Source: Flavivirga jejuensis (lineage in GTDB: Bacteria; Bacteroidota; Bacteroidia; Flavobacteriales; Flavobacteriaceae). Taken from it: a stretch of 64,000 bases of DNA. Positions 1 through 64,000 of the stretch are shown here, in pieces. Position 1 is the first letter of the stretch. Each line of letters begins with the position of its first letter. A program made the translations under genes and the position numbers. The stretch covers positions 496,001 to 560,000 of the forward strand of contig NZ_JAUOEL010000001.1 of the NCBI RefSeq assembly GCF_030540765.1, in the 5' to 3' direction. The notes below the pieces were generated by a model that had not been told where the DNA came from, searched no databases, and saw only the letters and a list, made by a program, of their open reading frames with translations.

Positions 1-1
1 C

Positions 2-304
2 GATGGTCTAAGCCAAAATGACCTGGCTTTTTTAACCCTTAGGAATAAATCATCTTTGACTCGATTATTGTCTAAAATGGAAAAGAAAGGTTATATCATT
101 AGACAACAAAGTAACGTTGATAAACGGGTAAATAAAGTTTTTTTAACCCAAAAGGGAAGAGACACCTTTGTTTTAGTCAAACCTGTTGTAAAAGAAATGA
201 TGGCCAAAATAGAACAGAATATTACCGATTCCGAAAAGAAACTAATTATAAATATGCTGAAAAGAATTCAAAGTAATTTTGGTCCGCAAGTTAAATCCCT
301 TTAA
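2..304 (+). CDS. MarR-family transcriptional regulator (5' end outside window)
   Basis: The reading frame is open from base 2, so this is the C-terminal about 100 residues of a longer protein whose start lies upstream. The visible part contains the second half of a winged helix-turn-helix: recognition-helix-like LSQNDLAFLT...SSLTRLLSKMEKKGYI followed by the wing RQQSNVDKRVNKVFLTQKG, a very typical MarR arrangement (the D-x-R pair of the wing is present). A helical dimerisation tail follows. It ends 10 bp before the start of an RND efflux operon on the same strand, so it probably controls that operon, as MarR proteins commonly do for drug pumps. The TTG at 56 is an internal codon, not a start. 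Confidence 0.88.
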   Translation, partial: DGLSQNDLAFLTLRNKSSLTRLLSKMEKKGYIIRQQSNVDKRVNKVFLTQKGRDTFVLVKPVVKEMMAKIEQNITDSEKKLIINMLKRIQSNFGPQVKSL

Positions 305-314
305 TCTACTAAAA

Positions 315-1430
315 ATGAGAAAAATTATATCTATTGTTTTAGGAGTCTTACTATTAGTAGCTGCCTTTACTGTTGCTAAATATTTGATTGATAATAAAAA
401 GAAGCCTAAACCAAAATTTGAAAAAGTTGTTAAAACAGTTTTTGTTGAGGAAGTAAAGAATGTTGAGATCCCCATTGTTATTACAGCTAGTGGTAATTTG
501 ATAGCAAAACGCAAAATAGATTTATACGCAGAAGTTCAGGGCGTATTAAGGCCATCAAACAAAGAGTTTAAAGCTGGTACTTCATATAAAAAAGGAGCGT
601 CTGTGCTTAGAATAAATAGTGAAGAATTTTATGCCAATCTTCAATCACAAAAAAGTAGCTTTTATAATAATCTTATAGCTATTATGCCCGACATTCGTTT
701 GGACTATCCAGACGATTATCAAAAATGGGAAACTTACCTTAGTAATTTCGATATCAATAAATCAATTCCAGAATTACCAAAAATAAGTTCTGAAAAAGAA
801 AAGTATTTTATTTCAGGACGAGGTATTAACACGGCGTACTACAATGTTAAAAACCTTGAGGTTAAGTTAGGTAAATACAATTTAAGAGCACCATACAATG
901 GTGTTGTAACAGAGGCGTTGGTAACCCCAGGATCATTAGTTAGAGTTGGTCAGAAATTAGGAGAATTTATTGATCCAAGTGTTTTTGAAATGGAAGTATC
1001 TGTTAATGCTGAGTTTGCAGATTTACTTAAAGTTGGAAATACAGTAAAGCTTCATAACATGGAGGAAACAAAAGAATATTCAGGAAAAGTTATTAGGGTT
1101 AATGGTAAAGTAGATGCAACGTCCCAAACCATAAAGGCTTATATAGAAATTGCGCATCAGGATTTAAAGGAAGGGATGTATCTAGAAGCAAACTTAACAG
1201 CAAAAAGTGAAAGTAATGCCATAGAAATTTCCAGAAAGTTATTAGTAGATAATAAACAATTATATGTTGTTCGGGATTCTGTTTTAGATCTTGTAGATGT
1301 AACTCCAGTTTATTTTTCAGCAGAAAGTGCTGTTATTAAAGGTTTAGAAAATGGGACATTAATAGTGTCTAAACCTATACCAGGGGCTTATGATGGGATG
1401 CTAATAAAAATCTTTCAAGACAAGAATTAA
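315..1430 (+). CDS. RND efflux periplasmic adaptor (HlyD/AcrA-type membrane fusion protein)
   Basis: A 371-residue protein with an N-terminal membrane anchor (MRKIISIVLGVLLLVAAFTVAKY). A barrel-sandwich/lipoyl-like segment follows (residues about 55-100, VITASGNLIAKRKIDLYAEVQGVL), then a short helical insert, the return lipoyl half (YNLRAPYNGVVTEALVTPGSLVRVGQKLGEFID) and a beta-barrel domain. The ATG at 315 is preferred over an in-frame TTG at 279, because it gives a clean lysine-free membrane segment and avoids overlap with the MarR gene. It is the first gene of a three-gene efflux unit, 3 bp before the pump. The substrate cannot be told from sequence. Confidence 0.9.
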   Translation: MRKIISIVLGVLLLVAAFTVAKYLIDNKKKPKPKFEKVVKTVFVEEVKNVEIPIVITASGNLIAKRKIDLYAEVQGVLRPSNKEFKAGTSYKKGASVLRINSEEFYANLQSQKSSFYNNLIAIMPDIRLDYPDDYQKWETYLSNFDINKSIPELPKISSEKEKYFISGRGINTAYYNVKNLEVKLGKYNLRAPYNGVVTEALVTPGSLVRVGQKLGEFIDPSVFEMEVSVNAEFADLLKVGNTVKLHNMEETKEYSGKVIRVNGKVDATSQTIKAYIEIAHQDLKEGMYLEANLTAKSESNAIEISRKLLVDNKQLYVVRDSVLDLVDVTPVYFSAESAVIKGLENGTLIVSKPIPGAYDGMLIKIFQDKN

Positions 1431-1433
1431 GAC

Positions 1434-4400
1434 ATGAGAAAGCTTTTAAATTATTTTATAAAATTCCCTGTAGCTATAAATGTATTAATCCTTGCCTTTA
1501 TAGTTTTTGGTATCATTGGGGTTAAATCCATGAAATCGTCTTTTTTTCCCTTAGTCGATTCAAAATTAATACAGATCAGCCTGATATATCCAGGAGCTTC
1601 TCCTGCAGAAATGGAAGAAGGCGTTGTTTTAAAGATCGAAGACAATTTAAAAGGTATTATTGGTGTAGACCGTGTCACTTCTGTATCTAGTGAAGATGCT
1701 GCAACCATTAGTGTAGAAACTATAAAAGGAAAAAATATCGATGTGGTTTTAGCAGATGTTAAGAATGCAGTCGATAGGGTGCCATCATTTCCAACAGGTA
1801 TGGAACCTCCTATTATTGCAAAGATTGAAAACGTAAGGTCTACTATAAGTTTTACATTAAGCGGTGACAATATTCCGTTAACAACCTTAAAGCAGTATGC
1901 CAGAGAAATAGAAAACGATTTACGAGGCATTGATGGAATTTCTCAAGTGGATATTTCTGGTTTTCCAGAGGAAGAAATTGCTATTTCTGTTAGAGAAAAC
2001 GATTTGCGAGCTTATAATTTATCGTTTCAGGATGTAGCCGAAGCAGTAACTAGCACTAACATTTTAATTACAGGTGGAAACATAAAAACGAGCGAAGAAG
2101 ATTACTTGATTAGAGCACGAAATCGATCGTATCACGGTAATGAACTGCTTAATATTATAGTTAGAGCAGCCCCTAATGGAAACATTATTAGATTACAAGA
2201 TGTGGCATCTGTTGAAGACGCCTGGTCTGAAACACCTGATAGAATCTTTTTTAATGGAAAAAAAGCTATTAGAATTAGTGTAAGTAATACAAATAATGAA
2301 GATTTAATAGCCTCTGCAGAAGCTGTTAAAGTATATATAAATAAATTTAATCAGCAGTATGATAATGTACAATTGGATGTTTCTAGCGATTCTTCAATCA
2401 CATTAACGCAGCGTACCGATTTATTGGTTAAGAATGCCGTAATGGGTGTGCTTCTTGTATTGCTGTTTTTGGCAATATTTTTAAATGCAAGACTAGCATT
2501 TTGGGTAGCGCTAGGGATTCCTATCTCATTCTTTGGAATGTTTATTTTCGCTGCTCAATTTGGTGTGACCATTAATGTATTATCTCTCTTCGGAATGATT
2601 ATCGTTATTGGTATTCTGGTTGATGATGGTATTGTAATTGGTGAAAATATTTATCATCATTATGAAAAAGGAAAATCACCAATTAAAGCGGCAATCGATG
2701 GTACTTTGGAAGTATTACCTCCAGTAGTTTCAGCTTTATTAACGACCATGATAGCCTTTGCAACGTTCTTCTTTTTAGATGGAAGACTAGGTGAGTTTTT
2801 TGGTGAAGTCTCCGCTGTGGTTACTTTAACCCTATTAGTTTCTATGGTTGAAGCTTTAATAATGCTTCCTGCCCATGTTGCCCATTCCAAAGCATTACAA
2901 CGTAAAGGAAGAAAATATAATAAGGTCGACACCTTTTTTAGAAAATTGAACGTAGGCGCAGACAAATGGTTAATGAAGATAAGGGATGTGTTCTATGTGC
3001 CTTATTTGCGTTTCTTTTTAAAGAACAAATTTTTAGGTTTCGCTATCCCAATAGCATTATTAATATTTAGTATTGGTGCCATAGGCGGCGGTATTGTAGG
3101 TACCTCTATCTTTCCAAGGATCGCAAGCGATAGGGTTTCTATAGAACTTAAAATGCCACAAGGCACAAATGAAATGATTACAGATTCGATTATTTCTAGC
3201 ATAGAAGAAAAGGTGTGGATGGTTAACGAACAGTATGATAAGGAGCAGTTTGAGAATGAATCTGTTGTTCAAAATGTGATCAAACGTATTGGGCCAGGAA
3301 CATCGAATGCTACATTAACAGTTAATTTATTACCAGGTGAGTTGCGAGGTGATTTGTCTTCGCAAGAAATAACAAACAAAATACGTGACATTTCTGGAAA
3401 AATTCATAGTGCTGAAAGCTTGATATTTTCGTCTGGTGGTAATTTTGGAGGAAGCCCCGTTGCAGTGTCACTATTGAGTAATAATATAACAGAACTTAAG
3501 GCCGCAAAAGAAGAGCTTAAAATTGAATTAAGCGCAAATCCAGTTTTAAAAGATGTTTCAGATAATGATCCAGCTGGAATTAAAGAAATTCAAATACAAT
3601 TAAAAGATAAAGCCAATATTTTAGGGTTAAACCTGCAAAGTGTTATGAGTCAGGTGCGATCTGGGTTTTTCGGATTTCAGGCACAGCGTTTTCAACGTGG
3701 ACAAGACGAAATTAGGGTTTGGGTTCGTTATAAAAAAGAGGATCGTTCCTCTATAAAGGATCTGGACGATATGTGGATCAATACACCATCGGGAAGTAAG
3801 GTGCCTTTTTCAGAAATTGCTAGCTATAAAATAGAGCGGGGTGATGTTGCTATTAATCATTTAGAAGGTAAAAGAGAAATTCAATTAACAGCCGATTTAA
3901 AATCTGCAGATGACAGTGCTACAGATATCTTAGATGATATTAGGACTAGTATAATGCCAGAAATAACATCAAAATATCCAACAGTTTCTGCCGCTTATGA
4001 AGGTCAGAATAGAGAAGGATTAAAAACGGTAAATTCTGTGTGGTCTGTTGGACCGATTATTTTAATATTAATATATATCGTGATTGCTTTCACTTTTAGA
4101 ACCTATAGCCAACCTCTATTATTGATACTATTGATCCCATTTAGTTTGATTGGTGTTGTTTGGGGACACTTTTTTCATGGTTTTCAAATTAATATCTTGT
4201 CTTGGCTAGGTATTATTGCTTTAATAGGAATTATGGTTAACGATGGTTTGGTGTTAATTGGGAAATTTAATGGTTATTTAAGAGAAGGAATGGCATTCAA
4301 CGAAGCATTGGTGCAAGCAGGGAAATCGCGTTTTAGAGCCATCTTTTTAACATCCTTAACAACCATTGCTGGTTTAGCACCTTTACTGTTGGAAGGGAGT

Positions 4401-4616
4401 CGGCAAGCACAATTTTTAAAACCAATGGCAGTCTCAATTTCATACGGAATAGCGATTGCAACGGTATTAACGCTTGTATTGTTACCATTAATGCTGTCTG
4501 TTTCAAATTCAATAAAGGTTTTTGTAAAATGGATGAGAACAGGGAAAGATGTAACTAATGAAGAGGTTGAAAGAGCAATTATTGAATCAAATTTTGAAAA
4601 TGATGAATTACATTAA
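1434..4616 (+). CDS. RND-family efflux transporter, inner-membrane pump subunit (AcrB/HAE1-like)
   Basis: A protein of 1060 residues, the normal size for a trimeric RND pump. It has the duplicated architecture: TM1 near residues 12-30, a large periplasmic loop, TM2-6, then a repeat with TM7 near 530 and TM8-12. The proton-relay aspartate pair is visible in TM4 (GILVDDGIVIGEN, near residues 393-405). The corresponding second-half motif is GIMVNDGLVLIGKF near 930. The gene starts 3 bp after the adaptor and its last codons overlap the start of the TolC-like gene, indicating translational coupling. Proton-driven export of hydrophobic or toxic compounds is the family role. The acidic pair argues against the heavy-metal branch, but the substrate is unknown. 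Confidence 0.92.
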   Translation: MRKLLNYFIKFPVAINVLILAFIVFGIIGVKSMKSSFFPLVDSKLIQISLIYPGASPAEMEEGVVLKIEDNLKGIIGVDRVTSVSSEDAATISVETIKGKNIDVVLADVKNAVDRVPSFPTGMEPPIIAKIENVRSTISFTLSGDNIPLTTLKQYAREIENDLRGIDGISQVDISGFPEEEIAISVRENDLRAYNLSFQDVAEAVTSTNILITGGNIKTSEEDYLIRARNRSYHGNELLNIIVRAAPNGNIIRLQDVASVEDAWSETPDRIFFNGKKAIRISVSNTNNEDLIASAEAVKVYINKFNQQYDNVQLDVSSDSSITLTQRTDLLVKNAVMGVLLVLLFLAIFLNARLAFWVALGIPISFFGMFIFAAQFGVTINVLSLFGMIIVIGILVDDGIVIGENIYHHYEKGKSPIKAAIDGTLEVLPPVVSALLTTMIAFATFFFLDGRLGEFFGEVSAVVTLTLLVSMVEALIMLPAHVAHSKALQRKGRKYNKVDTFFRKLNVGADKWLMKIRDVFYVPYLRFFLKNKFLGFAIPIALLIFSIGAIGGGIVGTSIFPRIASDRVSIELKMPQGTNEMITDSIISSIEEKVWMVNEQYDKEQFENESVVQNVIKRIGPGTSNATLTVNLLPGELRGDLSSQEITNKIRDISGKIHSAESLIFSSGGNFGGSPVAVSLLSNNITELKAAKEELKIELSANPVLKDVSDNDPAGIKEIQIQLKDKANILGLNLQSVMSQVRSGFFGFQAQRFQRGQDEIRVWVRYKKEDRSSIKDLDDMWINTPSGSKVPFSEIASYKIERGDVAINHLEGKREIQLTADLKSADDSATDILDDIRTSIMPEITSKYPTVSAAYEGQNREGLKTVNSVWSVGPIILILIYIVIAFTFRTYSQPLLLILLIPFSLIGVVWGHFFHGFQINILSWLGIIALIGIMVNDGLVLIGKFNGYLREGMAFNEALVQAGKSRFRAIFLTSLTTIAGLAPLLLEGSRQAQFLKPMAVSISYGIAIATVLTLVLLPLMLSVSNSIKVFVKWMRTGKDVTNEEVERAIIESNFENDELH

Positions 4617-5925
4617 AAAACTACTATATGTGTTGCTGATTTTTTGTGTTCAGCAAACTTTTGGACAAAAGGTACTGACCAAAAAAGAAGCTTTAGAAAT
4701 GGCACTTGAAAATAATTATGGCGTTAAGGTTGCTAATAATAATTTAGAAATTGCTAAAAACAATTCTAGCGTTTATAATTCTGGGTTTTTGCCAACGCTA
4801 TCTGCCAATGCTGGGGCAGATTACAGCAATGATAATCAAGAAATTGTGGAGCAAGGGAGTGGTGATGTAAGACCTGTTGATGGAGCAGAATCTAAAAGTT
4901 ATAATGCATCTCTTGATTTGGATTATACCTTATTTGACGGTTTTGGTAGGAAGTATAATTACCAGCAATTAAAAGAAACCTATAACCTTACAGAATTGCA
5001 AGCGAGAGAAGCTATAGAGAATATGTATTTGCAGTTGTTTAATGTGTATTTTCAAATTGCAAGATTATCTGAAAACACTAATAATCTACAGGAAGCTTTA
5101 GATGTTTCTAAGCAACGTTTAGAACGTGCAAAATATCAATATGAGTATGGGCAGACTACAAAATTAGAGTTGTTGAATGCAGAAGTGGACGTAAATAACG
5201 ATAGTATTAATTATATCTCAACAAGACAATTGTATTTAAATACTAAACGTGACTTAAATATAGTTTTAGGCGTACAGAATGATATTAATTATAATGTAGA
5301 AACAGATGTGAATTTTGTGTCTTTAATGTCCTTTGATGATTTACTTGTAAAAGCACATGAGAACAATGTTATTTTAAGGCAAAATGAAAAGAATATTGCG
5401 ATTAGTGAGTTTGACATAAAAATTAATAAATCTAGTTTTCTTCCTAAAGCAACTTTATCAAGTTCTTATGGTTGGAATAAAAACATTAATCCGTCTACAC
5501 AATTTACTGCTGAGTTTAGATCTATTGGATTAAGTGCAGGAATTAACTTGTCATGGAATCTCTTCGATGGTGGTTCATCAAAGACAAAAGTCGCTAATGC
5601 TAAAATTGCACTTGAGAATCAAAAAATACTTAAAGAACAACAAACAGAAACTTTAGAAAATACTTTAAAGAATACTTACGAGGCTTATAATAACGCTCTT
5701 TTTGTGTTTGATGCCCAAAAGAGAAATGTCGCCACAAATCAAAATAATTTTGAAAGAACGCAAGAACAGTATAAATTAGGGCAAGTATCGTCAATAGAAT
5801 TTAGACAAGCTCAAATAAATTATTTGAACGCACGAACAGCATTGAATGATGCTAAATACGATGCTAAATTAGTCGAATTAGAATTGCTACAACTTTCTGG
5901 TGAAATTTTAAATATGTCTTTTTAG
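4603..5925 (+). CDS. TolC-family outer-membrane efflux channel
   Basis: About 440 residues with a signal peptide (MNYIKKLLYVLLIFCVQQTFGQ). The mature protein shows the twofold repeat of outer-membrane efflux proteins: long coiled-coil helices (for example NTNNLQEALDVSKQRLERAKYQYEYGQTTKLE, and again QNNFERTQEQYKLGQVSSIEFRQAQINY) alternating with beta-strand segments (SLDLDYTLFDGFG, INLSWNLFDGGSS). Two adjacent ATGs (4600 and 4603) are possible starts. Both overlap the end of the pump gene by about 14-17 bp, so the upstream start at 4558 is not needed. It completes the tripartite pump. Confidence 0.9.
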   Translation: MNYIKKLLYVLLIFCVQQTFGQKVLTKKEALEMALENNYGVKVANNNLEIAKNNSSVYNSGFLPTLSANAGADYSNDNQEIVEQGSGDVRPVDGAESKSYNASLDLDYTLFDGFGRKYNYQQLKETYNLTELQAREAIENMYLQLFNVYFQIARLSENTNNLQEALDVSKQRLERAKYQYEYGQTTKLELLNAEVDVNNDSINYISTRQLYLNTKRDLNIVLGVQNDINYNVETDVNFVSLMSFDDLLVKAHENNVILRQNEKNIAISEFDIKINKSSFLPKATLSSSYGWNKNINPSTQFTAEFRSIGLSAGINLSWNLFDGGSSKTKVANAKIALENQKILKEQQTETLENTLKNTYEAYNNALFVFDAQKRNVATNQNNFERTQEQYKLGQVSSIEFRQAQINYLNARTALNDAKYDAKLVELELLQLSGEILNMSF

Positions 5926-5973
5926 TCTGTTTTATTCGAAATAAATATAGGAAGGTAGAGCTGTCTAAAAAAT

Positions 5974-6470
5974 GCCATTCAGAATGAAATGAAGAATCTT
6001 TTCAAAATTAAATATTAATCTGGTTTCGACATAAAACAAGCTTGTTTTTGGTATGAAAACTAATATTATAAGGTGTTTGTCACCTTGAGGCACCAGGTGA
6101 AAATTTTAACTAGCAGAAGAAATGACGTAATTGGGGTGTCATCCAGAATGAGGTACGACTGAAGCATCTAAAATAGTTTCTAGTTTTAATTGAATGAAAG
6201 GATAATGAGATTCTTCGCTTTGCTACCTTGACGTTTTTTATAAATACTTAATATATAATCGTTTGTCATTCAGAAGGAGGTACGACTGAAGAATCTCTTA
6301 AAACTTCAATGTTTGATTTTTAGAGATTCTTCGCTTTGCTCTGAATGAACACTAACCTTTGAACAAAAAGGAGTCGCTATGTCATTCAGAAGGAGGTACG
6401 ACTGAAGAATCTTTAGAGATTAATAATAAAGATTCTTCGACTCCGACAATTGTCGGAATGCTCTGAATGA
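5974..6470. repeat. Cluster of four Flavobacterial palindromic repeat copies
   Basis: The 705-bp space between the efflux operon and the next gene contains no gene but is packed with copies of one intergenic element. The element begins GTCATTCAGAAGGAGGTACG and ends TTCGCTTTGCTCTGAATGA, so its ends are mutually complementary (GTCATTCAG/CTGAATGAC, GAAGAATCT/AGATTCTTC) and each copy can fold into a long hairpin. Copies lie at 5974-6004 (left arm only), 6138-6230 (degenerate), 6264-6348 and 6381-6470. The last carries an extra self-complementary CGACAATTGTCG stretch. Further copies occur at 50857-50946 and 51047-51119. Confidence 0.85.
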
Positions 6471-6523
6471 TAAACTTTTTTTAATTTAAATAGTAAATCA
6501 ATTCATTGATTATAAATAGATTA

Positions 6524-6554
6524 TAATTTTGTATGAATTTATTTGTTAAATTTG
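6524..6554 (+). promoter_or_regulatory. Candidate promoter(s) with Bacteroidetes -7 boxes
   Basis: Two perfect TAnnTTTG boxes, TAATTTTG at 6524-6531 and TAAATTTG at 6547-6554, lie 70-100 bp before the start codon at 6631. The upstream -33 elements are weak. Such boxes arise by chance in AT-rich DNA, so confidence is moderate. Confidence 0.4.
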
Positions 6555-6630
6555 GAATATAGAAAGGAATGATTACTTACTAAACATTGCTTTATAAAAA
6601 CCAGGTTATTTTAAATTATTAAAATTAGTT

Positions 6631-7278
6631 ATGAAAAAAATTATCCTATTTACGATTATTTTAATATCCTCTTTTTCTAATGCTCAAAGCGATAAAGAGG
6701 TCTATTCTAAAAACACGAAGTTTGTTTATGGAGCAGAAGGGATGGAACCTAAGGATTTTACTGTTGATATAAAAGGCAAGAATAAAGAAGATCTATTATC
6801 TAAAGCTAAAGAATGGTTGAATGAGAAATATAAAAATTTAGAAACCAAAAATGGTAAAACTGATAAAACGGTTGGTATAGATACTATTTATGAAATTGAA
6901 GAAACTAACAAAGATGGTGGTGCCGATGAAGCAGGAAAAGGAAAGAATAATATAAAACTTCGTTTTAAAGGTTATACAAGTAATGCCATTTGTTTTGGTG
7001 AAAAACCTGATTATGGATGTGAAGATGTGGAATATGTTATAGAGCTAAGATTTAAAGATGGTGAATATAGATTTAAGCCTGTAAAATTGACTTATAAAGC
7101 AGCTTCAAATAAAAAAAAGCAAAAAATAGAACTTGATAAAAATAAGTTTTATTCTAGTGATGGAAAAATAGTGAATGGTTATGGAAAAGTACCATCACAA
7201 ATAGAGACTCTATTTAATGGTTTAAATAAAAGTATTTTAAACTATTTAACTAACAAAAAACAGGAAGATGAGTGGTAG
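6631..7278 (+). CDS. Secreted protein of unknown function, DUF4468-like
   Basis: 215 residues with a clear signal peptide (MKKIILFTIILISSFSNAQ, cleavage after NAQ). The mature part is lysine-rich. It contains the pattern FTVDIKGKNKEDLLSKAKEWLNEKY followed by a beta-rich stretch (IKLRFKGYTS, YVIELRFKDGEYRFKP), which resembles the TBP-like fold of the DUF4468 family common in Bacteroidetes; this family call is from memory. Two cysteines (C113 and C121 region, AICFGEKPDYGCEDV) could form a disulphide. It stands alone between two gene-free stretches. No function can be assigned. Confidence 0.7.
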   Translation: MKKIILFTIILISSFSNAQSDKEVYSKNTKFVYGAEGMEPKDFTVDIKGKNKEDLLSKAKEWLNEKYKNLETKNGKTDKTVGIDTIYEIEETNKDGGADEAGKGKNNIKLRFKGYTSNAICFGEKPDYGCEDVEYVIELRFKDGEYRFKPVKLTYKAASNKKKQKIELDKNKFYSSDGKIVNGYGKVPSQIETLFNGLNKSILNYLTNKKQEDEW

Positions 7279-7836
7279 TCTGTGAATTATTTATTGGCAT
7301 TAAATGTCGTTAAAAAGATGTGCTTTAGTACATGTCTCTTTCAGCTTCTAAAAATTCTTGACAAGAATTTTAATAATTCACATTAATTCCGTTTTACCAG
7401 GTTATATTTTGGTGTTTCACGAAGCAGGCTTTTTGTCTTGTAGGAGCTAAGTTGCATGTTTGTAGTTGTTTATATGCGTAGTTTCGTTGGTAAAATACTT
7501 TTATTAAGTAGTGGATAAAAAGAGATCTTGTTTTAAATAATACTCCTTTAAAAACCTCCAATAAGAATTTAACTCAAATAAATGTGACTTTTAAATGATG
7601 TTAGTGTCTAAATATTGCTATTGATCAATGAAAGTGGCTTGGCAAATCAATTGAAGTATATGAATTAAATGTATCTATTACCCACAAAAAGATAAATTAC
7701 TAACACATTTAATGTTTATAAGAAAAAGTTAGACGATAAAAAAACTAAGCTTTTTATTCGTTTTCTTGTAAATAAAAGTATAGTCTAAATTGATTTGTCA
7801 ACTAGCTACTTTTCGTTTAAAGCAGCCACAAGACAA
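7279..7836. other. 558-bp gene-free spacer
   Basis: Between two convergently ending genes. I see no open frame with coding character, no tRNA and no strong terminator. The segment around 7390-7500 is slightly richer in GC than its surroundings and could be debris of a lost gene, but I cannot identify it. Confidence 0.5.
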
Positions 7837-8451
7837 TCAAAACAATCCATTTATTTCAGCATCAATAGTGTTTATAACGCTTCCTAAGTCTTCTGGGTTG
7901 TCTACAAAATTTAAACTATCAACATCTATAATTAAAAGTTTTCCTTTGTCATACCCATGAATCCAAGCTTCGTAGCGTTCATTCAATCGACTTAAATAAT
8001 CAATACTGATGGAGTTTTCGTAATCACGACCACGTTTATGTATTTGAGATACCAAATTAGGAATAGAGCTGCGTAAATAAATTAATACATCTGGACCTTG
8101 AACTAAAGATTGCATTAAATCGAAAAGCGACTTGTAGTTTTCGTAATCACGATTTGTCATTAAACCCATAGCATGCAGATTAGGAGCAAAAATGTGAGCA
8201 TCTTCATAAATAGTTCTATCTTGAATAATATCTTTTCCACTTTGACGAATTTGCAAAACTTGGCGAAACCTACTATTTAAAAAGTACACTTGTAGATTGA
8301 AACTCCAACGTTCCATTTGGTTATAAAAATCATCTAAATAAGGATTGTCTACAACGTCTTCCAGTTGTGCTTCCCATTTATAGTGTTTTGCCAATAGTTT
8401 TGTAAGCGTAGTTTTCCCAGCACCAATATTTCCAGCAATAGCAATATGCAT
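7837..8451 (-). CDS. Deoxynucleoside kinase (deoxyadenosine/deoxycytidine kinase family)
   Basis: 204 residues, the normal size for the family. P-loop GNIGAGKTT at residues 7-15; substrate-pocket motif ED..DNPYLDDFY at 31-43; ERW near 47-49 and the DRTIYED motif (D78-R79, equivalent to the DRS/ERS motif) that contacts the sugar and base. A lid-like RGRDYE segment follows. It phosphorylates deoxynucleosides with ATP in the cytoplasm as part of nucleoside salvage. The gene lies 4 bp downstream of a secreted-protein gene on the same strand, suggesting co-transcription. The exact base preference cannot be read from the motif. Confidence 0.88.
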   Translation of the reverse strand: MHIAIAGNIGAGKTTLTKLLAKHYKWEAQLEDVVDNPYLDDFYNQMERWSFNLQVYFLNSRFRQVLQIRQSGKDIIQDRTIYEDAHIFAPNLHAMGLMTNRDYENYKSLFDLMQSLVQGPDVLIYLRSSIPNLVSQIHKRGRDYENSISIDYLSRLNERYEAWIHGYDKGKLLIIDVDSLNFVDNPEDLGSVINTIDAEINGLF

Positions 8452-8455
8452 ATTT

Positions 8456-9235
8456 TTAGTCGATTTTTATTTTATACTCATGTAGATTTTTATCCGTGTA
8501 AATATACAAGGTTTCATTGGTTACAAAAAACTCATTGATAAACAAATTAGGAATTGAAATAGGGACTATGGTATCACTGTTTTTTTTTAAATAAACTAAT
8601 GAATTATTTTTGTTTAAAAATATATCTCCATTACTTTCAGTAAGTTGCATATACCCATTATTTTTTATTTTTTTTACCAAGCTCCCAAAATAATTATAAG
8701 TATACAAATAGTTTTTAGTAAGTAAATAACAAAAATTATAATTGCTTTTTAAATCTAAAACAACATTTTGAATCGGCACAGTTTGAGCACGTGTGGTTCT
8801 CGTTTTATAATCAAAAAGCTCTAGTTTTTGGTTGTCTTGGTTAAAAATCCATATCGTATTATCATGTCCTGTAGAAACGTGCGATACATTTTTATATTTT
8901 ACAAGTGTATTAAAATCAATTTTGAATATTTCTGATAATCGGTTGTCAAGAATTACAATACTATTAAGATCTTTATAAAATAAGTTGATTTTTAAAGGGT
9001 TAAAAGCATTTGCAGATGTTATGTTACCAAGTTGTAAATTGTTGTAAGTAATGGTTTTATTAGCATTCTTTTTAATAAAAACATTATTATTTATAAAGTA
9101 TTTAGTATCAAAATTATCAATAGCGATGAAAAGGTCTGCTTTTAGGGCAGTTTTTTTTATAAAAGAAGTTTCAATAGCCTTTTGAGCACATATTGAGTAA
9201 GATAGAAGTAAAAAAAAATAGATTGTATATTTCAT
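8456..9235 (-). CDS. Secreted protein of unknown function, possibly beta-propeller-like
   Basis: 259 residues with a signal peptide (MKYTIYFFLLLSYSICAQ). The rest is beta-strand-rich with recurring short aromatic/asparagine-containing turns (YNNLQLGN, VSHVSTGHDNTIWIFNQDNQKLELFDYKT, NGDIFLNKNNSLVYLK), reminiscent of small WD/NHL-like blades, but no defined family motif is visible. Its stop lies 4 bp before the deoxynucleoside kinase start, so the two are probably one transcript. The link to nucleoside salvage is not obvious. Confidence 0.6.
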   Translation of the reverse strand: MKYTIYFFLLLSYSICAQKAIETSFIKKTALKADLFIAIDNFDTKYFINNNVFIKKNANKTITYNNLQLGNITSANAFNPLKINLFYKDLNSIVILDNRLSEIFKIDFNTLVKYKNVSHVSTGHDNTIWIFNQDNQKLELFDYKTRTTRAQTVPIQNVVLDLKSNYNFCYLLTKNYLYTYNYFGSLVKKIKNNGYMQLTESNGDIFLNKNNSLVYLKKNSDTIVPISIPNLFINEFFVTNETLYIYTDKNLHEYKIKID

Positions 9236-9269
9236 ATGAACTTGAAAAATACAAAAACCTTAGCACTTT

Positions 9270-9953
9270 CTAGCATATTAATTTATATCCGAATCCACGA
9301 ACATTAATAATTTGTATGGTATCGTCTTGATTTAGTTTTTTACGAAGTTTAGTAATAAACACATCCATACTTCGGGCATTAAAAAAATCATCATTTCCCC
9401 AGAGTTTATTTAAAATTAAAGAGCGGTCTAAAACTTGATTTTTATTTTTTATTAAATGAAACAACAAATGTGCTTCACGATGTGTTAATTGCACACTAAT
9501 ATCATTTTTATATTGTAGGATTTGTTTAGTAAAATTGAATGTATAACTTCCAATCTGTAATAATTCTGATGTATTTTGAAGTTTAGCCCTATTTAGTAAA
9601 TTATTAATTCTAACAATTAATTCTTCCATACTAAAAGGTTTTTTTAAATAATCATTTCCGCCAATAGAAAAACCTTCAACAACATCTTGTGTTTGAGATC
9701 TTGCTGTTAAAAAAATTATAGGAATACTATTGTCGGTAGCTCTAATTTCTTTAGCCAATGTGAAGCCATCCTTTTTAGGCATCATAATATCTAGAACTAA
9801 CAATTCTGGATTTGAGTTTTTATAAATTTCAAAAGCAGTTTCACCATTATTACATAACAAAACCTTGAATTGCCGTGTCTCTAAACTTTCTTTTATTATC
9901 TGCCCTAGAGCGGGTTCATCCTCCGCCAAAAGTATTGTTGTGAATTTACTCAT
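9270..9953 (-). CDS. OmpR/PhoB-family response regulator (RprY-like)
   Basis: 227 residues. Receiver domain at residues 1-120 with the acidic pocket E11-D12, phospho-acceptor D55 (LLVLDIMMPKKDG), a T/S in FLTARS and the conserved lysine in KKPFSMEEL. The C-terminal winged helix (from about 130) has the OmpR signature LTHREAHLLFHLIKNKNQVLDRSLILNKLWG...DVFITKLRKKL...IINVRGFGYKL. Its start overlaps the end of the histidine kinase gene by 8 bp, giving a translationally coupled pair. The likely DNA target is the GTTAAC array at 11500-11525. Confidence 0.92.
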   Translation of the reverse strand: MSKFTTILLAEDEPALGQIIKESLETRQFKVLLCNNGETAFEIYKNSNPELLVLDIMMPKKDGFTLAKEIRATDNSIPIIFLTARSQTQDVVEGFSIGGNDYLKKPFSMEELIVRINNLLNRAKLQNTSELLQIGSYTFNFTKQILQYKNDISVQLTHREAHLLFHLIKNKNQVLDRSLILNKLWGNDDFFNARSMDVFITKLRKKLNQDDTIQIINVRGFGYKLIC

Positions 9954-11460
9954 TTGGAAGTGTTATTTTAAAGGTTGTAAGGCTATTATCTAGGTCTAAT
10001 TGAATAGAACCTCCATGCTTTTCCACAATTTTTTTAGTATAGTATAACCCAATACCAAACCCTTTTACATCGTGGGTATTCCCTTTTGGAATGCGGTAAA
10101 ATTTTTCGAAAATTTTGTCTTTGGTTGCTCTTGTGAGTGAATTTCCAGAATCGGAAATAGAAATTGTGAACGCAAACGAGTTTTGAGTTAGATGAATAAT
10201 AATAGGATCGCCTCCATACTTGATAGCATTATCTATAATATTATTAATAGCGTTCTCAAAATGAAACACATCCAAATTAGCCATTATGGATTCGGATGAG
10301 GGGTTATAAGTAATCGTTTTTACTTTGGTTTGCATATTATGTTTTTCAACAATAGAAAGTAATAGGTCTGTTACATTATATGTTTCCTTTTTTAATTCTA
10401 AATTACCACTATCTAAGGTCGCTGTTTCAAGAAGTTTTTCGACCATTGTATTAAGTTTAGATAATTGGCTGCTAGACACATCTAAATAAGTTTTTGTCTT
10501 TTCTTTATTGTCTATAACATTAAAGTTCTTTATGCTTTCTAAGGCAACCCCTATTGTGGCAATTGGCGTTTTAAACTCGTGTGTAATGTTGCCTATTAAA
10601 TCATTTTTTACTTCGGCTAATTGCTTTTGTTGTTTAATGATTTTTAAAAGATAAAATAAACAACTTATAACCGCTAACACAAGTAGCGTAGAAATAAGAA
10701 TGCTTGTTAAAATTCGCCTTAAAATAATTTTAGTTTCATTAGAGAAATAAATTTTTAAATCGCTATCTTTAGGTAGATAAGTAGTTTTTGATGAGAGTAC
10801 TAAAGAAGCATTTTTAATATGATCTTGAACAAATCCCTTCGTATTAATGATGTCATTTTTATAAGATAATCTGTAATTGATTTCTAGTTTTTTTCTATTA
10901 AAGTCATTCCGCAATAAACTATCAATTTTCTTTAGTTGTAAAGAATCGTGTGCCATGGAAATTAAAACTTTAGAAGTAAGTTTCTTAAAGTTACTTATAT
11001 GCGAAGAATGACTAGTTGAATCAATAGATTTTTTTAAAATAATCCTATTAATACGCTGCTTCTTTTTCGAAGTGTTTTTAAAAGGATACTCAATCAGACT
11101 GTCAGATTTCAAATCTTTTAATAAAGCAATATCGTCATTGAATTCAATATTCAATGAATCTGTGTTAGAAACACTATTTGTAAATACCTCGATATCGCGG
11201 TATATACTATCTAAAATGTCTTTATTAAGAGGTGTATCGTCGTCGTACTCATGATTAAAAGCGAATGCCAATGTGTTTGTTTCGGCAAGATTTGCAAAAT
11301 AAGTCTCAACAACATTATCTAAACTTGTTTGTACACTATTAATTAATTGTTGCTTACTAGCAAGATAGTTTTTGTAATTCCAATACACTTGAACACTTAT
11401 AGTACTTAATATAACAAGTATTATTATATATAAAATCCATTTATATCTTAAGTCATTCAT
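9946..11460 (-). CDS. Two-component sensor histidine kinase (RprX-like)
   Basis: 504 residues. TM1 at about 7-27, a periplasmic sensor region of about 220 residues without a recognisable domain, TM2 at about 249-274, then HisKA with the phospho-acceptor H294 (NITHEFKTPIATIG) and HATPase_c with N-box NAINNIIDNAIKYGG, G1 ISDSGN, and G2 KGFGIGLYYTKKIVEKHGG. This is the layout of the Bacteroidetes RprX kinases. It is transcribed divergently from the GLPGLI/TonB-barrel operon and shares a 126-bp control region with it. The signal it detects is unknown. Confidence 0.92.
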   Translation of the reverse strand: MNDLRYKWILYIIILVILSTISVQVYWNYKNYLASKQQLINSVQTSLDNVVETYFANLAETNTLAFAFNHEYDDDTPLNKDILDSIYRDIEVFTNSVSNTDSLNIEFNDDIALLKDLKSDSLIEYPFKNTSKKKQRINRIILKKSIDSTSHSSHISNFKKLTSKVLISMAHDSLQLKKIDSLLRNDFNRKKLEINYRLSYKNDIINTKGFVQDHIKNASLVLSSKTTYLPKDSDLKIYFSNETKIILRRILTSILISTLLVLAVISCLFYLLKIIKQQKQLAEVKNDLIGNITHEFKTPIATIGVALESIKNFNVIDNKEKTKTYLDVSSSQLSKLNTMVEKLLETATLDSGNLELKKETYNVTDLLLSIVEKHNMQTKVKTITYNPSSESIMANLDVFHFENAINNIIDNAIKYGGDPIIIHLTQNSFAFTISISDSGNSLTRATKDKIFEKFYRIPKGNTHDVKGFGIGLYYTKKIVEKHGGSIQLDLDNSLTTFKITLPNE

Positions 11461-11499
11461 ATATCAAAAGTAAATGTTAAAACCATATAAAACCAATCG

Positions 11500-11525
11500 G
11501 TTAACACACGTTAACACTCGTTAAC
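11500..11525. promoter_or_regulatory. Three GTTAAC boxes at exact 10-bp intervals (candidate response-regulator operator)
   Basis: GTTAAC occurs at 11500-11505, 11510-11515 and 11520-11525 in the divergent region between the histidine kinase and the first GLPGLI gene. One helical turn between direct repeats is the spacing expected for tandem OmpR-family dimers. The array ends about 22 bp before a CATATTTG box (11548-11555), so it overlaps or abuts the -33 region of the GLPGLI promoter, an activator-like position. Confidence 0.6.
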
Positions 11526-11547
11526 TATAAAAAGACATAATACTTTT

Positions 11548-11555
11548 CATATTTG
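11548..11555 (+). promoter_or_regulatory. Candidate -7 box for the GLPGLI/TonB-barrel operon
   Basis: CATATTTG matches the Bacteroidetes -7 consensus TAnnTTTG at 7 of 8 weighted positions and lies 31 bp before the ATG at 11587. No good -33 element is present; the GTTAAC array occupies that place, consistent with activator-dependent transcription. Confidence 0.45.
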
Positions 11556-11586
11556 TAATGTATTAATCAAAAAACAAAGTTTAGTT

Positions 11587-12402
11587 ATGACAATTAAAAG
11601 CACACGTATCTTTTTAATAGTATTATTTATTATTAATACTATTTCGGCTCAAGATTTTCAAGGCATTGCTACCTATAAATCACATAGAAAAGTAGATTTA
11701 AAAATGGGAGATGATACTATAAATTCAGAAAGGCAAAAACAGATTCAAGAGCAGCTAAAAAAGCAGTTTCAACAAGAGTATACATTAAAATTCACCCAAT
11801 ACGAATCTGTTTATAAGCGAAATGAAAAGCTAGAAGCACCTTCACCTTCGTCATCTGGAATAAGAATTAATGTCACACAAGGCGCAGATATTATGTATAA
11901 GAATGTTAAAGAGAACCGCTATACTAATAATACTGAAATTTTCGGAAAACTATTTTTAATAAAAGACAGTTTATCAAATAGGAAATGGAAACTTGTAAAT
12001 GAAACTAAAAACATAGGAGAATACACGTGTTATAAAGCGACGTTTAATGATACATATGAAACACAAAGTATTAGTGATAAAGGCGAAATAGAGATTGTTA
12101 AAAAAGAAAGAGTTACTACAGCATGGTATACACCCCAAATCCCTGTAAGTAATGGGCCTACGGATTATTATGGGCTACCAGGATTAATTCTTGAGATTAA
12201 TGATGATGAGCTAACTTTAGTTTGCACTAAAATTGTTTTAAACCCAAAAGAGTCATTCAAAATTAGCGAGCCAAAAAAAGGCAAAGAAGTGACACAAAAA
12301 ATGTATGATGAGATTCTGGATAAAAAATCTAAAGAAATGATGGAAAGCTTTAAGTCTAGACGTGGTGATGGGGAAAGAGTCATGATTAGAATGGGAGGTT
12401 AA
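11587..12402 (+). CDS. GLPGLI family protein (first of two)
   Basis: 271 residues with a signal peptide (about 1-21, ending ISAQ). The family-naming motif GLPGLI is at residues 196-201 inside WYTPQIPVSNGPTDYYGLPGLILEIND. Upstream are the other family blocks: IKDSLSNRKWKLVNETKNIGEYTCYKAT (a W-K-x(n)-E-T-K-x-I-x-x-Y-x-C-x-K-A pattern). The family is confined to Bacteroidetes and of unknown biochemical function; it is often encoded beside TonB-dependent-receptor-like barrels. Here it heads a three-gene unit (GLPGLI, GLPGLI, barrel) opposite a two-component system. Confidence 0.88.
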   Translation: MTIKSTRIFLIVLFIINTISAQDFQGIATYKSHRKVDLKMGDDTINSERQKQIQEQLKKQFQQEYTLKFTQYESVYKRNEKLEAPSPSSSGIRINVTQGADIMYKNVKENRYTNNTEIFGKLFLIKDSLSNRKWKLVNETKNIGEYTCYKATFNDTYETQSISDKGEIEIVKKERVTTAWYTPQIPVSNGPTDYYGLPGLILEINDDELTLVCTKIVLNPKESFKISEPKKGKEVTQKMYDEILDKKSKEMMESFKSRRGDGERVMIRMGG

Positions 12403-12459
12403 TTTTAAGAATAATTTAACATTTAATATTTAAACTATAGTAGAAGTCTTTTGTCTTAC

Positions 12460-12478
12460 AGGTGTTAATGTAACACCT
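12460..12478. promoter_or_regulatory. Perfect 8-bp inverted repeat between the two GLPGLI genes
   Basis: AGGTGTTA-atg-TAACACCT. It sits in the 98-bp gap between the GLPGLI genes and is not followed by a T-run, so it is not a standard terminator. It could be an mRNA-stabilising hairpin or an operator. Confidence 0.45.
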
Positions 12479-12500
12479 AATTCTTTAAAGATTTCATAAC

Positions 12501-13391
12501 ATGATTAAATCCATTTTCAATAAATTAATTATAGCAACGGGCTTTTTTGTTTCAGTTTGTTCGTATGCTCAAAAAGATTTTCAAGGGAAGGCCTATTATC
12601 AATCTAAAACCTCTGTAGATATGAGCAATTTTGGTAGACCTGGAATGAGCGAAGATCAGAAAAAACGAATTGCTGACCGTATGAAAAGTATATTTGAAAA
12701 AACATATATACTAACATTCACACAATCGGAATCTATTTATAAAGAAGAAGAAAAATTAGAAGCTCCAAGTCAAGGAGGTAGAGGGGGAAGGTTTGCAATG
12801 ATGAGCAGTAGTTTTACCAGAGGACCGCAATATAAAAATGTTAAAAGCAAATCGTTATTAGAAGATCAAGAATTTTTTGGAAAACAATTTTTAATAAAAG
12901 ATTCATTACCACAGTACAATTGGAAAATGGGAAGTGAAACCAAGCAAATAGGGAAATATTTGTGTTTTAAAGCCACTGCGACCATACAATCAAATGCTTA
13001 CGATTTCACAAATTTTAGAAGACCACCAAATAGAGAAGAAAATAATAAGGAACAGGATTCTGCCAAAGCTAAAGAAGCAGAAGAAGACACAAACACCACC
13101 AGAGAAATTAAAATTGTTGCATGGTATACCATGCAAATCCCTATTAATCAAGGTCCAGGTGAATATTGGGGATTGCCAGGGTTAATATTAGAAGTTAATG
13201 CAGATAAAACCACCATTTTATGTTCTAAAATAGTTATGAATCCTGAAGAAAAAACAACTATTAAAGCACCTTCTAAAGGCAAAAAAGTAACAAGAGATGA
13301 GTACGATATTATTGTAAAGAAAAAAACGGAGGAAGTGCGCGAAAACTTTAGAGGTAGAGGCGGCCGAGGTGGCGGAGGTAGAAGAGGTTAA
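12501..13391 (+). CDS. GLPGLI family protein with Gly/Arg-rich C-terminus (second of two)
   Basis: 296 residues, signal peptide about 1-23 (ending SYAQ). The GLPGLI motif is at 224-229 (YWGLPGLILEVN), with the block IKDSLPQYNWKMGSETKQIGKYLCFKAT. It is a clear paralogue of the preceding gene. Differences are an acidic/lysine insert at about 175-200 (PPNREENNKEQDSAKAKEAEEDTNT) and an unusual tail beginning RENFRGRGG and composed only of G and R to the end. It lies 48 bp before the barrel gene, almost certainly on one transcript. Confidence 0.87.
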   Translation: MIKSIFNKLIIATGFFVSVCSYAQKDFQGKAYYQSKTSVDMSNFGRPGMSEDQKKRIADRMKSIFEKTYILTFTQSESIYKEEEKLEAPSQGGRGGRFAMMSSSFTRGPQYKNVKSKSLLEDQEFFGKQFLIKDSLPQYNWKMGSETKQIGKYLCFKATATIQSNAYDFTNFRRPPNREENNKEQDSAKAKEAEEDTNTTREIKIVAWYTMQIPINQGPGEYWGLPGLILEVNADKTTILCSKIVMNPEEKTTIKAPSKGKKVTRDEYDIIVKKKTEEVRENFRGRGGRGGGGRRG

Positions 13392-13439
13392 CAAAATTAG
13401 GATCATAATTATTTATAATAAAAGCGTATCACAAATTAT

Positions 13440-16151
13440 ATGAAATTAAAAATAACTTTGTTACTAATATTAGTAGCAAGCAGCGTTTCTTTTGCTCAGG
13501 TTAGAATACAAGGTGTTGTAAAAGACAGCATAGGAAATCCATTAGAATTAGCAAATGTTGTTGCCATAAACCAGGAAACAAAAGCTTTAGATTCTTATGG
13601 TATCACAAATGATGAAGGGCGTTATAAACTTAATTTAAAGAAAAATGCCACCTATAAGTTACAAGTGAGTTACATAGGTATGAAAACAGGTGAGCACATT
13701 ATAGAAACGAAGGAAGAAACGATTACTAAAGATTTTAATTTGTACGCCGATAATGCTTTAGATGCAGTAGAATTAGTTTACGAAATGCCTGTAACCGTTA
13801 AAGGAGATACTTTAATATATAATGCCGACTCATTTAATACAGGAACAGAAAGGAAATTAGAAGACGTGCTTGAAAATTTACCTGGAGTAGAAATTAATGA
13901 CGACGGAGAAATAGAAGTAGAGGGTAAAGTAGTAAATAAAGTCATGGTGGAAGGCAAAGATTTTTTTGACGGCGATTCTAAATTAGCCATAGAAAACATC
14001 CCATCTAATGCTGTAGATAAAGTACAAGTACTTAAAAACTTTTCGGAAATAGGACAGTTAAAGAGCGTTACAAATAATGAAGATAATGTTGCCATAAATA
14101 TAAAACTAAAAGAAGGTAAAAAGAATTTTTGGTTTGGTAATGTAACAGCTGGCGGTGGCGCATCTAATGATAATGAACTCTATTTGTTACAGCCTAAACT
14201 TTTTTACTACAGCCCAGAGTATAGTATAAATACTATTACGGATTTTAATAATATTGGGGAAATTGCTTTTTCACGTCGCGATTATTTCAACTTTACAGGT
14301 GGTTTTAGAAGTCCTAGTCGTCAAAGCGGAACTAATATTAACTTAGGAAGTAATAATCTTGGTTTTTTAACGGTTCAAAATAACAGAGCTAAAGATATTA
14401 TTACCAAGTTTGGCGCAGCAAATTTTAGTTGGTCACCAAATAAAGCTTTAGATTTAAGTGGGTTTGCTATTTTTTCGAGCAGTAGAACAGAGTTACAAGA
14501 AAACAGAGATGTTCAATATATTGATCCAGATAATGCCGATCGTGATGAGAGTACCGAGAGTAATACATTACAGCGAAGCGATTTAGGAATGCTTAAATTA
14601 TCGGCTAAATATAAGCCTAATGTTAACAATCAGTTAGATTATGATGTTTTAGGACGTATATCCAAAGAGTCTCAAGATCAACTTTTTTTCTCTTCACGTA
14701 ATGGCGATATAGATGAATTAGAAAGTTCATCACCATATAGTATCAGTCAAAATTTAAATTATTACTACACGCTTAATGAAACTAATATTTTTTCATTAGA
14801 AGTTCAGAATTTAATACAAGATGAAGATCCTTTTTATAATGCTATATTAGAAGATAAAGATAATTATGAAGAAACCGCTACTGTTTTAGGGTTAGATGGT
14901 GCTCAAATTGATTATAACGTAGCACAAGAAAAACGTGTTAAGTCGAACCAAACAGATGCTAAATTAGATTATTGGAATATATTAAATAATAAAAGTGATA
15001 TAAATTTTACTTTAGGAACTATATTAAGCAATCAAAAATTTAACTCTAATATTTTTCAATTTTTAGATAATGATTTTGAGTTTAATACAACACCAACAAT
15101 TAATGACGGGTTAGATGCTAATGATATTAAATACAATTTTAGTGATGTATATTTAGCTTTGCATTATAGGTTAAAATCTGGTATTTTTACATTTACTCCT
15201 GGTATTTCGGCACATGCATATGGTGTTAAAAATACACAGTTTAATACAGAGGTAACCGATAATTTTTCTAGATTTCTTCCAGATTTTAACATGAGAATAC
15301 AGTTAAAAAAGAGCGAGCAAATTGTTTTAAATTATGCTATGCAAACACAATTTACAGATGTTTCAAACTTTGCGAGAGGCTTAGTGCTTAATAATTATAA
15401 CGCCTTGTTTGCAGGTAATCCAGAATTAGAAAGTGCTTTAACACATAATCTTAATTTGGTGTATTCAAGTTTTAATATGTTTAACTATACCAATGTTTTT
15501 GCACGCTTAAATTATAGTAAAAGTGTTGATAATATTAGAAATGAATCTGAATTTATTGATGATGTTATTCGTGTTAGTTCACCTTTAAATTCCAATTTTT
15601 CAGATGAAAGTGCTAGTGCTAGCGGAAGGTTTCAACGTACATTTGGTAAGCTTAGAGCTAGTTTAAATGGGAATTTTAACTATTCTAAATACAATCAGTT
15701 TGTTGGAAACGCACAATCTGTAAATGAAAGTTTTTCACAAACCTATAGACTACAATTAAGAACAAGCTTTAAAACAGCACCAAATATTGAATTAAATTAC
15801 CGTTATAATATACAAGATAATAACCAGGGAGGTACTAACACAAAATTCTTTACAAAAGCACCGTCTGTAGAAGTTGATGCCCTTATTTTAAAGTCGTTTA
15901 CTTTTAAAAGCGATTATTCGTATAATAATTTTAGCGATGAAGAAGGTACTATTAATAGTTACGAATTTTTAAATGCTTCATTATCATATAAAAAAGATAG
16001 AGATGCTAAATTTGAATACGAAATTAAAGCGACTAATTTATTTGACACTAAATCGCAAAATAATGTGAATTCAGGAAACTTATCGGTAAGTGCTACCGAG
16101 TATTTTATTCAACCTTTATACGTATCATTTAGATTGCGCTATGAATTGTAA
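13440..16151 (+). CDS. TonB-dependent-receptor-like outer-membrane beta-barrel protein with CarboxypepD_reg-like domain
   Basis: 903 residues. Signal peptide MKLKITLLLILVASSVSFAQ, then an N-terminal carboxypeptidase-regulatory-like beta-sandwich (VRIQGVVKDSIGNPLELANVVAI... about 21-110). Next comes a plug-like segment (LEDVLENLPGVEINDDGEIEVEGKVVNKVMVEGKDFFDGD, about 140-185) and a long barrel of repeated aromatic-bounded beta-strands up to the terminal FRLRYEL. This is the outer-membrane-beta-barrel (OMP_b-brl_3) type, related to but distinct from SusC. With two GLPGLI proteins upstream it probably forms an envelope module. Substrate unknown; no SusD partner is present, which argues against classical polysaccharide uptake. 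Confidence 0.85.
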   Translation: MKLKITLLLILVASSVSFAQVRIQGVVKDSIGNPLELANVVAINQETKALDSYGITNDEGRYKLNLKKNATYKLQVSYIGMKTGEHIIETKEETITKDFNLYADNALDAVELVYEMPVTVKGDTLIYNADSFNTGTERKLEDVLENLPGVEINDDGEIEVEGKVVNKVMVEGKDFFDGDSKLAIENIPSNAVDKVQVLKNFSEIGQLKSVTNNEDNVAINIKLKEGKKNFWFGNVTAGGGASNDNELYLLQPKLFYYSPEYSINTITDFNNIGEIAFSRRDYFNFTGGFRSPSRQSGTNINLGSNNLGFLTVQNNRAKDIITKFGAANFSWSPNKALDLSGFAIFSSSRTELQENRDVQYIDPDNADRDESTESNTLQRSDLGMLKLSAKYKPNVNNQLDYDVLGRISKESQDQLFFSSRNGDIDELESSSPYSISQNLNYYYTLNETNIFSLEVQNLIQDEDPFYNAILEDKDNYEETATVLGLDGAQIDYNVAQEKRVKSNQTDAKLDYWNILNNKSDINFTLGTILSNQKFNSNIFQFLDNDFEFNTTPTINDGLDANDIKYNFSDVYLALHYRLKSGIFTFTPGISAHAYGVKNTQFNTEVTDNFSRFLPDFNMRIQLKKSEQIVLNYAMQTQFTDVSNFARGLVLNNYNALFAGNPELESALTHNLNLVYSSFNMFNYTNVFARLNYSKSVDNIRNESEFIDDVIRVSSPLNSNFSDESASASGRFQRTFGKLRASLNGNFNYSKYNQFVGNAQSVNESFSQTYRLQLRTSFKTAPNIELNYRYNIQDNNQGGTNTKFFTKAPSVEVDALILKSFTFKSDYSYNNFSDEEGTINSYEFLNASLSYKKDRDAKFEYEIKATNLFDTKSQNNVNSGNLSVSATEYFIQPLYVSFRLRYEL

Positions 16152-16169
16152 AAAAATATAAGATTTTTA

Positions 16170-16200
16170 TTTGTAGTATAGAAGAACAATAATATATTTG
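16170..16200 (+). promoter_or_regulatory. Consensus Bacteroidetes promoter of the tRNA-Tyr gene
   Basis: TTTG at 16170-16173, 19-bp spacer, TATATTTG at 16193-16200: a perfect match to the -33/-7 pattern of Flavobacterial housekeeping promoters. Transcription would start a few bases before the tRNA at 16212. Confidence 0.75.
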
Positions 16201-16211
16201 CGGTCAGTTTT

Positions 16212-16293
<82 letters not shown>

Positions 16294-16304
16294 CGAATGA
16301 ATAG

Positions 16305-16340
16305 AAAAAGCAAGCAAAATTTAAAGCTTGCTTTTTTATT
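16305..16340 (+). terminator. Rho-independent terminator of tRNA-Tyr
   Basis: AAAAAGCAAGC at 16305-16315 pairs with GCTTGCTTTTT at 16326-16336, followed by T-rich DNA. It lies 12 bp after the tRNA. Confidence 0.85.
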
Positions 16341-16499
16341 TTGTGGGTTTTTCTATTTTCAAAATCTATCTAAAAGATTGTTTTAAATAAAATAACCGCT
16401 TTTTTGATTTAAATCACCTTGTTTAACAATCAAAAAGAACAAACTTTAACTGTTTAAAGCCACTAAAAATAGCTATTATGAATCTCGAGTTTTATAAAC

Positions 16500-17588
16500 T
16501 TATTCTTTTATAAACTTTATGGTATGCTCATTTTTAATCTTTAAAAAATATACTCCATTAGTAAGGTTTTGAATATCTATCTTTTCATTGTTAGAAATAG
16601 TTCCTTCGTTTATTTTGTTTCCTATAATATTATAAATGATATAATTTTCAGTTTTTGAAAGACCAGAAATTTGAATAAGACCTTTTGAAGGGTTTGGGAA
16701 ACTTTTAATTGAATTTTTTGCAGAGTGGCTGTTTATACTAAGTGGGGGTGAGAGATTGAATTTAGAAATTTTGCTAGAAATAGGCTGGGACATATACAAG
16801 TCATTTCCGTTAAGCACGATTCCATAAGGTTCAGTGTCAACCAACCCAGTAGTTACTACAGTTGTTGGTATAATTGGTAAGGTCTCAGTGATGTCTATTT
16901 TAGAAATTTTCTGCCCAAAATAATCAGCGATATATAAAATATTTCCATTAAGTTCCAATCCATAAGCACTACTTAACCCAGATCCAGTATGAGATACAAC
17001 AGGTATTGGTATAGCTGGTAAAGGATTAGTAGTAATGTCTATTTTAGAAATTTTGTTAGAAGAAGAACCGTTTTGAGTAAAATACAAGTCATTTCCGTTA
17101 ATTGCCATTCCAATAGGGAGCAATAATGTCCTTACTACCTCTGTTGGCGTTGGTGTGGTTTCGGTGATGTCTATTTTAGAAATTTTGGTTAATTCGGCAA
17201 TATACAGCTCATTTCCATTAAGTATTATTCCAGAAAGAGTCGTAAGTCCACTAATTACAGATGTTGGTGTAATTGGTGGCGTCTGGGAAATGTCTATTTT
17301 AGAGATTGTACCACCAGCTTGAGAAATATACAAATCATTTCCATTAAGTGCCAATCCAGTTGGGGAACTTAATCCAGTTGTTACTATAGGAGTTGGTGTT
17401 ATTGGTGTGCTTTCAGTGATGTCTATTTTATATATTGTGCTACTACTATGTTGAGCAAAATACAAATCGTTCCCATTAAGTACCATGCCTTGAGGGAGGT
17501 TTAATTTAGTTGCTACATCAATAGTTTGTGCTATAAGATTACTACAGCTTAAAAATAGAATTGCGGTAAGTAAATAAATTTGTTTCAT
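16500..17588 (-). CDS. Secreted beta-propeller repeat protein with T9SS C-terminal sorting domain
   Basis: 362 residues from the ATG at 17588, which begins the signal peptide MKQIYLLTAILFLSCSNLIAQ; the upstream in-frame start gives a non-signal N-terminus. The body is at least six tandem units of about 45 residues, each carrying GL.LNGNDLY.(S/T/A)Q...SKIDIT(E)T.P..PT.VV. This is a regular six-bladed (SMP-30/NHL-like) propeller. The last about 75 residues (FPNPSKGLIQISGLSKTENYIIYNIIGNKINEGTI...GVYFLKIKNEHTIKFIKE) form a type A type IX secretion sorting domain, so the protein should be exported across the outer membrane. Ligand unknown. Confidence 0.85.
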   Translation of the reverse strand: MKQIYLLTAILFLSCSNLIAQTIDVATKLNLPQGMVLNGNDLYFAQHSSSTIYKIDITESTPITPTPIVTTGLSSPTGLALNGNDLYISQAGGTISKIDISQTPPITPTSVISGLTTLSGIILNGNELYIAELTKISKIDITETTPTPTEVVRTLLLPIGMAINGNDLYFTQNGSSSNKISKIDITTNPLPAIPIPVVSHTGSGLSSAYGLELNGNILYIADYFGQKISKIDITETLPIIPTTVVTTGLVDTEPYGIVLNGNDLYMSQPISSKISKFNLSPPLSINSHSAKNSIKSFPNPSKGLIQISGLSKTENYIIYNIIGNKINEGTISNNEKIDIQNLTNGVYFLKIKNEHTIKFIKE

Positions 17589-18036
17589 GATTTGATTATT
17601 GAAATACTTGCCCCGAATAATCAGATAATGTTGTGCCAATTCTAACTAGAATAAAAAGAACTAGCAAGGATGATTAATACAAAGAATAAAATAGAAGGAA
17701 CTCTTTTTGCATAGTTGAAATAACTATGCCTTTTATAGGATAGTTTCATAATAAGTAGGTTTAAAATCTATTTTATTGGGACAAATAAGATTTATTTAAC
17801 AAAAATAAGCGATTTTTCTGATAAAGTAAATTCATGTGTTTACAAAAAGACTTTCTAATATAAAAAAAGTGAATACTTTTCGTTAAAATGCATATTTCCT
17901 CTGATTTTAAATGGTTTAACCTTTTAAAATTGGTAATATAGAGATCGTTAGAAAGAACTCCATTTGCCTAAACTAAGACTTTTTTTGCTAAAAACAGAAT
18001 AAGTGTTTTTTCTTACAAATTTAAGTTTATTTACAA
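17589..18036. other. Gene-free spacer
   Basis: About 450 bp of AT-rich DNA between the start of the propeller gene and the metK terminator. No open frame with coding character or RNA gene was found. It should contain the promoter of the propeller gene near 17600-17800, but no convincing box was recognised. Confidence 0.5.
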
Positions 18037-18076
18037 AAAAGAGGCTGTCTTAAAACTAATTTAGACAGCCTCTTTT
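18037..18076 (-). terminator. Terminator downstream of metK
   Basis: AAAAGAGGCTGTCT at 18037-18050 pairs with AGACAGCCTCTTTT at 18063-18076: a 14-bp stem with a 12-nt loop and T-runs on both strands, 20 bp beyond the metK stop codon. It can work in both directions. Confidence 0.85.
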
Positions 18077-18095
18077 AATATTTATAAAATGAATT

Positions 18096-19349
18096 TTACA
18101 ATCCAAATACTTCTTTTACCTTATTAACATAATCTAATTTCTCCCAAGTAAATAATTCCACATCTAAAGTTGCAGTTTCTCCATTTGGTTGCGTAAATGT
18201 TTTAGTAACGGTCTCGTTTTTACGCCCCATATGTCCGTAAGCTGCCGTTTCGCTATACATAGGTGAACGTAGTTTTAAACGTTCTTCGATAGCAAACGGA
18301 CGCATATCAAAAATCGTAGAGACTTTTTCAGCAATTTCACCATCAGTCATATTAAAAGAGCACGTGCCATAAGTATCAATAAAGATCCCCATAGGCTCTA
18401 CCACACCAATAGCATAACTTACTTGTACTAAAACCTCATCGGCAACACCAGCAGCAACTAAGTTTTTTGCAATATGGCGTGTGGCATAAGCAGCACTTCT
18501 ATCTACCTTACTAGGATCTTTTCCAGAAAATGCACCACCACCATGGGCACCTTTTCCGCCGTAAGTATCAACAATAATTTTTCTTCCTGTTAATCCAGTG
18601 TCTCCATGAGGTCCACCAATAACAAATTTTCCAGTCGGATTTATATGGTATTTAATGTCGTTATTAAATAAAACCTTAATTTGCTCAGGGAGTTTGGCAA
18701 CCACACGTGGAATTAAAATATCAACAATATCTTTTCTAATTTTAGTTAACATAGCGGCATCTTCATCAAAATCATCATGCTGTGTAGAAACTACAATAGC
18801 ATCAATACGTTGCGGGATATTGTCGTCGCTATACTCAATAGTTACCTGACTTTTAGAATCGGGACGTAAATATGTAATCTCTTTTTCTTCTCTTCTTAAT
18901 TCGGCAAGTTCTATTAGAATTCTATGTGAGAGATCTAAAGCCAAAGGCATAAAATTTTCGGTTTCGTTTGTCGCGTAACCAAACATCATACCTTGATCGC
19001 CTGCACCCTGTTGCTCTTTGCTTGTTCTATCAACGCCTCTATTAATATCATCAGATTGTTCATGAATGGCAGAAAATACGCCACAAGAATTCCCGTCAAA
19101 CATATATGACCCTTTGGTGTAACCAATTTTATTTATGGTATCTCTGGCAATTTTTTGTACATCTAAATATGTATTAGATTTTACTTCACCAGCGAGCACT
19201 ACCTGTCCTGTAGTAACTAAGGTTTCGCAAGCTACTTTCGATTCTGTGTCGAAAGCCAAAAAATTGTCAATTAAAGCATCACTAATTTGGTCTGCTACTT
19301 TGTCTGGATGTCCTTCAGATACGCTTTCTGAAGTAAATAAATATGCCAT
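18096..19349 (-). CDS. metK: S-adenosylmethionine synthetase
   Basis: 417 residues from the ATG at 19349, giving the family-standard N-terminus [21 protein letters not shown]; the in-frame ATG six codons upstream is less likely. Family motifs: GHPDK (ATP-binding), [12 protein letters not shown], and the glycine-rich [22 protein letters not shown]. It makes SAM from methionine and ATP in the cytoplasm. Expression is probably controlled by the SAM-II-like element in its 5' leader (19402-19492), so end-product SAM should reduce synthesis of its own synthetase. Confidence 0.97.
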
Positions 19350-19401
19350 AGTTTTTATTTTATTCAAGATTTGACGATAACGTCGAAGGAAGTTTACACT
19401 G

Positions 19402-19492
19402 CCTTTAGCATTTTTTAATTCTAAACTTATTTCAGAACCTTTTGATTCTTAGGTCATTCAGAATGAGGTTGCAATCAGTCAAATCTTTCCTC
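19402..19492 (-). promoter_or_regulatory. SAM-II-like riboswitch in the metK leader
   Basis: Read on the minus strand, the metK 5' leader contains GAGG, then GATTTGACTGATTGCAA (complement of 19469-19485), then CCTC, and further on AATGCTAAAGG (complement of 19402-19412). These are the two conserved blocks of the SAM-II (metA-motif) pseudoknot, and GAGG/CCTC forms the short P1 stem. Between CCTC and AATGCTAAAG is an insert of about 50 nt that can fold into a nested hairpin (ATTCT..AGAAT enclosing AGAATC-aaaa-GGTTCT). The call rests on motif memory; a covariance search would settle it. Confidence 0.75.
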
Positions 19493-19509
19493 TTTATTAT
19501 TTGTGTTGG

Positions 19510-19517
19510 CAAAAGTA
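19510..19517 (-). promoter_or_regulatory. -7 box of the metK promoter
   Basis: The minus strand reads TACTTTTG, a perfect TAnnTTTG. It lies about 18 nt upstream of the riboswitch P1 stem, so the transcript would start just before the aptamer, which supports both calls. Confidence 0.6.
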
Positions 19518-19566
19518 AAAAAATAAAAGGGAATGAGAATTTATTTTTCTTTTTTTTAAAAAATAA

Positions 19567-19597
19567 TTGGTTGTTACATTTTAATTGTAAATCTTTG
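19567..19597 (+). promoter_or_regulatory. Candidate promoter of the ilv leader
   Basis: TTGG/TTG at 19567-19573 and AATCTTTG at 19590-19597 (one mismatch to TAnnTTTG) with about 16-20 bp spacing. The predicted start is near 19603, only a few nt before the leader-peptide ATG at 19610. Confidence 0.45.
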
Positions 19598-19609
19598 TAA
19601 TAGTGTAAG

Positions 19610-19672
19610 ATGAAAAAACAAATATTAAATATCGTTTCTATTAGTGTCATTGTGATTATTTCACAACGATAG
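19610..19672 (+). CDS. ilv operon leader peptide (20 aa, Ile/Val/Leu-rich)
   Basis: The frame from ATG 19610 to TAG 19670 encodes MKKQILNIVSISVIVIISQR. Six Ile, three Val and one Leu make up half of the peptide, and seven of the ten residues 8-17 are Ile or Val. It is followed 30 nt later by an 11-bp terminator hairpin and then by the ilvDBNCA operon. This is the design of a ribosome-mediated attenuator: slow translation of the Ile/Val codons when charged tRNA is scarce would prevent termination. No strong Shine-Dalgarno is visible, which is normal in Bacteroidetes. Confidence 0.85.
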   Translation: MKKQILNIVSISVIVIISQR

Positions 19673-19702
19673 GAAGCGCTATATATAAATAAAACAAATT
19701 TT

Positions 19703-19735
19703 AAAAGCCTTCCTTAAACGGAAGGCTTTTTTATT
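19703..19735 (+). terminator. ilv attenuator (terminator with alternative antiterminator pairing)
   Basis: AAAAGCCTTCC (19703-19713), loop TTAAAC, GGAAGGCTTTT (19720-19730) and T-rich tail. The segment AGGAAG at 19671-19676, overlapping the leader stop codon, is complementary to CTTCCT at 19709-19714 inside the terminator's left arm. A ribosome finishing the leader would cover AGGAAG and let the terminator form. A ribosome stalled upstream would leave it free to pair and disrupt the terminator. Confidence 0.85.
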
Positions 19736-19976
19736 GCATATTTTTAAAATTTTGAACATCATAAAAATATTAGTTTAAAACACTGTTAGACAGATTGTTG
19801 TGTCATTTTATGTAGTTGTGGATTTAACCATAAAAACTAAAGAATAATGTAAATAAAAACCTAATAAATTAATTTCGAAACTTATTTGAAGGGGTTGTGG
19901 AATTTTTAAAATAATTCTTAAATCGTTAAAGTATTAAATTAAAAAAAGACAAAGTATAAAATTATCTGTAGTAAAG

Positions 19977-21656
19977 ATGAAGGAACTTAATAAATACAGT
20001 AAAACAGTAACTCAGGATTCAACACAACCAGCAGCACAAGCTATGTTATACGCTATTGGTTTTTCTGATGAAGACTTTTTTAAGCCCATAGTGGGTATTG
20101 CCAGCACAGGTTATGAGGGGAATCCTTGTAATATGCATTTAAATGATTTAGCAAAATTAGTTAAAGAAGGCACAAAAAAGGAAGATCTTATTGGTTTGAT
20201 TTTTAATACAATAGGTGTGAGTGATGGTATTTCTATGGGAACACCTGGGATGCGTTACTCGTTACCTTCAAGAGATATTATTGCAGATTCTATGGAAACT
20301 GTGGTGCAAGGCATGAGTTACGATGGTTTAATTACTGTAGTAGGCTGTGATAAAAATATGCCTGGAGCATTAATTGCCATGCTTCGTTTAAACAGACCTT
20401 CTATTTTAGTTTTTGGCGGCACAACAGATTCTGGGTGTCATAATGGAAAGAAACTAGATATCGTTTCTGCTTTTGAAGCATGGGGAAGTAAAGTGGCTGG
20501 AACTATGGAGGAAAGCGAATTTAAAAGCATTGTAAAAAAATCTATTCCAGGAGCTGGAGCTTGTGGCGGTATGTACACAGCAAATACTATGGCATCGGCT
20601 ATTGAGGCTTTGGGAATGGCGTTACCTTTTAATGGATCTAATCCCGCAGGGAGTGATGCTAAAAAAGAAGAATCTGTAAAAGCAGGAGAAGCCATGCGTT
20701 TATTACTTGAAAGAGATATTAAACCATCCGATATTGTAACTCGTAAATCATTAGAAAATGCTGTTCGTTTAGTCACCATTCTTGGTGGTTCTACCAATGC
20801 AGTTTTACACTTTTTAGCTATAGCTAGAGCTGCACAAATAGATTTTACACTTAAAGATTTTCAAGAGATAAGTGATAATACACCATTTTTAGCAGATTTA
20901 AAACCTAGTGGACGATATCTAATGGAAGATTTACATGCTGTTGGAGGGATTCCTGCAGTATTAAAATATTTATTGAAAAAAGGATTGCTACATGGTGATT
21001 GTTTAACCGTAACAGGAAATACATTAGCCGAAAATTTGTTGGATGTTAAAGATCTTACAGAAGGACAAGATATTATAAAACCTTTAGAAAATCCTATTAA
21101 AACTACAGGACATTTACGTATGCTATACGGAAACTTGGCAAAAGACGGTAGTGTGGCTAAAATTACAGGAAAAGAAGGTTTAAACTTTATTGGAAAAGCA
21201 AAAGTGTTTGATAGTGAATATGATGCTAATGATGGTATTCGTGATGGAAAAGTAGAAAAAGGCGATGTTGTCGTCATTCGTTACGAAGGCCCTAAAGGAG
21301 GTCCAGGAATGCCAGAAATGCTAAAGCCGACAGCTGCTATTATGGGAGCTGGTTTAGGTAAAGATGTGGCTTTAATTACAGATGGTCGTTTTTCTGGCGG
21401 AACACACGGTTTTGTGGTAGGACACATTACACCAGAGGCTCAAGAAGGAGGCACTATTGCCTTTGTAAAAGATGGTGATATGATTACTATTGATGCAGAA
21501 ACAAATACTATATCTCTTGAGGTATCTGAAGAAGAATTACAAAAAAGAAGAGAAAATTGGACAGCACCAAAATTAAAATTTGATAGAGGTGTTCTTTATA
21601 AATATGCAAGATCAGTATCTTCAGCATCTAAAGGGTGTGTTACTGATGAATTTTAA
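19977..21656 (+). CDS. ilvD: Dihydroxy-acid dehydratase
   Basis: 559 residues, normal length. It contains the iron-sulphur cysteine motifs [13 protein letters not shown] and [17 protein letters not shown], and the C-terminal [15 protein letters not shown]. It converts dihydroxy-isovalerate and dihydroxy-methylvalerate to the keto acids of valine and isoleucine. It is the first structural gene after the attenuator and lies 11 bp before ilvB. The 240-bp stretch between attenuator and ATG has no other recognised element. Confidence 0.97.
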
Positions 21657-21667
21657 TTTTTTTCGAT

Positions 21668-23404
21668 ATGAAAGAAACGCAAACAATAGAAACAAGTAAA
21701 ACTAGTTCAGCGAAAACTGAGCGTATATGTGGTAGTGAAGCCATTATAAAATGTTTAATAGCAGAAGGTGTTGATTTGCTTTATGGTTATCCAGGAGGTG
21801 CTATTATGCCTGTTTATGATGAATTATATAAGTATAGAGATCAAATTCACCATGTATTAACACGTCACGAGCAAGGTGCAGCACACGCGGCTCAGGGATT
21901 TGCAAGAATTTCTGGAAGAGTAGGTGTTGCGATGGCGACCTCTGGACCTGGAGCTACTAATTTAATTACTGGAATAGCAGATGCCCAAATCGATTCTACG
22001 CCAATGGTGTGCATTACTGGGCAAGTATTTTCTAATTTATTAGGTACTGATGCATTTCAGGAAACAGATATTATTGGTATTTCTACACCAGTTACTAAAT
22101 GGAACCACCAAGTAACTAAGGCGTCAGAAATTCCAGAAGTTTTAGCAAAAGCATTTTATATCGCTAAGAGCGGTCGTCCAGGCCCTGTATTAATTGATAT
22201 TACAAAAGATGCTCAGTTTGGAGAAATTGATTTTAAATATGAAAAATGTACAGGTATTAGAAGTTATATTCCAACGCCGAAAATGAACATAGAATCAGTG
22301 AAGGCTGCTGCCGAATTAATCAATGTAGCTAAAAAACCAATGATTGTTTGGGGGCAAGGTGTTATTTTAGGTAAAGCAGAAGAAGAACTAAAAGCAGTTA
22401 TTGAAAAAGCTGGCATTCCTGCCGCTTGGACTATAATGGGAGCTTCGGCTATACCTACATCACATCCGCTAAATATAGGTATGGTTGGGATGCATGGTAA
22501 TTATGCCCCAAATAAATTAACCAACGAATGTGATGTACTTATCGCAATCGGAATGCGTTTTGATGATCGCGTTACAGGTAGTTTAGATACGTATGCTAAA
22601 CAAGCTAAGGTAATTCACTTTGAGATCGATCCATCTGAGATTAATAAAAATGTACATGCAGATGTTGCAGTATTGGGTAACTCTAAAGATAGTTTAACAG
22701 CTTTAATACCATTGTTAAACGAAAATTCGCATGAAGCATGGCATCAGAAATTTAAAGATTTGTATGCTACCGAGTTCGAAAAAGTAATCAAAAACGATCT
22801 TCATCCAACCAAAGAAGGGTTAACTATGGGTGAGGTTTTAAAAGAGATAAATATACAAAGTGAAGGTAATGCTGCTATCGTATCAGATGTTGGTCAACAC
22901 CAAATGATCGCTTGTCGTTATTCAGAATTTAATAAAACGAAAAGTAATATTACTTCTGGTGGCTTAGGTACTATGGGATTTGCATTACCTGCTGCTATTG
23001 GTGCTAAAATGGCAGCACCAGAACGTGAAGTAGTGGCTATAATTGGTGATGGCGGTTTCCAAATGAATATCCAAGAGTTAGGAACCATATTTCAACAAAA
23101 AGTGCCTGTGAAAATTGTGGTGTTGAATAATGAGTTCTTAGGGATGGTTCGCCAGTGGCAACAACTGTTTTTCGATAAGCGTTATGCGTCTACAGAAATG
23201 ACGAATCCTAATTTTGTTGCCATTGTTGAAGGCTATCATATCGAAGCAAAACGTGTTACAAAAAGAGAAGAATTGGCAGATGCCGTTAAAGAGATGATAG
23301 CATCTAAGGAGTCTTACTTCTTAGAGGTTTGTGTCGAAAAAGAAGGGAATGTATTTCCAATGATACCTGCTGGATCATCTGTTTCAGAGATTAGATTAAG
23401 TTAG
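21668..23404 (+). CDS. ilvB: Acetolactate synthase large (catalytic) subunit
   Basis: 578 residues with the three ThDP-enzyme domains: an N-terminal PYR domain with the catalytic glutamate in LTRHEQGAAHAAQGFAR, a central domain, and a C-terminal PP domain with the ThDP-Mg motif GDGGFQMNIQELGTIFQ...NNEFLGMVRQWQ. It condenses pyruvate with pyruvate or 2-ketobutyrate, the first common step to valine, leucine and isoleucine. The N-terminus has a short polar extension (MKETQTIETSKTSSAKTE). Its small subunit is encoded 144 bp downstream. Confidence 0.96.
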   Translation: MKETQTIETSKTSSAKTERICGSEAIIKCLIAEGVDLLYGYPGGAIMPVYDELYKYRDQIHHVLTRHEQGAAHAAQGFARISGRVGVAMATSGPGATNLITGIADAQIDSTPMVCITGQVFSNLLGTDAFQETDIIGISTPVTKWNHQVTKASEIPEVLAKAFYIAKSGRPGPVLIDITKDAQFGEIDFKYEKCTGIRSYIPTPKMNIESVKAAAELINVAKKPMIVWGQGVILGKAEEELKAVIEKAGIPAAWTIMGASAIPTSHPLNIGMVGMHGNYAPNKLTNECDVLIAIGMRFDDRVTGSLDTYAKQAKVIHFEIDPSEINKNVHADVAVLGNSKDSLTALIPLLNENSHEAWHQKFKDLYATEFEKVIKNDLHPTKEGLTMGEVLKEINIQSEGNAAIVSDVGQHQMIACRYSEFNKTKSNITSGGLGTMGFALPAAIGAKMAAPEREVVAIIGDGGFQMNIQELGTIFQQKVPVKIVVLNNEFLGMVRQWQQLFFDKRYASTEMTNPNFVAIVEGYHIEAKRVTKREELADAVKEMIASKESYFLEVCVEKEGNVFPMIPAGSSVSEIRLS

Positions 23405-23548
23405 TAGAATAAGAATAAAGACACCAAGAAAATAGAATAAAGAATCAAGAGAACAGAAAAGTAATATCATTCAGGTATATAAAATTCAATTAAAAAGATT
23501 TTTAATAATATTTTATCTCTTTTCTACCCTCTTTTATCTTATTATAAA
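23405..23548. repeat. Purine-rich/pyrimidine-rich spacer in the ilv operon
   Basis: The only long gap inside the operon. The first half is almost pure A/G (AAGAATAAAGACACCAAG...) and the second half is rich in T/C (ATTTTATCTCTTTTCTACCC), so the halves are imperfectly complementary and could fold in the mRNA between ilvB and ilvN. It looks like a degenerate intergenic repeat. No terminator T-run follows. Confidence 0.45.
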
Positions 23549-24082
23549 ATGAACGAAGAAATAAAAACATTCACGATCTCAATTTATACCGAAAATAATA
23601 TCGGTTTACTAAATCGTATCTCAGCAATTTTTCAGAGAAGGCATATTAATATTGAAAGTTTAACAACCTCACAATCGGAAATTGAAAGCGTGAACAGATT
23701 TGTGATCGTTGTAAATATAACAGAAGCTCAAGCTAAAAAGATCGTAGGACAATTTCAAAAGCAAATTGAGGTGATTCGTGTTTATTATCATACAGATGAA
23801 GAAACTATTTATCAAGAATCTGGTATGTTTAAAATAAAATCTGACTTATTATTTAATGAGCCTCAAATTCAGAATATAATAAAAGAAAGTAATGCCAGAA
23901 TAGTTACTGTAAACAAGGAGTTCTTTGTATTGGAAAAATCTGGTAGAAGAAATGAGATCGAATCACTTCGCAGAGATTTAAATATCTTTGGCATTATGCA
24001 ATTTGTACGTTCTGGACGTATCTCAGTAACTAAAGAAGAAATGAAAATCACAGAAATGCTTTCAGCATTCAATAACCAATAA
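23549..24082 (+). CDS. ilvN: Acetolactate synthase small (regulatory) subunit
   Basis: 177 residues. N-terminal ACT domain ([33 protein letters not shown], residues 7-40) followed by the ALS_ss C-terminal domain. It confers valine feedback on the catalytic subunit. It lies 16 bp before ilvC. Confidence 0.93.
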
Positions 24083-24098
24083 TAACAATAAAATTAAA

Positions 24099-25574
24099 AT
24101 GGGAAATTATTTTAACACACTTTCATTAAGAGATAAATTAGATCAATTATCAAAGTGTAGATTTATGGATGCTTCAGAGTTTTCAGATGGAGTAAGCGCT
24201 TTAAAAGGTAAGAAAATAGTCATCGTAGGCTGTGGAGCTCAAGGACTTAATCAAGGGTTGAACATGAGAGATTCTGGTTTAGATATTTCTTATGCGTTAC
24301 GTGATGCAGCTATTGCAGAGAAACGTGCTTCTTTTGTTAATGCAACAGATAATGGATTTACGGTTGGTACTTACCAAGAATTAATTCCATCTGCAGACCT
24401 TGTGTTAAACTTAACTCCAGATAAACAACATACAAGTGTTGTGAATGCAGTAATGCCTTTAATGAAACAAGGTGCTACATTATCGTATTCTCACGGTTTT
24501 AATATTGTTGAAGAAGGGATGCAAATACGTAAAGATTTAACGGTTATTATGGTAGCTCCAAAATGTCCAGGATCTGAGGTAAGAGAGGAATATAAACGTG
24601 GATTTGGTGTGCCAACACTTATTGCTGTGCACCCAGAAAACGATCCAGAAGGAAAAGGTTGGGCACAAGCAAAAGCTTATGCTGCTGGAACAGGAGGCGA
24701 TAGAGCAGGTGTTTTAGCATCTTCTTTTGTTGCTGAGGTAAAAAGTGACTTAATGGGAGAACAAACCATTCTTTGTGGATTGCTACAAACAGGTTCTATT
24801 CTTTGTTTTGATAAAATGGTTGAAAAAGGTATCGATGCAGGTTATGCTTCTAAACTTATTCAATACGGTTGGGAAACGATAACAGAAGGTCTTAAATATG
24901 GTGGCATCACAAATATGATGGATCGTTTATCTAACTCAGCAAAAATTAAAGCTTTTGAATTATCAGAAGAATTAAAAGATATCATGCGTCCATTATTCCA
25001 AAAGCATATGGACGATATCATGCAAGGAAATTTCTCTAAAGGCATGATGGAAGACTGGGCTAACGATGATAAAAACTTGTTAGGATGGAGAGCTGCTACG
25101 GGAGAAACAGCTTTTGAAAAAACACCAGCAGGAGACGTTGAAATCTCTGAGCAAGAGTTTTATGATAACGGTGTATTAATGGTAGCTATGGTAAGAGCTG
25201 GTGTAGAATTAGCATTTGAAGCTATGACAGATTCAGGTATTATAGATGCTTCTGCTTATTACGAGTCTTTACATGAAACACCATTAATTGCAAATACTAT
25301 TGCAAGAAGAAAATTATATGAAATGAATAGTGTGATATCTGATACTGCTGAGTACGGATGTTATTTATTCGACCATGCATGTAAGCCACTTTTAGCAGAT
25401 TTCATGAAGACTATTGATACCGACGTAATAGGAAAAGCCTATGCTAAAGATAATGGTAACGGTGTTGATAACGCTAAGTTGATAGAAGTGAATAACGCTT
25501 TAAGATCGCATCCAGTTGAAAAAGTAGGTGCATTTTTAAGAGCATCTATGACGGCTATGAAGCCTATAGTTTAA
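24099..25574 (+). CDS. ilvC: Ketol-acid reductoisomerase (class II, long form)
   Basis: 491 residues, the size of the long (class II) enzyme with a duplicated C-terminal domain, against about 330 for class I. Rossmann motif [17 protein letters not shown] near 44-60; acidic metal-binding and knotted-domain segments include [15 protein letters not shown] and the repeat [16 protein letters not shown]. It isomerises and reduces acetolactate/acetohydroxybutyrate with NADPH. It lies 12 bp before ilvA. Confidence 0.96.
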
Positions 25575-25586
25575 AACAAAATTAAT

Positions 25587-26852
25587 ATGAATAAGGAAAA
25601 CGTCACATATTTTCCTAGTATTGATAATATTAAAGTAGCTGCCGATACTATTAAAAAAGTATCGGCAGTTACGCCTTTAGGCCCTAGTGCTAGGTATTCA
25701 AATTATTATAATGCTAATATCCTTTTAAAGCGCGAAGACCTGCAACAGGTGCGTTCTTATAAGATTAGAGGTGCTTATAATAAAATAAGTTCATTGACTA
25801 CCAAAGAATCTAAAAAAGGGGTTGTTTGTGCCAGTGCAGGAAATCATGCGCAGGGCGTTGCATTATCTTGTAAACTATTAGAGATTGAAGGCACTATTTA
25901 TATGCCAGCTCCAACACCAAACCAAAAAATAGAGCAGGTTAAAATGTTTGGTGGCGATTTTATCGAAATTAAACTTATTGGCGATACGTTTGATGATGCT
26001 AATCATGCAGCTATCTTAGAATGTGATCAGTTACATAAAACATTTATTCATCCTTTTAATGATAAAAAAGTTATAGAAGGCCAAGCCACTATTGGTTTAG
26101 AAATCTTGGAACAATCTACAGATCCTATTGACTATGTTTTTATAGCAGTTGGTGGTGGTGGATTAGCAGCAGGACTGTCTACCGTTTTCAAAGAATTATC
26201 ACCTCATACTAAAATTATTGGAGTAGAACCCGAAGGAGCGCCCTCTATGTCTGTTTCTATTAAAAATAATAGAAACACAACATTAGACGTTATTGAAAAA
26301 TTTATTGATGGTGCAGCAGTAAAACGAGTAGGAGATTTAACGTTTTCAATTTGTAAAGAGAACTTACATCATGTAATAACGATTCCAGAAGGGAAAGTAT
26401 GTGAAACTATTTTGGAGCTTTATAATAAGGATGCTATTGTAGTAGAACCTGCTGGTGCATTAAGTATTTCTGCTTTAGATTTTTATGCAGAAGAGATAAA
26501 AGGTAAAAATGTAGTATGCGTTGTTAGTGGTAGTAACAATGATATTACCAGGACTTCCGAAATTAAAGAGCGTGCGTTATTGTATGCTAATTTAAAACAC
26601 TATTTTATTATTAAGTTTCCGCAGCGCGCAGGTGCGTTAAAAGATTTTGTTGTTGACATTTTAGGAGAGAATGATGATATCACTTATTTCCAATATGCGA
26701 AAAAAACAAATCGTGAAAATGGCTCTGCTGTCGTTGGTATTCAATTAAAATTCGCTACAGATTTGGAGCCTCTAATAACTAAAATGAAGCGCCATAATTT
26801 CTATGGAGATTATCTCAATGATAAACCAGATTTATTTCAGTTTTTGGTGTGA
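25587..26852 (+). CDS. ilvA: Threonine deaminase (biosynthetic type, single C-terminal ACT-like domain)
   Basis: 421 residues. The PLP lysine is K59 in VRSYKIRGAYNK; glycine-rich phosphate loop VGGGGLAAG near 190; C-terminal regulatory ACT-like domain at about 335-420 (FPQRAGALKDFVVDILGENDDITYFQYAKK). It makes 2-ketobutyrate, the isoleucine-specific precursor. The single ACT-like repeat distinguishes it from the 514-residue enterobacterial enzyme with two. Last gene of the ilv operon; no clear terminator follows. Confidence 0.94.
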   Translation: MNKENVTYFPSIDNIKVAADTIKKVSAVTPLGPSARYSNYYNANILLKREDLQQVRSYKIRGAYNKISSLTTKESKKGVVCASAGNHAQGVALSCKLLEIEGTIYMPAPTPNQKIEQVKMFGGDFIEIKLIGDTFDDANHAAILECDQLHKTFIHPFNDKKVIEGQATIGLEILEQSTDPIDYVFIAVGGGGLAAGLSTVFKELSPHTKIIGVEPEGAPSMSVSIKNNRNTTLDVIEKFIDGAAVKRVGDLTFSICKENLHHVITIPEGKVCETILELYNKDAIVVEPAGALSISALDFYAEEIKGKNVVCVVSGSNNDITRTSEIKERALLYANLKHYFIIKFPQRAGALKDFVVDILGENDDITYFQYAKKTNRENGSAVVGIQLKFATDLEPLITKMKRHNFYGDYLNDKPDLFQFLV

Positions 26853-27146
26853 TCTCTTTCGTTTTAGCATAAGTTAGGTGTAAGATCGAACCCCATTAAT
26901 ATTAATATTTGTCACCTTATAGTGTCATTGAAAGGTTCAAACAGACATGGACATATAAACAATATCATAGTTAATCTAAATTTAACCGATTATTAATAAC
27001 CGAAAACGTTTGAGTCATAAATATTTTCTTTACATGTAATTAAAGTGCTAAGAATTTCATATTTCTTTAAATAAGCCCTCTGGTTTAAACAGTTTAAGCT
27101 AAAATATAAATATATTAGCTATGGTATAAAAAACGATATTTTAGAT

Positions 27147-28739
27147 ATGAACACGACATTTTCAGAAATTCCAGAAGCTTATAAAATCACATCAATTTTA
27201 CATCAAACAACATATTTGGTTGATGGTGAATTGAAACAATGGAAAGGCGAAACCGCAGAGGTGTATTCTACTATTTCGTCTACTAAAGACTATAAACCAA
27301 CACTTTTAGGAACCATTCCTCAATTAGGAGAGAAAGAAGCTTTATCGGCATTAGATTCTGCTTGCTTAGCTTATGATAAAGGGCAAGGACTATGGCCAAC
27401 TATGAAGGTTGTTGATAGAATTGCTTGCATGGAAAAGTTTGTAGAGCAAATGAAAACGAAGCGTGAAGAGGTTGTAAAACTTTTAATGTGGGAAATTGGT
27501 AAAAACTTAGCAGATTCTGAAAAAGAGTTTGATAGGACGGTAGATTATATTTATGATACTATTGAAGCTTATAAAGAAATAGATAGAAGCTCTGCAAAGT
27601 TTGAAAAAAACTCTGGAGTTTATGCGCATATACGCAGGGGTCCTTTGGGAGTCGTTTTGTGTTTAGGACCATATAATTATCCGCTAAACGAAACATTTAC
27701 ATTGCTTATTCCAGCTTTAATTATGGGGAATCCTGTAATTTTTAAACCAGCAAAATTAGGTGTTCTTTTAATTTCGCCATTATTGGAGGCATTTCAAAGT
27801 AGTTTTCCAAAAGGAGTTGTGAACATTGTTTATGGCCGTGGACGTACTTTAGCGACTCCAATTATGCAATCTGGAAAAATTGATGTGCTAGCGCTAATAG
27901 GTAACAGTAAGTCTGCTAATGCATTGCAAGCGCAACACCCTAAAGGAAATAGATTGCGAATGGTGTTAGGTTTAGAAGCCAAAAACCCAGCTATTGTATT
28001 ACCAGATGCCGATTTAGATTTGGCTGTAGACGAGTGTATCGCAGGATCATTATCTTTTAACGGACAACGTTGTACAGCACTCAAAGTATTATACGTACAT
28101 GAGTCTATAGTAGTAGAATTTAATAGACGTTTTTCTTATAAAGTCGATCAACTTAAATTTGGAAACCCTTGGGAATCTGGAGCCACACTAACACCGCTTC
28201 CAGAATCTGATAAACCAGGTTATATTCAAGAATTAATAGATGATGCTTTAGGAAAAAAGGCTAAGGTTTTAAATAAAAAAGGCGGAGAAACCAGTGAGAA
28301 TTTTATTTTTCCAGCAGTATTATACCCCGTTACTAAAGATATGCGAGTCTTCAAAGAAGAGCAATTTGGCCCCGTGGTACCTATAATGTCTTTTCAGGAT
28401 ATAGAAGAGCCTTTAGATGATATGGCTGAGTCTAATTATGGACAACAAGTAAGTTTGTTTGGTAAAAACATTCATACATTATCTCCTTTAATCGATACCT
28501 TAGTAAACTTAGTGTGCCGTGTTAATTTAAACAGTTCTTGCCAAAGAGGACCCGATGTTTATCCTTTTACGGGAAGAAAAGATTCAGCATTTAGTACTTT
28601 AAGTGTACATGATGCTTTACGTTCATTCTCAATAAGAACTTTTGTAGCATCAAAAGATAACGATTATAATAATGCTATTTTAAAAGAGTTATTGGAGAAA
28701 AAGACATCCAATTTTATAAGTACAGATTATATTTTATAA
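27147..28739 (+). CDS. NADP-dependent aldehyde dehydrogenase, GapN-like (non-phosphorylating glyceraldehyde-3-phosphate dehydrogenase)
   Basis: 530 residues. Aldehyde dehydrogenase motifs: cofactor-binding [33 protein letters not shown], catalytic glutamate in [20 protein letters not shown] (near 276), and nucleophilic cysteine in [17 protein letters not shown] (near 309). The [10 protein letters not shown] and GQRCTA forms fit the GapN branch, which oxidises glyceraldehyde-3-phosphate directly to 3-phosphoglycerate with NADP. The substrate call is by resemblance only. It is probably a single-gene unit; the 294-bp spacer before it shows no leader peptide or riboswitch. Confidence 0.78.
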
Positions 28740-28784
28740 GATTGTATTCTTTATTATTTTTACAACTAATATTATTTTTTAGGT

Positions 28785-29300
28785 ATGAAAACATTTAAGT
28801 ATTTGATTTTATCATTTTTTTCGATTTTAGTTCTAGTTTCTTGTGGTGGTAAAGAAGAAAAAAAGAAAGCAGGATTTAGCTATGAAAACAAAAAAGAGAC
28901 GTCTAAAAGTGCAGAAGAGAAAAGTGCTAACGAGATAGCTATTTCGGGTAATGATAATATGCAGTTTGATAAAACTGAAATTAAAGTAAAAGCAGGACAA
29001 AAGGTAAAAATCACTTTAAGACATATAGGTAAATTAGATGTTAATGTTATGGGGCATAATTTCGTGCTTCTTAAACAAGGCGTAGATGTTGCTGGTTTTG
29101 CTGGTAAAGCAGCTGCGGCGGGTAAAGAGAGTCAATATATACCAAAGAAAACTAAAGATGTTATAGCTTATACTTCTTTAATTGGAGCTGGAGGAATTAC
29201 TTCTGTAGAGTTTGATGCACCCGCAGTAGGCGTATATGATTACATCTGTAGTTTTCCAGGGCATTATGGTATGATGAAAGGTAAATTTATTGTAGAATAA
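28785..29300 (+). CDS. Azurin-like cupredoxin lipoprotein
   Basis: 171 residues. Signal with lipobox LVSC (C20), a Lys/Glu-rich linker, then an azurin domain. The copper ligands are visible: histidine in VMGHNFVLL, then cysteine, histidine and methionine in CSFPGHYGMMKG. It is a membrane-anchored one-electron carrier in the periplasm. The position between an aldehyde dehydrogenase and a locus containing a GMC dehydrogenase makes it a possible electron acceptor for the latter, but that is inference. Confidence 0.92.
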   Translation: MKTFKYLILSFFSILVLVSCGGKEEKKKAGFSYENKKETSKSAEEKSANEIAISGNDNMQFDKTEIKVKAGQKVKITLRHIGKLDVNVMGHNFVLLKQGVDVAGFAGKAAAAGKESQYIPKKTKDVIAYTSLIGAGGITSVEFDAPAVGVYDYICSFPGHYGMMKGKFIVE

Positions 29301-29346
29301 AGAGTACCAATTACCACTCAAAACAATCCGTGTAATTTACATATAA

Positions 29347-30270
29347 CTAAAATTTAGAACTTTCTAAATAGGCATTTATGACTCTTTTTTCACCTTCTTT
29401 ACCGCTTACAGAATTTCCGTGTTCCATGCCTAAAATACCTTTATATCCTTTAGAGTGAATATGCTTAAAGATATTTTTATAATTTATTTCTCCTGTTGTT
29501 GGTTCTTTACGACCAGGGTTGTCGCCAATTTGGAAATAAGCAATCTCGTCCCAACATGCATCTATATTAGGAATTAGATTGCCTTCTTGTATTTGTTGAT
29601 GGTAAATGTCGAATAATATTTTACAAGATGTCGAGTTTACCGCTTTACAAATTTGATATGCTTGAGGTGATTCTGTTAAAAATAACCCAGGATGATTTCG
29701 AAAATTTAAAGGTTCTAATACCATGGTTATTTGATGTGGTTCTAAAATGCCCGATGCTTGTTTTAATGTTTCAATAACATGCTCGGTTTGGTAATCCATT
29801 TTTTGTTTTAAATCGAGATGGCCTGGTACAACAGTTATCCATTTAGCATTCACACGTTTTGCGACTTCAACAGACTGTTTAATGTCATTTAAGAATTCAT
29901 TTCGTTTATCAATATTGCCACTAGCCAAATTAGGTTCTTTCCAATAGATTTTATGAGCAACAAATACCCCCATGGTCATGTTCCTATCAACCATAGTTTT
30001 TGCCATACTTTTTTGAATCTCAACAGAACGATTTTTCATATTGTTATCCTCAAAAGCAGTAAAACCCTGATCTGCCATAAAATTCAATTGATCAATAGGA
30101 TTGCTGCCTGCATGATGTTTAAACATGCCTATATGTGGTGCAAAATTTAATTTAAAGGCATTTTTAATTGTATTTGAGTCTAAAATATTCATGGCATTTA
30201 TACCTGAAAAGCCCATGCCTAATAATGAAGCGGTAGCTGTGCTTTTTTTAATAAATGACCTTCTTTTCAT
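29347..30270 (-). CDS. Tat-exported hydroxypyruvate-isomerase-like / sugar-phosphate isomerase-epimerase (TIM barrel)
   Basis: 307 residues. Twin-arginine signal MKRRSFIKKSTATASLLGMG, then a xylose-isomerase-like TIM barrel: NFAPHIGMFKHHAG...QGFTAFEDN, WITVVPGHLD, MVLEPLNFRNHPGLFLTES, CKILFDIYHQQIQEGN, YFQIGDNPGRKEPTTGEINY, and GMEHGNS. The metal-binding Glu/Asp/His/Glu set of the barrel (E-P-L-N, D-I-Y-H, E-H-G) is present. It is the last gene of the minus-strand half of the putative 3-keto-glycoside locus, 23 bp after ThuA. Confidence 0.82.
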   Translation of the reverse strand: MKRRSFIKKSTATASLLGMGFSGINAMNILDSNTIKNAFKLNFAPHIGMFKHHAGSNPIDQLNFMADQGFTAFEDNNMKNRSVEIQKSMAKTMVDRNMTMGVFVAHKIYWKEPNLASGNIDKRNEFLNDIKQSVEVAKRVNAKWITVVPGHLDLKQKMDYQTEHVIETLKQASGILEPHQITMVLEPLNFRNHPGLFLTESPQAYQICKAVNSTSCKILFDIYHQQIQEGNLIPNIDACWDEIAYFQIGDNPGRKEPTTGEINYKNIFKHIHSKGYKGILGMEHGNSVSGKEGEKRVINAYLESSKF

Positions 30271-30293
30271 AGTGATATGGTTCGCTTACACAT

Positions 30294-31028
30294 TCAGTCT
30301 TTTTTCATAGTATAAAGAATGCCACCTAAGATATGTTTTAAAAATGTTTCATCTGTATAGCTTTCTTTAGTATGTCCTAATCCAGTGTGAAACACACGAC
30401 CGCCTTCATGCTCATGAAACCATGAAATGGGATGGTTCTCTCCATTTTTACCACCCGAATAAGATGTTTCATCTAAAGTCATTAAAACATTAATGTTTGA
30501 TCTTATTTGTTTGTAGTTGTACCATTCGTCAAATTTATGCCATGTATCACCCAGAAAGGACGTCGCTTTATGGTCGTGGTTAACAATATTAATCACTGCG
30601 TCTTGTTGTTTAGGGTGGCCTGCAAAATAAGCTCCAATTAATTTTCCGTACCAGGGCCAATCATATTCGGTATCGGTTGCTGCATGAATACCTACAAATC
30701 CGCCACCATTTTCAATATATTTTTTAAAAGCTTTTTGCTGATTTTCATTAAAAATGTCTCCTGATGTTGATAAAAATACAACCACTTTATAATTATTTAA
30801 ATTTTTGATAAGCGTATCAGCATCCTCAGTGGCATCTACTAAAAAATTATTATCTATTCCTAATTTCTTTAATGCTTCAAGTCCAATTTCAATACTTTGA
30901 TGACGGTAGGCTGCTGTTTTAGAGAAAACAATAACACTTGATACTTCAGCTTCTTGAGCATAAACAGTGTTGCATAAAATAAATAGTGCTAATACAAATA
31001 ATTTATTGAGAGAAATAGCTTTCTTCAT
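30294..31028 (-). CDS. ThuA domain protein (secreted)
   Basis: 244 residues. Signal peptide ending VYAQ, then a ThuA (class I glutamine amidotransferase-like fold) domain: VIVFSKTAAYRHQSIEIGLEALKKLG, VVFLSTSGDIFNENQQKAFKKYIENGGGFVGIHAATDTEYDWPWYGKLIGAYFAGHP, and NHPISWFHEHEGGRVFHTGLGHT. ThuA homologues are linked to 3-keto-sugar metabolism (ThuA/ThuB of trehalose oxidation in rhizobia). It lies 158 bp after the GMC small-subunit gene on the same strand. Confidence 0.88.
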   Translation of the reverse strand: MKKAISLNKLFVLALFILCNTVYAQEAEVSSVIVFSKTAAYRHQSIEIGLEALKKLGIDNNFLVDATEDADTLIKNLNNYKVVVFLSTSGDIFNENQQKAFKKYIENGGGFVGIHAATDTEYDWPWYGKLIGAYFAGHPKQQDAVINIVNHDHKATSFLGDTWHKFDEWYNYKQIRSNINVLMTLDETSYSGGKNGENHPISWFHEHEGGRVFHTGLGHTKESYTDETFLKHILGGILYTMKKD

Positions 31029-31186
31029 AGCTTATAAAAATTTAGTTTTTTAGTTACTGGAATTAGGGCGTTATTAAATTTATCATGTACATGTTATTTC
31101 TTTGGTAGCCTATCCGCCTGAAATGTCAATGTCAACTCAATAGCTGCTTTATAGGAATGTAACATTGTATCTCTATGTGTCGAAAT

Positions 31187-31804
31187 TTATAAAGACCATG
31201 CGCGACCTCCAGTTGCTTCATCAACCGAAATGCATCCATCATATCTACCAGGAACAGGATCGTAAGCCAAAACACGCTCACCTACCTCTTCGGAGGTGAA
31301 ATATCCAAATAACGTATAGTATTTGATTGATAATAAAAATTTGTATAAAGTGTATTTTTCTAGGTTAGCCTCGTCAATTCTAGCCAAAGGGAATCTTTGT
31401 TTTTTAAGTATATTTTTTGTTTCCTCTTTCGAAATATTAAAATAAGATGATAATGATTTTTCAAAATCTTCTTTTTTTCCATCTAAAATAGGACCGTTAA
31501 ACTTTTTAGCAAAAACAGCAGCACCTTTTCTAAACAATTCCTGATTTTCTTTTTTTTCAAGATCGTGGTACATCAAATCTAAAAACTGAGGTATATTAAC
31601 GTCTAATGCTCCAGGAGTATCAGAGCTTGGTAAAATTATATCTGCTAAATGTGTTACCATATGTTTTTCTTCGGGAGATAAAAATAGAGGCGTCCAGGTT
31701 TTTTTTTCTGCAGAGCAAGAAGCAAGCATATTAAAAATAGTTGGAGCAGCTACGGTATAGCCCAAACTCAAGGTCAGATTTTTTAAAGCGGATCTTCTAT
31801 TCAT
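31187..31804 (-). CDS. Gluconate 2-dehydrogenase subunit 3 family protein (small subunit of the GMC dehydrogenase)
   Basis: 205 residues from the ATG at 31804, where a twin-arginine signal begins (MNRRSALKNLTLSLGY). A lipobox-like LASC (C30) follows, so the protein may also be lipidated. The body has the family pattern FLSPEEKHMVTHLADIILPSSDTPGALDVNIPQFLDLM and ends YDPVPGRYDGCISVDEATGGRAWSL. Such subunits carry the export signal for a signal-less GMC partner. The gene starts 4 bp after the GMC gene's stop. Confidence 0.86.
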   Translation of the reverse strand: MNRRSALKNLTLSLGYTVAAPTIFNMLASCSAEKKTWTPLFLSPEEKHMVTHLADIILPSSDTPGALDVNIPQFLDLMYHDLEKKENQELFRKGAAVFAKKFNGPILDGKKEDFEKSLSSYFNISKEETKNILKKQRFPLARIDEANLEKYTLYKFLLSIKYYTLFGYFTSEEVGERVLAYDPVPGRYDGCISVDEATGGRAWSL

Positions 31805-31808
31805 AATC

Positions 31809-33527
31809 TTAACTTGTTTTATTTTTTTTAAATTCAGCAGCAGCATGATTTGCAGCTCTTGCTGTTAATGCCATATAGGTTAACGATGGGTTTTGACATG
31901 CGGAAGACGTCATGCAAGCACCATCGGTAACATAAACGTTTGGAACAGCATGTATTTGATTGTGTTTGTTCAAAACAGATGTTTTAGGGCTATGTCCCAT
32001 TCTTGCAGTCCCCATTTCGTGGATGCATGAACCAGGAATAGGTTTTCCTATACGTCCTTTTACATTTTTGTAACCAGCAGCTTTTAGCATAGCAACAGCT
32101 TGGTTCATCATGTCTTGTTGCATCTTTAGTTCATTCTCTTTAAACTCAGCATCCATATCTAGAGTAGGCAGTCCCCATTTATCTAAAATATCATAATTTA
32201 AAGATACCTTATTTTCATGATAAGGTAAACATTCACCAAATCCAGTCATTCCTATAGTCCAGGTGCCTGGTTTTAAAATTTCATCTTTTAAATCTTTACC
32301 AAAACTTAGTTCAGCAACAGATTTTTTCCAATTCGATCTGCTTGCACCTCCTTGATAACCATAACCGCGTATAAATTCTTTTGTTTCCGTTTTTGCATCC
32401 CCTAAATTTCTAAATCTTGGAATGTAGAATCCATTTGGTCTTTTTCCCTTATAATAGGAATCTTCAAACCCTTCAATTTCTGCTGAGGCTCCTACTCCGT
32501 AATGATGATCCATAAGGTTATGTCCTAGCTCACCACTATCATTACCCATTCCGTTGGGAAATCGTTTAGATTTAGATTGTAATAAGATGCTTGTAGAACC
32601 TATAGCAGATGCGCAATTAAAAATAATAGAAGCTTTAAAAAAGATTTTTTCATGGGTTTCGGCGTCAATAATTTTAACACCAGAAGCTAGTCCCGTTTTT
32701 TCATCATATACAATTTCATATGCAATAGAGTTTGCGCGCAAATGCATGTTTCCTGTTCTTTCTGCTGCTGGTAGTGTTGATGAATTACTGCTAAAGTAAC
32801 CGCCAAAAGGGCATCCGCGTACACATCTGGATCTGAATTGGCAGTTAGAGCGCCCTTCATGCATCGCATTTCCAGTTTTATTGGCTACCCGACCAATCAT
32901 TAACAATCTATTATCGTCAAATTTACCTTTTAAGCTTTCTTGCAAGTCTTTTTCTGCACAATTTAACTCCATGGGATCAGATAATTTACCGTCAGGTAAA
33001 TGAGAGAGTCCCAAGTTTTGTCCAGAGACCCCTATAAATGTTTCAACCTTATCATACCAAGGAGCGATATCATTATAGCGTATTGGCCAATCAACACCGT
33101 GCCCATCTTTTTTATTGGCTTCAAAATCCATATCACTCAATCGATACGATTGTCTTCCCCACATAATGGAGCGACCTCCAACATGATAGCCACGAAGCCA
33201 ATCAAAGCCTTTAGATTCGTTGTACGGGTGGTCTTCATAATTTGCAAACCAATGGCCACTATAAGAATTTATAAAACCACTTCTGCGTTCTTTAGTTTGA
33301 CCTTTTACTTCATCTGGATTAACTTTTCCACGGTGTTTTAAATCCCACGGATCTGTGTGCATGGTTGGGTAATCTTCAATATGTTTTACCATACGACCTC
33401 TGTCAAGAACCAGTGTTTTTAATCCATTTTCACAAAGTTCTTTAGCTGCCCAGCCTCCGCTAATTCCAGTACCTATAACTATGGCGTCATAAGTCGTAGG
33501 GTGTTCTTTAATGGTGTCTTCAGTCAT
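31809..33527 (-). CDS. GMC-family FAD-dependent dehydrogenase (candidate glycoside 3-dehydrogenase)
   Basis: 572 residues. FAD-binding GTGISGGWAAKELCENGLKTLVLDRG at 19-44, the conserved WGRQSYRLSD block and C-terminal active-site histidine region CIHEMGTARMGHSPKTSVLN...VYVTDGACMTSSACQNPSLTYMALTARAANHAA. No signal peptide of its own, so export probably depends on the Tat-bearing small subunit encoded next to it. Close relatives oxidise sugars in the periplasm and include glucoside 3-dehydrogenases. The Gfo/Idh, DUF1080 and ThuA neighbours favour C3 oxidation of a glycoside here. Confidence 0.85.
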   Translation of the reverse strand: MTEDTIKEHPTTYDAIVIGTGISGGWAAKELCENGLKTLVLDRGRMVKHIEDYPTMHTDPWDLKHRGKVNPDEVKGQTKERRSGFINSYSGHWFANYEDHPYNESKGFDWLRGYHVGGRSIMWGRQSYRLSDMDFEANKKDGHGVDWPIRYNDIAPWYDKVETFIGVSGQNLGLSHLPDGKLSDPMELNCAEKDLQESLKGKFDDNRLLMIGRVANKTGNAMHEGRSNCQFRSRCVRGCPFGGYFSSNSSTLPAAERTGNMHLRANSIAYEIVYDEKTGLASGVKIIDAETHEKIFFKASIIFNCASAIGSTSILLQSKSKRFPNGMGNDSGELGHNLMDHHYGVGASAEIEGFEDSYYKGKRPNGFYIPRFRNLGDAKTETKEFIRGYGYQGGASRSNWKKSVAELSFGKDLKDEILKPGTWTIGMTGFGECLPYHENKVSLNYDILDKWGLPTLDMDAEFKENELKMQQDMMNQAVAMLKAAGYKNVKGRIGKPIPGSCIHEMGTARMGHSPKTSVLNKHNQIHAVPNVYVTDGACMTSSACQNPSLTYMALTARAANHAAAEFKKNKTS

Positions 33528-33577
33528 TATTGTGTTTAGTATAAATGTGCTATGAATGTTTTTGTTGAATAACTATT

Positions 33578-33587
33578 GCAAATTTGC
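33578..33587. promoter_or_regulatory. GCAAATTTGC palindrome in the GMC/AraC divergent region
   Basis: A perfect 10-bp palindrome 50 bp from the GMC start and 90 bp from the AraC start. It is a possible operator in the shared control region; the 150-bp region shows no unambiguous promoter box. Confidence 0.35.
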
Positions 33588-33677
33588 TTCGTTATAAAAC
33601 ATAAAAAACGGTGTTTAAATATAAAAATAAATGGAAATTTAACTAATTTGCATGATAATAATGTTCAAATTATTTCA

Positions 33678-34709
33678 ATGAAAGAAAACACACAGGAAAT
33701 AGAGCCTTATGAAGCAGATGGAGTTGTTTATCATGTAGATACTTGTTTACCATTAATTGATGCTTTTAATCGGAATAAATTAAAATTTAAGGCATTAGCG
33801 CGACATTCCTATCCAGGGGATAGGTTGGATGAAAATACACTAGGTCTTAATAGTATTGGATATTGGGATGCCAACGAGCCACAAGATTGGGGTTTAGATT
33901 GGCATCGAAATGAGGGTATAGAGTTTCATTTTTTGGAATCTGGATCGATGCCGTATTCTCAGGAAAACAAAGAAGTTTTATTAACTCCAAATCACTTAAC
34001 AATTACACGTCCTTGGGAGGCTCATAAGGTAGGAAATCCTCATATTGGAATGGGGAAATTTTATTGGGTTATTATAGATTTAGGTGTTCGTAGGCCACAT
34101 CAGGAATGGGTTTGGCCGGATTGGATTACATTAGTGCCTTCAGATTTAACAAGGCTCACTACTATTTTGAGGCAAAATGAAAAATCCATTTGGAAAACAG
34201 ATCAACGTGTTCGGGATTGTTTTATGCGAATAAATAAAGCAATAAACAGAGATGTAAAAGGTAGTAATGCTTCTAGAATAAGGTTGCTTGTAAATTACTT
34301 ATTGATTTTGTTGCTCGATTTATTGAATGCTGATAATATTGTTTTGAATGAATCGCTTACAGATAGTTCTAGAAGTGTACAATTCTTTTTAAAAGAGCTT
34401 GAGAAAAATCTTTCTGAAAATTGGACTATTGAATTGATGGCGCAGTCGGCAGGAGTGGGCTTGACGCGATTTACACACCATTGCAAACGATTAACAAATT
34501 TAACACCTATGCGTTATTTAACGATGAAGCGGTTAGAAATGTCTAAAGAAATACTTCGAGAAAATAAGGACTTAACAATCTCAGATGTAGCTTATATGTG
34601 TGGGTTTACTACGAGTCAATATTTTGCTACCGTGTTTAAAAAACATGAAAAATGTTCGCCTAATGAATATCGTTTAAAAACAGGTGTTAATAATTCTGAA
34701 TTGGTTTAA
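33678..34709 (+). CDS. AraC-family transcriptional regulator with N-terminal cupin domain
   Basis: 343 residues from the ATG at 33678; the 34 codons before it are low-complexity and not family-like. The N-terminal half is a cupin sensor (GIEFHFLESGSMPYSQENKEVLLTPNHLTITRPWEAHKVGNPHIGMGKFYWVIIDLG). The C-terminal 100 residues are the double helix-turn-helix: WTIELMAQSAGVGLTRFTHHCKRLTNLTPMRYLTMKRLEMSKEILRENKDLTISDVAYMCGFTTSQYFATVFKKHEKCSPNEYR. It is divergent from the GMC operon and precedes the transporter/dehydrogenase operon, so it is the likely local sugar-responsive activator. Confidence 0.9.
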   Translation: MKENTQEIEPYEADGVVYHVDTCLPLIDAFNRNKLKFKALARHSYPGDRLDENTLGLNSIGYWDANEPQDWGLDWHRNEGIEFHFLESGSMPYSQENKEVLLTPNHLTITRPWEAHKVGNPHIGMGKFYWVIIDLGVRRPHQEWVWPDWITLVPSDLTRLTTILRQNEKSIWKTDQRVRDCFMRINKAINRDVKGSNASRIRLLVNYLLILLLDLLNADNIVLNESLTDSSRSVQFFLKELEKNLSENWTIELMAQSAGVGLTRFTHHCKRLTNLTPMRYLTMKRLEMSKEILRENKDLTISDVAYMCGFTTSQYFATVFKKHEKCSPNEYRLKTGVNNSELV

Positions 34710-34832
34710 CTTAAATTGTAAATAAGTGTTTAAATTCTTTCACTGAATAAAAATACACAATATTTTAAATTCAAATCTCTACTTTCACATAATCATCTCT
34801 TTAAGATGATTAGATTACTTAAATAGTTTTTT

Positions 34833-35789
34833 ATGAAACGAAGGTGTTTTGTTACAAAAACAGCCTATGTGAGTGCTGGGCTATCGTTATTGGGTTTGTA
34901 CGGGTGCAAAAAATCTGAAAAAAAAGAAACACTATCGAATCAAGCTAGTAATGGTCATGCTTTGTTTTTTAAAATGTCTTTGGCTCAGTGGTCATTGCAC
35001 AGGGCTCTGTTTGGTAATAAAATGAACCACTTGGACTTTGCTGCAAAGTCCAGAAGTTTTGGTCTGGAAGGGTTGGAATATGTGAACGGGTTTTTTAAAG
35101 ACAAAGTAAAGGATCTGTCTTATTTAAAAGAGATGAATTTACGAGCAGATACTGAAGGACAAGAAAATGTTTTAATCATGATTGATGGCGAAGGAATGCT
35201 TGCCAATTCAGATGATAAAGAAAGAACTAAAGCGATTGAGAATCATTACAAATGGGTAGAAGCAGCTCACTTTTTAGGCTGCCATGCCATTCGGGTTAAT
35301 TTAGCTGGCGGTGTAGATAAAAATGAGGCGGTAAAAACCAGTGTAGATGCTTTAAATAGACTTTCTGAGTTTGCAAAAGGGTCTAATATAAATGTTTTAG
35401 TAGAGAATCATGGTGGTTTTTCTTCAAATGGAAAGTGGATGACCGAGGTGTTTTCTCAAATAGAAAATAAAAATTGTGGGACTTTACCAGATTTTGGGAA
35501 TTTCTGCATAGAAAAAAATAAGGCTGGTGATTGTGTTGAGGCATATGATAGGTACCAAGGGATGAAAGAATTGTTGCCTTATGCTAAAGCAGTAAGTGCA
35601 AAGTCTTATAATTTTAATGAGAAAGGAGAGGATACCGTTATAAATTATCTTAAGATAATGGAAATGGTTAAAGCATCAGGTTACAAAGGCTTTGTTGGTA
35701 TTGAGTATGAAGGTGATATCATGTCTGAAGAAAAAGGCATTGAATTAACTAGAGATTTGTTGATACGTGCTGGAAACCAGCTTTCTTAG
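34833..35789 (+). CDS. Sugar-phosphate isomerase/epimerase-type TIM barrel, exported lipoprotein
   Basis: 318 residues. Arg-rich N-terminus MKRRCFVTKTAY, hydrophobic stretch and lipobox LYGC suggest a lipoprotein. TIM-barrel motifs: MSLAQWSLHRALFG, FGLEGLEYVN, IRVNLAGG, VLVENHGGFSSNGKW, GTLPDFGNFCIE, AVSAKSYNF, and GFVGIEYEG. The glutamates and the D/H metal-ligand positions of the xylose-isomerase-like fold are retained. First gene of the plus-strand catabolic operon (30 bp before MFS). Confidence 0.82.
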   Translation: MKRRCFVTKTAYVSAGLSLLGLYGCKKSEKKETLSNQASNGHALFFKMSLAQWSLHRALFGNKMNHLDFAAKSRSFGLEGLEYVNGFFKDKVKDLSYLKEMNLRADTEGQENVLIMIDGEGMLANSDDKERTKAIENHYKWVEAAHFLGCHAIRVNLAGGVDKNEAVKTSVDALNRLSEFAKGSNINVLVENHGGFSSNGKWMTEVFSQIENKNCGTLPDFGNFCIEKNKAGDCVEAYDRYQGMKELLPYAKAVSAKSYNFNEKGEDTVINYLKIMEMVKASGYKGFVGIEYEGDIMSEEKGIELTRDLLIRAGNQLS

Positions 35790-35819
35790 AAAACTAAACT
35801 AAATTAAACTAAATATAAA

Positions 35820-37046
35820 ATGAAAGAAGTCAATAAAAATCAGATTTTTATAGCTGCTTGTATCGCATTGGTTGTAACGGCTATGACCTTTGCTATTAGA
35901 GCGGGAATACTAACAGATTTAGGCGTTCAGTTTAATCTCACCAATTCAGAATTGGGTTGGATAAATGCGATGGCTATCGGAGGGTTTCCTATAGCAACGA
36001 TCTTAGGAGGGTTACTTTATAATCAATTGGGAGCCAGAAAATTAATGATTATGGCTTTTGTTTCTCATTTAGTTGGGCTTTTAATGACCATTTATGCAGG
36101 AGGGTTTGTAACCCTTTTAATATCATCTTTACTTATTGGTTTTGCTAATGGCTCAGTAGAAGCTGCTTGTAATCCTATGATTGCTGATATGTATACTAAC
36201 AATCGAACAGCTATGTTGAATAAATTTCATGTTTGGTTTCCAGGAGGTCTAGCTATTGGAGCTTTAATTTCAGGGCTTATGAGTTATTTAGGATTGGGAT
36301 GGCAAGCACAAATTGCTATTATGTTTGTACCAACACTTATTTATGGATTTATGTTTTTTAAACAAAAATTTCCAGAGAGCCAGCATATTGAAACAAATAC
36401 AGGCTTAAATATTAAAAGTTTAGCAAGTCCTTTGTTTTTATTTATAGTAGTTTGTATGACTTTGTCTGCAACATCAGAACTTGGAGTTCAGCAATGGGTT
36501 GAAAAAATATTAGGAAGCACGGGTGTTAATCCAATGTTGGTTTTTGCTATGATTACTACTATTATGGCATTAGGACGTTATTTTGCAGGACCATTGGTGC
36601 ATAAGTTAAACCCTGTTGGAGTTTTATGGATGTCAGCAATACTTACTACTATAGCAGTTTATTCTATGAGTGTGGTTGAAGGTTCTGCGCTTATTTATAT
36701 CTCAGCCATATTATTCGCTGTTGGAGTTTGTTACTTCTGGCCAACAACCATTGGGTTTGTTTCCGAATATTTACCAAAAACAGGAGCATTAGGGATGTCG
36801 TTAGTTGGAGGTGCTGGCATGCTAGCTACGGGAATATGGCAACCTGTAATTGGCTCATGGTTAGATAAAGGAAGAGCGGCTGCTTTAGAATCGGGTCTTA
36901 CAGCAGAAGCTGCAGAAGTTGTTGCGGGTCGGGAGACCTTAAGTTATATGGTGTTTTTTCCATTAGCTTTAGTAGTACTGTATGGTATTTTATTTTTAAT
37001 TAGAAAGAAATTTGAGCATTTAAGAATTCAAACAGTCCATGAATAG
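35820..37046 (+). CDS. MFS transporter
   Basis: 408 residues with about 12 hydrophobic segments and the MFS loop motif between TM2 and TM3 (GGLLYNQLGARKLMIM). The N-terminal half carries WINAMAIGGFPIATILGG and the acidic AACNPMIADMY in TM4-5. It is placed in a sugar-catabolic operon 30 bp before a Gfo/Idh dehydrogenase, so uptake of the sugar or keto-sugar product is likely. Specificity cannot be read from sequence. Confidence 0.88.
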   Translation: MKEVNKNQIFIAACIALVVTAMTFAIRAGILTDLGVQFNLTNSELGWINAMAIGGFPIATILGGLLYNQLGARKLMIMAFVSHLVGLLMTIYAGGFVTLLISSLLIGFANGSVEAACNPMIADMYTNNRTAMLNKFHVWFPGGLAIGALISGLMSYLGLGWQAQIAIMFVPTLIYGFMFFKQKFPESQHIETNTGLNIKSLASPLFLFIVVCMTLSATSELGVQQWVEKILGSTGVNPMLVFAMITTIMALGRYFAGPLVHKLNPVGVLWMSAILTTIAVYSMSVVEGSALIYISAILFAVGVCYFWPTTIGFVSEYLPKTGALGMSLVGGAGMLATGIWQPVIGSWLDKGRAAALESGLTAEAAEVVAGRETLSYMVFFPLALVVLYGILFLIRKKFEHLRIQTVHE

Positions 37047-37076
37047 GATTATTTAAAATATTAATAGACATATTAA

Positions 37077-38228
37077 ATGATAAGAAAATTACGAATGGGA
37101 ATGATTGGTGGTGGCACTGGATCATTCATTGGCGATGTACATAGAAGAGCGGCATCAATTGATGGTATGATTGATTTGGTATGTGGTGCTTTTAGCAGTA
37201 GTGCGGAAAAATCGATAGCATCAGGAAAAGATTTATATCTGCCTGAAGATAGATGTTATGGGAGTTATGAAGAAATGATTTCGAAAGAAAAAGAACTTCC
37301 TGAAAATGTACGAATGGATTTCGTAGCCATTGTAACCCCAAATCATATGCATTTTCCGCCAGCAAAATTAGCCTTAGAGAATGGGTTTCATGTGGTTTGC
37401 GATAAGCCAATGACTTTAACACTAGATGAAGCGATTGCTTTAGAGAAAATAGTTAGTGAAAGCGGAAAATTATTCGCACTTACGCATAATTATACTGGAC
37501 ATCCATTAGTAAAACAAGCCAAAGCAATGGTTGCAAATGGCGATTTAGGAGCTATTAGAAAAGTTCAGGTGCAGTATTTACAAGGTTGGTTGTCTACTGC
37601 TGTTGAAAAAACGGGACAAAAACAAGCCTCATGGAGAGTCGATCCTAAACGTTCTGGAATTGGTGGTGCGTTGGGTGATATTGGTACACATGCCGAAAAT
37701 CTAGTAGCATATATCACAGGCTTAAAAATTGATGAATTAGCTGCCGATTTAGGTAAGTTTGGAGAAGGTAGAGTTCTGGATGATGATGGTAATTTATTAC
37801 TTCGTATGGAAAACGGTGCAAAAGGAACGATGTCTATTTCTCAAATTGCTTTAGGAGAAGAAAATAATTTAGCGATTAAAGTATATGGTGAAAAAGGAAG
37901 TTTAGAGTGGCATCAGGAAAATCCAAATCAATTAATAACACATTGGCTTGAAGACCCCGTTAAAGTCTTTACGCCAAATGGAAACGATTTATATCCAGAA
38001 GCATTAAATGTATCTAGAATTCCTGCTGGTCACCCAGAAGGTTATCTAGAAGCTTTTGCTACTATTTATAAAAATTTTGCAACCCATTTAATGGCTGTCT
38101 TAAATGGAGAAACTATTGAAAACCCAGATTACCCTACAGCCAAAGATGGTGTTCGGGGGATGCAATTTATTTATGCAGCAGTAGAAAGTGATAAAAACAA
38201 TGCAGCTTGGACAACGTTTAAAAAGTAA
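37077..38228 (+). CDS. Gfo/Idh/MocA-family NAD(P)-dependent oxidoreductase (cytoplasmic)
   Basis: 383 residues without signal peptide. N-terminal Rossmann fold GMIGGGTGSFIGDVHRRAA, the family's IVTPNHMHFPPAKLALENGFHVVCDKPMTLT (K of DKP is catalytic), and the second catalytic block GGALGDIGTHAENLV (D and H). It oxidises or reduces a sugar hydroxyl/ketone. It follows the MFS gene by 30 bp and could reduce or re-oxidise the imported keto-sugar in the cytoplasm, as ThuB-like enzymes do. Confidence 0.9.
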   Translation: MIRKLRMGMIGGGTGSFIGDVHRRAASIDGMIDLVCGAFSSSAEKSIASGKDLYLPEDRCYGSYEEMISKEKELPENVRMDFVAIVTPNHMHFPPAKLALENGFHVVCDKPMTLTLDEAIALEKIVSESGKLFALTHNYTGHPLVKQAKAMVANGDLGAIRKVQVQYLQGWLSTAVEKTGQKQASWRVDPKRSGIGGALGDIGTHAENLVAYITGLKIDELAADLGKFGEGRVLDDDGNLLLRMENGAKGTMSISQIALGEENNLAIKVYGEKGSLEWHQENPNQLITHWLEDPVKVFTPNGNDLYPEALNVSRIPAGHPEGYLEAFATIYKNFATHLMAVLNGETIENPDYPTAKDGVRGMQFIYAAVESDKNNAAWTTFKK

Positions 38229-38354
38229 TTCTTCGACGCTTTTGTCGAAGTTTCCATAGGAATTGTTATTCCTGAGACATCGGGAATCTAAAAAATAATA
38301 AAATAAATTAATAATTAAAAAATCCCTCCCTTTTGGGGAGGTTAGGAGGGGAAT
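38229..38354. repeat. Palindromic intergenic repeats before the next isomerase gene
   Basis: Three hairpins are packed in 126 bp: CTTCGAC-GCTTTT-GTCGAAG, AGGAAT-TGTT-ATTCCT, and CCTCCC-TTTT-GGGGAGG followed by TTAGGAGGGGAAT directly before the ATG at 38355. The last is the same repeat type as at 45135-45215. Its right end supplies a strong GGAGG Shine-Dalgarno-like sequence. Confidence 0.7.
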
Positions 38355-39407
38355 ATGAAAACAATAAAAGGACCTGCTGTGTTTTTAGCGCAATTTGCAG
38401 GAAGTGAAGCACCATATAATAGTTTAGACGGTATGTGTAAATGGGCAGCCGATTTAGGGTATAAAGGCATTCAAATACCAACTTGGGAGTCGAGTTTAAT
38501 TGATATTGAAAAAGCTGCTGAAAGTCAAACATATTGTGATGAGTTACAAGGAAAAGTGAATTCATATGGATTAGAAATCACAGAGCTTTCTACACACTTA
38601 CAAGGCCAGTTAGTAGCAGTGAATCCTGCTTACGATTCTATGTTTGATGGTTTTGCACCAGAGGAGGTTAGAAATAATCCAAAAGCAAGAACCGAATGGG
38701 CTATAGATTTTGTTAAAAAATCGGGAACAGCAAGTGGTCGATTAGGTTTAAAATCGCATGCTACTTTTTCTGGAGCCTTAATGTGGCATACCATGTACCC
38801 CTGGCCACAGCGACCAAACGGATTAGTAGAGATGGGATTCAAAGAATTAGCAAGTCGTTGGTTACCAATTTTAAATCATTTTGACGAGCAAGGTGTCGAT
38901 GTTTGTTATGAAATTCATCCAGGTGAAGATATTCATGATGGGATTACTTTTGAACGTTTTTTAGAAGCTACTGGTAATCATAAACGTGCTAATATACTTT
39001 ACGATCCTAGTCATTTTGTACTTCAGCAATTAGACTATTTAGCGTTTATAGATTATTATCATGAACGCATTAAAGCATTTCATGTAAAAGATGCAGAGTT
39101 TAATCCTACTGGAAAGCAAGGAGTTTACGGCGGTTATTCCGATTGGAAAGACCGAGCAGGACGTTTTAGGTCTTTAGGAGATGGTCAAGTAGATTTTAAA
39201 AGTATTTTTTCAAAATTAACCAAGTACGAATGTGATGTTTGGGCAGTTATGGAATGGGAATGCTGTATAAAGTCTTCTACGCAAGGAGCCAGAGAAGGTG
39301 CTCCTTTTATTCAAAAACATATTATTGAAGCTGCTGAAAGAGGTTTTGATGATTTTGCAGGTGGTGAAACAGATAAAGCCTACTTAAAAAAAATATTGGG
39401 GATATAA
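38355..39407 (+). CDS. Sugar-phosphate isomerase/epimerase (xylose isomerase-like TIM barrel, cytoplasmic)
   Basis: 350 residues, no signal peptide. Motifs: VFLAQFAGSEAPYNSLDGMCKWAADLGYKGIQIPTWE, ITELSTHLQGQLVAVNPAYD, VDVCYEIHPGEDIHDGITFERFLE (metal Glu/His), NILYDPSHFVLQQLDYLAFIDYYHERIKAFHVKDAEF (Asp-His), and VWAVMEWECCIKSS. This is the family often paired with Gfo/Idh enzymes in keto-sugar and inositol-type pathways. It lies 10 bp before the DUF1080 gene. Confidence 0.87.
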   Translation: MKTIKGPAVFLAQFAGSEAPYNSLDGMCKWAADLGYKGIQIPTWESSLIDIEKAAESQTYCDELQGKVNSYGLEITELSTHLQGQLVAVNPAYDSMFDGFAPEEVRNNPKARTEWAIDFVKKSGTASGRLGLKSHATFSGALMWHTMYPWPQRPNGLVEMGFKELASRWLPILNHFDEQGVDVCYEIHPGEDIHDGITFERFLEATGNHKRANILYDPSHFVLQQLDYLAFIDYYHERIKAFHVKDAEFNPTGKQGVYGGYSDWKDRAGRFRSLGDGQVDFKSIFSKLTKYECDVWAVMEWECCIKSSTQGAREGAPFIQKHIIEAAERGFDDFAGGETDKAYLKKILGI

Positions 39408-39417
39408 TTTAATTGGT

Positions 39418-40164
39418 ATGAAAACAAAATATGTAATTCTAGTCATTTTATTTGGAGTGTTTTTTTCTTGTTTTGGACAACAAAAAATGAAACCAAAAGA
39501 AACTGAAATATGGGAACCTAAACCAAAAATAGTTACTCCAGGAAAAAATAATTCGGCACCAAGTGATGCTGTTGTACTTTTTGATGGGACTAATTTAGAT
39601 CAATGGGTTTATGCAAAAGATGGAGCGCCTGCTAATTGGCACTTAAATGCAGATGGTAGTATGACGGTGAAAGATAAAGCTGGTGATATTAAAACCAAAC
39701 AAGAATTTGGAAATGTACAATTGCATATAGAATGGAAATCGCCTATAGAAGTTCAAGGAAAAAACCAAAGTAGAGCAAATAGTGGTGTGCTTTTACAAAG
39801 TAGATATGAAATACAGGTTTTGGATAATAACAATAACGATACTTATGTTAATGGACAGGTAGCCTCGGTTTATAAGCAGTCTATTCCTTTGGTTAATGCA
39901 TCTGCTTCTACTGGAGATTGGAACACTTATGATATTATTTTTCATCAACCAGAATTTGATGAAAATGGACAGGTTGTAAAAAAGGCAACCATTACAGTTA
40001 TACATAATGGTGTACTAGTGCAAGACCATTTTACAATACAAGGAACAACAGCTTTTATTGGACACCCCAAGTATGAAAAACACGGAAAAGCGTCGCTTAA
40101 GTTACAAGATCATAGAGATAATAGTCGTGTGAGTTATAGAAATATTTGGATACGAGAATTATAA
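39418..40164 (+). CDS. DUF1080 / 3-keto-disaccharide hydrolase family protein (secreted)
   Basis: 248 residues. Signal MKTKYVILVILFGVFFSCFGQ, then a jelly-roll (concanavalin-like) DUF1080 domain: VVLFDGTNLDQWVYAKDGAPANWHLNADGSMTVKDKAGDIKTKQEFGNVQLHIEWKSP, SGVLLQSRYEIQVLDNNNND, and GHPKYEKHGKASLKLQDHRDNSRVSYRNIWIREL. Members of this family cleave 3-keto-glycosides by elimination/hydration rather than classical hydrolysis. Together with a GMC dehydrogenase and Gfo/Idh proteins it makes the pathway assignment of this locus much stronger. Confidence 0.87.
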   Translation: MKTKYVILVILFGVFFSCFGQQKMKPKETEIWEPKPKIVTPGKNNSAPSDAVVLFDGTNLDQWVYAKDGAPANWHLNADGSMTVKDKAGDIKTKQEFGNVQLHIEWKSPIEVQGKNQSRANSGVLLQSRYEIQVLDNNNNDTYVNGQVASVYKQSIPLVNASASTGDWNTYDIIFHQPEFDENGQVVKKATITVIHNGVLVQDHFTIQGTTAFIGHPKYEKHGKASLKLQDHRDNSRVSYRNIWIREL

Positions 40165-40192
40165 AGTAAAAATAATATTAATAAATAAAGTT

Positions 40193-41566
40193 ATGGTAAA
40201 TAATGTATCAAGAAGGTCTTTTATAAAATCAACAGCAGCCGCTTCGGCTGGTGTTTTAATACTCCCAGGTCTATTAAGTTTTTCTCCAAACAATAAATTA
40301 AATATTGCAGCCATAGGCGTTGGAAATAGAGGGGGGTCTAACTTAAAAAAAATCGCTGTAGGGAATAATGTTGTTGCTTTGTGTGACGTGGATGATCTTA
40401 TGATGAATAAAGCAGCAGAAAACTTCCCGGATGCGAGGAAATTTAAAGATTTTAGGGTCATGTTTGATAAGATGGCTAATGACATTGACGCTGTAATAGT
40501 TTCAACACCAGATCATACGCATTTTGTAGCGACTATGGCAGCCATGGAATTAGGGAAACATGTATTTGTAGAAAAACCATTGGCTCATAATATCTGGCAG
40601 TTACGTACTTTAAAAAAAGCAGCAAAACATTATGGGATTGTTTCCCAAATGGGAAACCAAGGACATACGACTCATGGCATTCGATTAATAAAAGAGTGGT
40701 ATGATGCCGATGTTTTAGGAGATGTAAAAGAAGTGTATGCGTGGCATGGTGTAAATAAATTTGGGCCAGGGCGTTATTTTACAAAACCTGAAAGTTTTCC
40801 ACCACCAAAACACGCCATTCCAGAAAATCTTAAATGGGATCTTTGGCAAGGCTCAGTAAGTGAAAAGCCTTTTAATAAAGCATATGCTCCTAAATCATGG
40901 CGTGGATTTTATGATTATGGAAACGGAACCTTGGGCGATTGGGCTTGCCATACTTTAGATGCCCCTTTTTGGGCTTTAGATTTAGGAACTCCGTATAGTA
41001 CTGAGGCTAGCGTTCCTGAAGGGAGTTTTAATGATAGGAGTTTTATGCCAGATTCATCCACAGTTACTTTTAAATTTAAAAAGCGTCATAACAAACCAGC
41101 CGTGAAATTAATATGGCATGAAGGATTTCAAACACCAGATATCGCTATTAAACCAGAATGGGGTATAGATAATTTGGAAAATAATCAAGGTGGAGGTATG
41201 ATAATGGTAGGTAGTAAAAATGCATTAATAACAGGGGCTCGACCAGATAATCCCAGATTGTTGATGCCGAATGCCGAATATGATGCCTTTTTAAAAAATG
41301 CACCAAACCAAACCATTCCAAGAATTGAAGAAAATAACCCACATAAGGAGTGGTTGGATGCTATTAAAAATAATACCTTACCTGGTTCTAATTTTGATTA
41401 TGGATCTGACCTTACAGAAATGGCATTAGTAGGTGTATTAGCACAGAGGTTTGGCGGTAAAATTAAGTACAATGGTGAAAAAATGAAAATTACAAATAGG
41501 CCAAAATTAAATGCATATATCAAAGAGCCTGTTCGTAAAGGTTGGGAATATGGAGAGGGGCTTTAA
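40193..41566 (+). CDS. Gfo/Idh/MocA-family oxidoreductase, Tat-exported
   Basis: 457 residues. Tat signal SRRSFIKSTAAASAGVLILPG, Rossmann fold AAIGVGNRGGSNLKKIAVGNNVVALCDVD, the VSTPDHTHFVATMAAMELGKHVFVEKPLAHN motif (K of EKP), and the bacteroidetal C-terminal block NGTLGDWACHTLDAPFWALDLGTP. Exported members of this family with tightly bound NAD act as glycoside 3-dehydrogenases or epimerase-like enzymes in the periplasm. Last gene of the plus-strand operon; a terminator follows at 41712. Confidence 0.88.
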   Translation: MVNNVSRRSFIKSTAAASAGVLILPGLLSFSPNNKLNIAAIGVGNRGGSNLKKIAVGNNVVALCDVDDLMMNKAAENFPDARKFKDFRVMFDKMANDIDAVIVSTPDHTHFVATMAAMELGKHVFVEKPLAHNIWQLRTLKKAAKHYGIVSQMGNQGHTTHGIRLIKEWYDADVLGDVKEVYAWHGVNKFGPGRYFTKPESFPPPKHAIPENLKWDLWQGSVSEKPFNKAYAPKSWRGFYDYGNGTLGDWACHTLDAPFWALDLGTPYSTEASVPEGSFNDRSFMPDSSTVTFKFKKRHNKPAVKLIWHEGFQTPDIAIKPEWGIDNLENNQGGGMIMVGSKNALITGARPDNPRLLMPNAEYDAFLKNAPNQTIPRIEENNPHKEWLDAIKNNTLPGSNFDYGSDLTEMALVGVLAQRFGGKIKYNGEKMKITNRPKLNAYIKEPVRKGWEYGEGL

Positions 41567-41711
41567 ATGGATAATTTTACATAGAATTAAATATTTAATA
41601 TTTATTTGCGTGTTGTAAAATTCTAAATTTGTTTAAAACATTAAAGGACAGGACAGTTGAATCTGAACAGCTTTAACAGGATTAGAAAGTTTGAACAGCC
41701 CTCTTAAAATC

Positions 41712-41738
41712 AGACCTGCTAAGGCGGGTCTTTTTTAT
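41712..41738 (+). terminator. Terminator of the catabolic operon
   Basis: AGACCTGC-TAAG-GCGGGTCT (8-bp stem including one G-T pair) followed by TTTTTATTT. Confidence 0.85.
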
Positions 41739-41754
41739 TTAATGAGTCGATCTC

Positions 41755-41900
41755 TTATAAGCCTGAGTTCGATGTAAGAATCGTAGATAAAAGTCTCACA
41801 TGTTATAAAGAGTCTAAAAACATATTTTATATACATAATTGTCTAATAAACAGTGTTAATAGGGGGTCTTGTTTTTCTTAGGTCGAACTCAGGTTTATAA
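41755..41900. repeat. 146-bp segment bounded by 18-bp inverted repeats (MITE-like)
   Basis: TTATAAGCCTGAGTTCGA at 41755-41772 and TCGAACTCAGGTTTATAA at 41883-41900 are inverted copies with 17 of 18 matches. The trinucleotide CTC directly flanks both outer ends, as a 3-bp target duplication would. The interior has no open frame. It is either a small non-autonomous element or a long-range hairpin. Confidence 0.55.
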
Positions 41901-42042
41901 CTCAATACACTTTCACTATTTAAAGTTTCTAAATAATTTAAGTATCATTGAATTATTTAGAAAAAAAACATAAGAATATAGAGATATTAATAATTTTTAT
42001 GAAAAAATGATTCATTTTTACAAGTAGTATTAAATAAAATTT

Positions 42043-42050
42043 TAGATTTG
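42043..42050 (+). promoter_or_regulatory. -7 box of the arg leader promoter
   Basis: TAGATTTG is a perfect TAnnTTTG, only 4 bp before the leader-peptide ATG at 42055. The expected start site would make the leader mRNA leaderless or nearly so. The -33 region is only a T-run (42015-42019). Confidence 0.55.
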
Positions 42051-42054
42051 TACT

Positions 42055-42129
42055 ATGAAAAATTTAAAAAATAAAATACGTTGTTCTGTTCCCGGTTTGC
42101 CCGCGCGCAATCGCCGCCGCCGCTTCTAG
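42055..42129 (+). CDS. Putative arginine leader peptide (24 aa, Arg-rich)
   Basis: The frame from ATG 42055 to TAG 42127 encodes 24 residues ending PARNRRRRF, with six arginines (R9, R18, R20-R23). Five of the six are CGC codons, in a genome where CGC looks rare, so ribosomes should be sensitive to charged tRNA-Arg. It lies about 225 bp before the arginine biosynthesis operon on the same strand. The GC-rich codon run stands out sharply from the surrounding AT-rich DNA. I did not find a simple terminator directly after it, so the exact attenuation mechanism is unclear. Confidence 0.75.
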   Translation: MKNLKNKIRCSVPGLPARNRRRRF

Positions 42130-42238
42130 TCTTTCTTGTTAGCAAAACCAAAACGTCATTTTAATTTTTTTCATAGTGTCCAAAATATATTTCATAGCAT
42201 TTCAAAAATTAGTTAACTTCTTAGTTAATAGATATATT

Positions 42239-42268
42239 ATGCGCCGTATTTTTCCTCGTCGCCCGTAA
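42239..42268 (+). CDS. Second putative Arg leader micro-ORF (MRRIFPRRP)
   Basis: ATG 42239 to TAA 42266 encodes nine residues, four of them arginine (CGC, CGT, CGT, CGC). The stop codon sits in the GTAA tetraloop of a 5-bp hairpin CGCCC-GTAA-GGGTG (42260-42273). A second hairpin (TGAACT-a-GG / CC-AGTTCA, 42286-42307) follows, and the structural operon begins at 42353. Position and composition suggest a second Arg-sensing element on the same leader. It is too short to prove by itself. Confidence 0.55.
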   Translation: MRRIFPRRP

Positions 42269-42352
42269 GGGTGTGCTTCTGTTTTTGAACTAGGTGAGTC
42301 CAGTTCAGTAATCAAAAAAGGTTAAAATTCAAATTAAAAATAGATACAATAA

Positions 42353-42979
42353 ATGGAGATTGTAATCGCCAATAAATCACATACTAAATACGCAGAAATT
42401 ATTTGCGAGACCATTGCAGAATCGGCAAAGGTTAGAGGTACTGGTATAGCAAAACGTACACCTGAATATATTGCAACAAAAATGGGGAATGGTAATGCTG
42501 TTATTGCTTTAGATGGTGACGTATTTGCTGGGTTTTGTTATATAGAACTCTGGGGTCATGGGAAATTTGTAGCTAATTCTGGTTTAATAGTACATCCAAA
42601 TTATAGAGGAAAAGGCTTAGCAAAAAAGATAAAGCACAAAGTTTTTGAGCATTCCAGAACAAAATTTCCAGATGCTAAAGTATTCAGTATTACAACTGGT
42701 TTAGCTGTTATGAAATTGAATAGTGATTTAGGGTATAAACCAGTTACATTTTCAGAATTAACAGACGATCAAACATTTTGGGATGGATGCCAAACCTGTC
42801 AGAACTATGATGTTTTAACACGCACCAACCGTAAAATGTGTTTGTGTACAGGGATGTTATACGATGGAAAGACAAAAGAAAAAATAGAATCAAAAAAAAT
42901 AAAAGAAAAGGTTTTTAAAAGATTAAAACATATTAAAGAAACCATGTTCTTAAAAAAAGCGAAAAAAACAAAAAAATGA
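42353..42979 (+). CDS. GNAT acyltransferase, probable N-acylglutamate synthase (ArgA-like) of the arg operon
   Basis: 208 residues. GNAT fold with the acyl-CoA loop SGLIVHPNYRGKGLAKKIKHKVFEHS near 82-105. Distinctive C-terminal cysteines (DGCQTCQNYD...KMCLCTGMLY) and a long lysine-rich tail. It is the first gene of the arginine operon and overlaps argG by 4 bp (ATGA). No classical argA or argJ is in the window, so this protein is the natural candidate for acylating glutamate. Whether acetyl- or succinyl-CoA is the donor is not visible. Confidence 0.8.
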   Translation: MEIVIANKSHTKYAEIICETIAESAKVRGTGIAKRTPEYIATKMGNGNAVIALDGDVFAGFCYIELWGHGKFVANSGLIVHPNYRGKGLAKKIKHKVFEHSRTKFPDAKVFSITTGLAVMKLNSDLGYKPVTFSELTDDQTFWDGCQTCQNYDVLTRTNRKMCLCTGMLYDGKTKEKIESKKIKEKVFKRLKHIKETMFLKKAKKTKK

Positions 42980-44151
42980 AAAAATTAGTAATAGCATATA
43001 GTGGCGGATTAGATACATCGTATTGTGCCGTTAGTTTATCTAAAACGTATGATGTACATGCAGTAAGTGTAAATACGGGTGGATTTACAAAAAGTGAAAT
43101 AGAACATATTGAAAGTAACGCTTATAAAATGGGTGTTTCTACATATAAAAATATTGATGCAGTTGCTACATTTTACCAAAAAGTAGTGAAATATTTAATT
43201 TTTGGTAATGTTTTAAAGAATAACAGTTACCCATTATCTGTAAGTGCAGAGCGAATTATTCAAGCGATCGAGATTGTGGAATATGCAAAAAGTATAGGGG
43301 CAGAGTATATAGCACACGGTAGTACAGGTGCAGGAAACGACCAAGTACGATTTGATATGATTTTTCAAACATTGGCTCCAGATATTAAAATTATTACACC
43401 AATTAGAGACGAGAAATTAACAAGACAAGAAGAAATAGAGTATTTAAAATCTGAAGGAATTGATATGCCTTGGGAAAAATCAAAATATTCTGTAAACAAA
43501 GGACTTTGGGGAACAAGTGTTGGAGGTGTTGAAACTTTAGAATCAGAAAAACCATTACCTAATGAAGCGTACCCTTCTCAATTAGAGAAAGAAGGTGAAG
43601 AAAAAGTAACACTTACTTTTAAAAATGGTGAATTTACTGCTTTAAATGGCGAAGAAAATGATCCTCAGATAAATATTGAAAAGCTAGATGATATGGCTTC
43701 TAAATATGCCATTGGTAGAGATATTCATGTTGGTGATACCATTGTTGGTACTAAAGGACGCGTTGGTTTTGAAGCTGCGGCGGCTTTAATTACAGTAAAA
43801 GCACACCATTTATTAGAGAAGCATACATTAACAAAATGGCAATTACAACACAAAGAATATTTATCTAGTTTCTACGGGATGCATTTACACGAAGGTCAAT
43901 ATTTAGATCCTGTAATGAGAGATACTGAAGCCTTTTTGCAGAGTTCTCAAAAAATGGTTTCTGGAGATGTTGTTGTTGCTTTAAAGCCGTATCACTTTTC
44001 TTTAGACGGCATTGTTTCTGATCACGATTTAATGTCTAGTAAATTTAGTACTTATGGTGAAGAAAATAAAGCATGGACAGCAGATGATGCTAAAGGATTT
44101 ATTAAAATTCTAGGAAATCAAAATAAAATATATAGACAAGTAAATTCTTAA
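42976..44151 (+). CDS. argG: Argininosuccinate synthase
   Basis: 391 residues. ATP-pyrophosphatase N-type signature AYSGGLDTSYCAVSL at 6-20, and AHGSTGAGNDQVRFD near 114-128. Condenses citrulline with aspartate. Translationally coupled to the GNAT gene (4-bp overlap) and 3 bp before argC. Confidence 0.96.
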   Translation: MKKLVIAYSGGLDTSYCAVSLSKTYDVHAVSVNTGGFTKSEIEHIESNAYKMGVSTYKNIDAVATFYQKVVKYLIFGNVLKNNSYPLSVSAERIIQAIEIVEYAKSIGAEYIAHGSTGAGNDQVRFDMIFQTLAPDIKIITPIRDEKLTRQEEIEYLKSEGIDMPWEKSKYSVNKGLWGTSVGGVETLESEKPLPNEAYPSQLEKEGEEKVTLTFKNGEFTALNGEENDPQINIEKLDDMASKYAIGRDIHVGDTIVGTKGRVGFEAAAALITVKAHHLLEKHTLTKWQLQHKEYLSSFYGMHLHEGQYLDPVMRDTEAFLQSSQKMVSGDVVVALKPYHFSLDGIVSDHDLMSSKFSTYGEENKAWTADDAKGFIKILGNQNKIYRQVNS

Positions 44152-44154
44152 GCT

Positions 44155-45132
44155 ATGATTAAGGTTGGAATTATTGGAGGTGCAGGTTATACTGCTGGTG
44201 AATTAATTAGATTATTAATTAATCATCCTGAAACTGAGATTGATTTTGTGTTTAGCACGTCTAATGCTGGAAACAAAATCAGCAAGGTGCATCAGGATTT
44301 AGTGGGGTCTTTAGATTTAGAATTTACAGGTACCGTAAATCCAGAAGTAGATGTGTTGTTTTTATGTTTAGGTCATGGGAACTCGGTAAAATTTTTAAAG
44401 AATAATACGTTTTCAGATAAAACAAAGATTGTTGATCTGGGAAATGATTTTAGGTTAGAAAAAGACAAGGTTTTTGATGGTAAAAATTTTGTATATGCTT
44501 TGCCAGAGTTGCAAAAAGAAGCTGTTAAATCGGCTAATTATATTGCGAACCCAGGGTGTTTTGCAACGGCCATTCAATTGGCATTATTGCCATTAGCAGA
44601 AAAGAATTTACTAAATAACGATGTCCATATTAATGCCGTTACAGGTGCAACAGGTGCTGGAACGTCATTATCGGCAACCACGCATTATACATGGAGAGAT
44701 AATAATTTTTCGTATTACAAACCATTTACGCATCAACATTTAGGAGAAATTAATCAATCGGTAAAGCAATTGCAAAATGATTTTTCTTCAGAGATTTTGT
44801 TTATGCCCAATAGAGGGAACTTTTCAAGAGGGATTTTTGCAACCGTTTATACAGACTTTGAAGGTACGGTTGAAGAAGCAATCTCTATGTATAAAGACTT
44901 TTATAAAGATGCAGCATTTACTTTTATTTCAGATGAGGCTATCCATTTAAAGCAAGTGGTTAATACAAATAAATGTATCATACATTTACATAAACATAAT
45001 AACAAATTATTAATTACAAGTGTGATTGATAACTTATTAAAAGGTGCTTCTGGACAAGCGATTCAAAACATGAATTTAATGTTTGGCTTAGAAGAAACAA
45101 CAGGGTTGCAATTAAAAGCAACTTATTTTTAA
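44155..45132 (+). CDS. argC: N-acyl-gamma-glutamyl-phosphate reductase
   Basis: 325 residues. Rossmann motif GIIGGAGYTAGELIRLLINHPE at 5-26; active-site cysteine in ANPGCFATAIQLALLPL; catalytic histidine region KPFTHQHLGEINQ. Reduces the acylglutamyl phosphate to semialdehyde with NADPH. Followed by a 202-bp repeat-filled gap. Confidence 0.96.
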   Translation: MIKVGIIGGAGYTAGELIRLLINHPETEIDFVFSTSNAGNKISKVHQDLVGSLDLEFTGTVNPEVDVLFLCLGHGNSVKFLKNNTFSDKTKIVDLGNDFRLEKDKVFDGKNFVYALPELQKEAVKSANYIANPGCFATAIQLALLPLAEKNLLNNDVHINAVTGATGAGTSLSATTHYTWRDNNFSYYKPFTHQHLGEINQSVKQLQNDFSSEILFMPNRGNFSRGIFATVYTDFEGTVEEAISMYKDFYKDAAFTFISDEAIHLKQVVNTNKCIIHLHKHNNKLLITSVIDNLLKGASGQAIQNMNLMFGLEETTGLQLKATYF

Positions 45133-45134
45133 TT

Positions 45135-45306
45135 CCCACCTAACCTCCCGAAAGGGAGGAATGGATTGAAAAAAAGTAAGAGTAAGCATCCCCCTCCTTC
45201 GGAGGGGCTAGGGGAGGAATTAGTGCGTTAGCGATTGCAGCGGCATCCTTTTTGGAGGCACGAAAAAAAGATATAGCGGAAAGCGCGACCCTTGTGGTAA
45301 CGCCAT
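45135..45306. repeat. Composite intergenic repeats between argC and proC
   Basis: Two hairpins of the CCTCCC/GGGAGG type (CCTCCC-GAAA-GGGAGG; CCCCTCC-TTC-GGAGGGG) are followed by a REP-like unit (GCGTTAGCGATTGCAGCGGC to GCGGAAAGCGCGACC). A related unit core occurs at 57121-57157. Confidence 0.75.
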
Positions 45307-45334
45307 AGAAATTAATAAAAATTAAAGAATTATC

Positions 45335-46129
45335 ATGAAAATAGCCATTATAGGAACAGGGAATTTAGGAAGTTCAATAGCAAAAGGACTTATTAATAAT
45401 AAATCGTTTACATCATTGTATTTAAGTGATAAAAATACATCGGCTGTTAAAGGTTTTGAGAATGAAGATTACGTAACGTTAACGAATGATAATGCTTTAG
45501 CAGTTGAAGCATCTGATATGGTTATTTTCGCACTTCAGCCAAAGCATATTGACCATGTTTTAACTAATGTTGCATCAAAAATAACCCAAAATCATGTTGT
45601 TATTTCTGTGGCTGCTGGTGTTGCGATTTCTAGAATAGAAGCTATTGTTGGAAGTGATAAAAACATCATCCGTGTGATGCCAAATACAGCGATTTCAATT
45701 GGTAAATCGATGACTTGTTTATCGGCTAATGAAAAAGGGCAGGATAAGATTGGACTGGCTCAAAAGATATTTAACCAATTAGGAACTACTATGGTGATTT
45801 CTGAAGATTTGGTGCAAGCAGCAACCGTTATTTGTGCCAGTGGTATTGCCTTTTGGATGCGCTTAGTACGTGCTACCACACAAGGTGCTATTCAATTAGG
45901 TTTTGAAGCAGAACAAGCACATGAATTAGCAACACAAACCTGTTATGGAGCGGCTAGTTTGTTATTAGAATCTGGAAGACATCCTGAGCAAGAAATAGAT
46001 CGTGTAACCACACCAAGCGGCTGTACTATTGAAGGTTTAAATGCCATGGAGCATGAAGGGTTAAGCTCTGCTTTAATACAAGGTATTGTGGCCTCGTTCG
46101 AAAAAATTAATCAAATTAAAAAGAATTAA
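45335..46129 (+). CDS. proC: Pyrroline-5-carboxylate reductase
   Basis: 264 residues. N-terminal Rossmann GTGNLGSSIAKGL; PNTAISIGKSMTCLS and the C-terminal signature GCTIEGLNAMEHEGLSSALIQGIVASFEK near 228-256. Last step of proline synthesis. Lies inside the arginine operon, one base before argD. Confidence 0.95.
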   Translation: MKIAIIGTGNLGSSIAKGLINNKSFTSLYLSDKNTSAVKGFENEDYVTLTNDNALAVEASDMVIFALQPKHIDHVLTNVASKITQNHVVISVAAGVAISRIEAIVGSDKNIIRVMPNTAISIGKSMTCLSANEKGQDKIGLAQKIFNQLGTTMVISEDLVQAATVICASGIAFWMRLVRATTQGAIQLGFEAEQAHELATQTCYGAASLLLESGRHPEQEIDRVTTPSGCTIEGLNAMEHEGLSSALIQGIVASFEKINQIKKN

Positions 46130-46130
46130 A

Positions 46131-47276
46131 ATGCCATTATTTGACGTTTATCCATTATATAATGTAACCCCAGTTTCTGGGAAAGACATACTCGTTTATG
46201 ATAACGAAGGAACCGAATATTTAGATCTTTACGGAGGTCATGCTGTGATCTCTATCGGACATGCACATCCAAATTATGTTGAAGCAATTACCAATCAAGT
46301 AAACACCTTAGGGTTTTATTCTAATGCGATTCAAAATCCATTACAAAAACAATTAGCAGATAAAATTGAAGCACTATCTGGCTGTAAGGATTACGAATTG
46401 TTTTTATGTAACTCTGGGGCAGAAGCTAACGAAAATGCATTAAAATTAGCCTCCTTTAAAACAGGAAAAGCACGTGTTATTGCATTTAATAACGGATTTC
46501 ACGGACGTACATCGGCTGCTGTTGCTGCAACAGATAATGCTAATATTGTAGCGCCAATAAATGCACAACAAAAAGTCACCTTTTTAGAACTGAATGATGT
46601 AGAAGGTGTTAAAAGAGAATTAGAAAAGGGTGATGTTTGCGCTGTTATTGTGGAGTTCATTCAGGGTGTTGGTGGTTTGGATCAAGGAACTACAGCCTTT
46701 TTCGAACAAGTAGATGCGCTTTGCAAAGCTAATAACACAATGTTTATTGCAGATGAGATTCAATGTGGATATGGAAGGTCTGGAAAGTTTTTTGCGTTTC
46801 AGTATTATAACGTAACGCCAGATATTATATCCATGGCAAAAGGTATGGGGAATGGTTTTCCAATAGGAGGCATATTAATACACCCAGATATTGAAGCCAA
46901 ATATGGGATGCTAGGAACTACTTTTGGTGGGAATCATTTAGCATGTGCAGCAGGTTTAGCAGTTTTAAATACGATTGAGGAAGAAAAACTTATTGAAAAT
47001 ACGAATACTATTTCTGAGTATTTTATTGAAAAAGCGAAAACAATTCCGCAGATAAAAAATATAAAAGGAAAAGGTTTGATGATAGGTTTAGAGTTCGATT
47101 TTGAAGTTGGCGAGCTAAGAAAAAAACTTATTTATGATGAACATATTTTTACTGGCGGCGCATCCAATAAAAAGCTGTTAAGAATTTTGCCTCCTCTGAC
47201 TGTTAAAAAAGAACACGTTGATCAATTTTTTGAAGCGCTTAAAAAGGTTATAACGAAAAATAAAGAAACAGTTTAA
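46131..47276 (+). CDS. argD: N-acylornithine aminotransferase
   Basis: 381 residues from ATG 46131, which gives the usual start MPLFDVYPLYNVTPVSGKD; an upstream in-frame start would overlap proC. Class III aminotransferase motifs: SGAEANENALKLA, FHGRTSAAVAATD, FIADEIQCGYGRSGKFFAFQ and PLP lysine in DIISMAKGMGNGFPIGG. Transfers the amino group from glutamate to the acylated semialdehyde. Its product feeds argF'. Confidence 0.93.
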   Translation: MPLFDVYPLYNVTPVSGKDILVYDNEGTEYLDLYGGHAVISIGHAHPNYVEAITNQVNTLGFYSNAIQNPLQKQLADKIEALSGCKDYELFLCNSGAEANENALKLASFKTGKARVIAFNNGFHGRTSAAVAATDNANIVAPINAQQKVTFLELNDVEGVKRELEKGDVCAVIVEFIQGVGGLDQGTTAFFEQVDALCKANNTMFIADEIQCGYGRSGKFFAFQYYNVTPDIISMAKGMGNGFPIGGILIHPDIEAKYGMLGTTFGGNHLACAAGLAVLNTIEEEKLIENTNTISEYFIEKAKTIPQIKNIKGKGLMIGLEFDFEVGELRKKLIYDEHIFTGGASNKKLLRILPPLTVKKEHVDQFFEALKKVITKNKETV

Positions 47277-47436
47277 AGACTATATATTATGAGATGTCTC
47301 AATCGTACCTCATGTCGACATGATAAAGTAATATTAATAGTAGTAGGTTATTTCGACTGAAAGGAGAAATCACAAAAAAACTTTAGAGATAGAGTGAGAC
47401 TGAAAACTGTTTACTGAACACTGAAAACTAAAAAAA

Positions 47437-48630
47437 ATGAACACACTATTATCCATAGAAAAAAGAAATGCCGTGTTACTTAAAATGGCAGTTCTTTTAG
47501 AACAAGAAAGAAACGCCATTATTGCTATTAATAAAACCGATTTAGAGGCTTATAATGGCGATGATATTTCGATGTTCGATCGTTTAAAAGTAGATGATTC
47601 TAAAGTCGATGAAATGATTAATGCTGTAACGCATTTAGCATCTCAAGAAGATCCTGTGGGGATAGAGCGTTTTAGTTTTAAACATGAGAATGGGATGCAG
47701 GTTTATAATAAAACGGCATCGTTTGGAACGGTGTTAATTATTTACGAATCCAGGCCAGATGTTACGGTAGAAGCTGCAGGGATTGCTTTTAAATCGGGGA
47801 ATAAAATATTGCTTAAGGGTGGTAAAGAATCATTAAAATCAAACTTGAAAATTGTGGAGTTGTGGCATCAAGCATTAAAAGATCATGATGCATCAACCGA
47901 TTGGGTGGAGTATATGCAATTCAATAGAACAGAAACTCAAGCCTTTTTAGAAAAACCAACACAGAAAGTTGATTTAATTGTTCCTCGTGGTGGTGAACGT
48001 TTAATTGCTTTTGTAAAGCAGCACGCTACATGTCCAGTTATTATAAGTGGTCGCGGTAATAACTTTGTTTATGTTCACAAAAAAGCCAATTTGGAGATCG
48101 CTTTAGATGTTATTATTAATGGGAAATCAAAAATATCGGCTTGTAATGCGGTTGATAAAGTTTTAATTGACAAAAACCTTCCTAATAAAGAAGCCTTTAT
48201 AAAAAGCTTAATTTCTAAATTAAAAGCGTCTAATATTCAAATTTTAGGAGATGAAGCAACATGTGAGTTTGATGAGGTTGAGGCATTTGAATCTGATGAT
48301 ATTTGGTATGAAGAATTTTTAGATTATAAGATTGTTGTTGGAGAAATAGCATCGAATGCCGATGCTATTGCCAAAATAAATAAATATTCTGGCGGACATT
48401 CATCTGTTATAGTAACAACCCATGAAGCAGAAGCTAAATTGTTTATGGAAAATGTAGATACAGCTGCGGTATATCATAATGCTTCAACACGATTTACAGA
48501 CGGTGGTCAGTTAGGACTTGGTGGCGAATTAGCTATAAGTACAGATAAATTACACCAAAGAGGTCCGATCGGTCTGCAACATTTGGTAACTAATAAATGG
48601 TACGTTCATGGAGATGGACAAATAAGATAA
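47437..48630 (+). CDS. proA: Gamma-glutamyl phosphate reductase
   Basis: 397 residues. Aldehyde-dehydrogenase fold with IYESRPDVTVEAAGIAFKSGNKILLKGGKE, PRGGERLIAFVKQHATCPVI, and catalytic cysteine in GKSKISACNAVDKVLID. ASTRFTDGGQLGLGGELAISTDKLHQRGPIGL is the C-terminal proA block. Works with proB; the two genes are almost adjacent (2 bp). Confidence 0.95.
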   Translation: MNTLLSIEKRNAVLLKMAVLLEQERNAIIAINKTDLEAYNGDDISMFDRLKVDDSKVDEMINAVTHLASQEDPVGIERFSFKHENGMQVYNKTASFGTVLIIYESRPDVTVEAAGIAFKSGNKILLKGGKESLKSNLKIVELWHQALKDHDASTDWVEYMQFNRTETQAFLEKPTQKVDLIVPRGGERLIAFVKQHATCPVIISGRGNNFVYVHKKANLEIALDVIINGKSKISACNAVDKVLIDKNLPNKEAFIKSLISKLKASNIQILGDEATCEFDEVEAFESDDIWYEEFLDYKIVVGEIASNADAIAKINKYSGGHSSVIVTTHEAEAKLFMENVDTAAVYHNASTRFTDGGQLGLGGELAISTDKLHQRGPIGLQHLVTNKWYVHGDGQIR

Positions 48631-48632
48631 CC

Positions 48633-49394
48633 ATGAAAAAGAAAAGAATATTATTAAAAATAGGATCTAATACGCTTACCAAAGAAACCGATAATATTTC
48701 GAGAGGGAAGATTGAAGATATTGCAAATCAAATAGCGAAGTTGCAAGATACCTGTGAGTTTATTATTGTAAGTTCTGGTGCTATTGCTGTAGCAAAACAG
48801 TTTGTAAAACTTGAAAGTAAACGAAAAGAAATTTTTGTAAAACAAGCCTTAGCGTCTATTGGTCAGCCACATCTTATAAGAATATATCAAGAAATTTTTA
48901 GAGAGTTGGGCTTATTAACCTCACAATGTTTATTGTCGTATTCAGATTTTGAAAAGCAAGAAAGTAAAACAAATATTGTAAACACCATAAATGTATTAGT
49001 CAACAATAATTATATCCCTATTATTAATGAAAATGATACCGTAGCTACCGACGAAATTAAATTCGGGGATAATGATAAATTAGGCGCACTTACTGCTTCT
49101 CTTTTAAGTGCCGATCTATTTATAATAGCGACCAATACCAATGGTATTTATACTAAGGAGTCCATTGAAAAAGGAACTCCAAAAACCATTGAATTGGTTG
49201 AGGATTTTAATGCATTAAAACATCAAGTTGTAAATTCTAAATCAACTCACGGTACTGGTGGTATGCAATCTAAAATAGATGCCATTTCAGTAGCCAAACA
49301 ATCAAACGTAGAAACATGGATCGTAAACGGATTAGAAGACAATTTTATAATAAATGCGCTTGAGAATAAGATCCTGTTTACTAAAATAAAGTAA
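48633..49394 (+). CDS. proB: Glutamate 5-kinase, short form without PUA domain
   Basis: 253 residues from ATG 48633 (an upstream start would overlap proA). Amino-acid-kinase motifs: LLKIGSNTLTKE, VSSGAIAVAKQ, INENDTVATDEIKFGDNDKLGALTASLL and GTGGMQSKIDAI. The family's usual C-terminal PUA domain (about 100 residues) is absent. First step of proline synthesis. Confidence 0.94.
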   Translation: MKKKRILLKIGSNTLTKETDNISRGKIEDIANQIAKLQDTCEFIIVSSGAIAVAKQFVKLESKRKEIFVKQALASIGQPHLIRIYQEIFRELGLLTSQCLLSYSDFEKQESKTNIVNTINVLVNNNYIPIINENDTVATDEIKFGDNDKLGALTASLLSADLFIIATNTNGIYTKESIEKGTPKTIELVEDFNALKHQVVNSKSTHGTGGMQSKIDAISVAKQSNVETWIVNGLEDNFIINALENKILFTKIK

Positions 49395-49396
49395 TT

Positions 49397-49840
49397 TTGA
49401 ATATTTTTGAATTAAAATATGTAGCTATTAACAGCCCGCTTTATGATGCTGCGGTCGCATTAAGAGTAAAACTCTTTTTCAAAAATATGGAAAATAGTCA
49501 TGATTTGATTCATGACGATCTTGAATCTAAAGGCATTCATTTAGTCTGTTTAAATGAAAAAGAAGTCGTTGGAACAGGACGATTAAATATTAAAAATAAC
49601 ACAAGCATAATTTCTCAAATGGCCATTAAAAAAGCCTTTCAAAAAAAGGGAATTGGCTTAAAAATATTAAAAGAGCTCATTGCGCTAAGTAAAGAAAATA
49701 AGGTATCTAGGATAGAACTTAATGCCAGAGAAACAGCTTTGCCATTTTATGAGAAACTTAATTTTAAAGCCTTAGGAAATAAATATCCATCAAAGAAAAC
49801 AAAGATTATTCATCAGAAAATGGAATTGATCATTAAATAA
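49397..49840 (+). CDS. GNAT-family N-acetyltransferase (TTG start)
   Basis: 147 residues. The TTG at 49397, 2 bp after proB, is preferred because residues encoded before the next ATG (KYVAINSPLYDAAVALRVKLFFKN) match the conserved N-terminal strand/helix of small GNATs. Acyl-CoA loop SQMAIKKAFQKKGIGLKILKELIALSKE; C-terminal ALPFYEKLNFKALGNKY. It is embedded between proB and argF'; its substrate is unknown but it is a second candidate acyltransferase for the arginine pathway. Confidence 0.8.
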   Translation: MNIFELKYVAINSPLYDAAVALRVKLFFKNMENSHDLIHDDLESKGIHLVCLNEKEVVGTGRLNIKNNTSIISQMAIKKAFQKKGIGLKILKELIALSKENKVSRIELNARETALPFYEKLNFKALGNKYPSKKTKIIHQKMELIIK

Positions 49841-49847
49841 AATCAAA

Positions 49848-50786
49848 ATGAAACATTACACCTCCATACACGATATAGACGACATCAATTCTTGGATTGA
49901 AGAAGCCAAAGCGTTAAAGCTGAATCCCTTAAAAGATGGGGGCTTAGGAAAAAATAAAACCATCGGTTTATTATTCTTTAACTCTAGTTTGCGTACCCGT
50001 TTAAGTACCCAAAAAGCAGCATTAAATTTAGGTATGAATCCTATTGTTATGAATGTGTCTGGAGATGCCTGGGGTATCGAATTAGGAGATGGCACTGTTA
50101 TGAATGGTAATACCGCAGAACATATAAAAGAAGCCGCAGCAGTGGTGTCTCAGTATTGCGATATTATTGCTGTAAGAGCGTTTCCAACGTTAACAGATAA
50201 AGCAAAAGATGAAAGCGAGCAGGTTTTAAAATCGTTTGTCAAATATGCATCGGTTCCAATAGTTAATATGGAGAGTGCTACAGGACACCCATTACAAGGG
50301 TTAACAGATGCGATAACTATTTCAGAGCATGCAAAAGTTGCAAAGCCAAAAGTGGTTTTAAGTTGGGCGCCTCATATTAAAGCTTTGCCACATGCGGTAG
50401 CAAATAGTTTTGTTCAAGCCATGCAAAAAATGGATGTTGAGTTTGTAATTACGCATCCAGAAGGTTACGATTTAAACCCAGAAATAACTGGTGATACACC
50501 AATAACATATAACCAGGAAGAAGCGTTTGCAAATGCCGATTTTGTGTATACTAAAAACTGGAGTTCATATTCAGATTATGGAAAAATTTTAAATGAAGAT
50601 CCTAATTGGATGATTACGAAAGAAAAGCTAGGTGATGCTAAATTTATGCACTGTTTACCAGTAAGACGAAATGTGGTAGTAGAAGATGCGGTTTTAGATA
50701 GTGATAGCTCGTTGGTTATTCAACAAGCTAATAACAGAACCTATGCAGCACAATTGGTGTTGAAGAAAATATTAGAAAATTTATAA
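49848..50786 (+). CDS. argF': N-acylornithine carbamoyltransferase (N-succinylornithine type likely)
   Basis: 312 residues. Carbamoyl-phosphate loop FFNSSLRTRLSTQ near 44-55, MESATGHPLQGLTDAITI, and KFMHCLPVRRNVVVEDAVLDS. The sequence DAWGIELGDGTVMNGNTAEHIKEAA and VRAFP belong to the Bacteroidetes/Xanthomonas acylornithine branch, not to ornithine carbamoyltransferase. The specificity-determining residue in NTAEH is A90. From memory this is Glu in the acetylornithine enzyme and Pro in the Bacteroides succinylornithine enzyme, and small residues favour succinylornithine. Its product, N-acylcitrulline, needs the ArgE-like deacylase encoded downstream. Confidence 0.9.
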   Translation: MKHYTSIHDIDDINSWIEEAKALKLNPLKDGGLGKNKTIGLLFFNSSLRTRLSTQKAALNLGMNPIVMNVSGDAWGIELGDGTVMNGNTAEHIKEAAAVVSQYCDIIAVRAFPTLTDKAKDESEQVLKSFVKYASVPIVNMESATGHPLQGLTDAITISEHAKVAKPKVVLSWAPHIKALPHAVANSFVQAMQKMDVEFVITHPEGYDLNPEITGDTPITYNQEEAFANADFVYTKNWSSYSDYGKILNEDPNWMITKEKLGDAKFMHCLPVRRNVVVEDAVLDSDSSLVIQQANNRTYAAQLVLKKILENL

Positions 50787-50819
50787 ATTATAGACCATTT
50801 CACTTCGAGACATCTGCTA

Positions 50820-51119
50820 AAATTTTAGCAAGCGGATGTGATGATGTAATTGGGGTGTCATTTAGAAGAGGTAGGACTGAAGAATCTTTAGAGATTAATA
50901 ATAAAGATTCTTCGACTCCGACAATTGTCGGAATGCTCTGAATGACAAATAATTGAAAATTAAGTGTTTATATATAATAAAAAAAACGTCAATGGTAGAT
51001 CTGTGTTAAAAATTTTAACTAGCGGATGAAATGACTTAATTGGGGTGTCATTCAGAAGGAGGTACGACTGAAGAATCTTTAAAAATTAATTATAAAGATT
51101 CTTCGCTTTGCTCTGAATA
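50820..51119. repeat. Two further copies of the GTCATTCAG palindromic repeat with a shared upstream box
   Basis: Copies at 50857-50946 and 51047-51119 occupy most of the 420-bp argF'-argB gap. Each is preceded by a conserved 5' box (AATTTTAACTAGCGGATGAA type, at 50820 and 51010), also found at 6102 before a copy in the first cluster. The first copy here shares about 65 identical bases with the copy ending at 6470, including the CGACAATTGTCG insertion. Confidence 0.85.
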
Positions 51120-51206
51120 ACAAGCGATTACAAATTAAGTATTTATAAAAAACGTCAATGGTAGCGTAGTCGAGAAGCGAAACCTATATTAATAGAATAA
51201 ATAAAA

Positions 51207-51983
51207 ATGGGAAAATTATCCATAGTAAAAATAGGAGGAAATATTATTGAAGACGAAACGTCTTTAATAGCTTTTTTAAAATTATTTTCTAATTTAGAAG
51301 GAAAGAAAATCTTGGTGCATGGAGGTGGCAAACGTGCTACATTGGTCGCATCAAAATTAGGAATCGCATCTAAAATGATAAACGGCAGACGTATTACCGA
51401 TGCCGAAACTTTAGAAGTGATCACCATGGTTTATGGCGGTCTGGTTAATAAAAATATTGTTGCCAAATTACAAGCCTTAAACACCAATGCCATTGGTTTA
51501 ACGGGAGCCGATATAAATAGTGTCGCATCAGATAAAAGACCCGTAAAAGATATCGATTTTGGTTTTGTTGGAGATGTTAAACAGGTGGCTCACGAATCTA
51601 TAGATAAGTTAATACAAGCCGATTTTACACCTGTTTTTTGTGCCATTACACACGATGGGAACGGACAGTTATTAAATACCAATGCAGATACCATTACATC
51701 ACAAGTAGCAGTAGGTATGAGTAAGCTATACAAAACATCCATTTATTATTGTTTTGAATTAAATGGCGTTTTAGAAGATATTAATGATAAGAATTCGGTA
51801 GTAAAACACATCGATTCAGAGAGATACAAAAACCTATTAGAAAAAGGTATTATTGCCGATGGGATGTTACCAAAGCTAGAAAATTGCTTCGATGCCTTAA
51901 ATAATGGTGTTAGTACAATTAATATGGGAAATACATCGATGTTAACCCAAGAAAATGATAATTTTACAACCATAACTTTATAA
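51207..51983 (+). CDS. argB: N-acylglutamate kinase
   Basis: 258 residues. Amino-acid-kinase fold: VKIGGNIIED, LVHGGGKRATLVASKLGI, GLTGADINSV, and the C-terminal ADGMLPKLENCFDALNNGVSTINMGN. Second step of arginine synthesis. Stop and argE start are 1 bp apart. Confidence 0.94.
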   Translation: MGKLSIVKIGGNIIEDETSLIAFLKLFSNLEGKKILVHGGGKRATLVASKLGIASKMINGRRITDAETLEVITMVYGGLVNKNIVAKLQALNTNAIGLTGADINSVASDKRPVKDIDFGFVGDVKQVAHESIDKLIQADFTPVFCAITHDGNGQLLNTNADTITSQVAVGMSKLYKTSIYYCFELNGVLEDINDKNSVVKHIDSERYKNLLEKGIIADGMLPKLENCFDALNNGVSTINMGNTSMLTQENDNFTTITL

Positions 51984-51984
51984 C

Positions 51985-53049
51985 ATGACGCAGCAGGAAT
52001 TAATAAACGATGCCATATCACTTTTAAAAAAGTTGATAGAAACACAGTCGTTTTCTTCAGAAGAAGATCAAACGGCGTTGCATATTGAAGATTGGTTTAA
52101 ACGCTATCATATTGATTATAAAAGAACACAAAATAATGTTTGGGCCATCAACAAGTATTTTGATGAAAGTAAGCCAACGTTGTTGCTAAATTCACATCAC
52201 GATACCGTAAAACCCAATAGTGCCTATACCAAAGATCCGTTAAAAGCTATTGTAGAAGATGGGAAATTATATGGTTTAGGGAGTAATGATGCAGGAGGAT
52301 GTTTAGTTTCGTTAATTGCCACATTTACTCATTTTTATAATCATGAGGATTTAAAATATAACCTAGTAATTGTCGCTTCCGCGGAAGAAGAAAGCAGCGG
52401 GCCAAACGGATTAAATAGTATGCTAGCCGTTATTCCAAAAGTAGATGTAGCCATTGTAGGCGAACCAACACTCATGAATTTAGCAGTAGCCGAAAAAGGG
52501 TTAGTGGTTTTTGATGCTGTAGTTAAAGGAACACCAAGTCATGCCGCACACCCTAATGATAACAATGCCATTTATAATACCATCGAAGTACTTCAATGGT
52601 TTAAGGATTTTAAGTTTGAAAAAGGCTCCGAAGCATTAGGCGATGTAAAATTAACGGTGACACAAATTAATGCAGGAAAACAGCATAATGTAGTTCCAGC
52701 AGATGTACAATTAGTAATAGATGTACGAGTAAATGATGCCTATAGCAATTCAGAAATTGCGGACATATTACAGGAGAAATCACCGTGCACAAGTATAACA
52801 CCACGTAGCCTACGTTTAAATTCGTCAAGCATTCCATTAGACCACGATTTAGTTAAAGCAGGAATCGCCATTGGAAGAACAACCTACGGTTCACCAACGC
52901 TATCAGACCAAGCCGTGTTATCCTGTCCGTCATTAAAACTAGGCCCTGGAGATAGTACGCGCTCGCATTCTGCAGATGAATTTATTTATGTGAATGAAAT
53001 AGAGGAAGGTATTAAGATATATGTTGAATTATTAGAAAAGGTGTTGTGA
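51985..53049 (+). CDS. argE: M20-family N-acylcitrulline/N-acylornithine deacylase
   Basis: 354 residues. Metallopeptidase M20 motifs: LLNSHHDTVKP (first metal His/Asp), GLGSNDAGGCLVSL (bridging Asp), ASAEEESSGPNGL (catalytic Glu-Glu), AIVGEPT, and C-terminal GPGDSTRSHSADEFIYVNEIEEG (last metal His). It removes the acyl group late in the pathway. Because argF' makes N-acylcitrulline, deacylation here should yield citrulline for argG rather than ornithine. Confidence 0.9.
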   Translation: MTQQELINDAISLLKKLIETQSFSSEEDQTALHIEDWFKRYHIDYKRTQNNVWAINKYFDESKPTLLLNSHHDTVKPNSAYTKDPLKAIVEDGKLYGLGSNDAGGCLVSLIATFTHFYNHEDLKYNLVIVASAEEESSGPNGLNSMLAVIPKVDVAIVGEPTLMNLAVAEKGLVVFDAVVKGTPSHAAHPNDNNAIYNTIEVLQWFKDFKFEKGSEALGDVKLTVTQINAGKQHNVVPADVQLVIDVRVNDAYSNSEIADILQEKSPCTSITPRSLRLNSSSIPLDHDLVKAGIAIGRTTYGSPTLSDQAVLSCPSLKLGPGDSTRSHSADEFIYVNEIEEGIKIYVELLEKVL

Positions 53050-53053
53050 AATG

Positions 53054-53095
53054 AGTTTGAAGTTTGAAGTTTGAAGTTTGAAGTTTGAAGTTTGA
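53054..53095. repeat. Six tandem AGTTTGA heptamers
   Basis: Perfect repeats with 7-bp unit just after the argE stop codon. Likely a variable simple-sequence tract. Confidence 0.9.
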
Positions 53096-53183
53096 AGTGT
53101 TCGTTAACAGACTTTTTTCTCGATTCTAAAATTAAAAAATTAAGATTTATGTTGAGTTGTGTAATTGTTTAACAGTTCTGTCA

Positions 53184-53248
53184 TTCCCGCGAAGGCGGGA
53201 ATCCATATAAGTAAGAATAAAGAATAAAAGATTCCCGCCTTCGCGGAA
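53184..53248. repeat. Inverted repeat of the TTCCCGCGAAGGCGGGAA type
   Basis: TTCCCGCGAAGGCGGGAATC (53184-53203) and GATTCCCGCCTTCGCGGAA (53230-53248) are near-perfect inverted copies in the argE-argH gap. This palindrome is dispersed in many bacterial genomes. Confidence 0.8.
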
Positions 53249-53267
53249 ATAAAAAAAAGTATATAAG

Positions 53268-54542
53268 ATGAAACTCTGGGATAAAGGTATATCAATCGAT
53301 AAAAAAATAGAACAATTCACTGTTGGAAACGATAGAGAAATAGATATTCATATAGCGAAGTACGATGTTATTGCATCTAAAGCACACGCTAAAATGCTTC
53401 AGAAAATTGGTATTATAACAATTGAAGAATTGGTTGAATTGTTAGGCGGATTAAAGATTCTAGAAACCCAGATTGAAAACGGTACGTTTGTTATTGAGCC
53501 TCAGTTTGAAGATGTACATTCTAAAATAGAATTCGAATTAACCAAATCGTTGGGTGAGGTTGGTAAAAAGATCCATACAGCACGTTCTAGAAACGATCAA
53601 GTTTTAGTGGCTTTACATTTATATTATAAAGAGAATTTAGGTATTGTAAAAGAAAAAACAAAAACGTTTTTTACAACACTTTTAGAATTAGCTGAAACGC
53701 ATAAGGATAAAGTCTTACCAGGGTATACGCATTTACAAGTAGCCATGCCATCATCCTTTGGGTTATGGTTTTCTGCCTATGCAGAGTTAATGATAGACGA
53801 TGTATATTTATTAAATGCCGCCATTCAAACGGTTGATCAAAATCCGTTGGGGTCTGCTGCTGGTTATGGAAGTTCATTTCCTATAGATCGAGAATTAACC
53901 ACCAAAGAAATGAACTTTACTACTTTAAAATATAATGTAGTTGCAGCTCAAATGAGTCGTGGGAAAAGTGAGCGAACTATTGCGGCAAGCTTAGGGAGTC
54001 TTTGTAATACGATGTCTCGTTTTGCTATGGATGCTTGTTTGTATATGAGTCAGAATTTTGGATTTATTTCCTTTCCAGACGAACTGACTACAGGGAGTAG
54101 CATTATGCCTCATAAGAAGAACCCAGATGTATTTGAATTGATTCGCGGCAAGTGTAATAAAATACAAGCCTTGCAAAGCGAAATGATTTTAATAACCAAT
54201 AACCTACCAAGTGGTTACCATAGAGATTTTCAGTTATTAAAAGAAAACATCATTGCTGCTTTCGAGGAGGTAAAAGATATTCTGGATATTTTCAATTATT
54301 CCATTCAACAAATTATTGTGAAAGATATTGATGTACATAGCGATTTGTACAAATACCTATTTACGGTTGATAATATAAATACTTTGGTTGTGGAAGGGCA
54401 AAGTTTTAGAGAAGCTTACCAGAAAATTGGCGGACAAGTACAAGATGGAACCTATGTTGCTGATACTTCTAAAAAACATACGCATGCGGGAAGTATTCAC
54501 AATTTGTGTTTAGATGGGATTAGAGCTAAATTTCCTGAATAA
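53268..54542 (+). CDS. argH: Argininosuccinate lyase
   Basis: 424 residues. Fumarase-superfamily motifs: EDVHSKIEFELTK, TARSRNDQVLVALHLY, PGYTHLQVAMPSSFGLWFSAY, and the signature GSSIMPHKKNPDVFELIRGK near 275-295. Releases arginine and fumarate, closing the pathway. It is about 30 residues shorter than the enterobacterial enzyme, which is usual for Bacteroidetes. Confidence 0.95.
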   Translation: MKLWDKGISIDKKIEQFTVGNDREIDIHIAKYDVIASKAHAKMLQKIGIITIEELVELLGGLKILETQIENGTFVIEPQFEDVHSKIEFELTKSLGEVGKKIHTARSRNDQVLVALHLYYKENLGIVKEKTKTFFTTLLELAETHKDKVLPGYTHLQVAMPSSFGLWFSAYAELMIDDVYLLNAAIQTVDQNPLGSAAGYGSSFPIDRELTTKEMNFTTLKYNVVAAQMSRGKSERTIAASLGSLCNTMSRFAMDACLYMSQNFGFISFPDELTTGSSIMPHKKNPDVFELIRGKCNKIQALQSEMILITNNLPSGYHRDFQLLKENIIAAFEEVKDILDIFNYSIQQIIVKDIDVHSDLYKYLFTVDNINTLVVEGQSFREAYQKIGGQVQDGTYVADTSKKHTHAGSIHNLCLDGIRAKFPE

Positions 54543-54560
54543 TAATTTTTTGCCAGTCTT

Positions 54561-56948
54561 ATGAAAACAATCTTAGCATACATTTTTTTCCTTTTATGCA
54601 TAGGAAATGTATTTTCCCAAACAAATGCAATTCCTAGAGTTTATGAGATTTGGGATGATAAGCCAGCACCAAACAGAGGTAGTGATTATGCTATTAAAAA
54701 GGCAAGAGGCTATCCTTATGATGAAGATTGGGAATTAAAGTCTTATCCAATAGGTAATGGATATATGGGAGCTAACCTATTTGGAAGAACAGACACAGAA
54801 CGTATTCAGCTTACAGAAAAAACACTTGCTAATGAAGGTTTATATGGTATAGGAGGTCTAACAAGTTTTGCTGAAATTAATCTGGATTTTGGACATCAAA
54901 ACCCTGAGAACTATAGAAGATCTGTAAATATAAATGAAGCTATAGCCTATGTAAATTATAACTATAAAGGTGTTGAATATACAAGAACGCATTTTATTAG
55001 TTATCCAGACAATGTATTAGTAATAAAACTGAGTGCAAATAAAAAAGGTAAAGTTACTTTTAAGCTTAGACCCGAAATACCATATCTGAGAGATTCCACA
55101 GAAATAAATACAAGAAGTGGGAAAATGGTAGCCCAGAATGATTTAATTACTATGTCTGGTTTTATTAACCACTTTAGTATTAATTATGAAGGGCAAATTA
55201 AAGTTATAAATGAAGGAGGGGAATTATCAACGAATCAAAAAGATGGTAGATCAGAGATTATTGTAAAAAATGCAGACAGTGTTATTTTGTTAATTGCGGC
55301 TGGAACGAACTATAAATTGAGTGAATCTGTTTTTAATGAAGAAATTAACAACCAGAAATTAGATTCAAGTGTTTTTCCACATGAAAAAGTAACAGCACTC
55401 ATTAATTCTGCAACTATTAAAAGGTTTGAAAAATTGAAAGCTGACCATTTAAGCGATTACCAAAATTTATTTTCTAGGGTAGAACTTAATTTTAATAGTG
55501 AAGTACCAAAAGGAACTACTAACGAATTACTTGAAAGCTATAAGTCGAAAGTTACAAGTCATTATCTAGAAGAATTAATGTTTCACTATGGTCGTTATTT
55601 ACTTATTTCTACATCAAGAAAGGGCGCCTTGCCATGTGGTTTACAAGGTGTTTGGAGTCAATACGAAGTAACCCCTTTTACAGGCGGTTTTTGGCACAAT
55701 ATTAATGTGCAAATGAATTATTGGGGCGCTTTTAATACCAATCTGGCAGAAACTTTTACACCTTATGTAGAGTTTCATGAGGCGTATCGCTCTAAAGCAA
55801 ATAGTTTAGCCACAGAATATCTTAAGAAGAATAATCCACAAGCGATAAATAATGATAGTACAGACAATGGTTGGACTATAGGAACAGGAACTACGCCACA
55901 TAAAATTGTTGGTCCTGGCGGTCATTCTGGTCCAGGTACAGGAGCACTAACAAGTAAAATGTTTTGGGATTATTATGAATTTACTATGGATACTACTTTT
56001 TTACGAGAAAAAGCATATCCTGCTCTTTTGGGTATGAGTAAGTTTCTTTCTAAAACGTTGGTTCCTGTTGGTGACGATTTATTACTTGTAAACCCATCGG
56101 CCTCTCCTGAGCAAAAACATGATGGAGGTAATTATATTACAGCTGGTACTACCTTTGATCAAGAATTGGTTTGGGAAAATCATAATGACTTACTTAAAGC
56201 TTCAGCGGTTCTTAACTTAAATGATGATGCTTTTTTGGAAGTTGTGAAGCATCAAATTACTAAACTAGACCCTATTATTGTTGGTAAATCAGGACAAGTA
56301 AAAGAGTTTAGAGAAGAAGAATTTTATGGCGAAATAGGTCAAAAAAAACATAGGCATATCTCACACCTTTGTGCTTTATATCCAGGAACACTTATAAACT
56401 CAACCACAAAAGAATGGATGGATGCCTCTATTGTAACTTTAGATTTAAGAGGGAATAATACAACAGGTTGGGCTATGGCGCATAGAATGAATTTGCGAGC
56501 TAGAACTAAAGATGGTGAGCAAGCTCATAAAGTTTATACAAAATTTATAAAAGAACGCACGTTGCCAAATTTGTGGACAACGCATCCTCCTTTTCAAATA
56601 GATGGTAATTTTGGATGTATGGCTGGAGTTGCCGAAATGCTTCTGCAAAGTCATGAAGGTTATATAGAACCTCTTGCAGCACTTCCTGGTGCATGGAAAG
56701 ATGGGGAATACAGAGGTTTGGTAGCTAGAGGGAGTTTTGAAATATCAGCTGTTTGGAAGCATAGTAAGGCGGTTTCATTTGAAATCACTTCTAATAAAGG
56801 CGGCGTATGCCGTATTAAATATCCTGGCATTGACAATATTATTTTAAAAGATGATTCTGGAGAAATAATACCTTACGTTATAGAAAACTCAGATGTCATT
56901 CATTTTAAAACTATTAAAATCGGACGTTATTTTATAGTTTTTAAATGA
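54561..56948 (+). CDS. Glycoside hydrolase family 95 (alpha-L-fucosidase/galactosidase type), secreted
   Basis: 795 residues. Signal peptide MKTILAYIFFLLCIGNVFSQ. N-terminal beta-sandwich beginning SYPIGNGYMGANLFGRTDTERIQLTEKTLANEGL, then an (alpha/alpha)6 catalytic barrel: GALPCGLQGVWSQYEVTPFTGGFWHNINVQMNYWGAFNTNL, NPSASPEQKHDGGNYITAGTTFDQELVWEN, GQKKHRHISHLCALYPGTLI, GWAMAHRMNLRAR, and FQIDGNFGCMAGVAEMLLQSH. These are GH95 hallmarks. It starts 18 bp after argH but is functionally unrelated. It probably acts on fucose- or L-galactose-containing polysaccharide. Confidence 0.87.
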   Translation: MKTILAYIFFLLCIGNVFSQTNAIPRVYEIWDDKPAPNRGSDYAIKKARGYPYDEDWELKSYPIGNGYMGANLFGRTDTERIQLTEKTLANEGLYGIGGLTSFAEINLDFGHQNPENYRRSVNINEAIAYVNYNYKGVEYTRTHFISYPDNVLVIKLSANKKGKVTFKLRPEIPYLRDSTEINTRSGKMVAQNDLITMSGFINHFSINYEGQIKVINEGGELSTNQKDGRSEIIVKNADSVILLIAAGTNYKLSESVFNEEINNQKLDSSVFPHEKVTALINSATIKRFEKLKADHLSDYQNLFSRVELNFNSEVPKGTTNELLESYKSKVTSHYLEELMFHYGRYLLISTSRKGALPCGLQGVWSQYEVTPFTGGFWHNINVQMNYWGAFNTNLAETFTPYVEFHEAYRSKANSLATEYLKKNNPQAINNDSTDNGWTIGTGTTPHKIVGPGGHSGPGTGALTSKMFWDYYEFTMDTTFLREKAYPALLGMSKFLSKTLVPVGDDLLLVNPSASPEQKHDGGNYITAGTTFDQELVWENHNDLLKASAVLNLNDDAFLEVVKHQITKLDPIIVGKSGQVKEFREEEFYGEIGQKKHRHISHLCALYPGTLINSTTKEWMDASIVTLDLRGNNTTGWAMAHRMNLRARTKDGEQAHKVYTKFIKERTLPNLWTTHPPFQIDGNFGCMAGVAEMLLQSHEGYIEPLAALPGAWKDGEYRGLVARGSFEISAVWKHSKAVSFEITSNKGGVCRIKYPGIDNIILKDDSGEIIPYVIENSDVIHFKTIKIGRYFIVFK

Positions 56949-57120
56949 TAAATAATTTGAAATTTCTGAGAATCCATTTTCATAGGTGGATTCCTGCCTT
57001 CGGAAGAATGATAATTGGTAGGGCGGTGAAGGGATTTTATTTTATAGACATTCTATATGACTTTGATAAAGTGAAAAATTAATTACAATTTTCTGTGTAA
57101 GTAATATCGTTAAACGAATT

Positions 57121-57157
57121 GCACTCCCGCGTTAGGGATTGAAGCGGCATCCTTTTT
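57121..57157. repeat. REP-like unit fragment
   Basis: CGTTAGGGATTGAAGCGGCA plus a following CCTTTTT matches the core of the unit at 45224-45258. Confidence 0.65.
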
Positions 57158-57265
57158 ACATCATTTCTGATTTAAAAATACTCAAAAAATGTTTTAGTGT
57201 ATAATTCATATCCAGTAATAGATTTAACTAACTCTGGCTTGAGTTGATTGACCATCACTGTAATT

Positions 57266-57640
57266 TTATTTTGTAATATCTTTATAGAGTTTCATGACCA
57301 CTTTATTTTTCATCCATTGCCAAATTTTTTCAGCAGGATTTAGCTCAGGACTGTAAGGTGGAATTCTTATAAATATCACAGGCATATAAAACAGGAATAT
57401 CGATTAGAAGATATCCAAATCAAAACATTCAACGACCTATAATCGTTGCTCGCAATAATAACCATCGCGATACATATGATATACAAAAAAATAGCTTCTT
57501 TATGCACACACAGATTTATTGTTGGGCTCAGGATATAATTACCTTAACAAACATATATTCAGAGAACTTACCAATTTTATTTACTATAAAATATTAAAGG
57601 TAGTATCCATCCTTTTGATGCCAACCAAAACTAGATGGAA
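57266..57640 (-). pseudogene. Degraded IS630-family transposase remnant
   Basis: On the minus strand the frame ending at 57266 reads VIFIRIPPYSPELNPAEKIW and continues WMKNKVVMKLYKDITK-stop. This is the third catalytic-Glu region of IS630/DDE_3 transposases. About 250 bp upstream another fragment reads PSSFGWHQKDGYY (57601-57638), matching the middle of the same family. Stop codons and frameshifts lie between them. No intact terminal inverted repeats were recognised. Confidence 0.75.
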
Positions 57641-57735
57641 AATACAAAATACAGAGCCTCCAACAAATCAAAACCAGCTCAATTTAATATTCAGATAAGA
57701 TATGACATTCTCTAAACCTCTTTAAAAACCTATAA

Positions 57736-57798
57736 ATTGACCAATTTGTGACTACGATTGACTGATTTGTGACTACAATTGACCGATCTGTGATTCTT
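57736..57798. promoter_or_regulatory. Three 21-bp direct repeats upstream of the orphan secreted-protein gene
   Basis: Units at 57736-57756, 57757-57777 and 57778-57798 share ATTGAC(C/T)(A/G)AT(T/C)TGTGA(C/T)T with an exact 21-bp period, i.e. two helical turns. The array ends 49 bp before the ATG. It may be a regulator-binding array or a leftover of the adjacent mobile element. Confidence 0.65.
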
Positions 57799-57847
57799 TA
57801 ATTTCCGTTATTGTGAAATCAAAATTTAATAATCAAATAACCATTTT

Positions 57848-58939
57848 ATGAAAACAAATTTTTTAATTAATTCAAATAATACCTTTTCGGTTTTAAGTAA
57901 ACAAAAATTTACGAAAAGGATTTGTTTAGTACCTCTTGTAATTGTTTTGTTATTCTCTATACACACCAATGCACAATACATAGGAGTTGGAAAAGGTAAA
58001 GATAGTGAAGGAGTAAAAAGAGTAGTAAAAGATGAAGGCTTTACGAGCGATTTTCACAAAAAACATAATAAAGAAATCGTATTTATGAAAAAACCTACTG
58101 AAAGTGATGTGTTTACGGAAGAAGACATCGTAACAACATATACATACGGAGACGACCTTTATTTTAGAACGTTTTTTACGAGATCATTAATTAATGAAAT
58201 ATCAAGATATAAAAAAGCAATAACTCTTTTGTATAACGCCGCTTATTATAGAATGGAAATAACCTTAGATGGTAAGTATAAAAGTGCTCAAACGATTAAT
58301 GGAAGTCATTTTGAAAAAAAAGGTTTGGAGAAGAGAACAACTTGGTATGGGGTATTTCTTCATGAAGCTAAAGCTGGAGTCAGTTATATAAGAGCTGGTT
58401 TTGATAAATTGATAATAAAACATGGTGATAAAATTACGGCTGGATCTCATAAACTTGAATTTAAATTATTTCCATCATACTCATACGGAACATCTTGGGA
58501 AGATGGATTAATTACAGAGGAAGAATTGAATGATGAAAAATTAGAACCAATGGCTTCAGGAATGTTGACCATTAACTTTAATAAACCCCTAATCGATCCG
58601 AATAATGCTGATGTATGCATGCCAAAAGCTCTAACTTCGGATAAAGAATTAGAAGAAGCAATGATTACAGCCTTTAAAAACAGAGGGTGGGAACAAACCC
58701 CTTTAAAAGCTAGAATTTTAGGAGACTATTATGTGGAACGAAATAAACTTTCTGGCATCGTTGAGAGAAAATTAATAAAAGGAGCTGTTGGGTATAAAAG
58801 TGACGAAGGGTGGTGTAAATATCAAATCTATTACTTTGCGAAAGAGCATGATGGATCTGATTTTAATGGAAAAATTTATTTATATTCAATAGGAGGTTCA
58901 TCTGATATTTCATGCGGATGTTTAGAAGGTGAAGATTAA
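57848..58939 (+). CDS. Secreted protein of unknown function
   Basis: 363 residues. Long N-terminal region with a hydrophobic segment (ICLVPLVIVLLFSIHTNAQ, 25-43), so the signal peptide may start at an internal codon or have a long n-region. The mature part has beta-strand-rich segments (DDLYFRTFFTRSLIN, YYRMEITLDGKYKSAQ, GSHKLEFKLFPSYSYG) and a C-terminal cluster with three cysteines (EGWCKYQIYYFAKE; SCGCLEGED). No family was recognised. It is isolated between an IS remnant and the leu genes, which suggests acquired or accessory status. Confidence 0.65.
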   Translation: MKTNFLINSNNTFSVLSKQKFTKRICLVPLVIVLLFSIHTNAQYIGVGKGKDSEGVKRVVKDEGFTSDFHKKHNKEIVFMKKPTESDVFTEEDIVTTYTYGDDLYFRTFFTRSLINEISRYKKAITLLYNAAYYRMEITLDGKYKSAQTINGSHFEKKGLEKRTTWYGVFLHEAKAGVSYIRAGFDKLIIKHGDKITAGSHKLEFKLFPSYSYGTSWEDGLITEEELNDEKLEPMASGMLTINFNKPLIDPNNADVCMPKALTSDKELEEAMITAFKNRGWEQTPLKARILGDYYVERNKLSGIVERKLIKGAVGYKSDEGWCKYQIYYFAKEHDGSDFNGKIYLYSIGGSSDISCGCLEGED

Positions 58940-59114
58940 GTAGAATAACTTATACATCCCCCGAAAATTGATTAATATTCTTAGTTAAGCCTTAATATTA
59001 CTGATGATTTAGAGTGTTTTTTTTGAATTTCAAACAAAATGAATTCCACAAACCCACTATTAACTAATAATCTAATCTTCTTTTAAGGTTTCTTTAAATT
59101 AGACTTTCTATTAA

Positions 59115-59142
59115 AAAAGCACATCGATTAAGATGTGCTTTT
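59115..59142 (-). terminator. Terminator of the leuAB unit
   Basis: AAAAGCACATC (59115-59125) pairs with GATGTGCTTTT (59132-59142) around a 6-nt loop; on the minus strand it is followed by a T-run. It lies 43 bp past leuB. Confidence 0.85.
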
Positions 59143-59184
59143 CGTAAATCCCAATAATTTTAATTTGGTGACTAACTCAAATAA

Positions 59185-60303
59185 TTAAATGATTGTGGAC
59201 TGTCCTAAATGTATGTTTGTAAAATTTAAATTGGTTTCTTCTGGGTTGTTTATAAAATCCTCGATAAAATCACCAACTTTAGTGGTGGTTATATGATCGT
59301 ATTTGGTGTTTAGATCTGGTGTTGTGATATGAAGCTTTAATGACTTATCGACACCATCTCTAATTAAAGCAGCTTCTTCGTGTAATTCGAAATGATCTAA
59401 CAGCATGGCAGCCGATAAAATGGATGCAATTGGATTTGCGATACCTTTATTAGCAGCTTTCGTATAAGCACCGTGTATAGGCTCGAACATAGCATGTTTG
59501 TCACCAATAGATGCCGATGCTAATAAACCTATAGAGCCTACAATAACGCTGGCTTCTTCAGATAGGATATCTCCAAACATATTTTCGGTTAAAATAACAT
59601 CAAACTGTCTTGGGTTAATAATGAGTTCCATGGCAGCGTTATCTATAAATAGAAAATCTAATTTTACATCGGGATATTGAGGGCCTAATTCTTGAACCAC
59701 TTTGCGCCACAAGCGCGAACTTGCTAAAACATTAGCTTTGTCTACCAATGTTAATTTGCCCTTTCTGGATTGTGCAGCTTTAAATGCTAAATGTGCAATA
59801 CGTTCTATTTCGAAACGTGTGTATTCACAGATATCGGACGCTGTATTGCCATCTTCACTTAGCTTTTTTTCTCCAAAATAAATACCACTTGTTAGCTCGC
59901 GGTAAATAAGAATATTAGTATCCTTAATTTGCTTTATCTTTAACGATGATTTATTTAATAAATCATCATAAGCTATAACAGGTCTAATGTTAGTATATAG
60001 ATCTAGTATTTTACGAAGTCCTAAAAGACCTTGTTCTGGTCTTATTTCCGTAATAGGATCTATATCATATTTTGTATTGCCAATAGCTCCAAATAAAATA
60101 GCATCTGCTTTTTCACAGATATTTATTGTTTCTTCTGGTAAAGGGTCTCCTGTTTTGTCTATTGCAGAAGCTCCTACAGATCCAGTTTCGAAAGTAAATA
60201 TATGGTTAAATTCCACAGCAATAGCTTTCAATGCCTTGACAGCTTGAGCTATGACCTCTGGACCTATACCATCGCCTGGTAAAACGGCAATATTTAGTTT
60301 CAT
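59185..60303 (-). CDS. leuB: 3-Isopropylmalate dehydrogenase
   Basis: 372 residues. LPGDGIGPEVIAQAVKAL at 8-25; substrate-binding RPEQGLLGLRKILDLYTNIRPV; YFGEKK tyrosine; DKANVLASSRLWRKV; and FIDNAAMELIINPRQFDVILTENMFGDILSEEASVIVGSIGLLASASIG. Oxidative decarboxylation to the leucine keto acid. Downstream partner of leuA with a 110-bp gap. Confidence 0.95.
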   Translation of the reverse strand: MKLNIAVLPGDGIGPEVIAQAVKALKAIAVEFNHIFTFETGSVGASAIDKTGDPLPEETINICEKADAILFGAIGNTKYDIDPITEIRPEQGLLGLRKILDLYTNIRPVIAYDDLLNKSSLKIKQIKDTNILIYRELTSGIYFGEKKLSEDGNTASDICEYTRFEIERIAHLAFKAAQSRKGKLTLVDKANVLASSRLWRKVVQELGPQYPDVKLDFLFIDNAAMELIINPRQFDVILTENMFGDILSEEASVIVGSIGLLASASIGDKHAMFEPIHGAYTKAANKGIANPIASILSAAMLLDHFELHEEAALIRDGVDKSLKLHITTPDLNTKYDHITTTKVGDFIEDFINNPEETNLNFTNIHLGQSTII

Positions 60304-60413
60304 TTACTTTTATTTAATTTTCTGCTTTCACTTCGACAAACTCAGTGAGAACATAGTAATAATAATATTAATGAATCCCTAGAGTGTGATACCCTTCGGA
60401 ATTCTTTTTTCAA

Positions 60414-61592
60414 TTAAGCAGAAGTAATTATTTCGTTATATACTTTGCTGCTTTCTATAATCTGATGGATATCACTATCATTAACCTCTTTCTTTTTGTC
60501 GGCAAAATTCAAGAAATTTACATAAATTTCATCCAACTGAAGTTTTGTTAATTCGTATCCAACATTTTTTGCTCTATATGCTAAAGCGGCTCTTCCACTT
60601 CTTGCAGTTAATACAATAGCAGATTCTGTTACACCAACATCTTTAGGGTCTATAATTTCGTAAGTTTCACGGTTTTTAATAACACCATCTTGATGAATTC
60701 CAGAACTGTGTGCAAATGCATTTGCTCCAACAATAGCTTTGTTAGGTTGCGTATAAATACCCATGCTATCTGAAACCAATTGGCTAATACCATAAAGCAT
60801 TTCAGTTTTTATTCCAGTATCTAAATCTAAGTATGGGTGTTGTTTTAAGATCATAACCACTTCTTCTAAAGCAGTATTCCCAGCGCGTTCCCCAATACCA
60901 TTAATAGTACATTCAATTTGTCTTGCACCATTAATAACACCTTCAATAGAATTGGCCGTTGCTAAACCTAAATCGTTATGGCAATGGCAAGATAAGATAG
61001 CTTTCTCAATACCTTTTACATTCTCTTTTAAGTATTTAATTTTGGCACCATATTCATGTGGTAAACAGTAACCAGTAGTATCTGGAATGTTTAAAACCGT
61101 TGCTCCTGCTTTAATAACAGCTTCACAAACTCGTGCTAAATATTCGTTATCGGTTCTACCAGCATCCTCAGCATAAAACTCCACATCTTCAACAAAAGAT
61201 TTAGAATAACTAACCGCTTTAACAGCACGTTCTATAATAGCTTCATGTGTTGTTTTAAATTTGAATTTTATATGAGAATCAGAAGTGCCAATACCTGTAT
61301 GTATTCTTGGTTTTTTAGCATATTTTAATGCTTCGGCTGCTACTTTTATATCATTTTCAACAGATCGTGTTAAACCACAAACAGTCGCGTTTTTTACAAT
61401 TTTAGAAATTGCCTCAACCGATTTAAAATCGCCAGGACTAGATACGGGAAAACCAGCTTCAATAATATCAACTCCTAAATTATCCAACTGTTCTGCAATG
61501 ATTAATTTTTGCTCAGTGTTTAATTTACAACCTGGGACTTGCTCGCCATCTCGAAGCGTAGTATCAAAAATTTGGACGTTTTTATTCGACAT
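60414..61592 (-). CDS. leuA: 2-Isopropylmalate synthase, short form
   Basis: 392 residues. Catalytic TIM barrel with [18 protein letters not shown] at 8-25, [39 protein letters not shown] (metal His-x-His), and [13 protein letters not shown]. The protein ends about 110 residues short of the classical enzyme, so the C-terminal LeuA-dimer allosteric domain that senses leucine is missing. No leader peptide or T-box-like structure was seen in the 148 bp upstream. Confidence 0.93.
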
Positions 61593-61740
61593 TTATTAAA
61601 ATATATTTTCTTATTGTATTACGAATTTATATTTTGGTTTCCTAAAAGCGGAGTTAAAGCTTTCATTTTTACGATGTTTAACTTAGGTATTACTTAATTA
61701 AAAAGCTGTAAATCAGTATTTTAGTATTGATTTTAAAACT

Positions 61741-63291
61741 ATGACAAGAGAGCAAAAAGATAATTTGTTTGTATTAGTGAAGTCACTATCTAAATCTGAA
61801 AAGAGACAGTTTAAACTCTATGTTGGTCGTTTAGGTGTAAATGAGGATTCAAAATTTTTGACCCTTTTTAATATTCTTGATAAACTTTCTGTTTACGATG
61901 AAGCTGTTATTCTTAAAAAAGGAATTGTAAAAAAACAACAACTTTCCAATTTAAAAGCACATTTATATAAACAAATTTTAATTAGTTTAAGATTAAATCC
62001 ATCACATCAAAATGTTAGAATTCAAATTCGCGAGCAATTAGATTTTGCTACCATTTTATATCATAAAGGACTTTACAAACAAAGTTTAAAAATATTAGAC
62101 AAGGCGAAGAGTTTGGCTATTGCCAATGAAGAGAAAAACATTGCTTATGAGATCGTTGAGCTGGAAAAAATAATAGAATCTCAATATATTACCAGAAGTC
62201 TTAATAATAGGGCAGACGAGTTATCTGTACAAGCAAAAAAATTAAGTCAGCAAAATGTCATAGCTAGTAAATTATCTAATCTATCACTTCAGTTATACGG
62301 CTTGTTTTTAAAAACAGGCTATATAAAAAACGATAAGGAAAACCAGAGAGTTACTAAATACTTTAATGATAGGTTGCCAAAATACGATATAAACGAATTA
62401 GGGTTTAGAGAGAAACTTTGGTTATATAAAGCCTATTTGTGGTATAGTTTTTTAACCTCAGATTTTTTAGCAAGTTATAAATATGCCTCTAAATGGGTGG
62501 ATTTATTCTATAAAAATAAAGATATGATTATTTTAAATCCTGTCTTCTTTTTAAAAGGAAATCACTATTTACTTGAAGCATTATTTTATTTAAGACAATA
62601 CGATAAGTTTAAAGAAGCGCTCAATAAATTTGAAGGGGTTACAAAAGAAAAATGGTTCCCTATTGATGATAATGTAGACGGGTTAGCTTTTTTATATATT
62701 TATAATAATAAGTTTAATCTGCATTTTATTAATGGAAGTTTTAAAGAAGGCTTGCCTTTAATTGATGAGATATTAGAACGTTTAAAAAACTATAAAGACC
62801 GTATAGATGAGCACCATATCATGGTATTTTATTATAAGATAGCAAGTATGTATTTTGGTGCAGGAGAGAATAAAAAATGTATTTACTTTTTAGAAAAGAT
62901 AATAAGCAATAAATCTTTGCAAATGCGTGAAGATCTATTGTGTTTTTCAAGAATTTTGAATCTTGTGGCGCATTATGAAGCAGGTTTGGATTATAATCTT
63001 GATGTTTTAATAAGAAGCACGTATAAGTTTTTAATTAAAATGGAAGATTTATATGAGGTGCAAAAAGAATTCATTAAGTTTTTAAGAGGTTTAGGAGATA
63101 TTTATCCAAATGAAGTAAAAAGGGAGTTTATCAAACTGCATAAGAAGTTGAAACAATACGAGAACGATCCTTATCAAAGTCGTGCTTTCCTATACTTGGA
63201 TCTTATTTCGTGGCTGGAATCTAAAATTGAGAACAAACCAATTGACTTGATTATTAGAAATAAGTTTCATGATAAATTAGCCAGAAAATAA
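61741..63291 (+). CDS. Conserved Flavobacterial helical-repeat (TPR-like) protein of unknown function
   Basis: 516 residues without signal peptide, almost entirely helical and Lys-rich. It begins MTREQKDNLFVLVKSLSKSEKRQFKLYV and has helix pairs such as ILYHKGLYKQSLKILDKAKSLAIANEEKNIAYEIVELE and ALFYLRQYDKFKEALNKFEGV, typical of divergent TPRs. Proteins like this are common in Flavobacteriia. It is divergent from leuA and precedes the SAM-I element. Function unknown. Confidence 0.7.
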   Translation: MTREQKDNLFVLVKSLSKSEKRQFKLYVGRLGVNEDSKFLTLFNILDKLSVYDEAVILKKGIVKKQQLSNLKAHLYKQILISLRLNPSHQNVRIQIREQLDFATILYHKGLYKQSLKILDKAKSLAIANEEKNIAYEIVELEKIIESQYITRSLNNRADELSVQAKKLSQQNVIASKLSNLSLQLYGLFLKTGYIKNDKENQRVTKYFNDRLPKYDINELGFREKLWLYKAYLWYSFLTSDFLASYKYASKWVDLFYKNKDMIILNPVFFLKGNHYLLEALFYLRQYDKFKEALNKFEGVTKEKWFPIDDNVDGLAFLYIYNNKFNLHFINGSFKEGLPLIDEILERLKNYKDRIDEHHIMVFYYKIASMYFGAGENKKCIYFLEKIISNKSLQMREDLLCFSRILNLVAHYEAGLDYNLDVLIRSTYKFLIKMEDLYEVQKEFIKFLRGLGDIYPNEVKREFIKLHKKLKQYENDPYQSRAFLYLDLISWLESKIENKPIDLIIRNKFHDKLARK

Positions 63292-63380
63292 ATTTTTATA
63301 AAATTTCTTGAAAAAAATTAGGATTTTAACTTTTTCTGAACGAATATTTGCATTCACAAAGTTCAATAACTTATTGAAAT

Positions 63381-63498
63381 GTTATCAAGAAAGGCGGAGG
63401 GATTAGACCCATTGAAGCCTTAGCAACCCTTTACTAGTAAAGAAGGTGCTAAATTCTACCCCGATCTGGACATGTATCAGATATCACGGATAGATAAC
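63381..63498 (+). promoter_or_regulatory. SAM-I (S-box) riboswitch
   Basis: P1 is GTTATC (63381-63386) with GATAAC (63493-63498). Inside are the S-box core AAGAAAGGCGGAGGGA, the P3 segment GACCCATTGAAGCCT followed by AGCAACCC, and GAAGGTGCTAAATTC of P4. All are in consensus order. A weak hairpin with T-run follows (63505-63525). It precedes a methionine-pathway gene, as expected. Confidence 0.93.
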
Positions 63499-63504
63499 CA
63501 AACG

Positions 63505-63525
63505 AAATTACTTTCAGTAATTTTT
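63505..63525 (+). terminator. Possible terminator hairpin of the SAM-I expression platform
   Basis: AAATTAC-TTTCA-GTAATTT followed by TT. The stem is AT-rich and weak. It could be the terminator of the riboswitch, or structure without function. Confidence 0.4.
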
Positions 63526-63619
63526 AAATTTTCTTTTTAACATTTTTCTATATAAGTACGTTATTCATAACGCATTTTGACTTTTGGTTTATTTGATTAT
63601 TAACTAAAAAATTAGAAAA

Positions 63620-64000
63620 ATGAGCACACAAAAATTAGCAACAAACGCATTACATGCAGGTCACGATCCAGCAACCAATGGAGGTACAAGAGCCGTACCT
63701 ATTTATCAAACATCATCTTACGTTTTTAACGATTCCGATCATGCAGCAAATCTATTTGCTTTAAAAGAATTAGGGTTTATTTATACCAGACTAAATAACC
63801 CAACCAATCAAATTCTTCAAGAGCGTTTAGCAGCTGTAGAAGGTGGTGTTGGAGCTGTTGTGTTTGCTTCTGGTACTGCGGCAATTTCAACAGGTTTATT
63901 AACGCTTTTAAAAGCAGGAGATCATATTGTTGCATCCAGTAGTTTATATGGAGGAACCTATAATCTATTAAGTGTTACCTTACCTCGATTAGGTATTACA
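63620..64000 (+). CDS. metY: O-acetylhomoserine aminocarboxypropyltransferase/sulfhydrylase (3' end outside window)
   Basis: The open frame starts at ATG 63620 and runs off the window after 127 residues. The N-terminus [46 protein letters not shown] and [39 protein letters not shown] belong to the Cys/Met-metabolism PLP family, MetY branch. It makes homocysteine from O-acetylhomoserine and sulphide. The SAM-I riboswitch upstream indicates repression by SAM. Confidence 0.92.

What the first reader, a model, noticed from the sequence alone, without database searches (positions are those of the whole stretch)
42055..42129. GC-rich Arg-codon micro-ORF as arginine attenuator leader
A 24-codon frame ending in four consecutive CGC codons plus two more Arg codons sits upstream of the arginine operon. 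Its GC-rich coding run is unlike any neighbouring noncoding DNA, so a chance origin is unlikely. Peptide-mediated arg control of this kind is not something I know as described in Bacteroidetes.
Basis: partly seen in the sequence, partly recalled or inferred. Interest (0 to 1): 0.75.

Follow-up and report, generated by a model that had tools for sequence, protein, structure and literature searches.

The report
Arginine leader peptides before arginine operon
A tiny gene whose last codons are almost all arginine sits at the very start of the arginine-making operon of a flavobacterium, and its relatives keep such genes, so it probably lets ribosomes sense arginine shortage and switch the operon; such leaders are known elsewhere, but I found none reported for arginine synthesis in this group.

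Summary
Window 42055-42129 (+) encodes MKNLKNKIRCSVPGLPARNRRRRF*, 223 nt before a GNAT-argG-argC-...-argH cluster. It is conserved: an ORF with at least three Arg in its last 12 codons sits in 80 of 81 arginine leaders (window plus 80 named close relatives; shuffles 2.2), in 113 of 130 family genomes carrying the GNAT gene (shuffles 6.5) and in 37 of 67 leaders of the wider class (shuffles 6.6). In 101 uORF1s CGC is 70% of the late Arg codons, against 6% in 14 window genes.

New here: the -7 box ends 4-5 nt before this ATG in 85 of 104 leaders, so the ORF is probably leaderless; a second Arg ORF (MRRIFPRRP*, 42239-42268) follows, apparently a shrunken form of the ...RRRP* leader of other genera; the RNA has a covarying helix P1, hairpin P0 and hairpin H2 with loop AGGUGNGUCC; no Rfam match.

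Best reading: ribosome-mediated arginine attenuation. The output is unresolved: hairpin H1, overlapping the uORF2 stop, is at most a weak terminator; two class relatives have a textbook antiterminator/terminator. Nothing is shown experimentally.

The parts
42043..42050 (+). -7 promoter box TAGATTTG (TAnnTTTG type), ending 4 nt before the uORF1 ATG, which predicts a leaderless mRNA starting at or next to the AUG
   Evidence: Read. In 85 of 104 leaders flagged with uORF1 (window included) the box TAnnTTTR ends 4 nt (71) or 5 nt (14) before ATG. The sigma-A box spans -12 to -5 in F. psychrophilum (PMC9723704, passage). TSS not measured.
42055..42129 (+). uORF1 (the finding): MKNLKNKIRCSVPGLPARNRRRRF*, Arg-codon leader peptide
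42055..42083 (+). 5' strand of helix P1, inside the first half of uORF1
   Evidence: Duplex in the window -10.2 kcal/mol; native pairing beats swapped partners in 79 of 87 other leaders; top pair of an all-segment scan, 54 of 69
42151..42175 (+). 3' strand of helix P1, after the uORF1 stop
42212..42229 (+). hairpin P0 (GTTAACT-TCTT-AGTTAAT), starting 48 nt before H1
   Evidence: Fold of the window -4.6 kcal/mol; conserved in uORF1-bearing leaders
42239..42268 (+). uORF2: MRRIFPRRP*, apparently a shrunken counterpart of the ~27-codon ...RRRP* leader peptide of other genera; its stop codon lies in the loop of H1
42260..42273 (+). H1: CGCCC-GTAA-GGGTG short hairpin overlapping the last Arg-Pro-stop codons of uORF2; weak terminator-like site
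   Evidence: Pattern in 111 of 130 family leaders; pair counts; terminator-like score 9
42286..42307 (+). H2: hairpin TGAACT-AGGTGAGTCC-AGTTCA with loop motif AGGUGNGUCC
   Evidence: Loop pattern in 105 of 130 family leaders; stem covaries; fold of the window -7.9 kcal/mol
42353..42979 (+). GNAT-family acetyltransferase, first gene of the operon
   Evidence: Pfam PF00583 and PF13508; no NCBIfam hit
42976..44151 (+). argG, argininosuccinate synthase
   Evidence: NCBIfam argG models, best E 2.1e-84 but below their curated cut-offs
44155..45132 (+). argC
   Evidence: TIGR01850 above its cut-off
45335..54542 (+). rest of the cluster: proC, argD-type aminotransferase, proA, (proB-like, second GNAT), N-acetylornithine-type carbamoyltransferase, argB, argE-type deacylase, argH
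   Evidence: NCBIfam hits for all but the two in brackets (argD and argE types below cut-off); proB-like and the second GNAT named by eye

Best explanation
uORF1 is a translated leader peptide that senses charged tRNA-Arg for the arginine operon. Transcription starts at or next to its AUG (leaderless; inferred from the promoter box). With enough arginine the ribosome runs through the run of rare CGC codons and leaves. When arginine is short it stalls there, and the position of the stalled (or queued) ribosome decides whether helix P1 forms, that is, whether the first half of uORF1 pairs with the segment after its stop. That changes the folding of the following P0-H1-H2 module and so lets the operon be expressed. 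In many other genera the sensor is the longer uORF2, whose ...Arg-Arg-Pro-stop codons form the 5' arm of H1, so a stalled ribosome would directly cover H1. In the window lineage uORF1 was probably added upstream and uORF2 shrank. Supported by comparison: conserved Arg-codon ORFs, P1, P0 and H2 as RNA helices, box-to-ATG spacing. Inferred: translation, stalling on arginine shortage, direction of control. Unknown: whether the final step is transcription termination (H1 as a weak terminator, or Rho), translation of the GNAT gene, or RNA decay.
For: Arg-rich ORFs upstream of the arginine genes far above shuffles: 80 of 81 and, in the wider class, 37 of 67, 113 of 130. CGC is 278 of 397 Arg codons in the last nine codons of 101 uORF1s, against 8 of 124 in 14 window genes; in-frame pN/pS is 0.50-0.67 against 0.84-1.69 in the other frames, in four groups. 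-7 box at fixed spacing in 85 of 104, a TAnnTTAG variant in 13 more. P1: 79 of 87 and top of a scan over all segment pairs. P0. H2 covariation: pair 2 formed in 104 of 105 against shuffle mean 56.7, max 71; pair 6 in 92 of 105 against 64.4, max 75. In the 50 of 58 uORF2-only leaders that end in RP*, the last Arg codon is CGC in 50 while the one before is CGT 37, CGC 10. L154 and L155 show a classical antiterminator/terminator behind Arg leader peptides. The same genome has a Trp-codon leader followed by a terminator. In Salmonella speF, pausing at consecutive Arg codons in low arginine changes mRNA folding (PMC6386406, abstract and passages).
Against: No expression, TSS or ribosome data. No strong intrinsic terminator in the window: only H1, score 9, against 13 for the terminator at the end of the preceding gene and 17-18 for L154 and L155. 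Such sites are in 47 of 129 family leaders (five shuffle sets: 2-8), 41 of them H1, so most leaders do not reach even this threshold. No covarying pairing links the uORF1 Arg codons or P1 to H1/H2, so the signal path is not found. RNAalifold on 109 aligned modules gives only the invariant CGCC:GGUG pairing, -1.8 kcal/mol, no covariation. 17 of 130 family leaders and 30 of 67 class leaders have no such ORF. L025 keeps uORF1 without recognisable H1 or H2; L027, L032 and L076 have only degenerate ones (by eye). H2 pair 7 shows no covariation (52 of 105, shuffles 54.6). pN/pS is only moderately low.
Confidence: 0.8

Rival explanations
1. Arrest-peptide sensor: the nascent peptide (Arg-Arg-Pro at the stop codon of uORF2, or the RRR run of uORF1) senses free arginine in the ribosome tunnel and stalls at the stop when arginine is plentiful, as TnaC does for tryptophan.
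For: 50 of 58 uORF2-only leaders end in R-P-stop, and many share Pro/Arg/Phe positions upstream. A Pro codon just before the stop is slow (recalled).
Against: uORF1 peptides vary apart from the Arg run and the NKIR part, which P1 pairing can explain; the window's uORF2 has nine residues; class leaders vary in length and ending.
Confidence: 0.1
2. The ORFs are passengers: the conserved object is an RNA (C-rich CGC runs as a Rho loading site or pairing strand), and translation does not matter.
For: CGC bias far beyond codon usage; invariant CGC in the last uORF2 Arg codon; H1 and H2 persist where uORF2 has lost its ATG or stop.
Against: Lowest pN/pS in frame 0 in all four groups; box-to-ATG spacing; Arg runs in unlike peptides at shifted places across the class; CGC/CGT interchange.
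Confidence: 0.07
3. H2 is a DNA operator (GAAC...GTTC inverted repeat) for a repressor rather than an RNA hairpin.
For: Near-palindromic, one arginine-linked copy per genome, conserved half-sites.
Against: Stem positions swap C-G, A-U, U-A and U-G while staying paired, as an RNA helix would; it lies about 230 nt downstream of the predicted start.
Confidence: 0.06

Closest known systems
Bacteroid-trp RNA (RF01692), tryptophan peptide leader of Bacteroidetes
   Same: Short leader ORF with a run of the operon's own amino-acid codons; an AU-rich helix pairs the ORF 5' half with a segment after its stop; the same genome has one (MNIILNNTWWWSFRNLRS*).
   Different: Trp not Arg; a terminator hairpin with T-run follows (read by eye); its -7 box is 19 nt before ATG, not 4; no match of this family's model to the arginine leader; no H1/H2 module seen.
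Salmonella speF orf34 leader (PMC6386406)
   Same: Consecutive Arg codons in a leader ORF sense low arginine and alter downstream mRNA folding, with a hairpin just after the stop (passages).
   Different: Controls polyamine synthesis, not arginine synthesis; works through Rho, RNase G and RBS sequestration; no peptide similarity seen.
S. aureus rbfL leader (PMC13009471)
   Same: Arg-codon leader peptide sensing arginine limitation (passages).
   Different: Represses translation by occluding the RBS; two Arg codons (AGA, AGG); different phylum and target.
Classical his/trp/leu attenuators of enterobacteria (recalled)
   Same: Codon run for the end product in a leader ORF upstream of the biosynthetic operon.
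   Different: No strong terminator/antiterminator pair found in the window; found in L154 and L155.

Membership tests
classical ribosome-mediated transcription attenuator | Short ORF with a run of codons for the operon's end product, upstream of that operon | tested here: met
classical ribosome-mediated transcription attenuator | Intrinsic terminator with a mutually exclusive antiterminator between leader ORF and first gene | tested here: inconclusive
   In the window only H1, a weak terminator-like site (score 9), and no covarying antiterminator. Met for L154 and L155.
classical ribosome-mediated transcription attenuator | Leader ORF is translated and operon expression rises on starvation | not testable with these tools
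   No expression data held; coding signal only
Bacteroid-trp RNA (RF01692) | Match to the covariance model | tested here: not met
   No match of this family up to E 10 in 41950-42400; the model does match elsewhere in the same genome
Bacteroid-trp RNA (RF01692) | Helix between leader-ORF 5' half and a segment after its stop | tested here: met
   P1; compared by eye with the alignment
any Rfam family, T-box and riboswitches included | Match at the curated threshold in the leader | tested here: not met
leaderless mRNA | Transcription start at or next to the AUG | tested here: inconclusive
   Promoter-box spacing only; no TSS data

The most novel reading that the evidence does not exclude
Flavobacteriaceae control arginine synthesis with a leader switch that does not rest on a canonical terminator: a leaderless Arg-codon ORF, in places doubled by a second Arg leader, read out by an undescribed RNA module (P0-H1-H2 with loop AGGUGNGUCC, perhaps a CGCC:GGUG pseudoknot with the Arg-Pro codons), so that sensor ORFs were swapped during evolution while the output module stayed.
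Probability: 0.33. Interest if true: 0.75.

Novelty: new variant of a known kind. Interest (0 to 1): 0.62.

Why it matters
It gives a specific, conserved candidate for how a large group of bacteria that lack Shine-Dalgarno sequences control arginine synthesis. It would extend leader-peptide control in this phylum to arginine, tie it to leaderless translation, and offer a natural series (uORF2 only, both, uORF1 only) showing how a sensor can be replaced while its output element stays. The H2 module is a testable new RNA element.

Tried and rejected
Flavo-1 RNA as the output domain: it lies at 45218-45294, not in the leader, and has a different structure. Rfam in general: only sub-threshold, chance-like hits. 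Strong intrinsic terminator in the window leader: not found, only H1 at score 9. H2 as a general element of several operons: of 73 exact matches in 72 of 199 family genomes, 63 lie upstream of the GNAT gene, one (L218) shows H1 and H2 without GNAT found nearby, and nine look like chance matches, the same number as with the reversed control pattern. A CGCC:GGUG pseudoknot: possible in all 109 aligned modules but invariant, so untested, and the neighbouring bases do not covary (by eye). Pairing of the uORF1 Arg codons with downstream segments: strong with the segment before H1 (-8.84 kcal/mol) but no better than swapped (-8.74; 37 of 69). uORF2 as the only sensor of the window lineage: it has lost ATG or stop in many relatives (by eye). 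A tree to count gains of uORF1 was not made, because 65 leaders were fetched with only 150 nt of the gene. Arrest peptide and DNA operator: see rivals.

Limits. The 80 named loci are the best 80 of 146 and so close kin. Of the 130 family leaders, 63 came through the H2 pattern, two from the class search and 65 were fetched for having GNAT without an exact H2 match; together they are all 130 of 199 that carry GNAT. The class set is 69 of the 70 matching genomes (own left out), counted without L103 and L104, so 67; three of these (L105, L106, L162) are still of the window's family. One search's other-amino-acid counts in the class set reach 19 of 67 (Leu). The window itself was left out by my script and thinned away; one search gives its own values. 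P1 tests used 87 of 101 and 69 of 85 leaders after thinning; three of the 104 flagged uORF1 leaders, with ORFs of 35-47 codons, were left out and are probably not uORF1. P-values are not corrected for number of tests or shared descent. The H1 pattern itself forces some of the counted pairs, and H2 stem counts chose the best of three bulge sizes per sequence.

Full report
WHAT WAS CLAIMED AND WHAT IS THERE. The finding names a 24-codon frame at 42055-42129. It is there: MKNLKNKIRCSVPGLPARNRRRRF* on the + strand, with four CGC in a row, then one Phe codon and TAG. It ends 223 nt before a GNAT-family gene that starts a cluster with argG, argC, proC, an argD-type aminotransferase, proA, an N-acetylornithine-type carbamoyltransferase, argB, an argE-type deacylase and argH (argG, argD and argE types lie below the curated cut-offs).

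CONSERVATION. A scan with the GNAT protein gave 80 named relatives, the best 80 of 146. With the window, 80 of 81 leaders hold an ATG-ORF of 8-60 codons, within 400 nt upstream, with at least three Arg in its last 12 codons; shuffled leaders give 2.2 on average (maximum 6), the antisense strand gives 2, and no other of 13 amino acids counted exceeds 13. The exception is L065. An ORF of the far, short uORF1 type is in 73 of the 81. As a less biased set I took 199 family genomes, nearly all from different genera: 130 carry the GNAT gene. I assembled the leaders of all 130, and 113 have such an ORF (shuffles 6.5, maximum 13; antisense 10). In the wider class 70 of 197 genomes carry the gene; of the 67 leaders counted (own, L103 and L104 left out) 37 have such an ORF (shuffles 6.6, maximum 13; antisense 8; for Leu 19). 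Their sequences differ but cluster Arg near the C-terminus, as in ...HMQRRFRRRPSGRV* (L122) and ...PVRRRRYFFRV* (L140). So 17 of 130 and 30 of 67 do not show one.

TWO LEADER ORFs. The window holds a second Arg ORF, MRRIFPRRP* (42239-42268), whose stop codon lies in the loop of a short hairpin H1. In other genera this place is taken by a longer ORF, often of about 27 codons, typically ending RRRP* at the same hairpin. In the 130 genomes, 50 have the far type (uORF1) and 76 an Arg ORF in the near place (uORF2), of these 58 without uORF1 and 18 with both. In many Polaribacter and Tenacibaculum leaders uORF2 has lost its ATG or its stop while the H1 sequence stays (by eye). The simplest reading, not tested on a tree, is that uORF1 was added and uORF2 then shrank.

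CODING SIGNAL. In 101 uORF1s the last nine codons hold 397 Arg codons: 278 CGC, 78 CGT, 22 CGA, 11 AGA, 7 AGG, 1 CGG. Fourteen window genes hold 124: 58 AGA, 31 CGT, 16 CGA, 9 AGG, 8 CGC, 2 CGG. pN/pS in frame is 0.64, 0.50, 0.61 and 0.67 in four same-length groups, lower than in either other frame (0.84-1.69), but only moderately low.

LEADERLESS START. The -7 box TAnnTTTR ends 4 nt (71) or 5 nt (14) before the ATG in 85 of 104 leaders flagged with uORF1; one each has 6 and 12 nt, and 17 have no exact box, of which 13 have TAnnTTAG 4-6 nt before the ATG and four nothing similar. In F. psychrophilum the sigma-A box lies at -12 to -5, and leaderless mRNAs are only 5.5% (PMC9723704, passages). 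At 4 nt the start would fall on the A of the AUG. The uORF2-only leaders have the box most often 7 nt before ATG (24 of 58; 25 without an exact box). This is inference from spacing; no start site was measured.

RNA STRUCTURE. A scan of all pairs among 11 leader segments, comparing native pairing energy with partners swapped between species, put two first: the first 33 nt of uORF1 with the segment 28-66 nt after its stop (P1; better in 54 of 69, nominal P 7e-8) and the two neighbouring segments that hold hairpin P0 (50 of 69, P 7e-7); no other pair fell below P 0.04. A direct P1 test gave 79 of 87; in the window the duplex is -10.2 kcal/mol. The best stem in the P0 region is longer than shuffled in leaders with uORF1 (6.85 against 5.10, n 46; most often starting 48 nt before H1, 24 of 46), less so in uORF2-only leaders (5.20, 4.52, n 56). 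H2, with loop AGGUGNGUCC, is in 105 of 130: its second pair is C-G 55, A-U 30, U-A 10, U-G 9, one broken (104 of 105 paired; shuffle mean 56.7, max 71), the sixth is formed in 92 of 105 (64.4, max 75), the seventh is no better than shuffled (52; 54.6). H1 is weaker: three pairs nearly always (partly forced by the search pattern), the fourth 84 of 100, the fifth 53 of 100. In the 50 uORF2-only leaders ending RP*, the last Arg codon is CGC in 50 while the one before is CGT 37, CGC 10, not Arg 3, which suggests an RNA constraint on CGCC on top of coding. CGCC could pair with GGUG in the H2 loop (109 of 109), but this never varies and so proves nothing. H2 is arginine-linked: of 73 exact matches in 199 family genomes, 63 lie before the GNAT gene, one (L218) has H1 and H2 without GNAT found nearby, and nine look like chance, as many as with the reversed control pattern. 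Among the 69 class leaders the exact loop motif was seen only in L103, of the same family.

HOW IT MAY WORK. The logic of a run of rare codons for the operon's own product, in the first ORF of the mRNA, is that of a ribosome-mediated attenuator. In L154 and L155 the full classical layout is visible: the end of the Arg leader ORF (GGCAGGCU) can pair with the 5' arm of a strong terminator (hairpin about -18 kcal/mol followed by TTTTTT); a third genome of that family, L127, has an Arg leader ORF but was not flagged. In the window the only terminator-like site is H1 (CGCCCGTAAGGGTG followed by TGCTTCTGTTT; score 9, against 13 for the terminator of the preceding gene). Such sites occur in 47 of 129 other family leaders (five shuffle sets 2-8), 41 of them H1, and in 27 of 67 class leaders (shuffles 2-9), some of which may end the upstream gene. 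I found no pairing that carries a signal from uORF1 to H1/H2. The output is therefore open: weak termination at H1, Rho, translation of GNAT, or mRNA decay. For leaders with uORF2, a ribosome stalled at the last Arg codons would cover the 5' arm of H1 directly; this is inference.

KNOWN RELATIVES. The same genome holds a Bacteroid-trp leader with MNIILNNTWWWSFRNLRS* followed by a terminator (terminator read by eye), whose helix between ORF start and post-stop segment resembles P1; its model does not match the arginine leader. Arg-codon leaders are shown experimentally in Salmonella speF (PMC6386406; abstract and passages) and S. aureus rbfL (PMC13009471; passages), with other targets and mechanisms. 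F. psychrophilum has 'strong clues' for leader-peptide attenuation upstream of amino-acid operons (PMC9723704; passages); the text seen does not name the operons and supplements were not open to me, so arginine may be among them. Passages of PMC4833913 and PMC6847099 do not mention arginine. Searches of the held library listed no paper, by title and start of abstract, on Arg leader peptides before arginine synthesis genes in Bacteroidetes; three listings were cut (12 of 16, 12 of 31 and 15 of 46 shown), and most subscription papers are not held.

VERDICT. A real, conserved, very probably functional arginine leader; mechanism inferred; new variant of a known kind.

Noticed in passing
41756-41893: A 138-nt stretch bounded by an inverted repeat (TATAAGCCTGAGTTCGA ... 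TCGAACTCAGG), small-mobile-element-like; the exact pattern was found only once in the held genome.
   Followed up: partly
45218-45294: Flavo-1 RNA (RF01705, 50.0 bits) between argC and proC, inside the arginine cluster and beside GC-rich hairpin repeats.
   Followed up: partly
63379-63500 and 19395-19498: A SAM riboswitch (RF00162, + strand) and a SAM-II long-loop riboswitch (RF01726, - strand) in one window.
   Followed up: no
L154 and L155, leader regions: Textbook-like Arg attenuators (leader peptide, antiterminator, terminator with T-run) in two genomes of another family of the class.
   Followed up: partly
L069, L232, L236, L283: A third leader type in the family, long peptides ending ...RFRRPLxV* without the H1 or H2 pattern.
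   Followed up: no
L218: H1 and H2 present but no GNAT gene found in the 900 nt that follow; another reading frame lies there.
   Followed up: no
L229: Trp leader peptide MNIILNNTWWWSFRNLRS* followed by a terminator in the window's own genome.
   Followed up: yes
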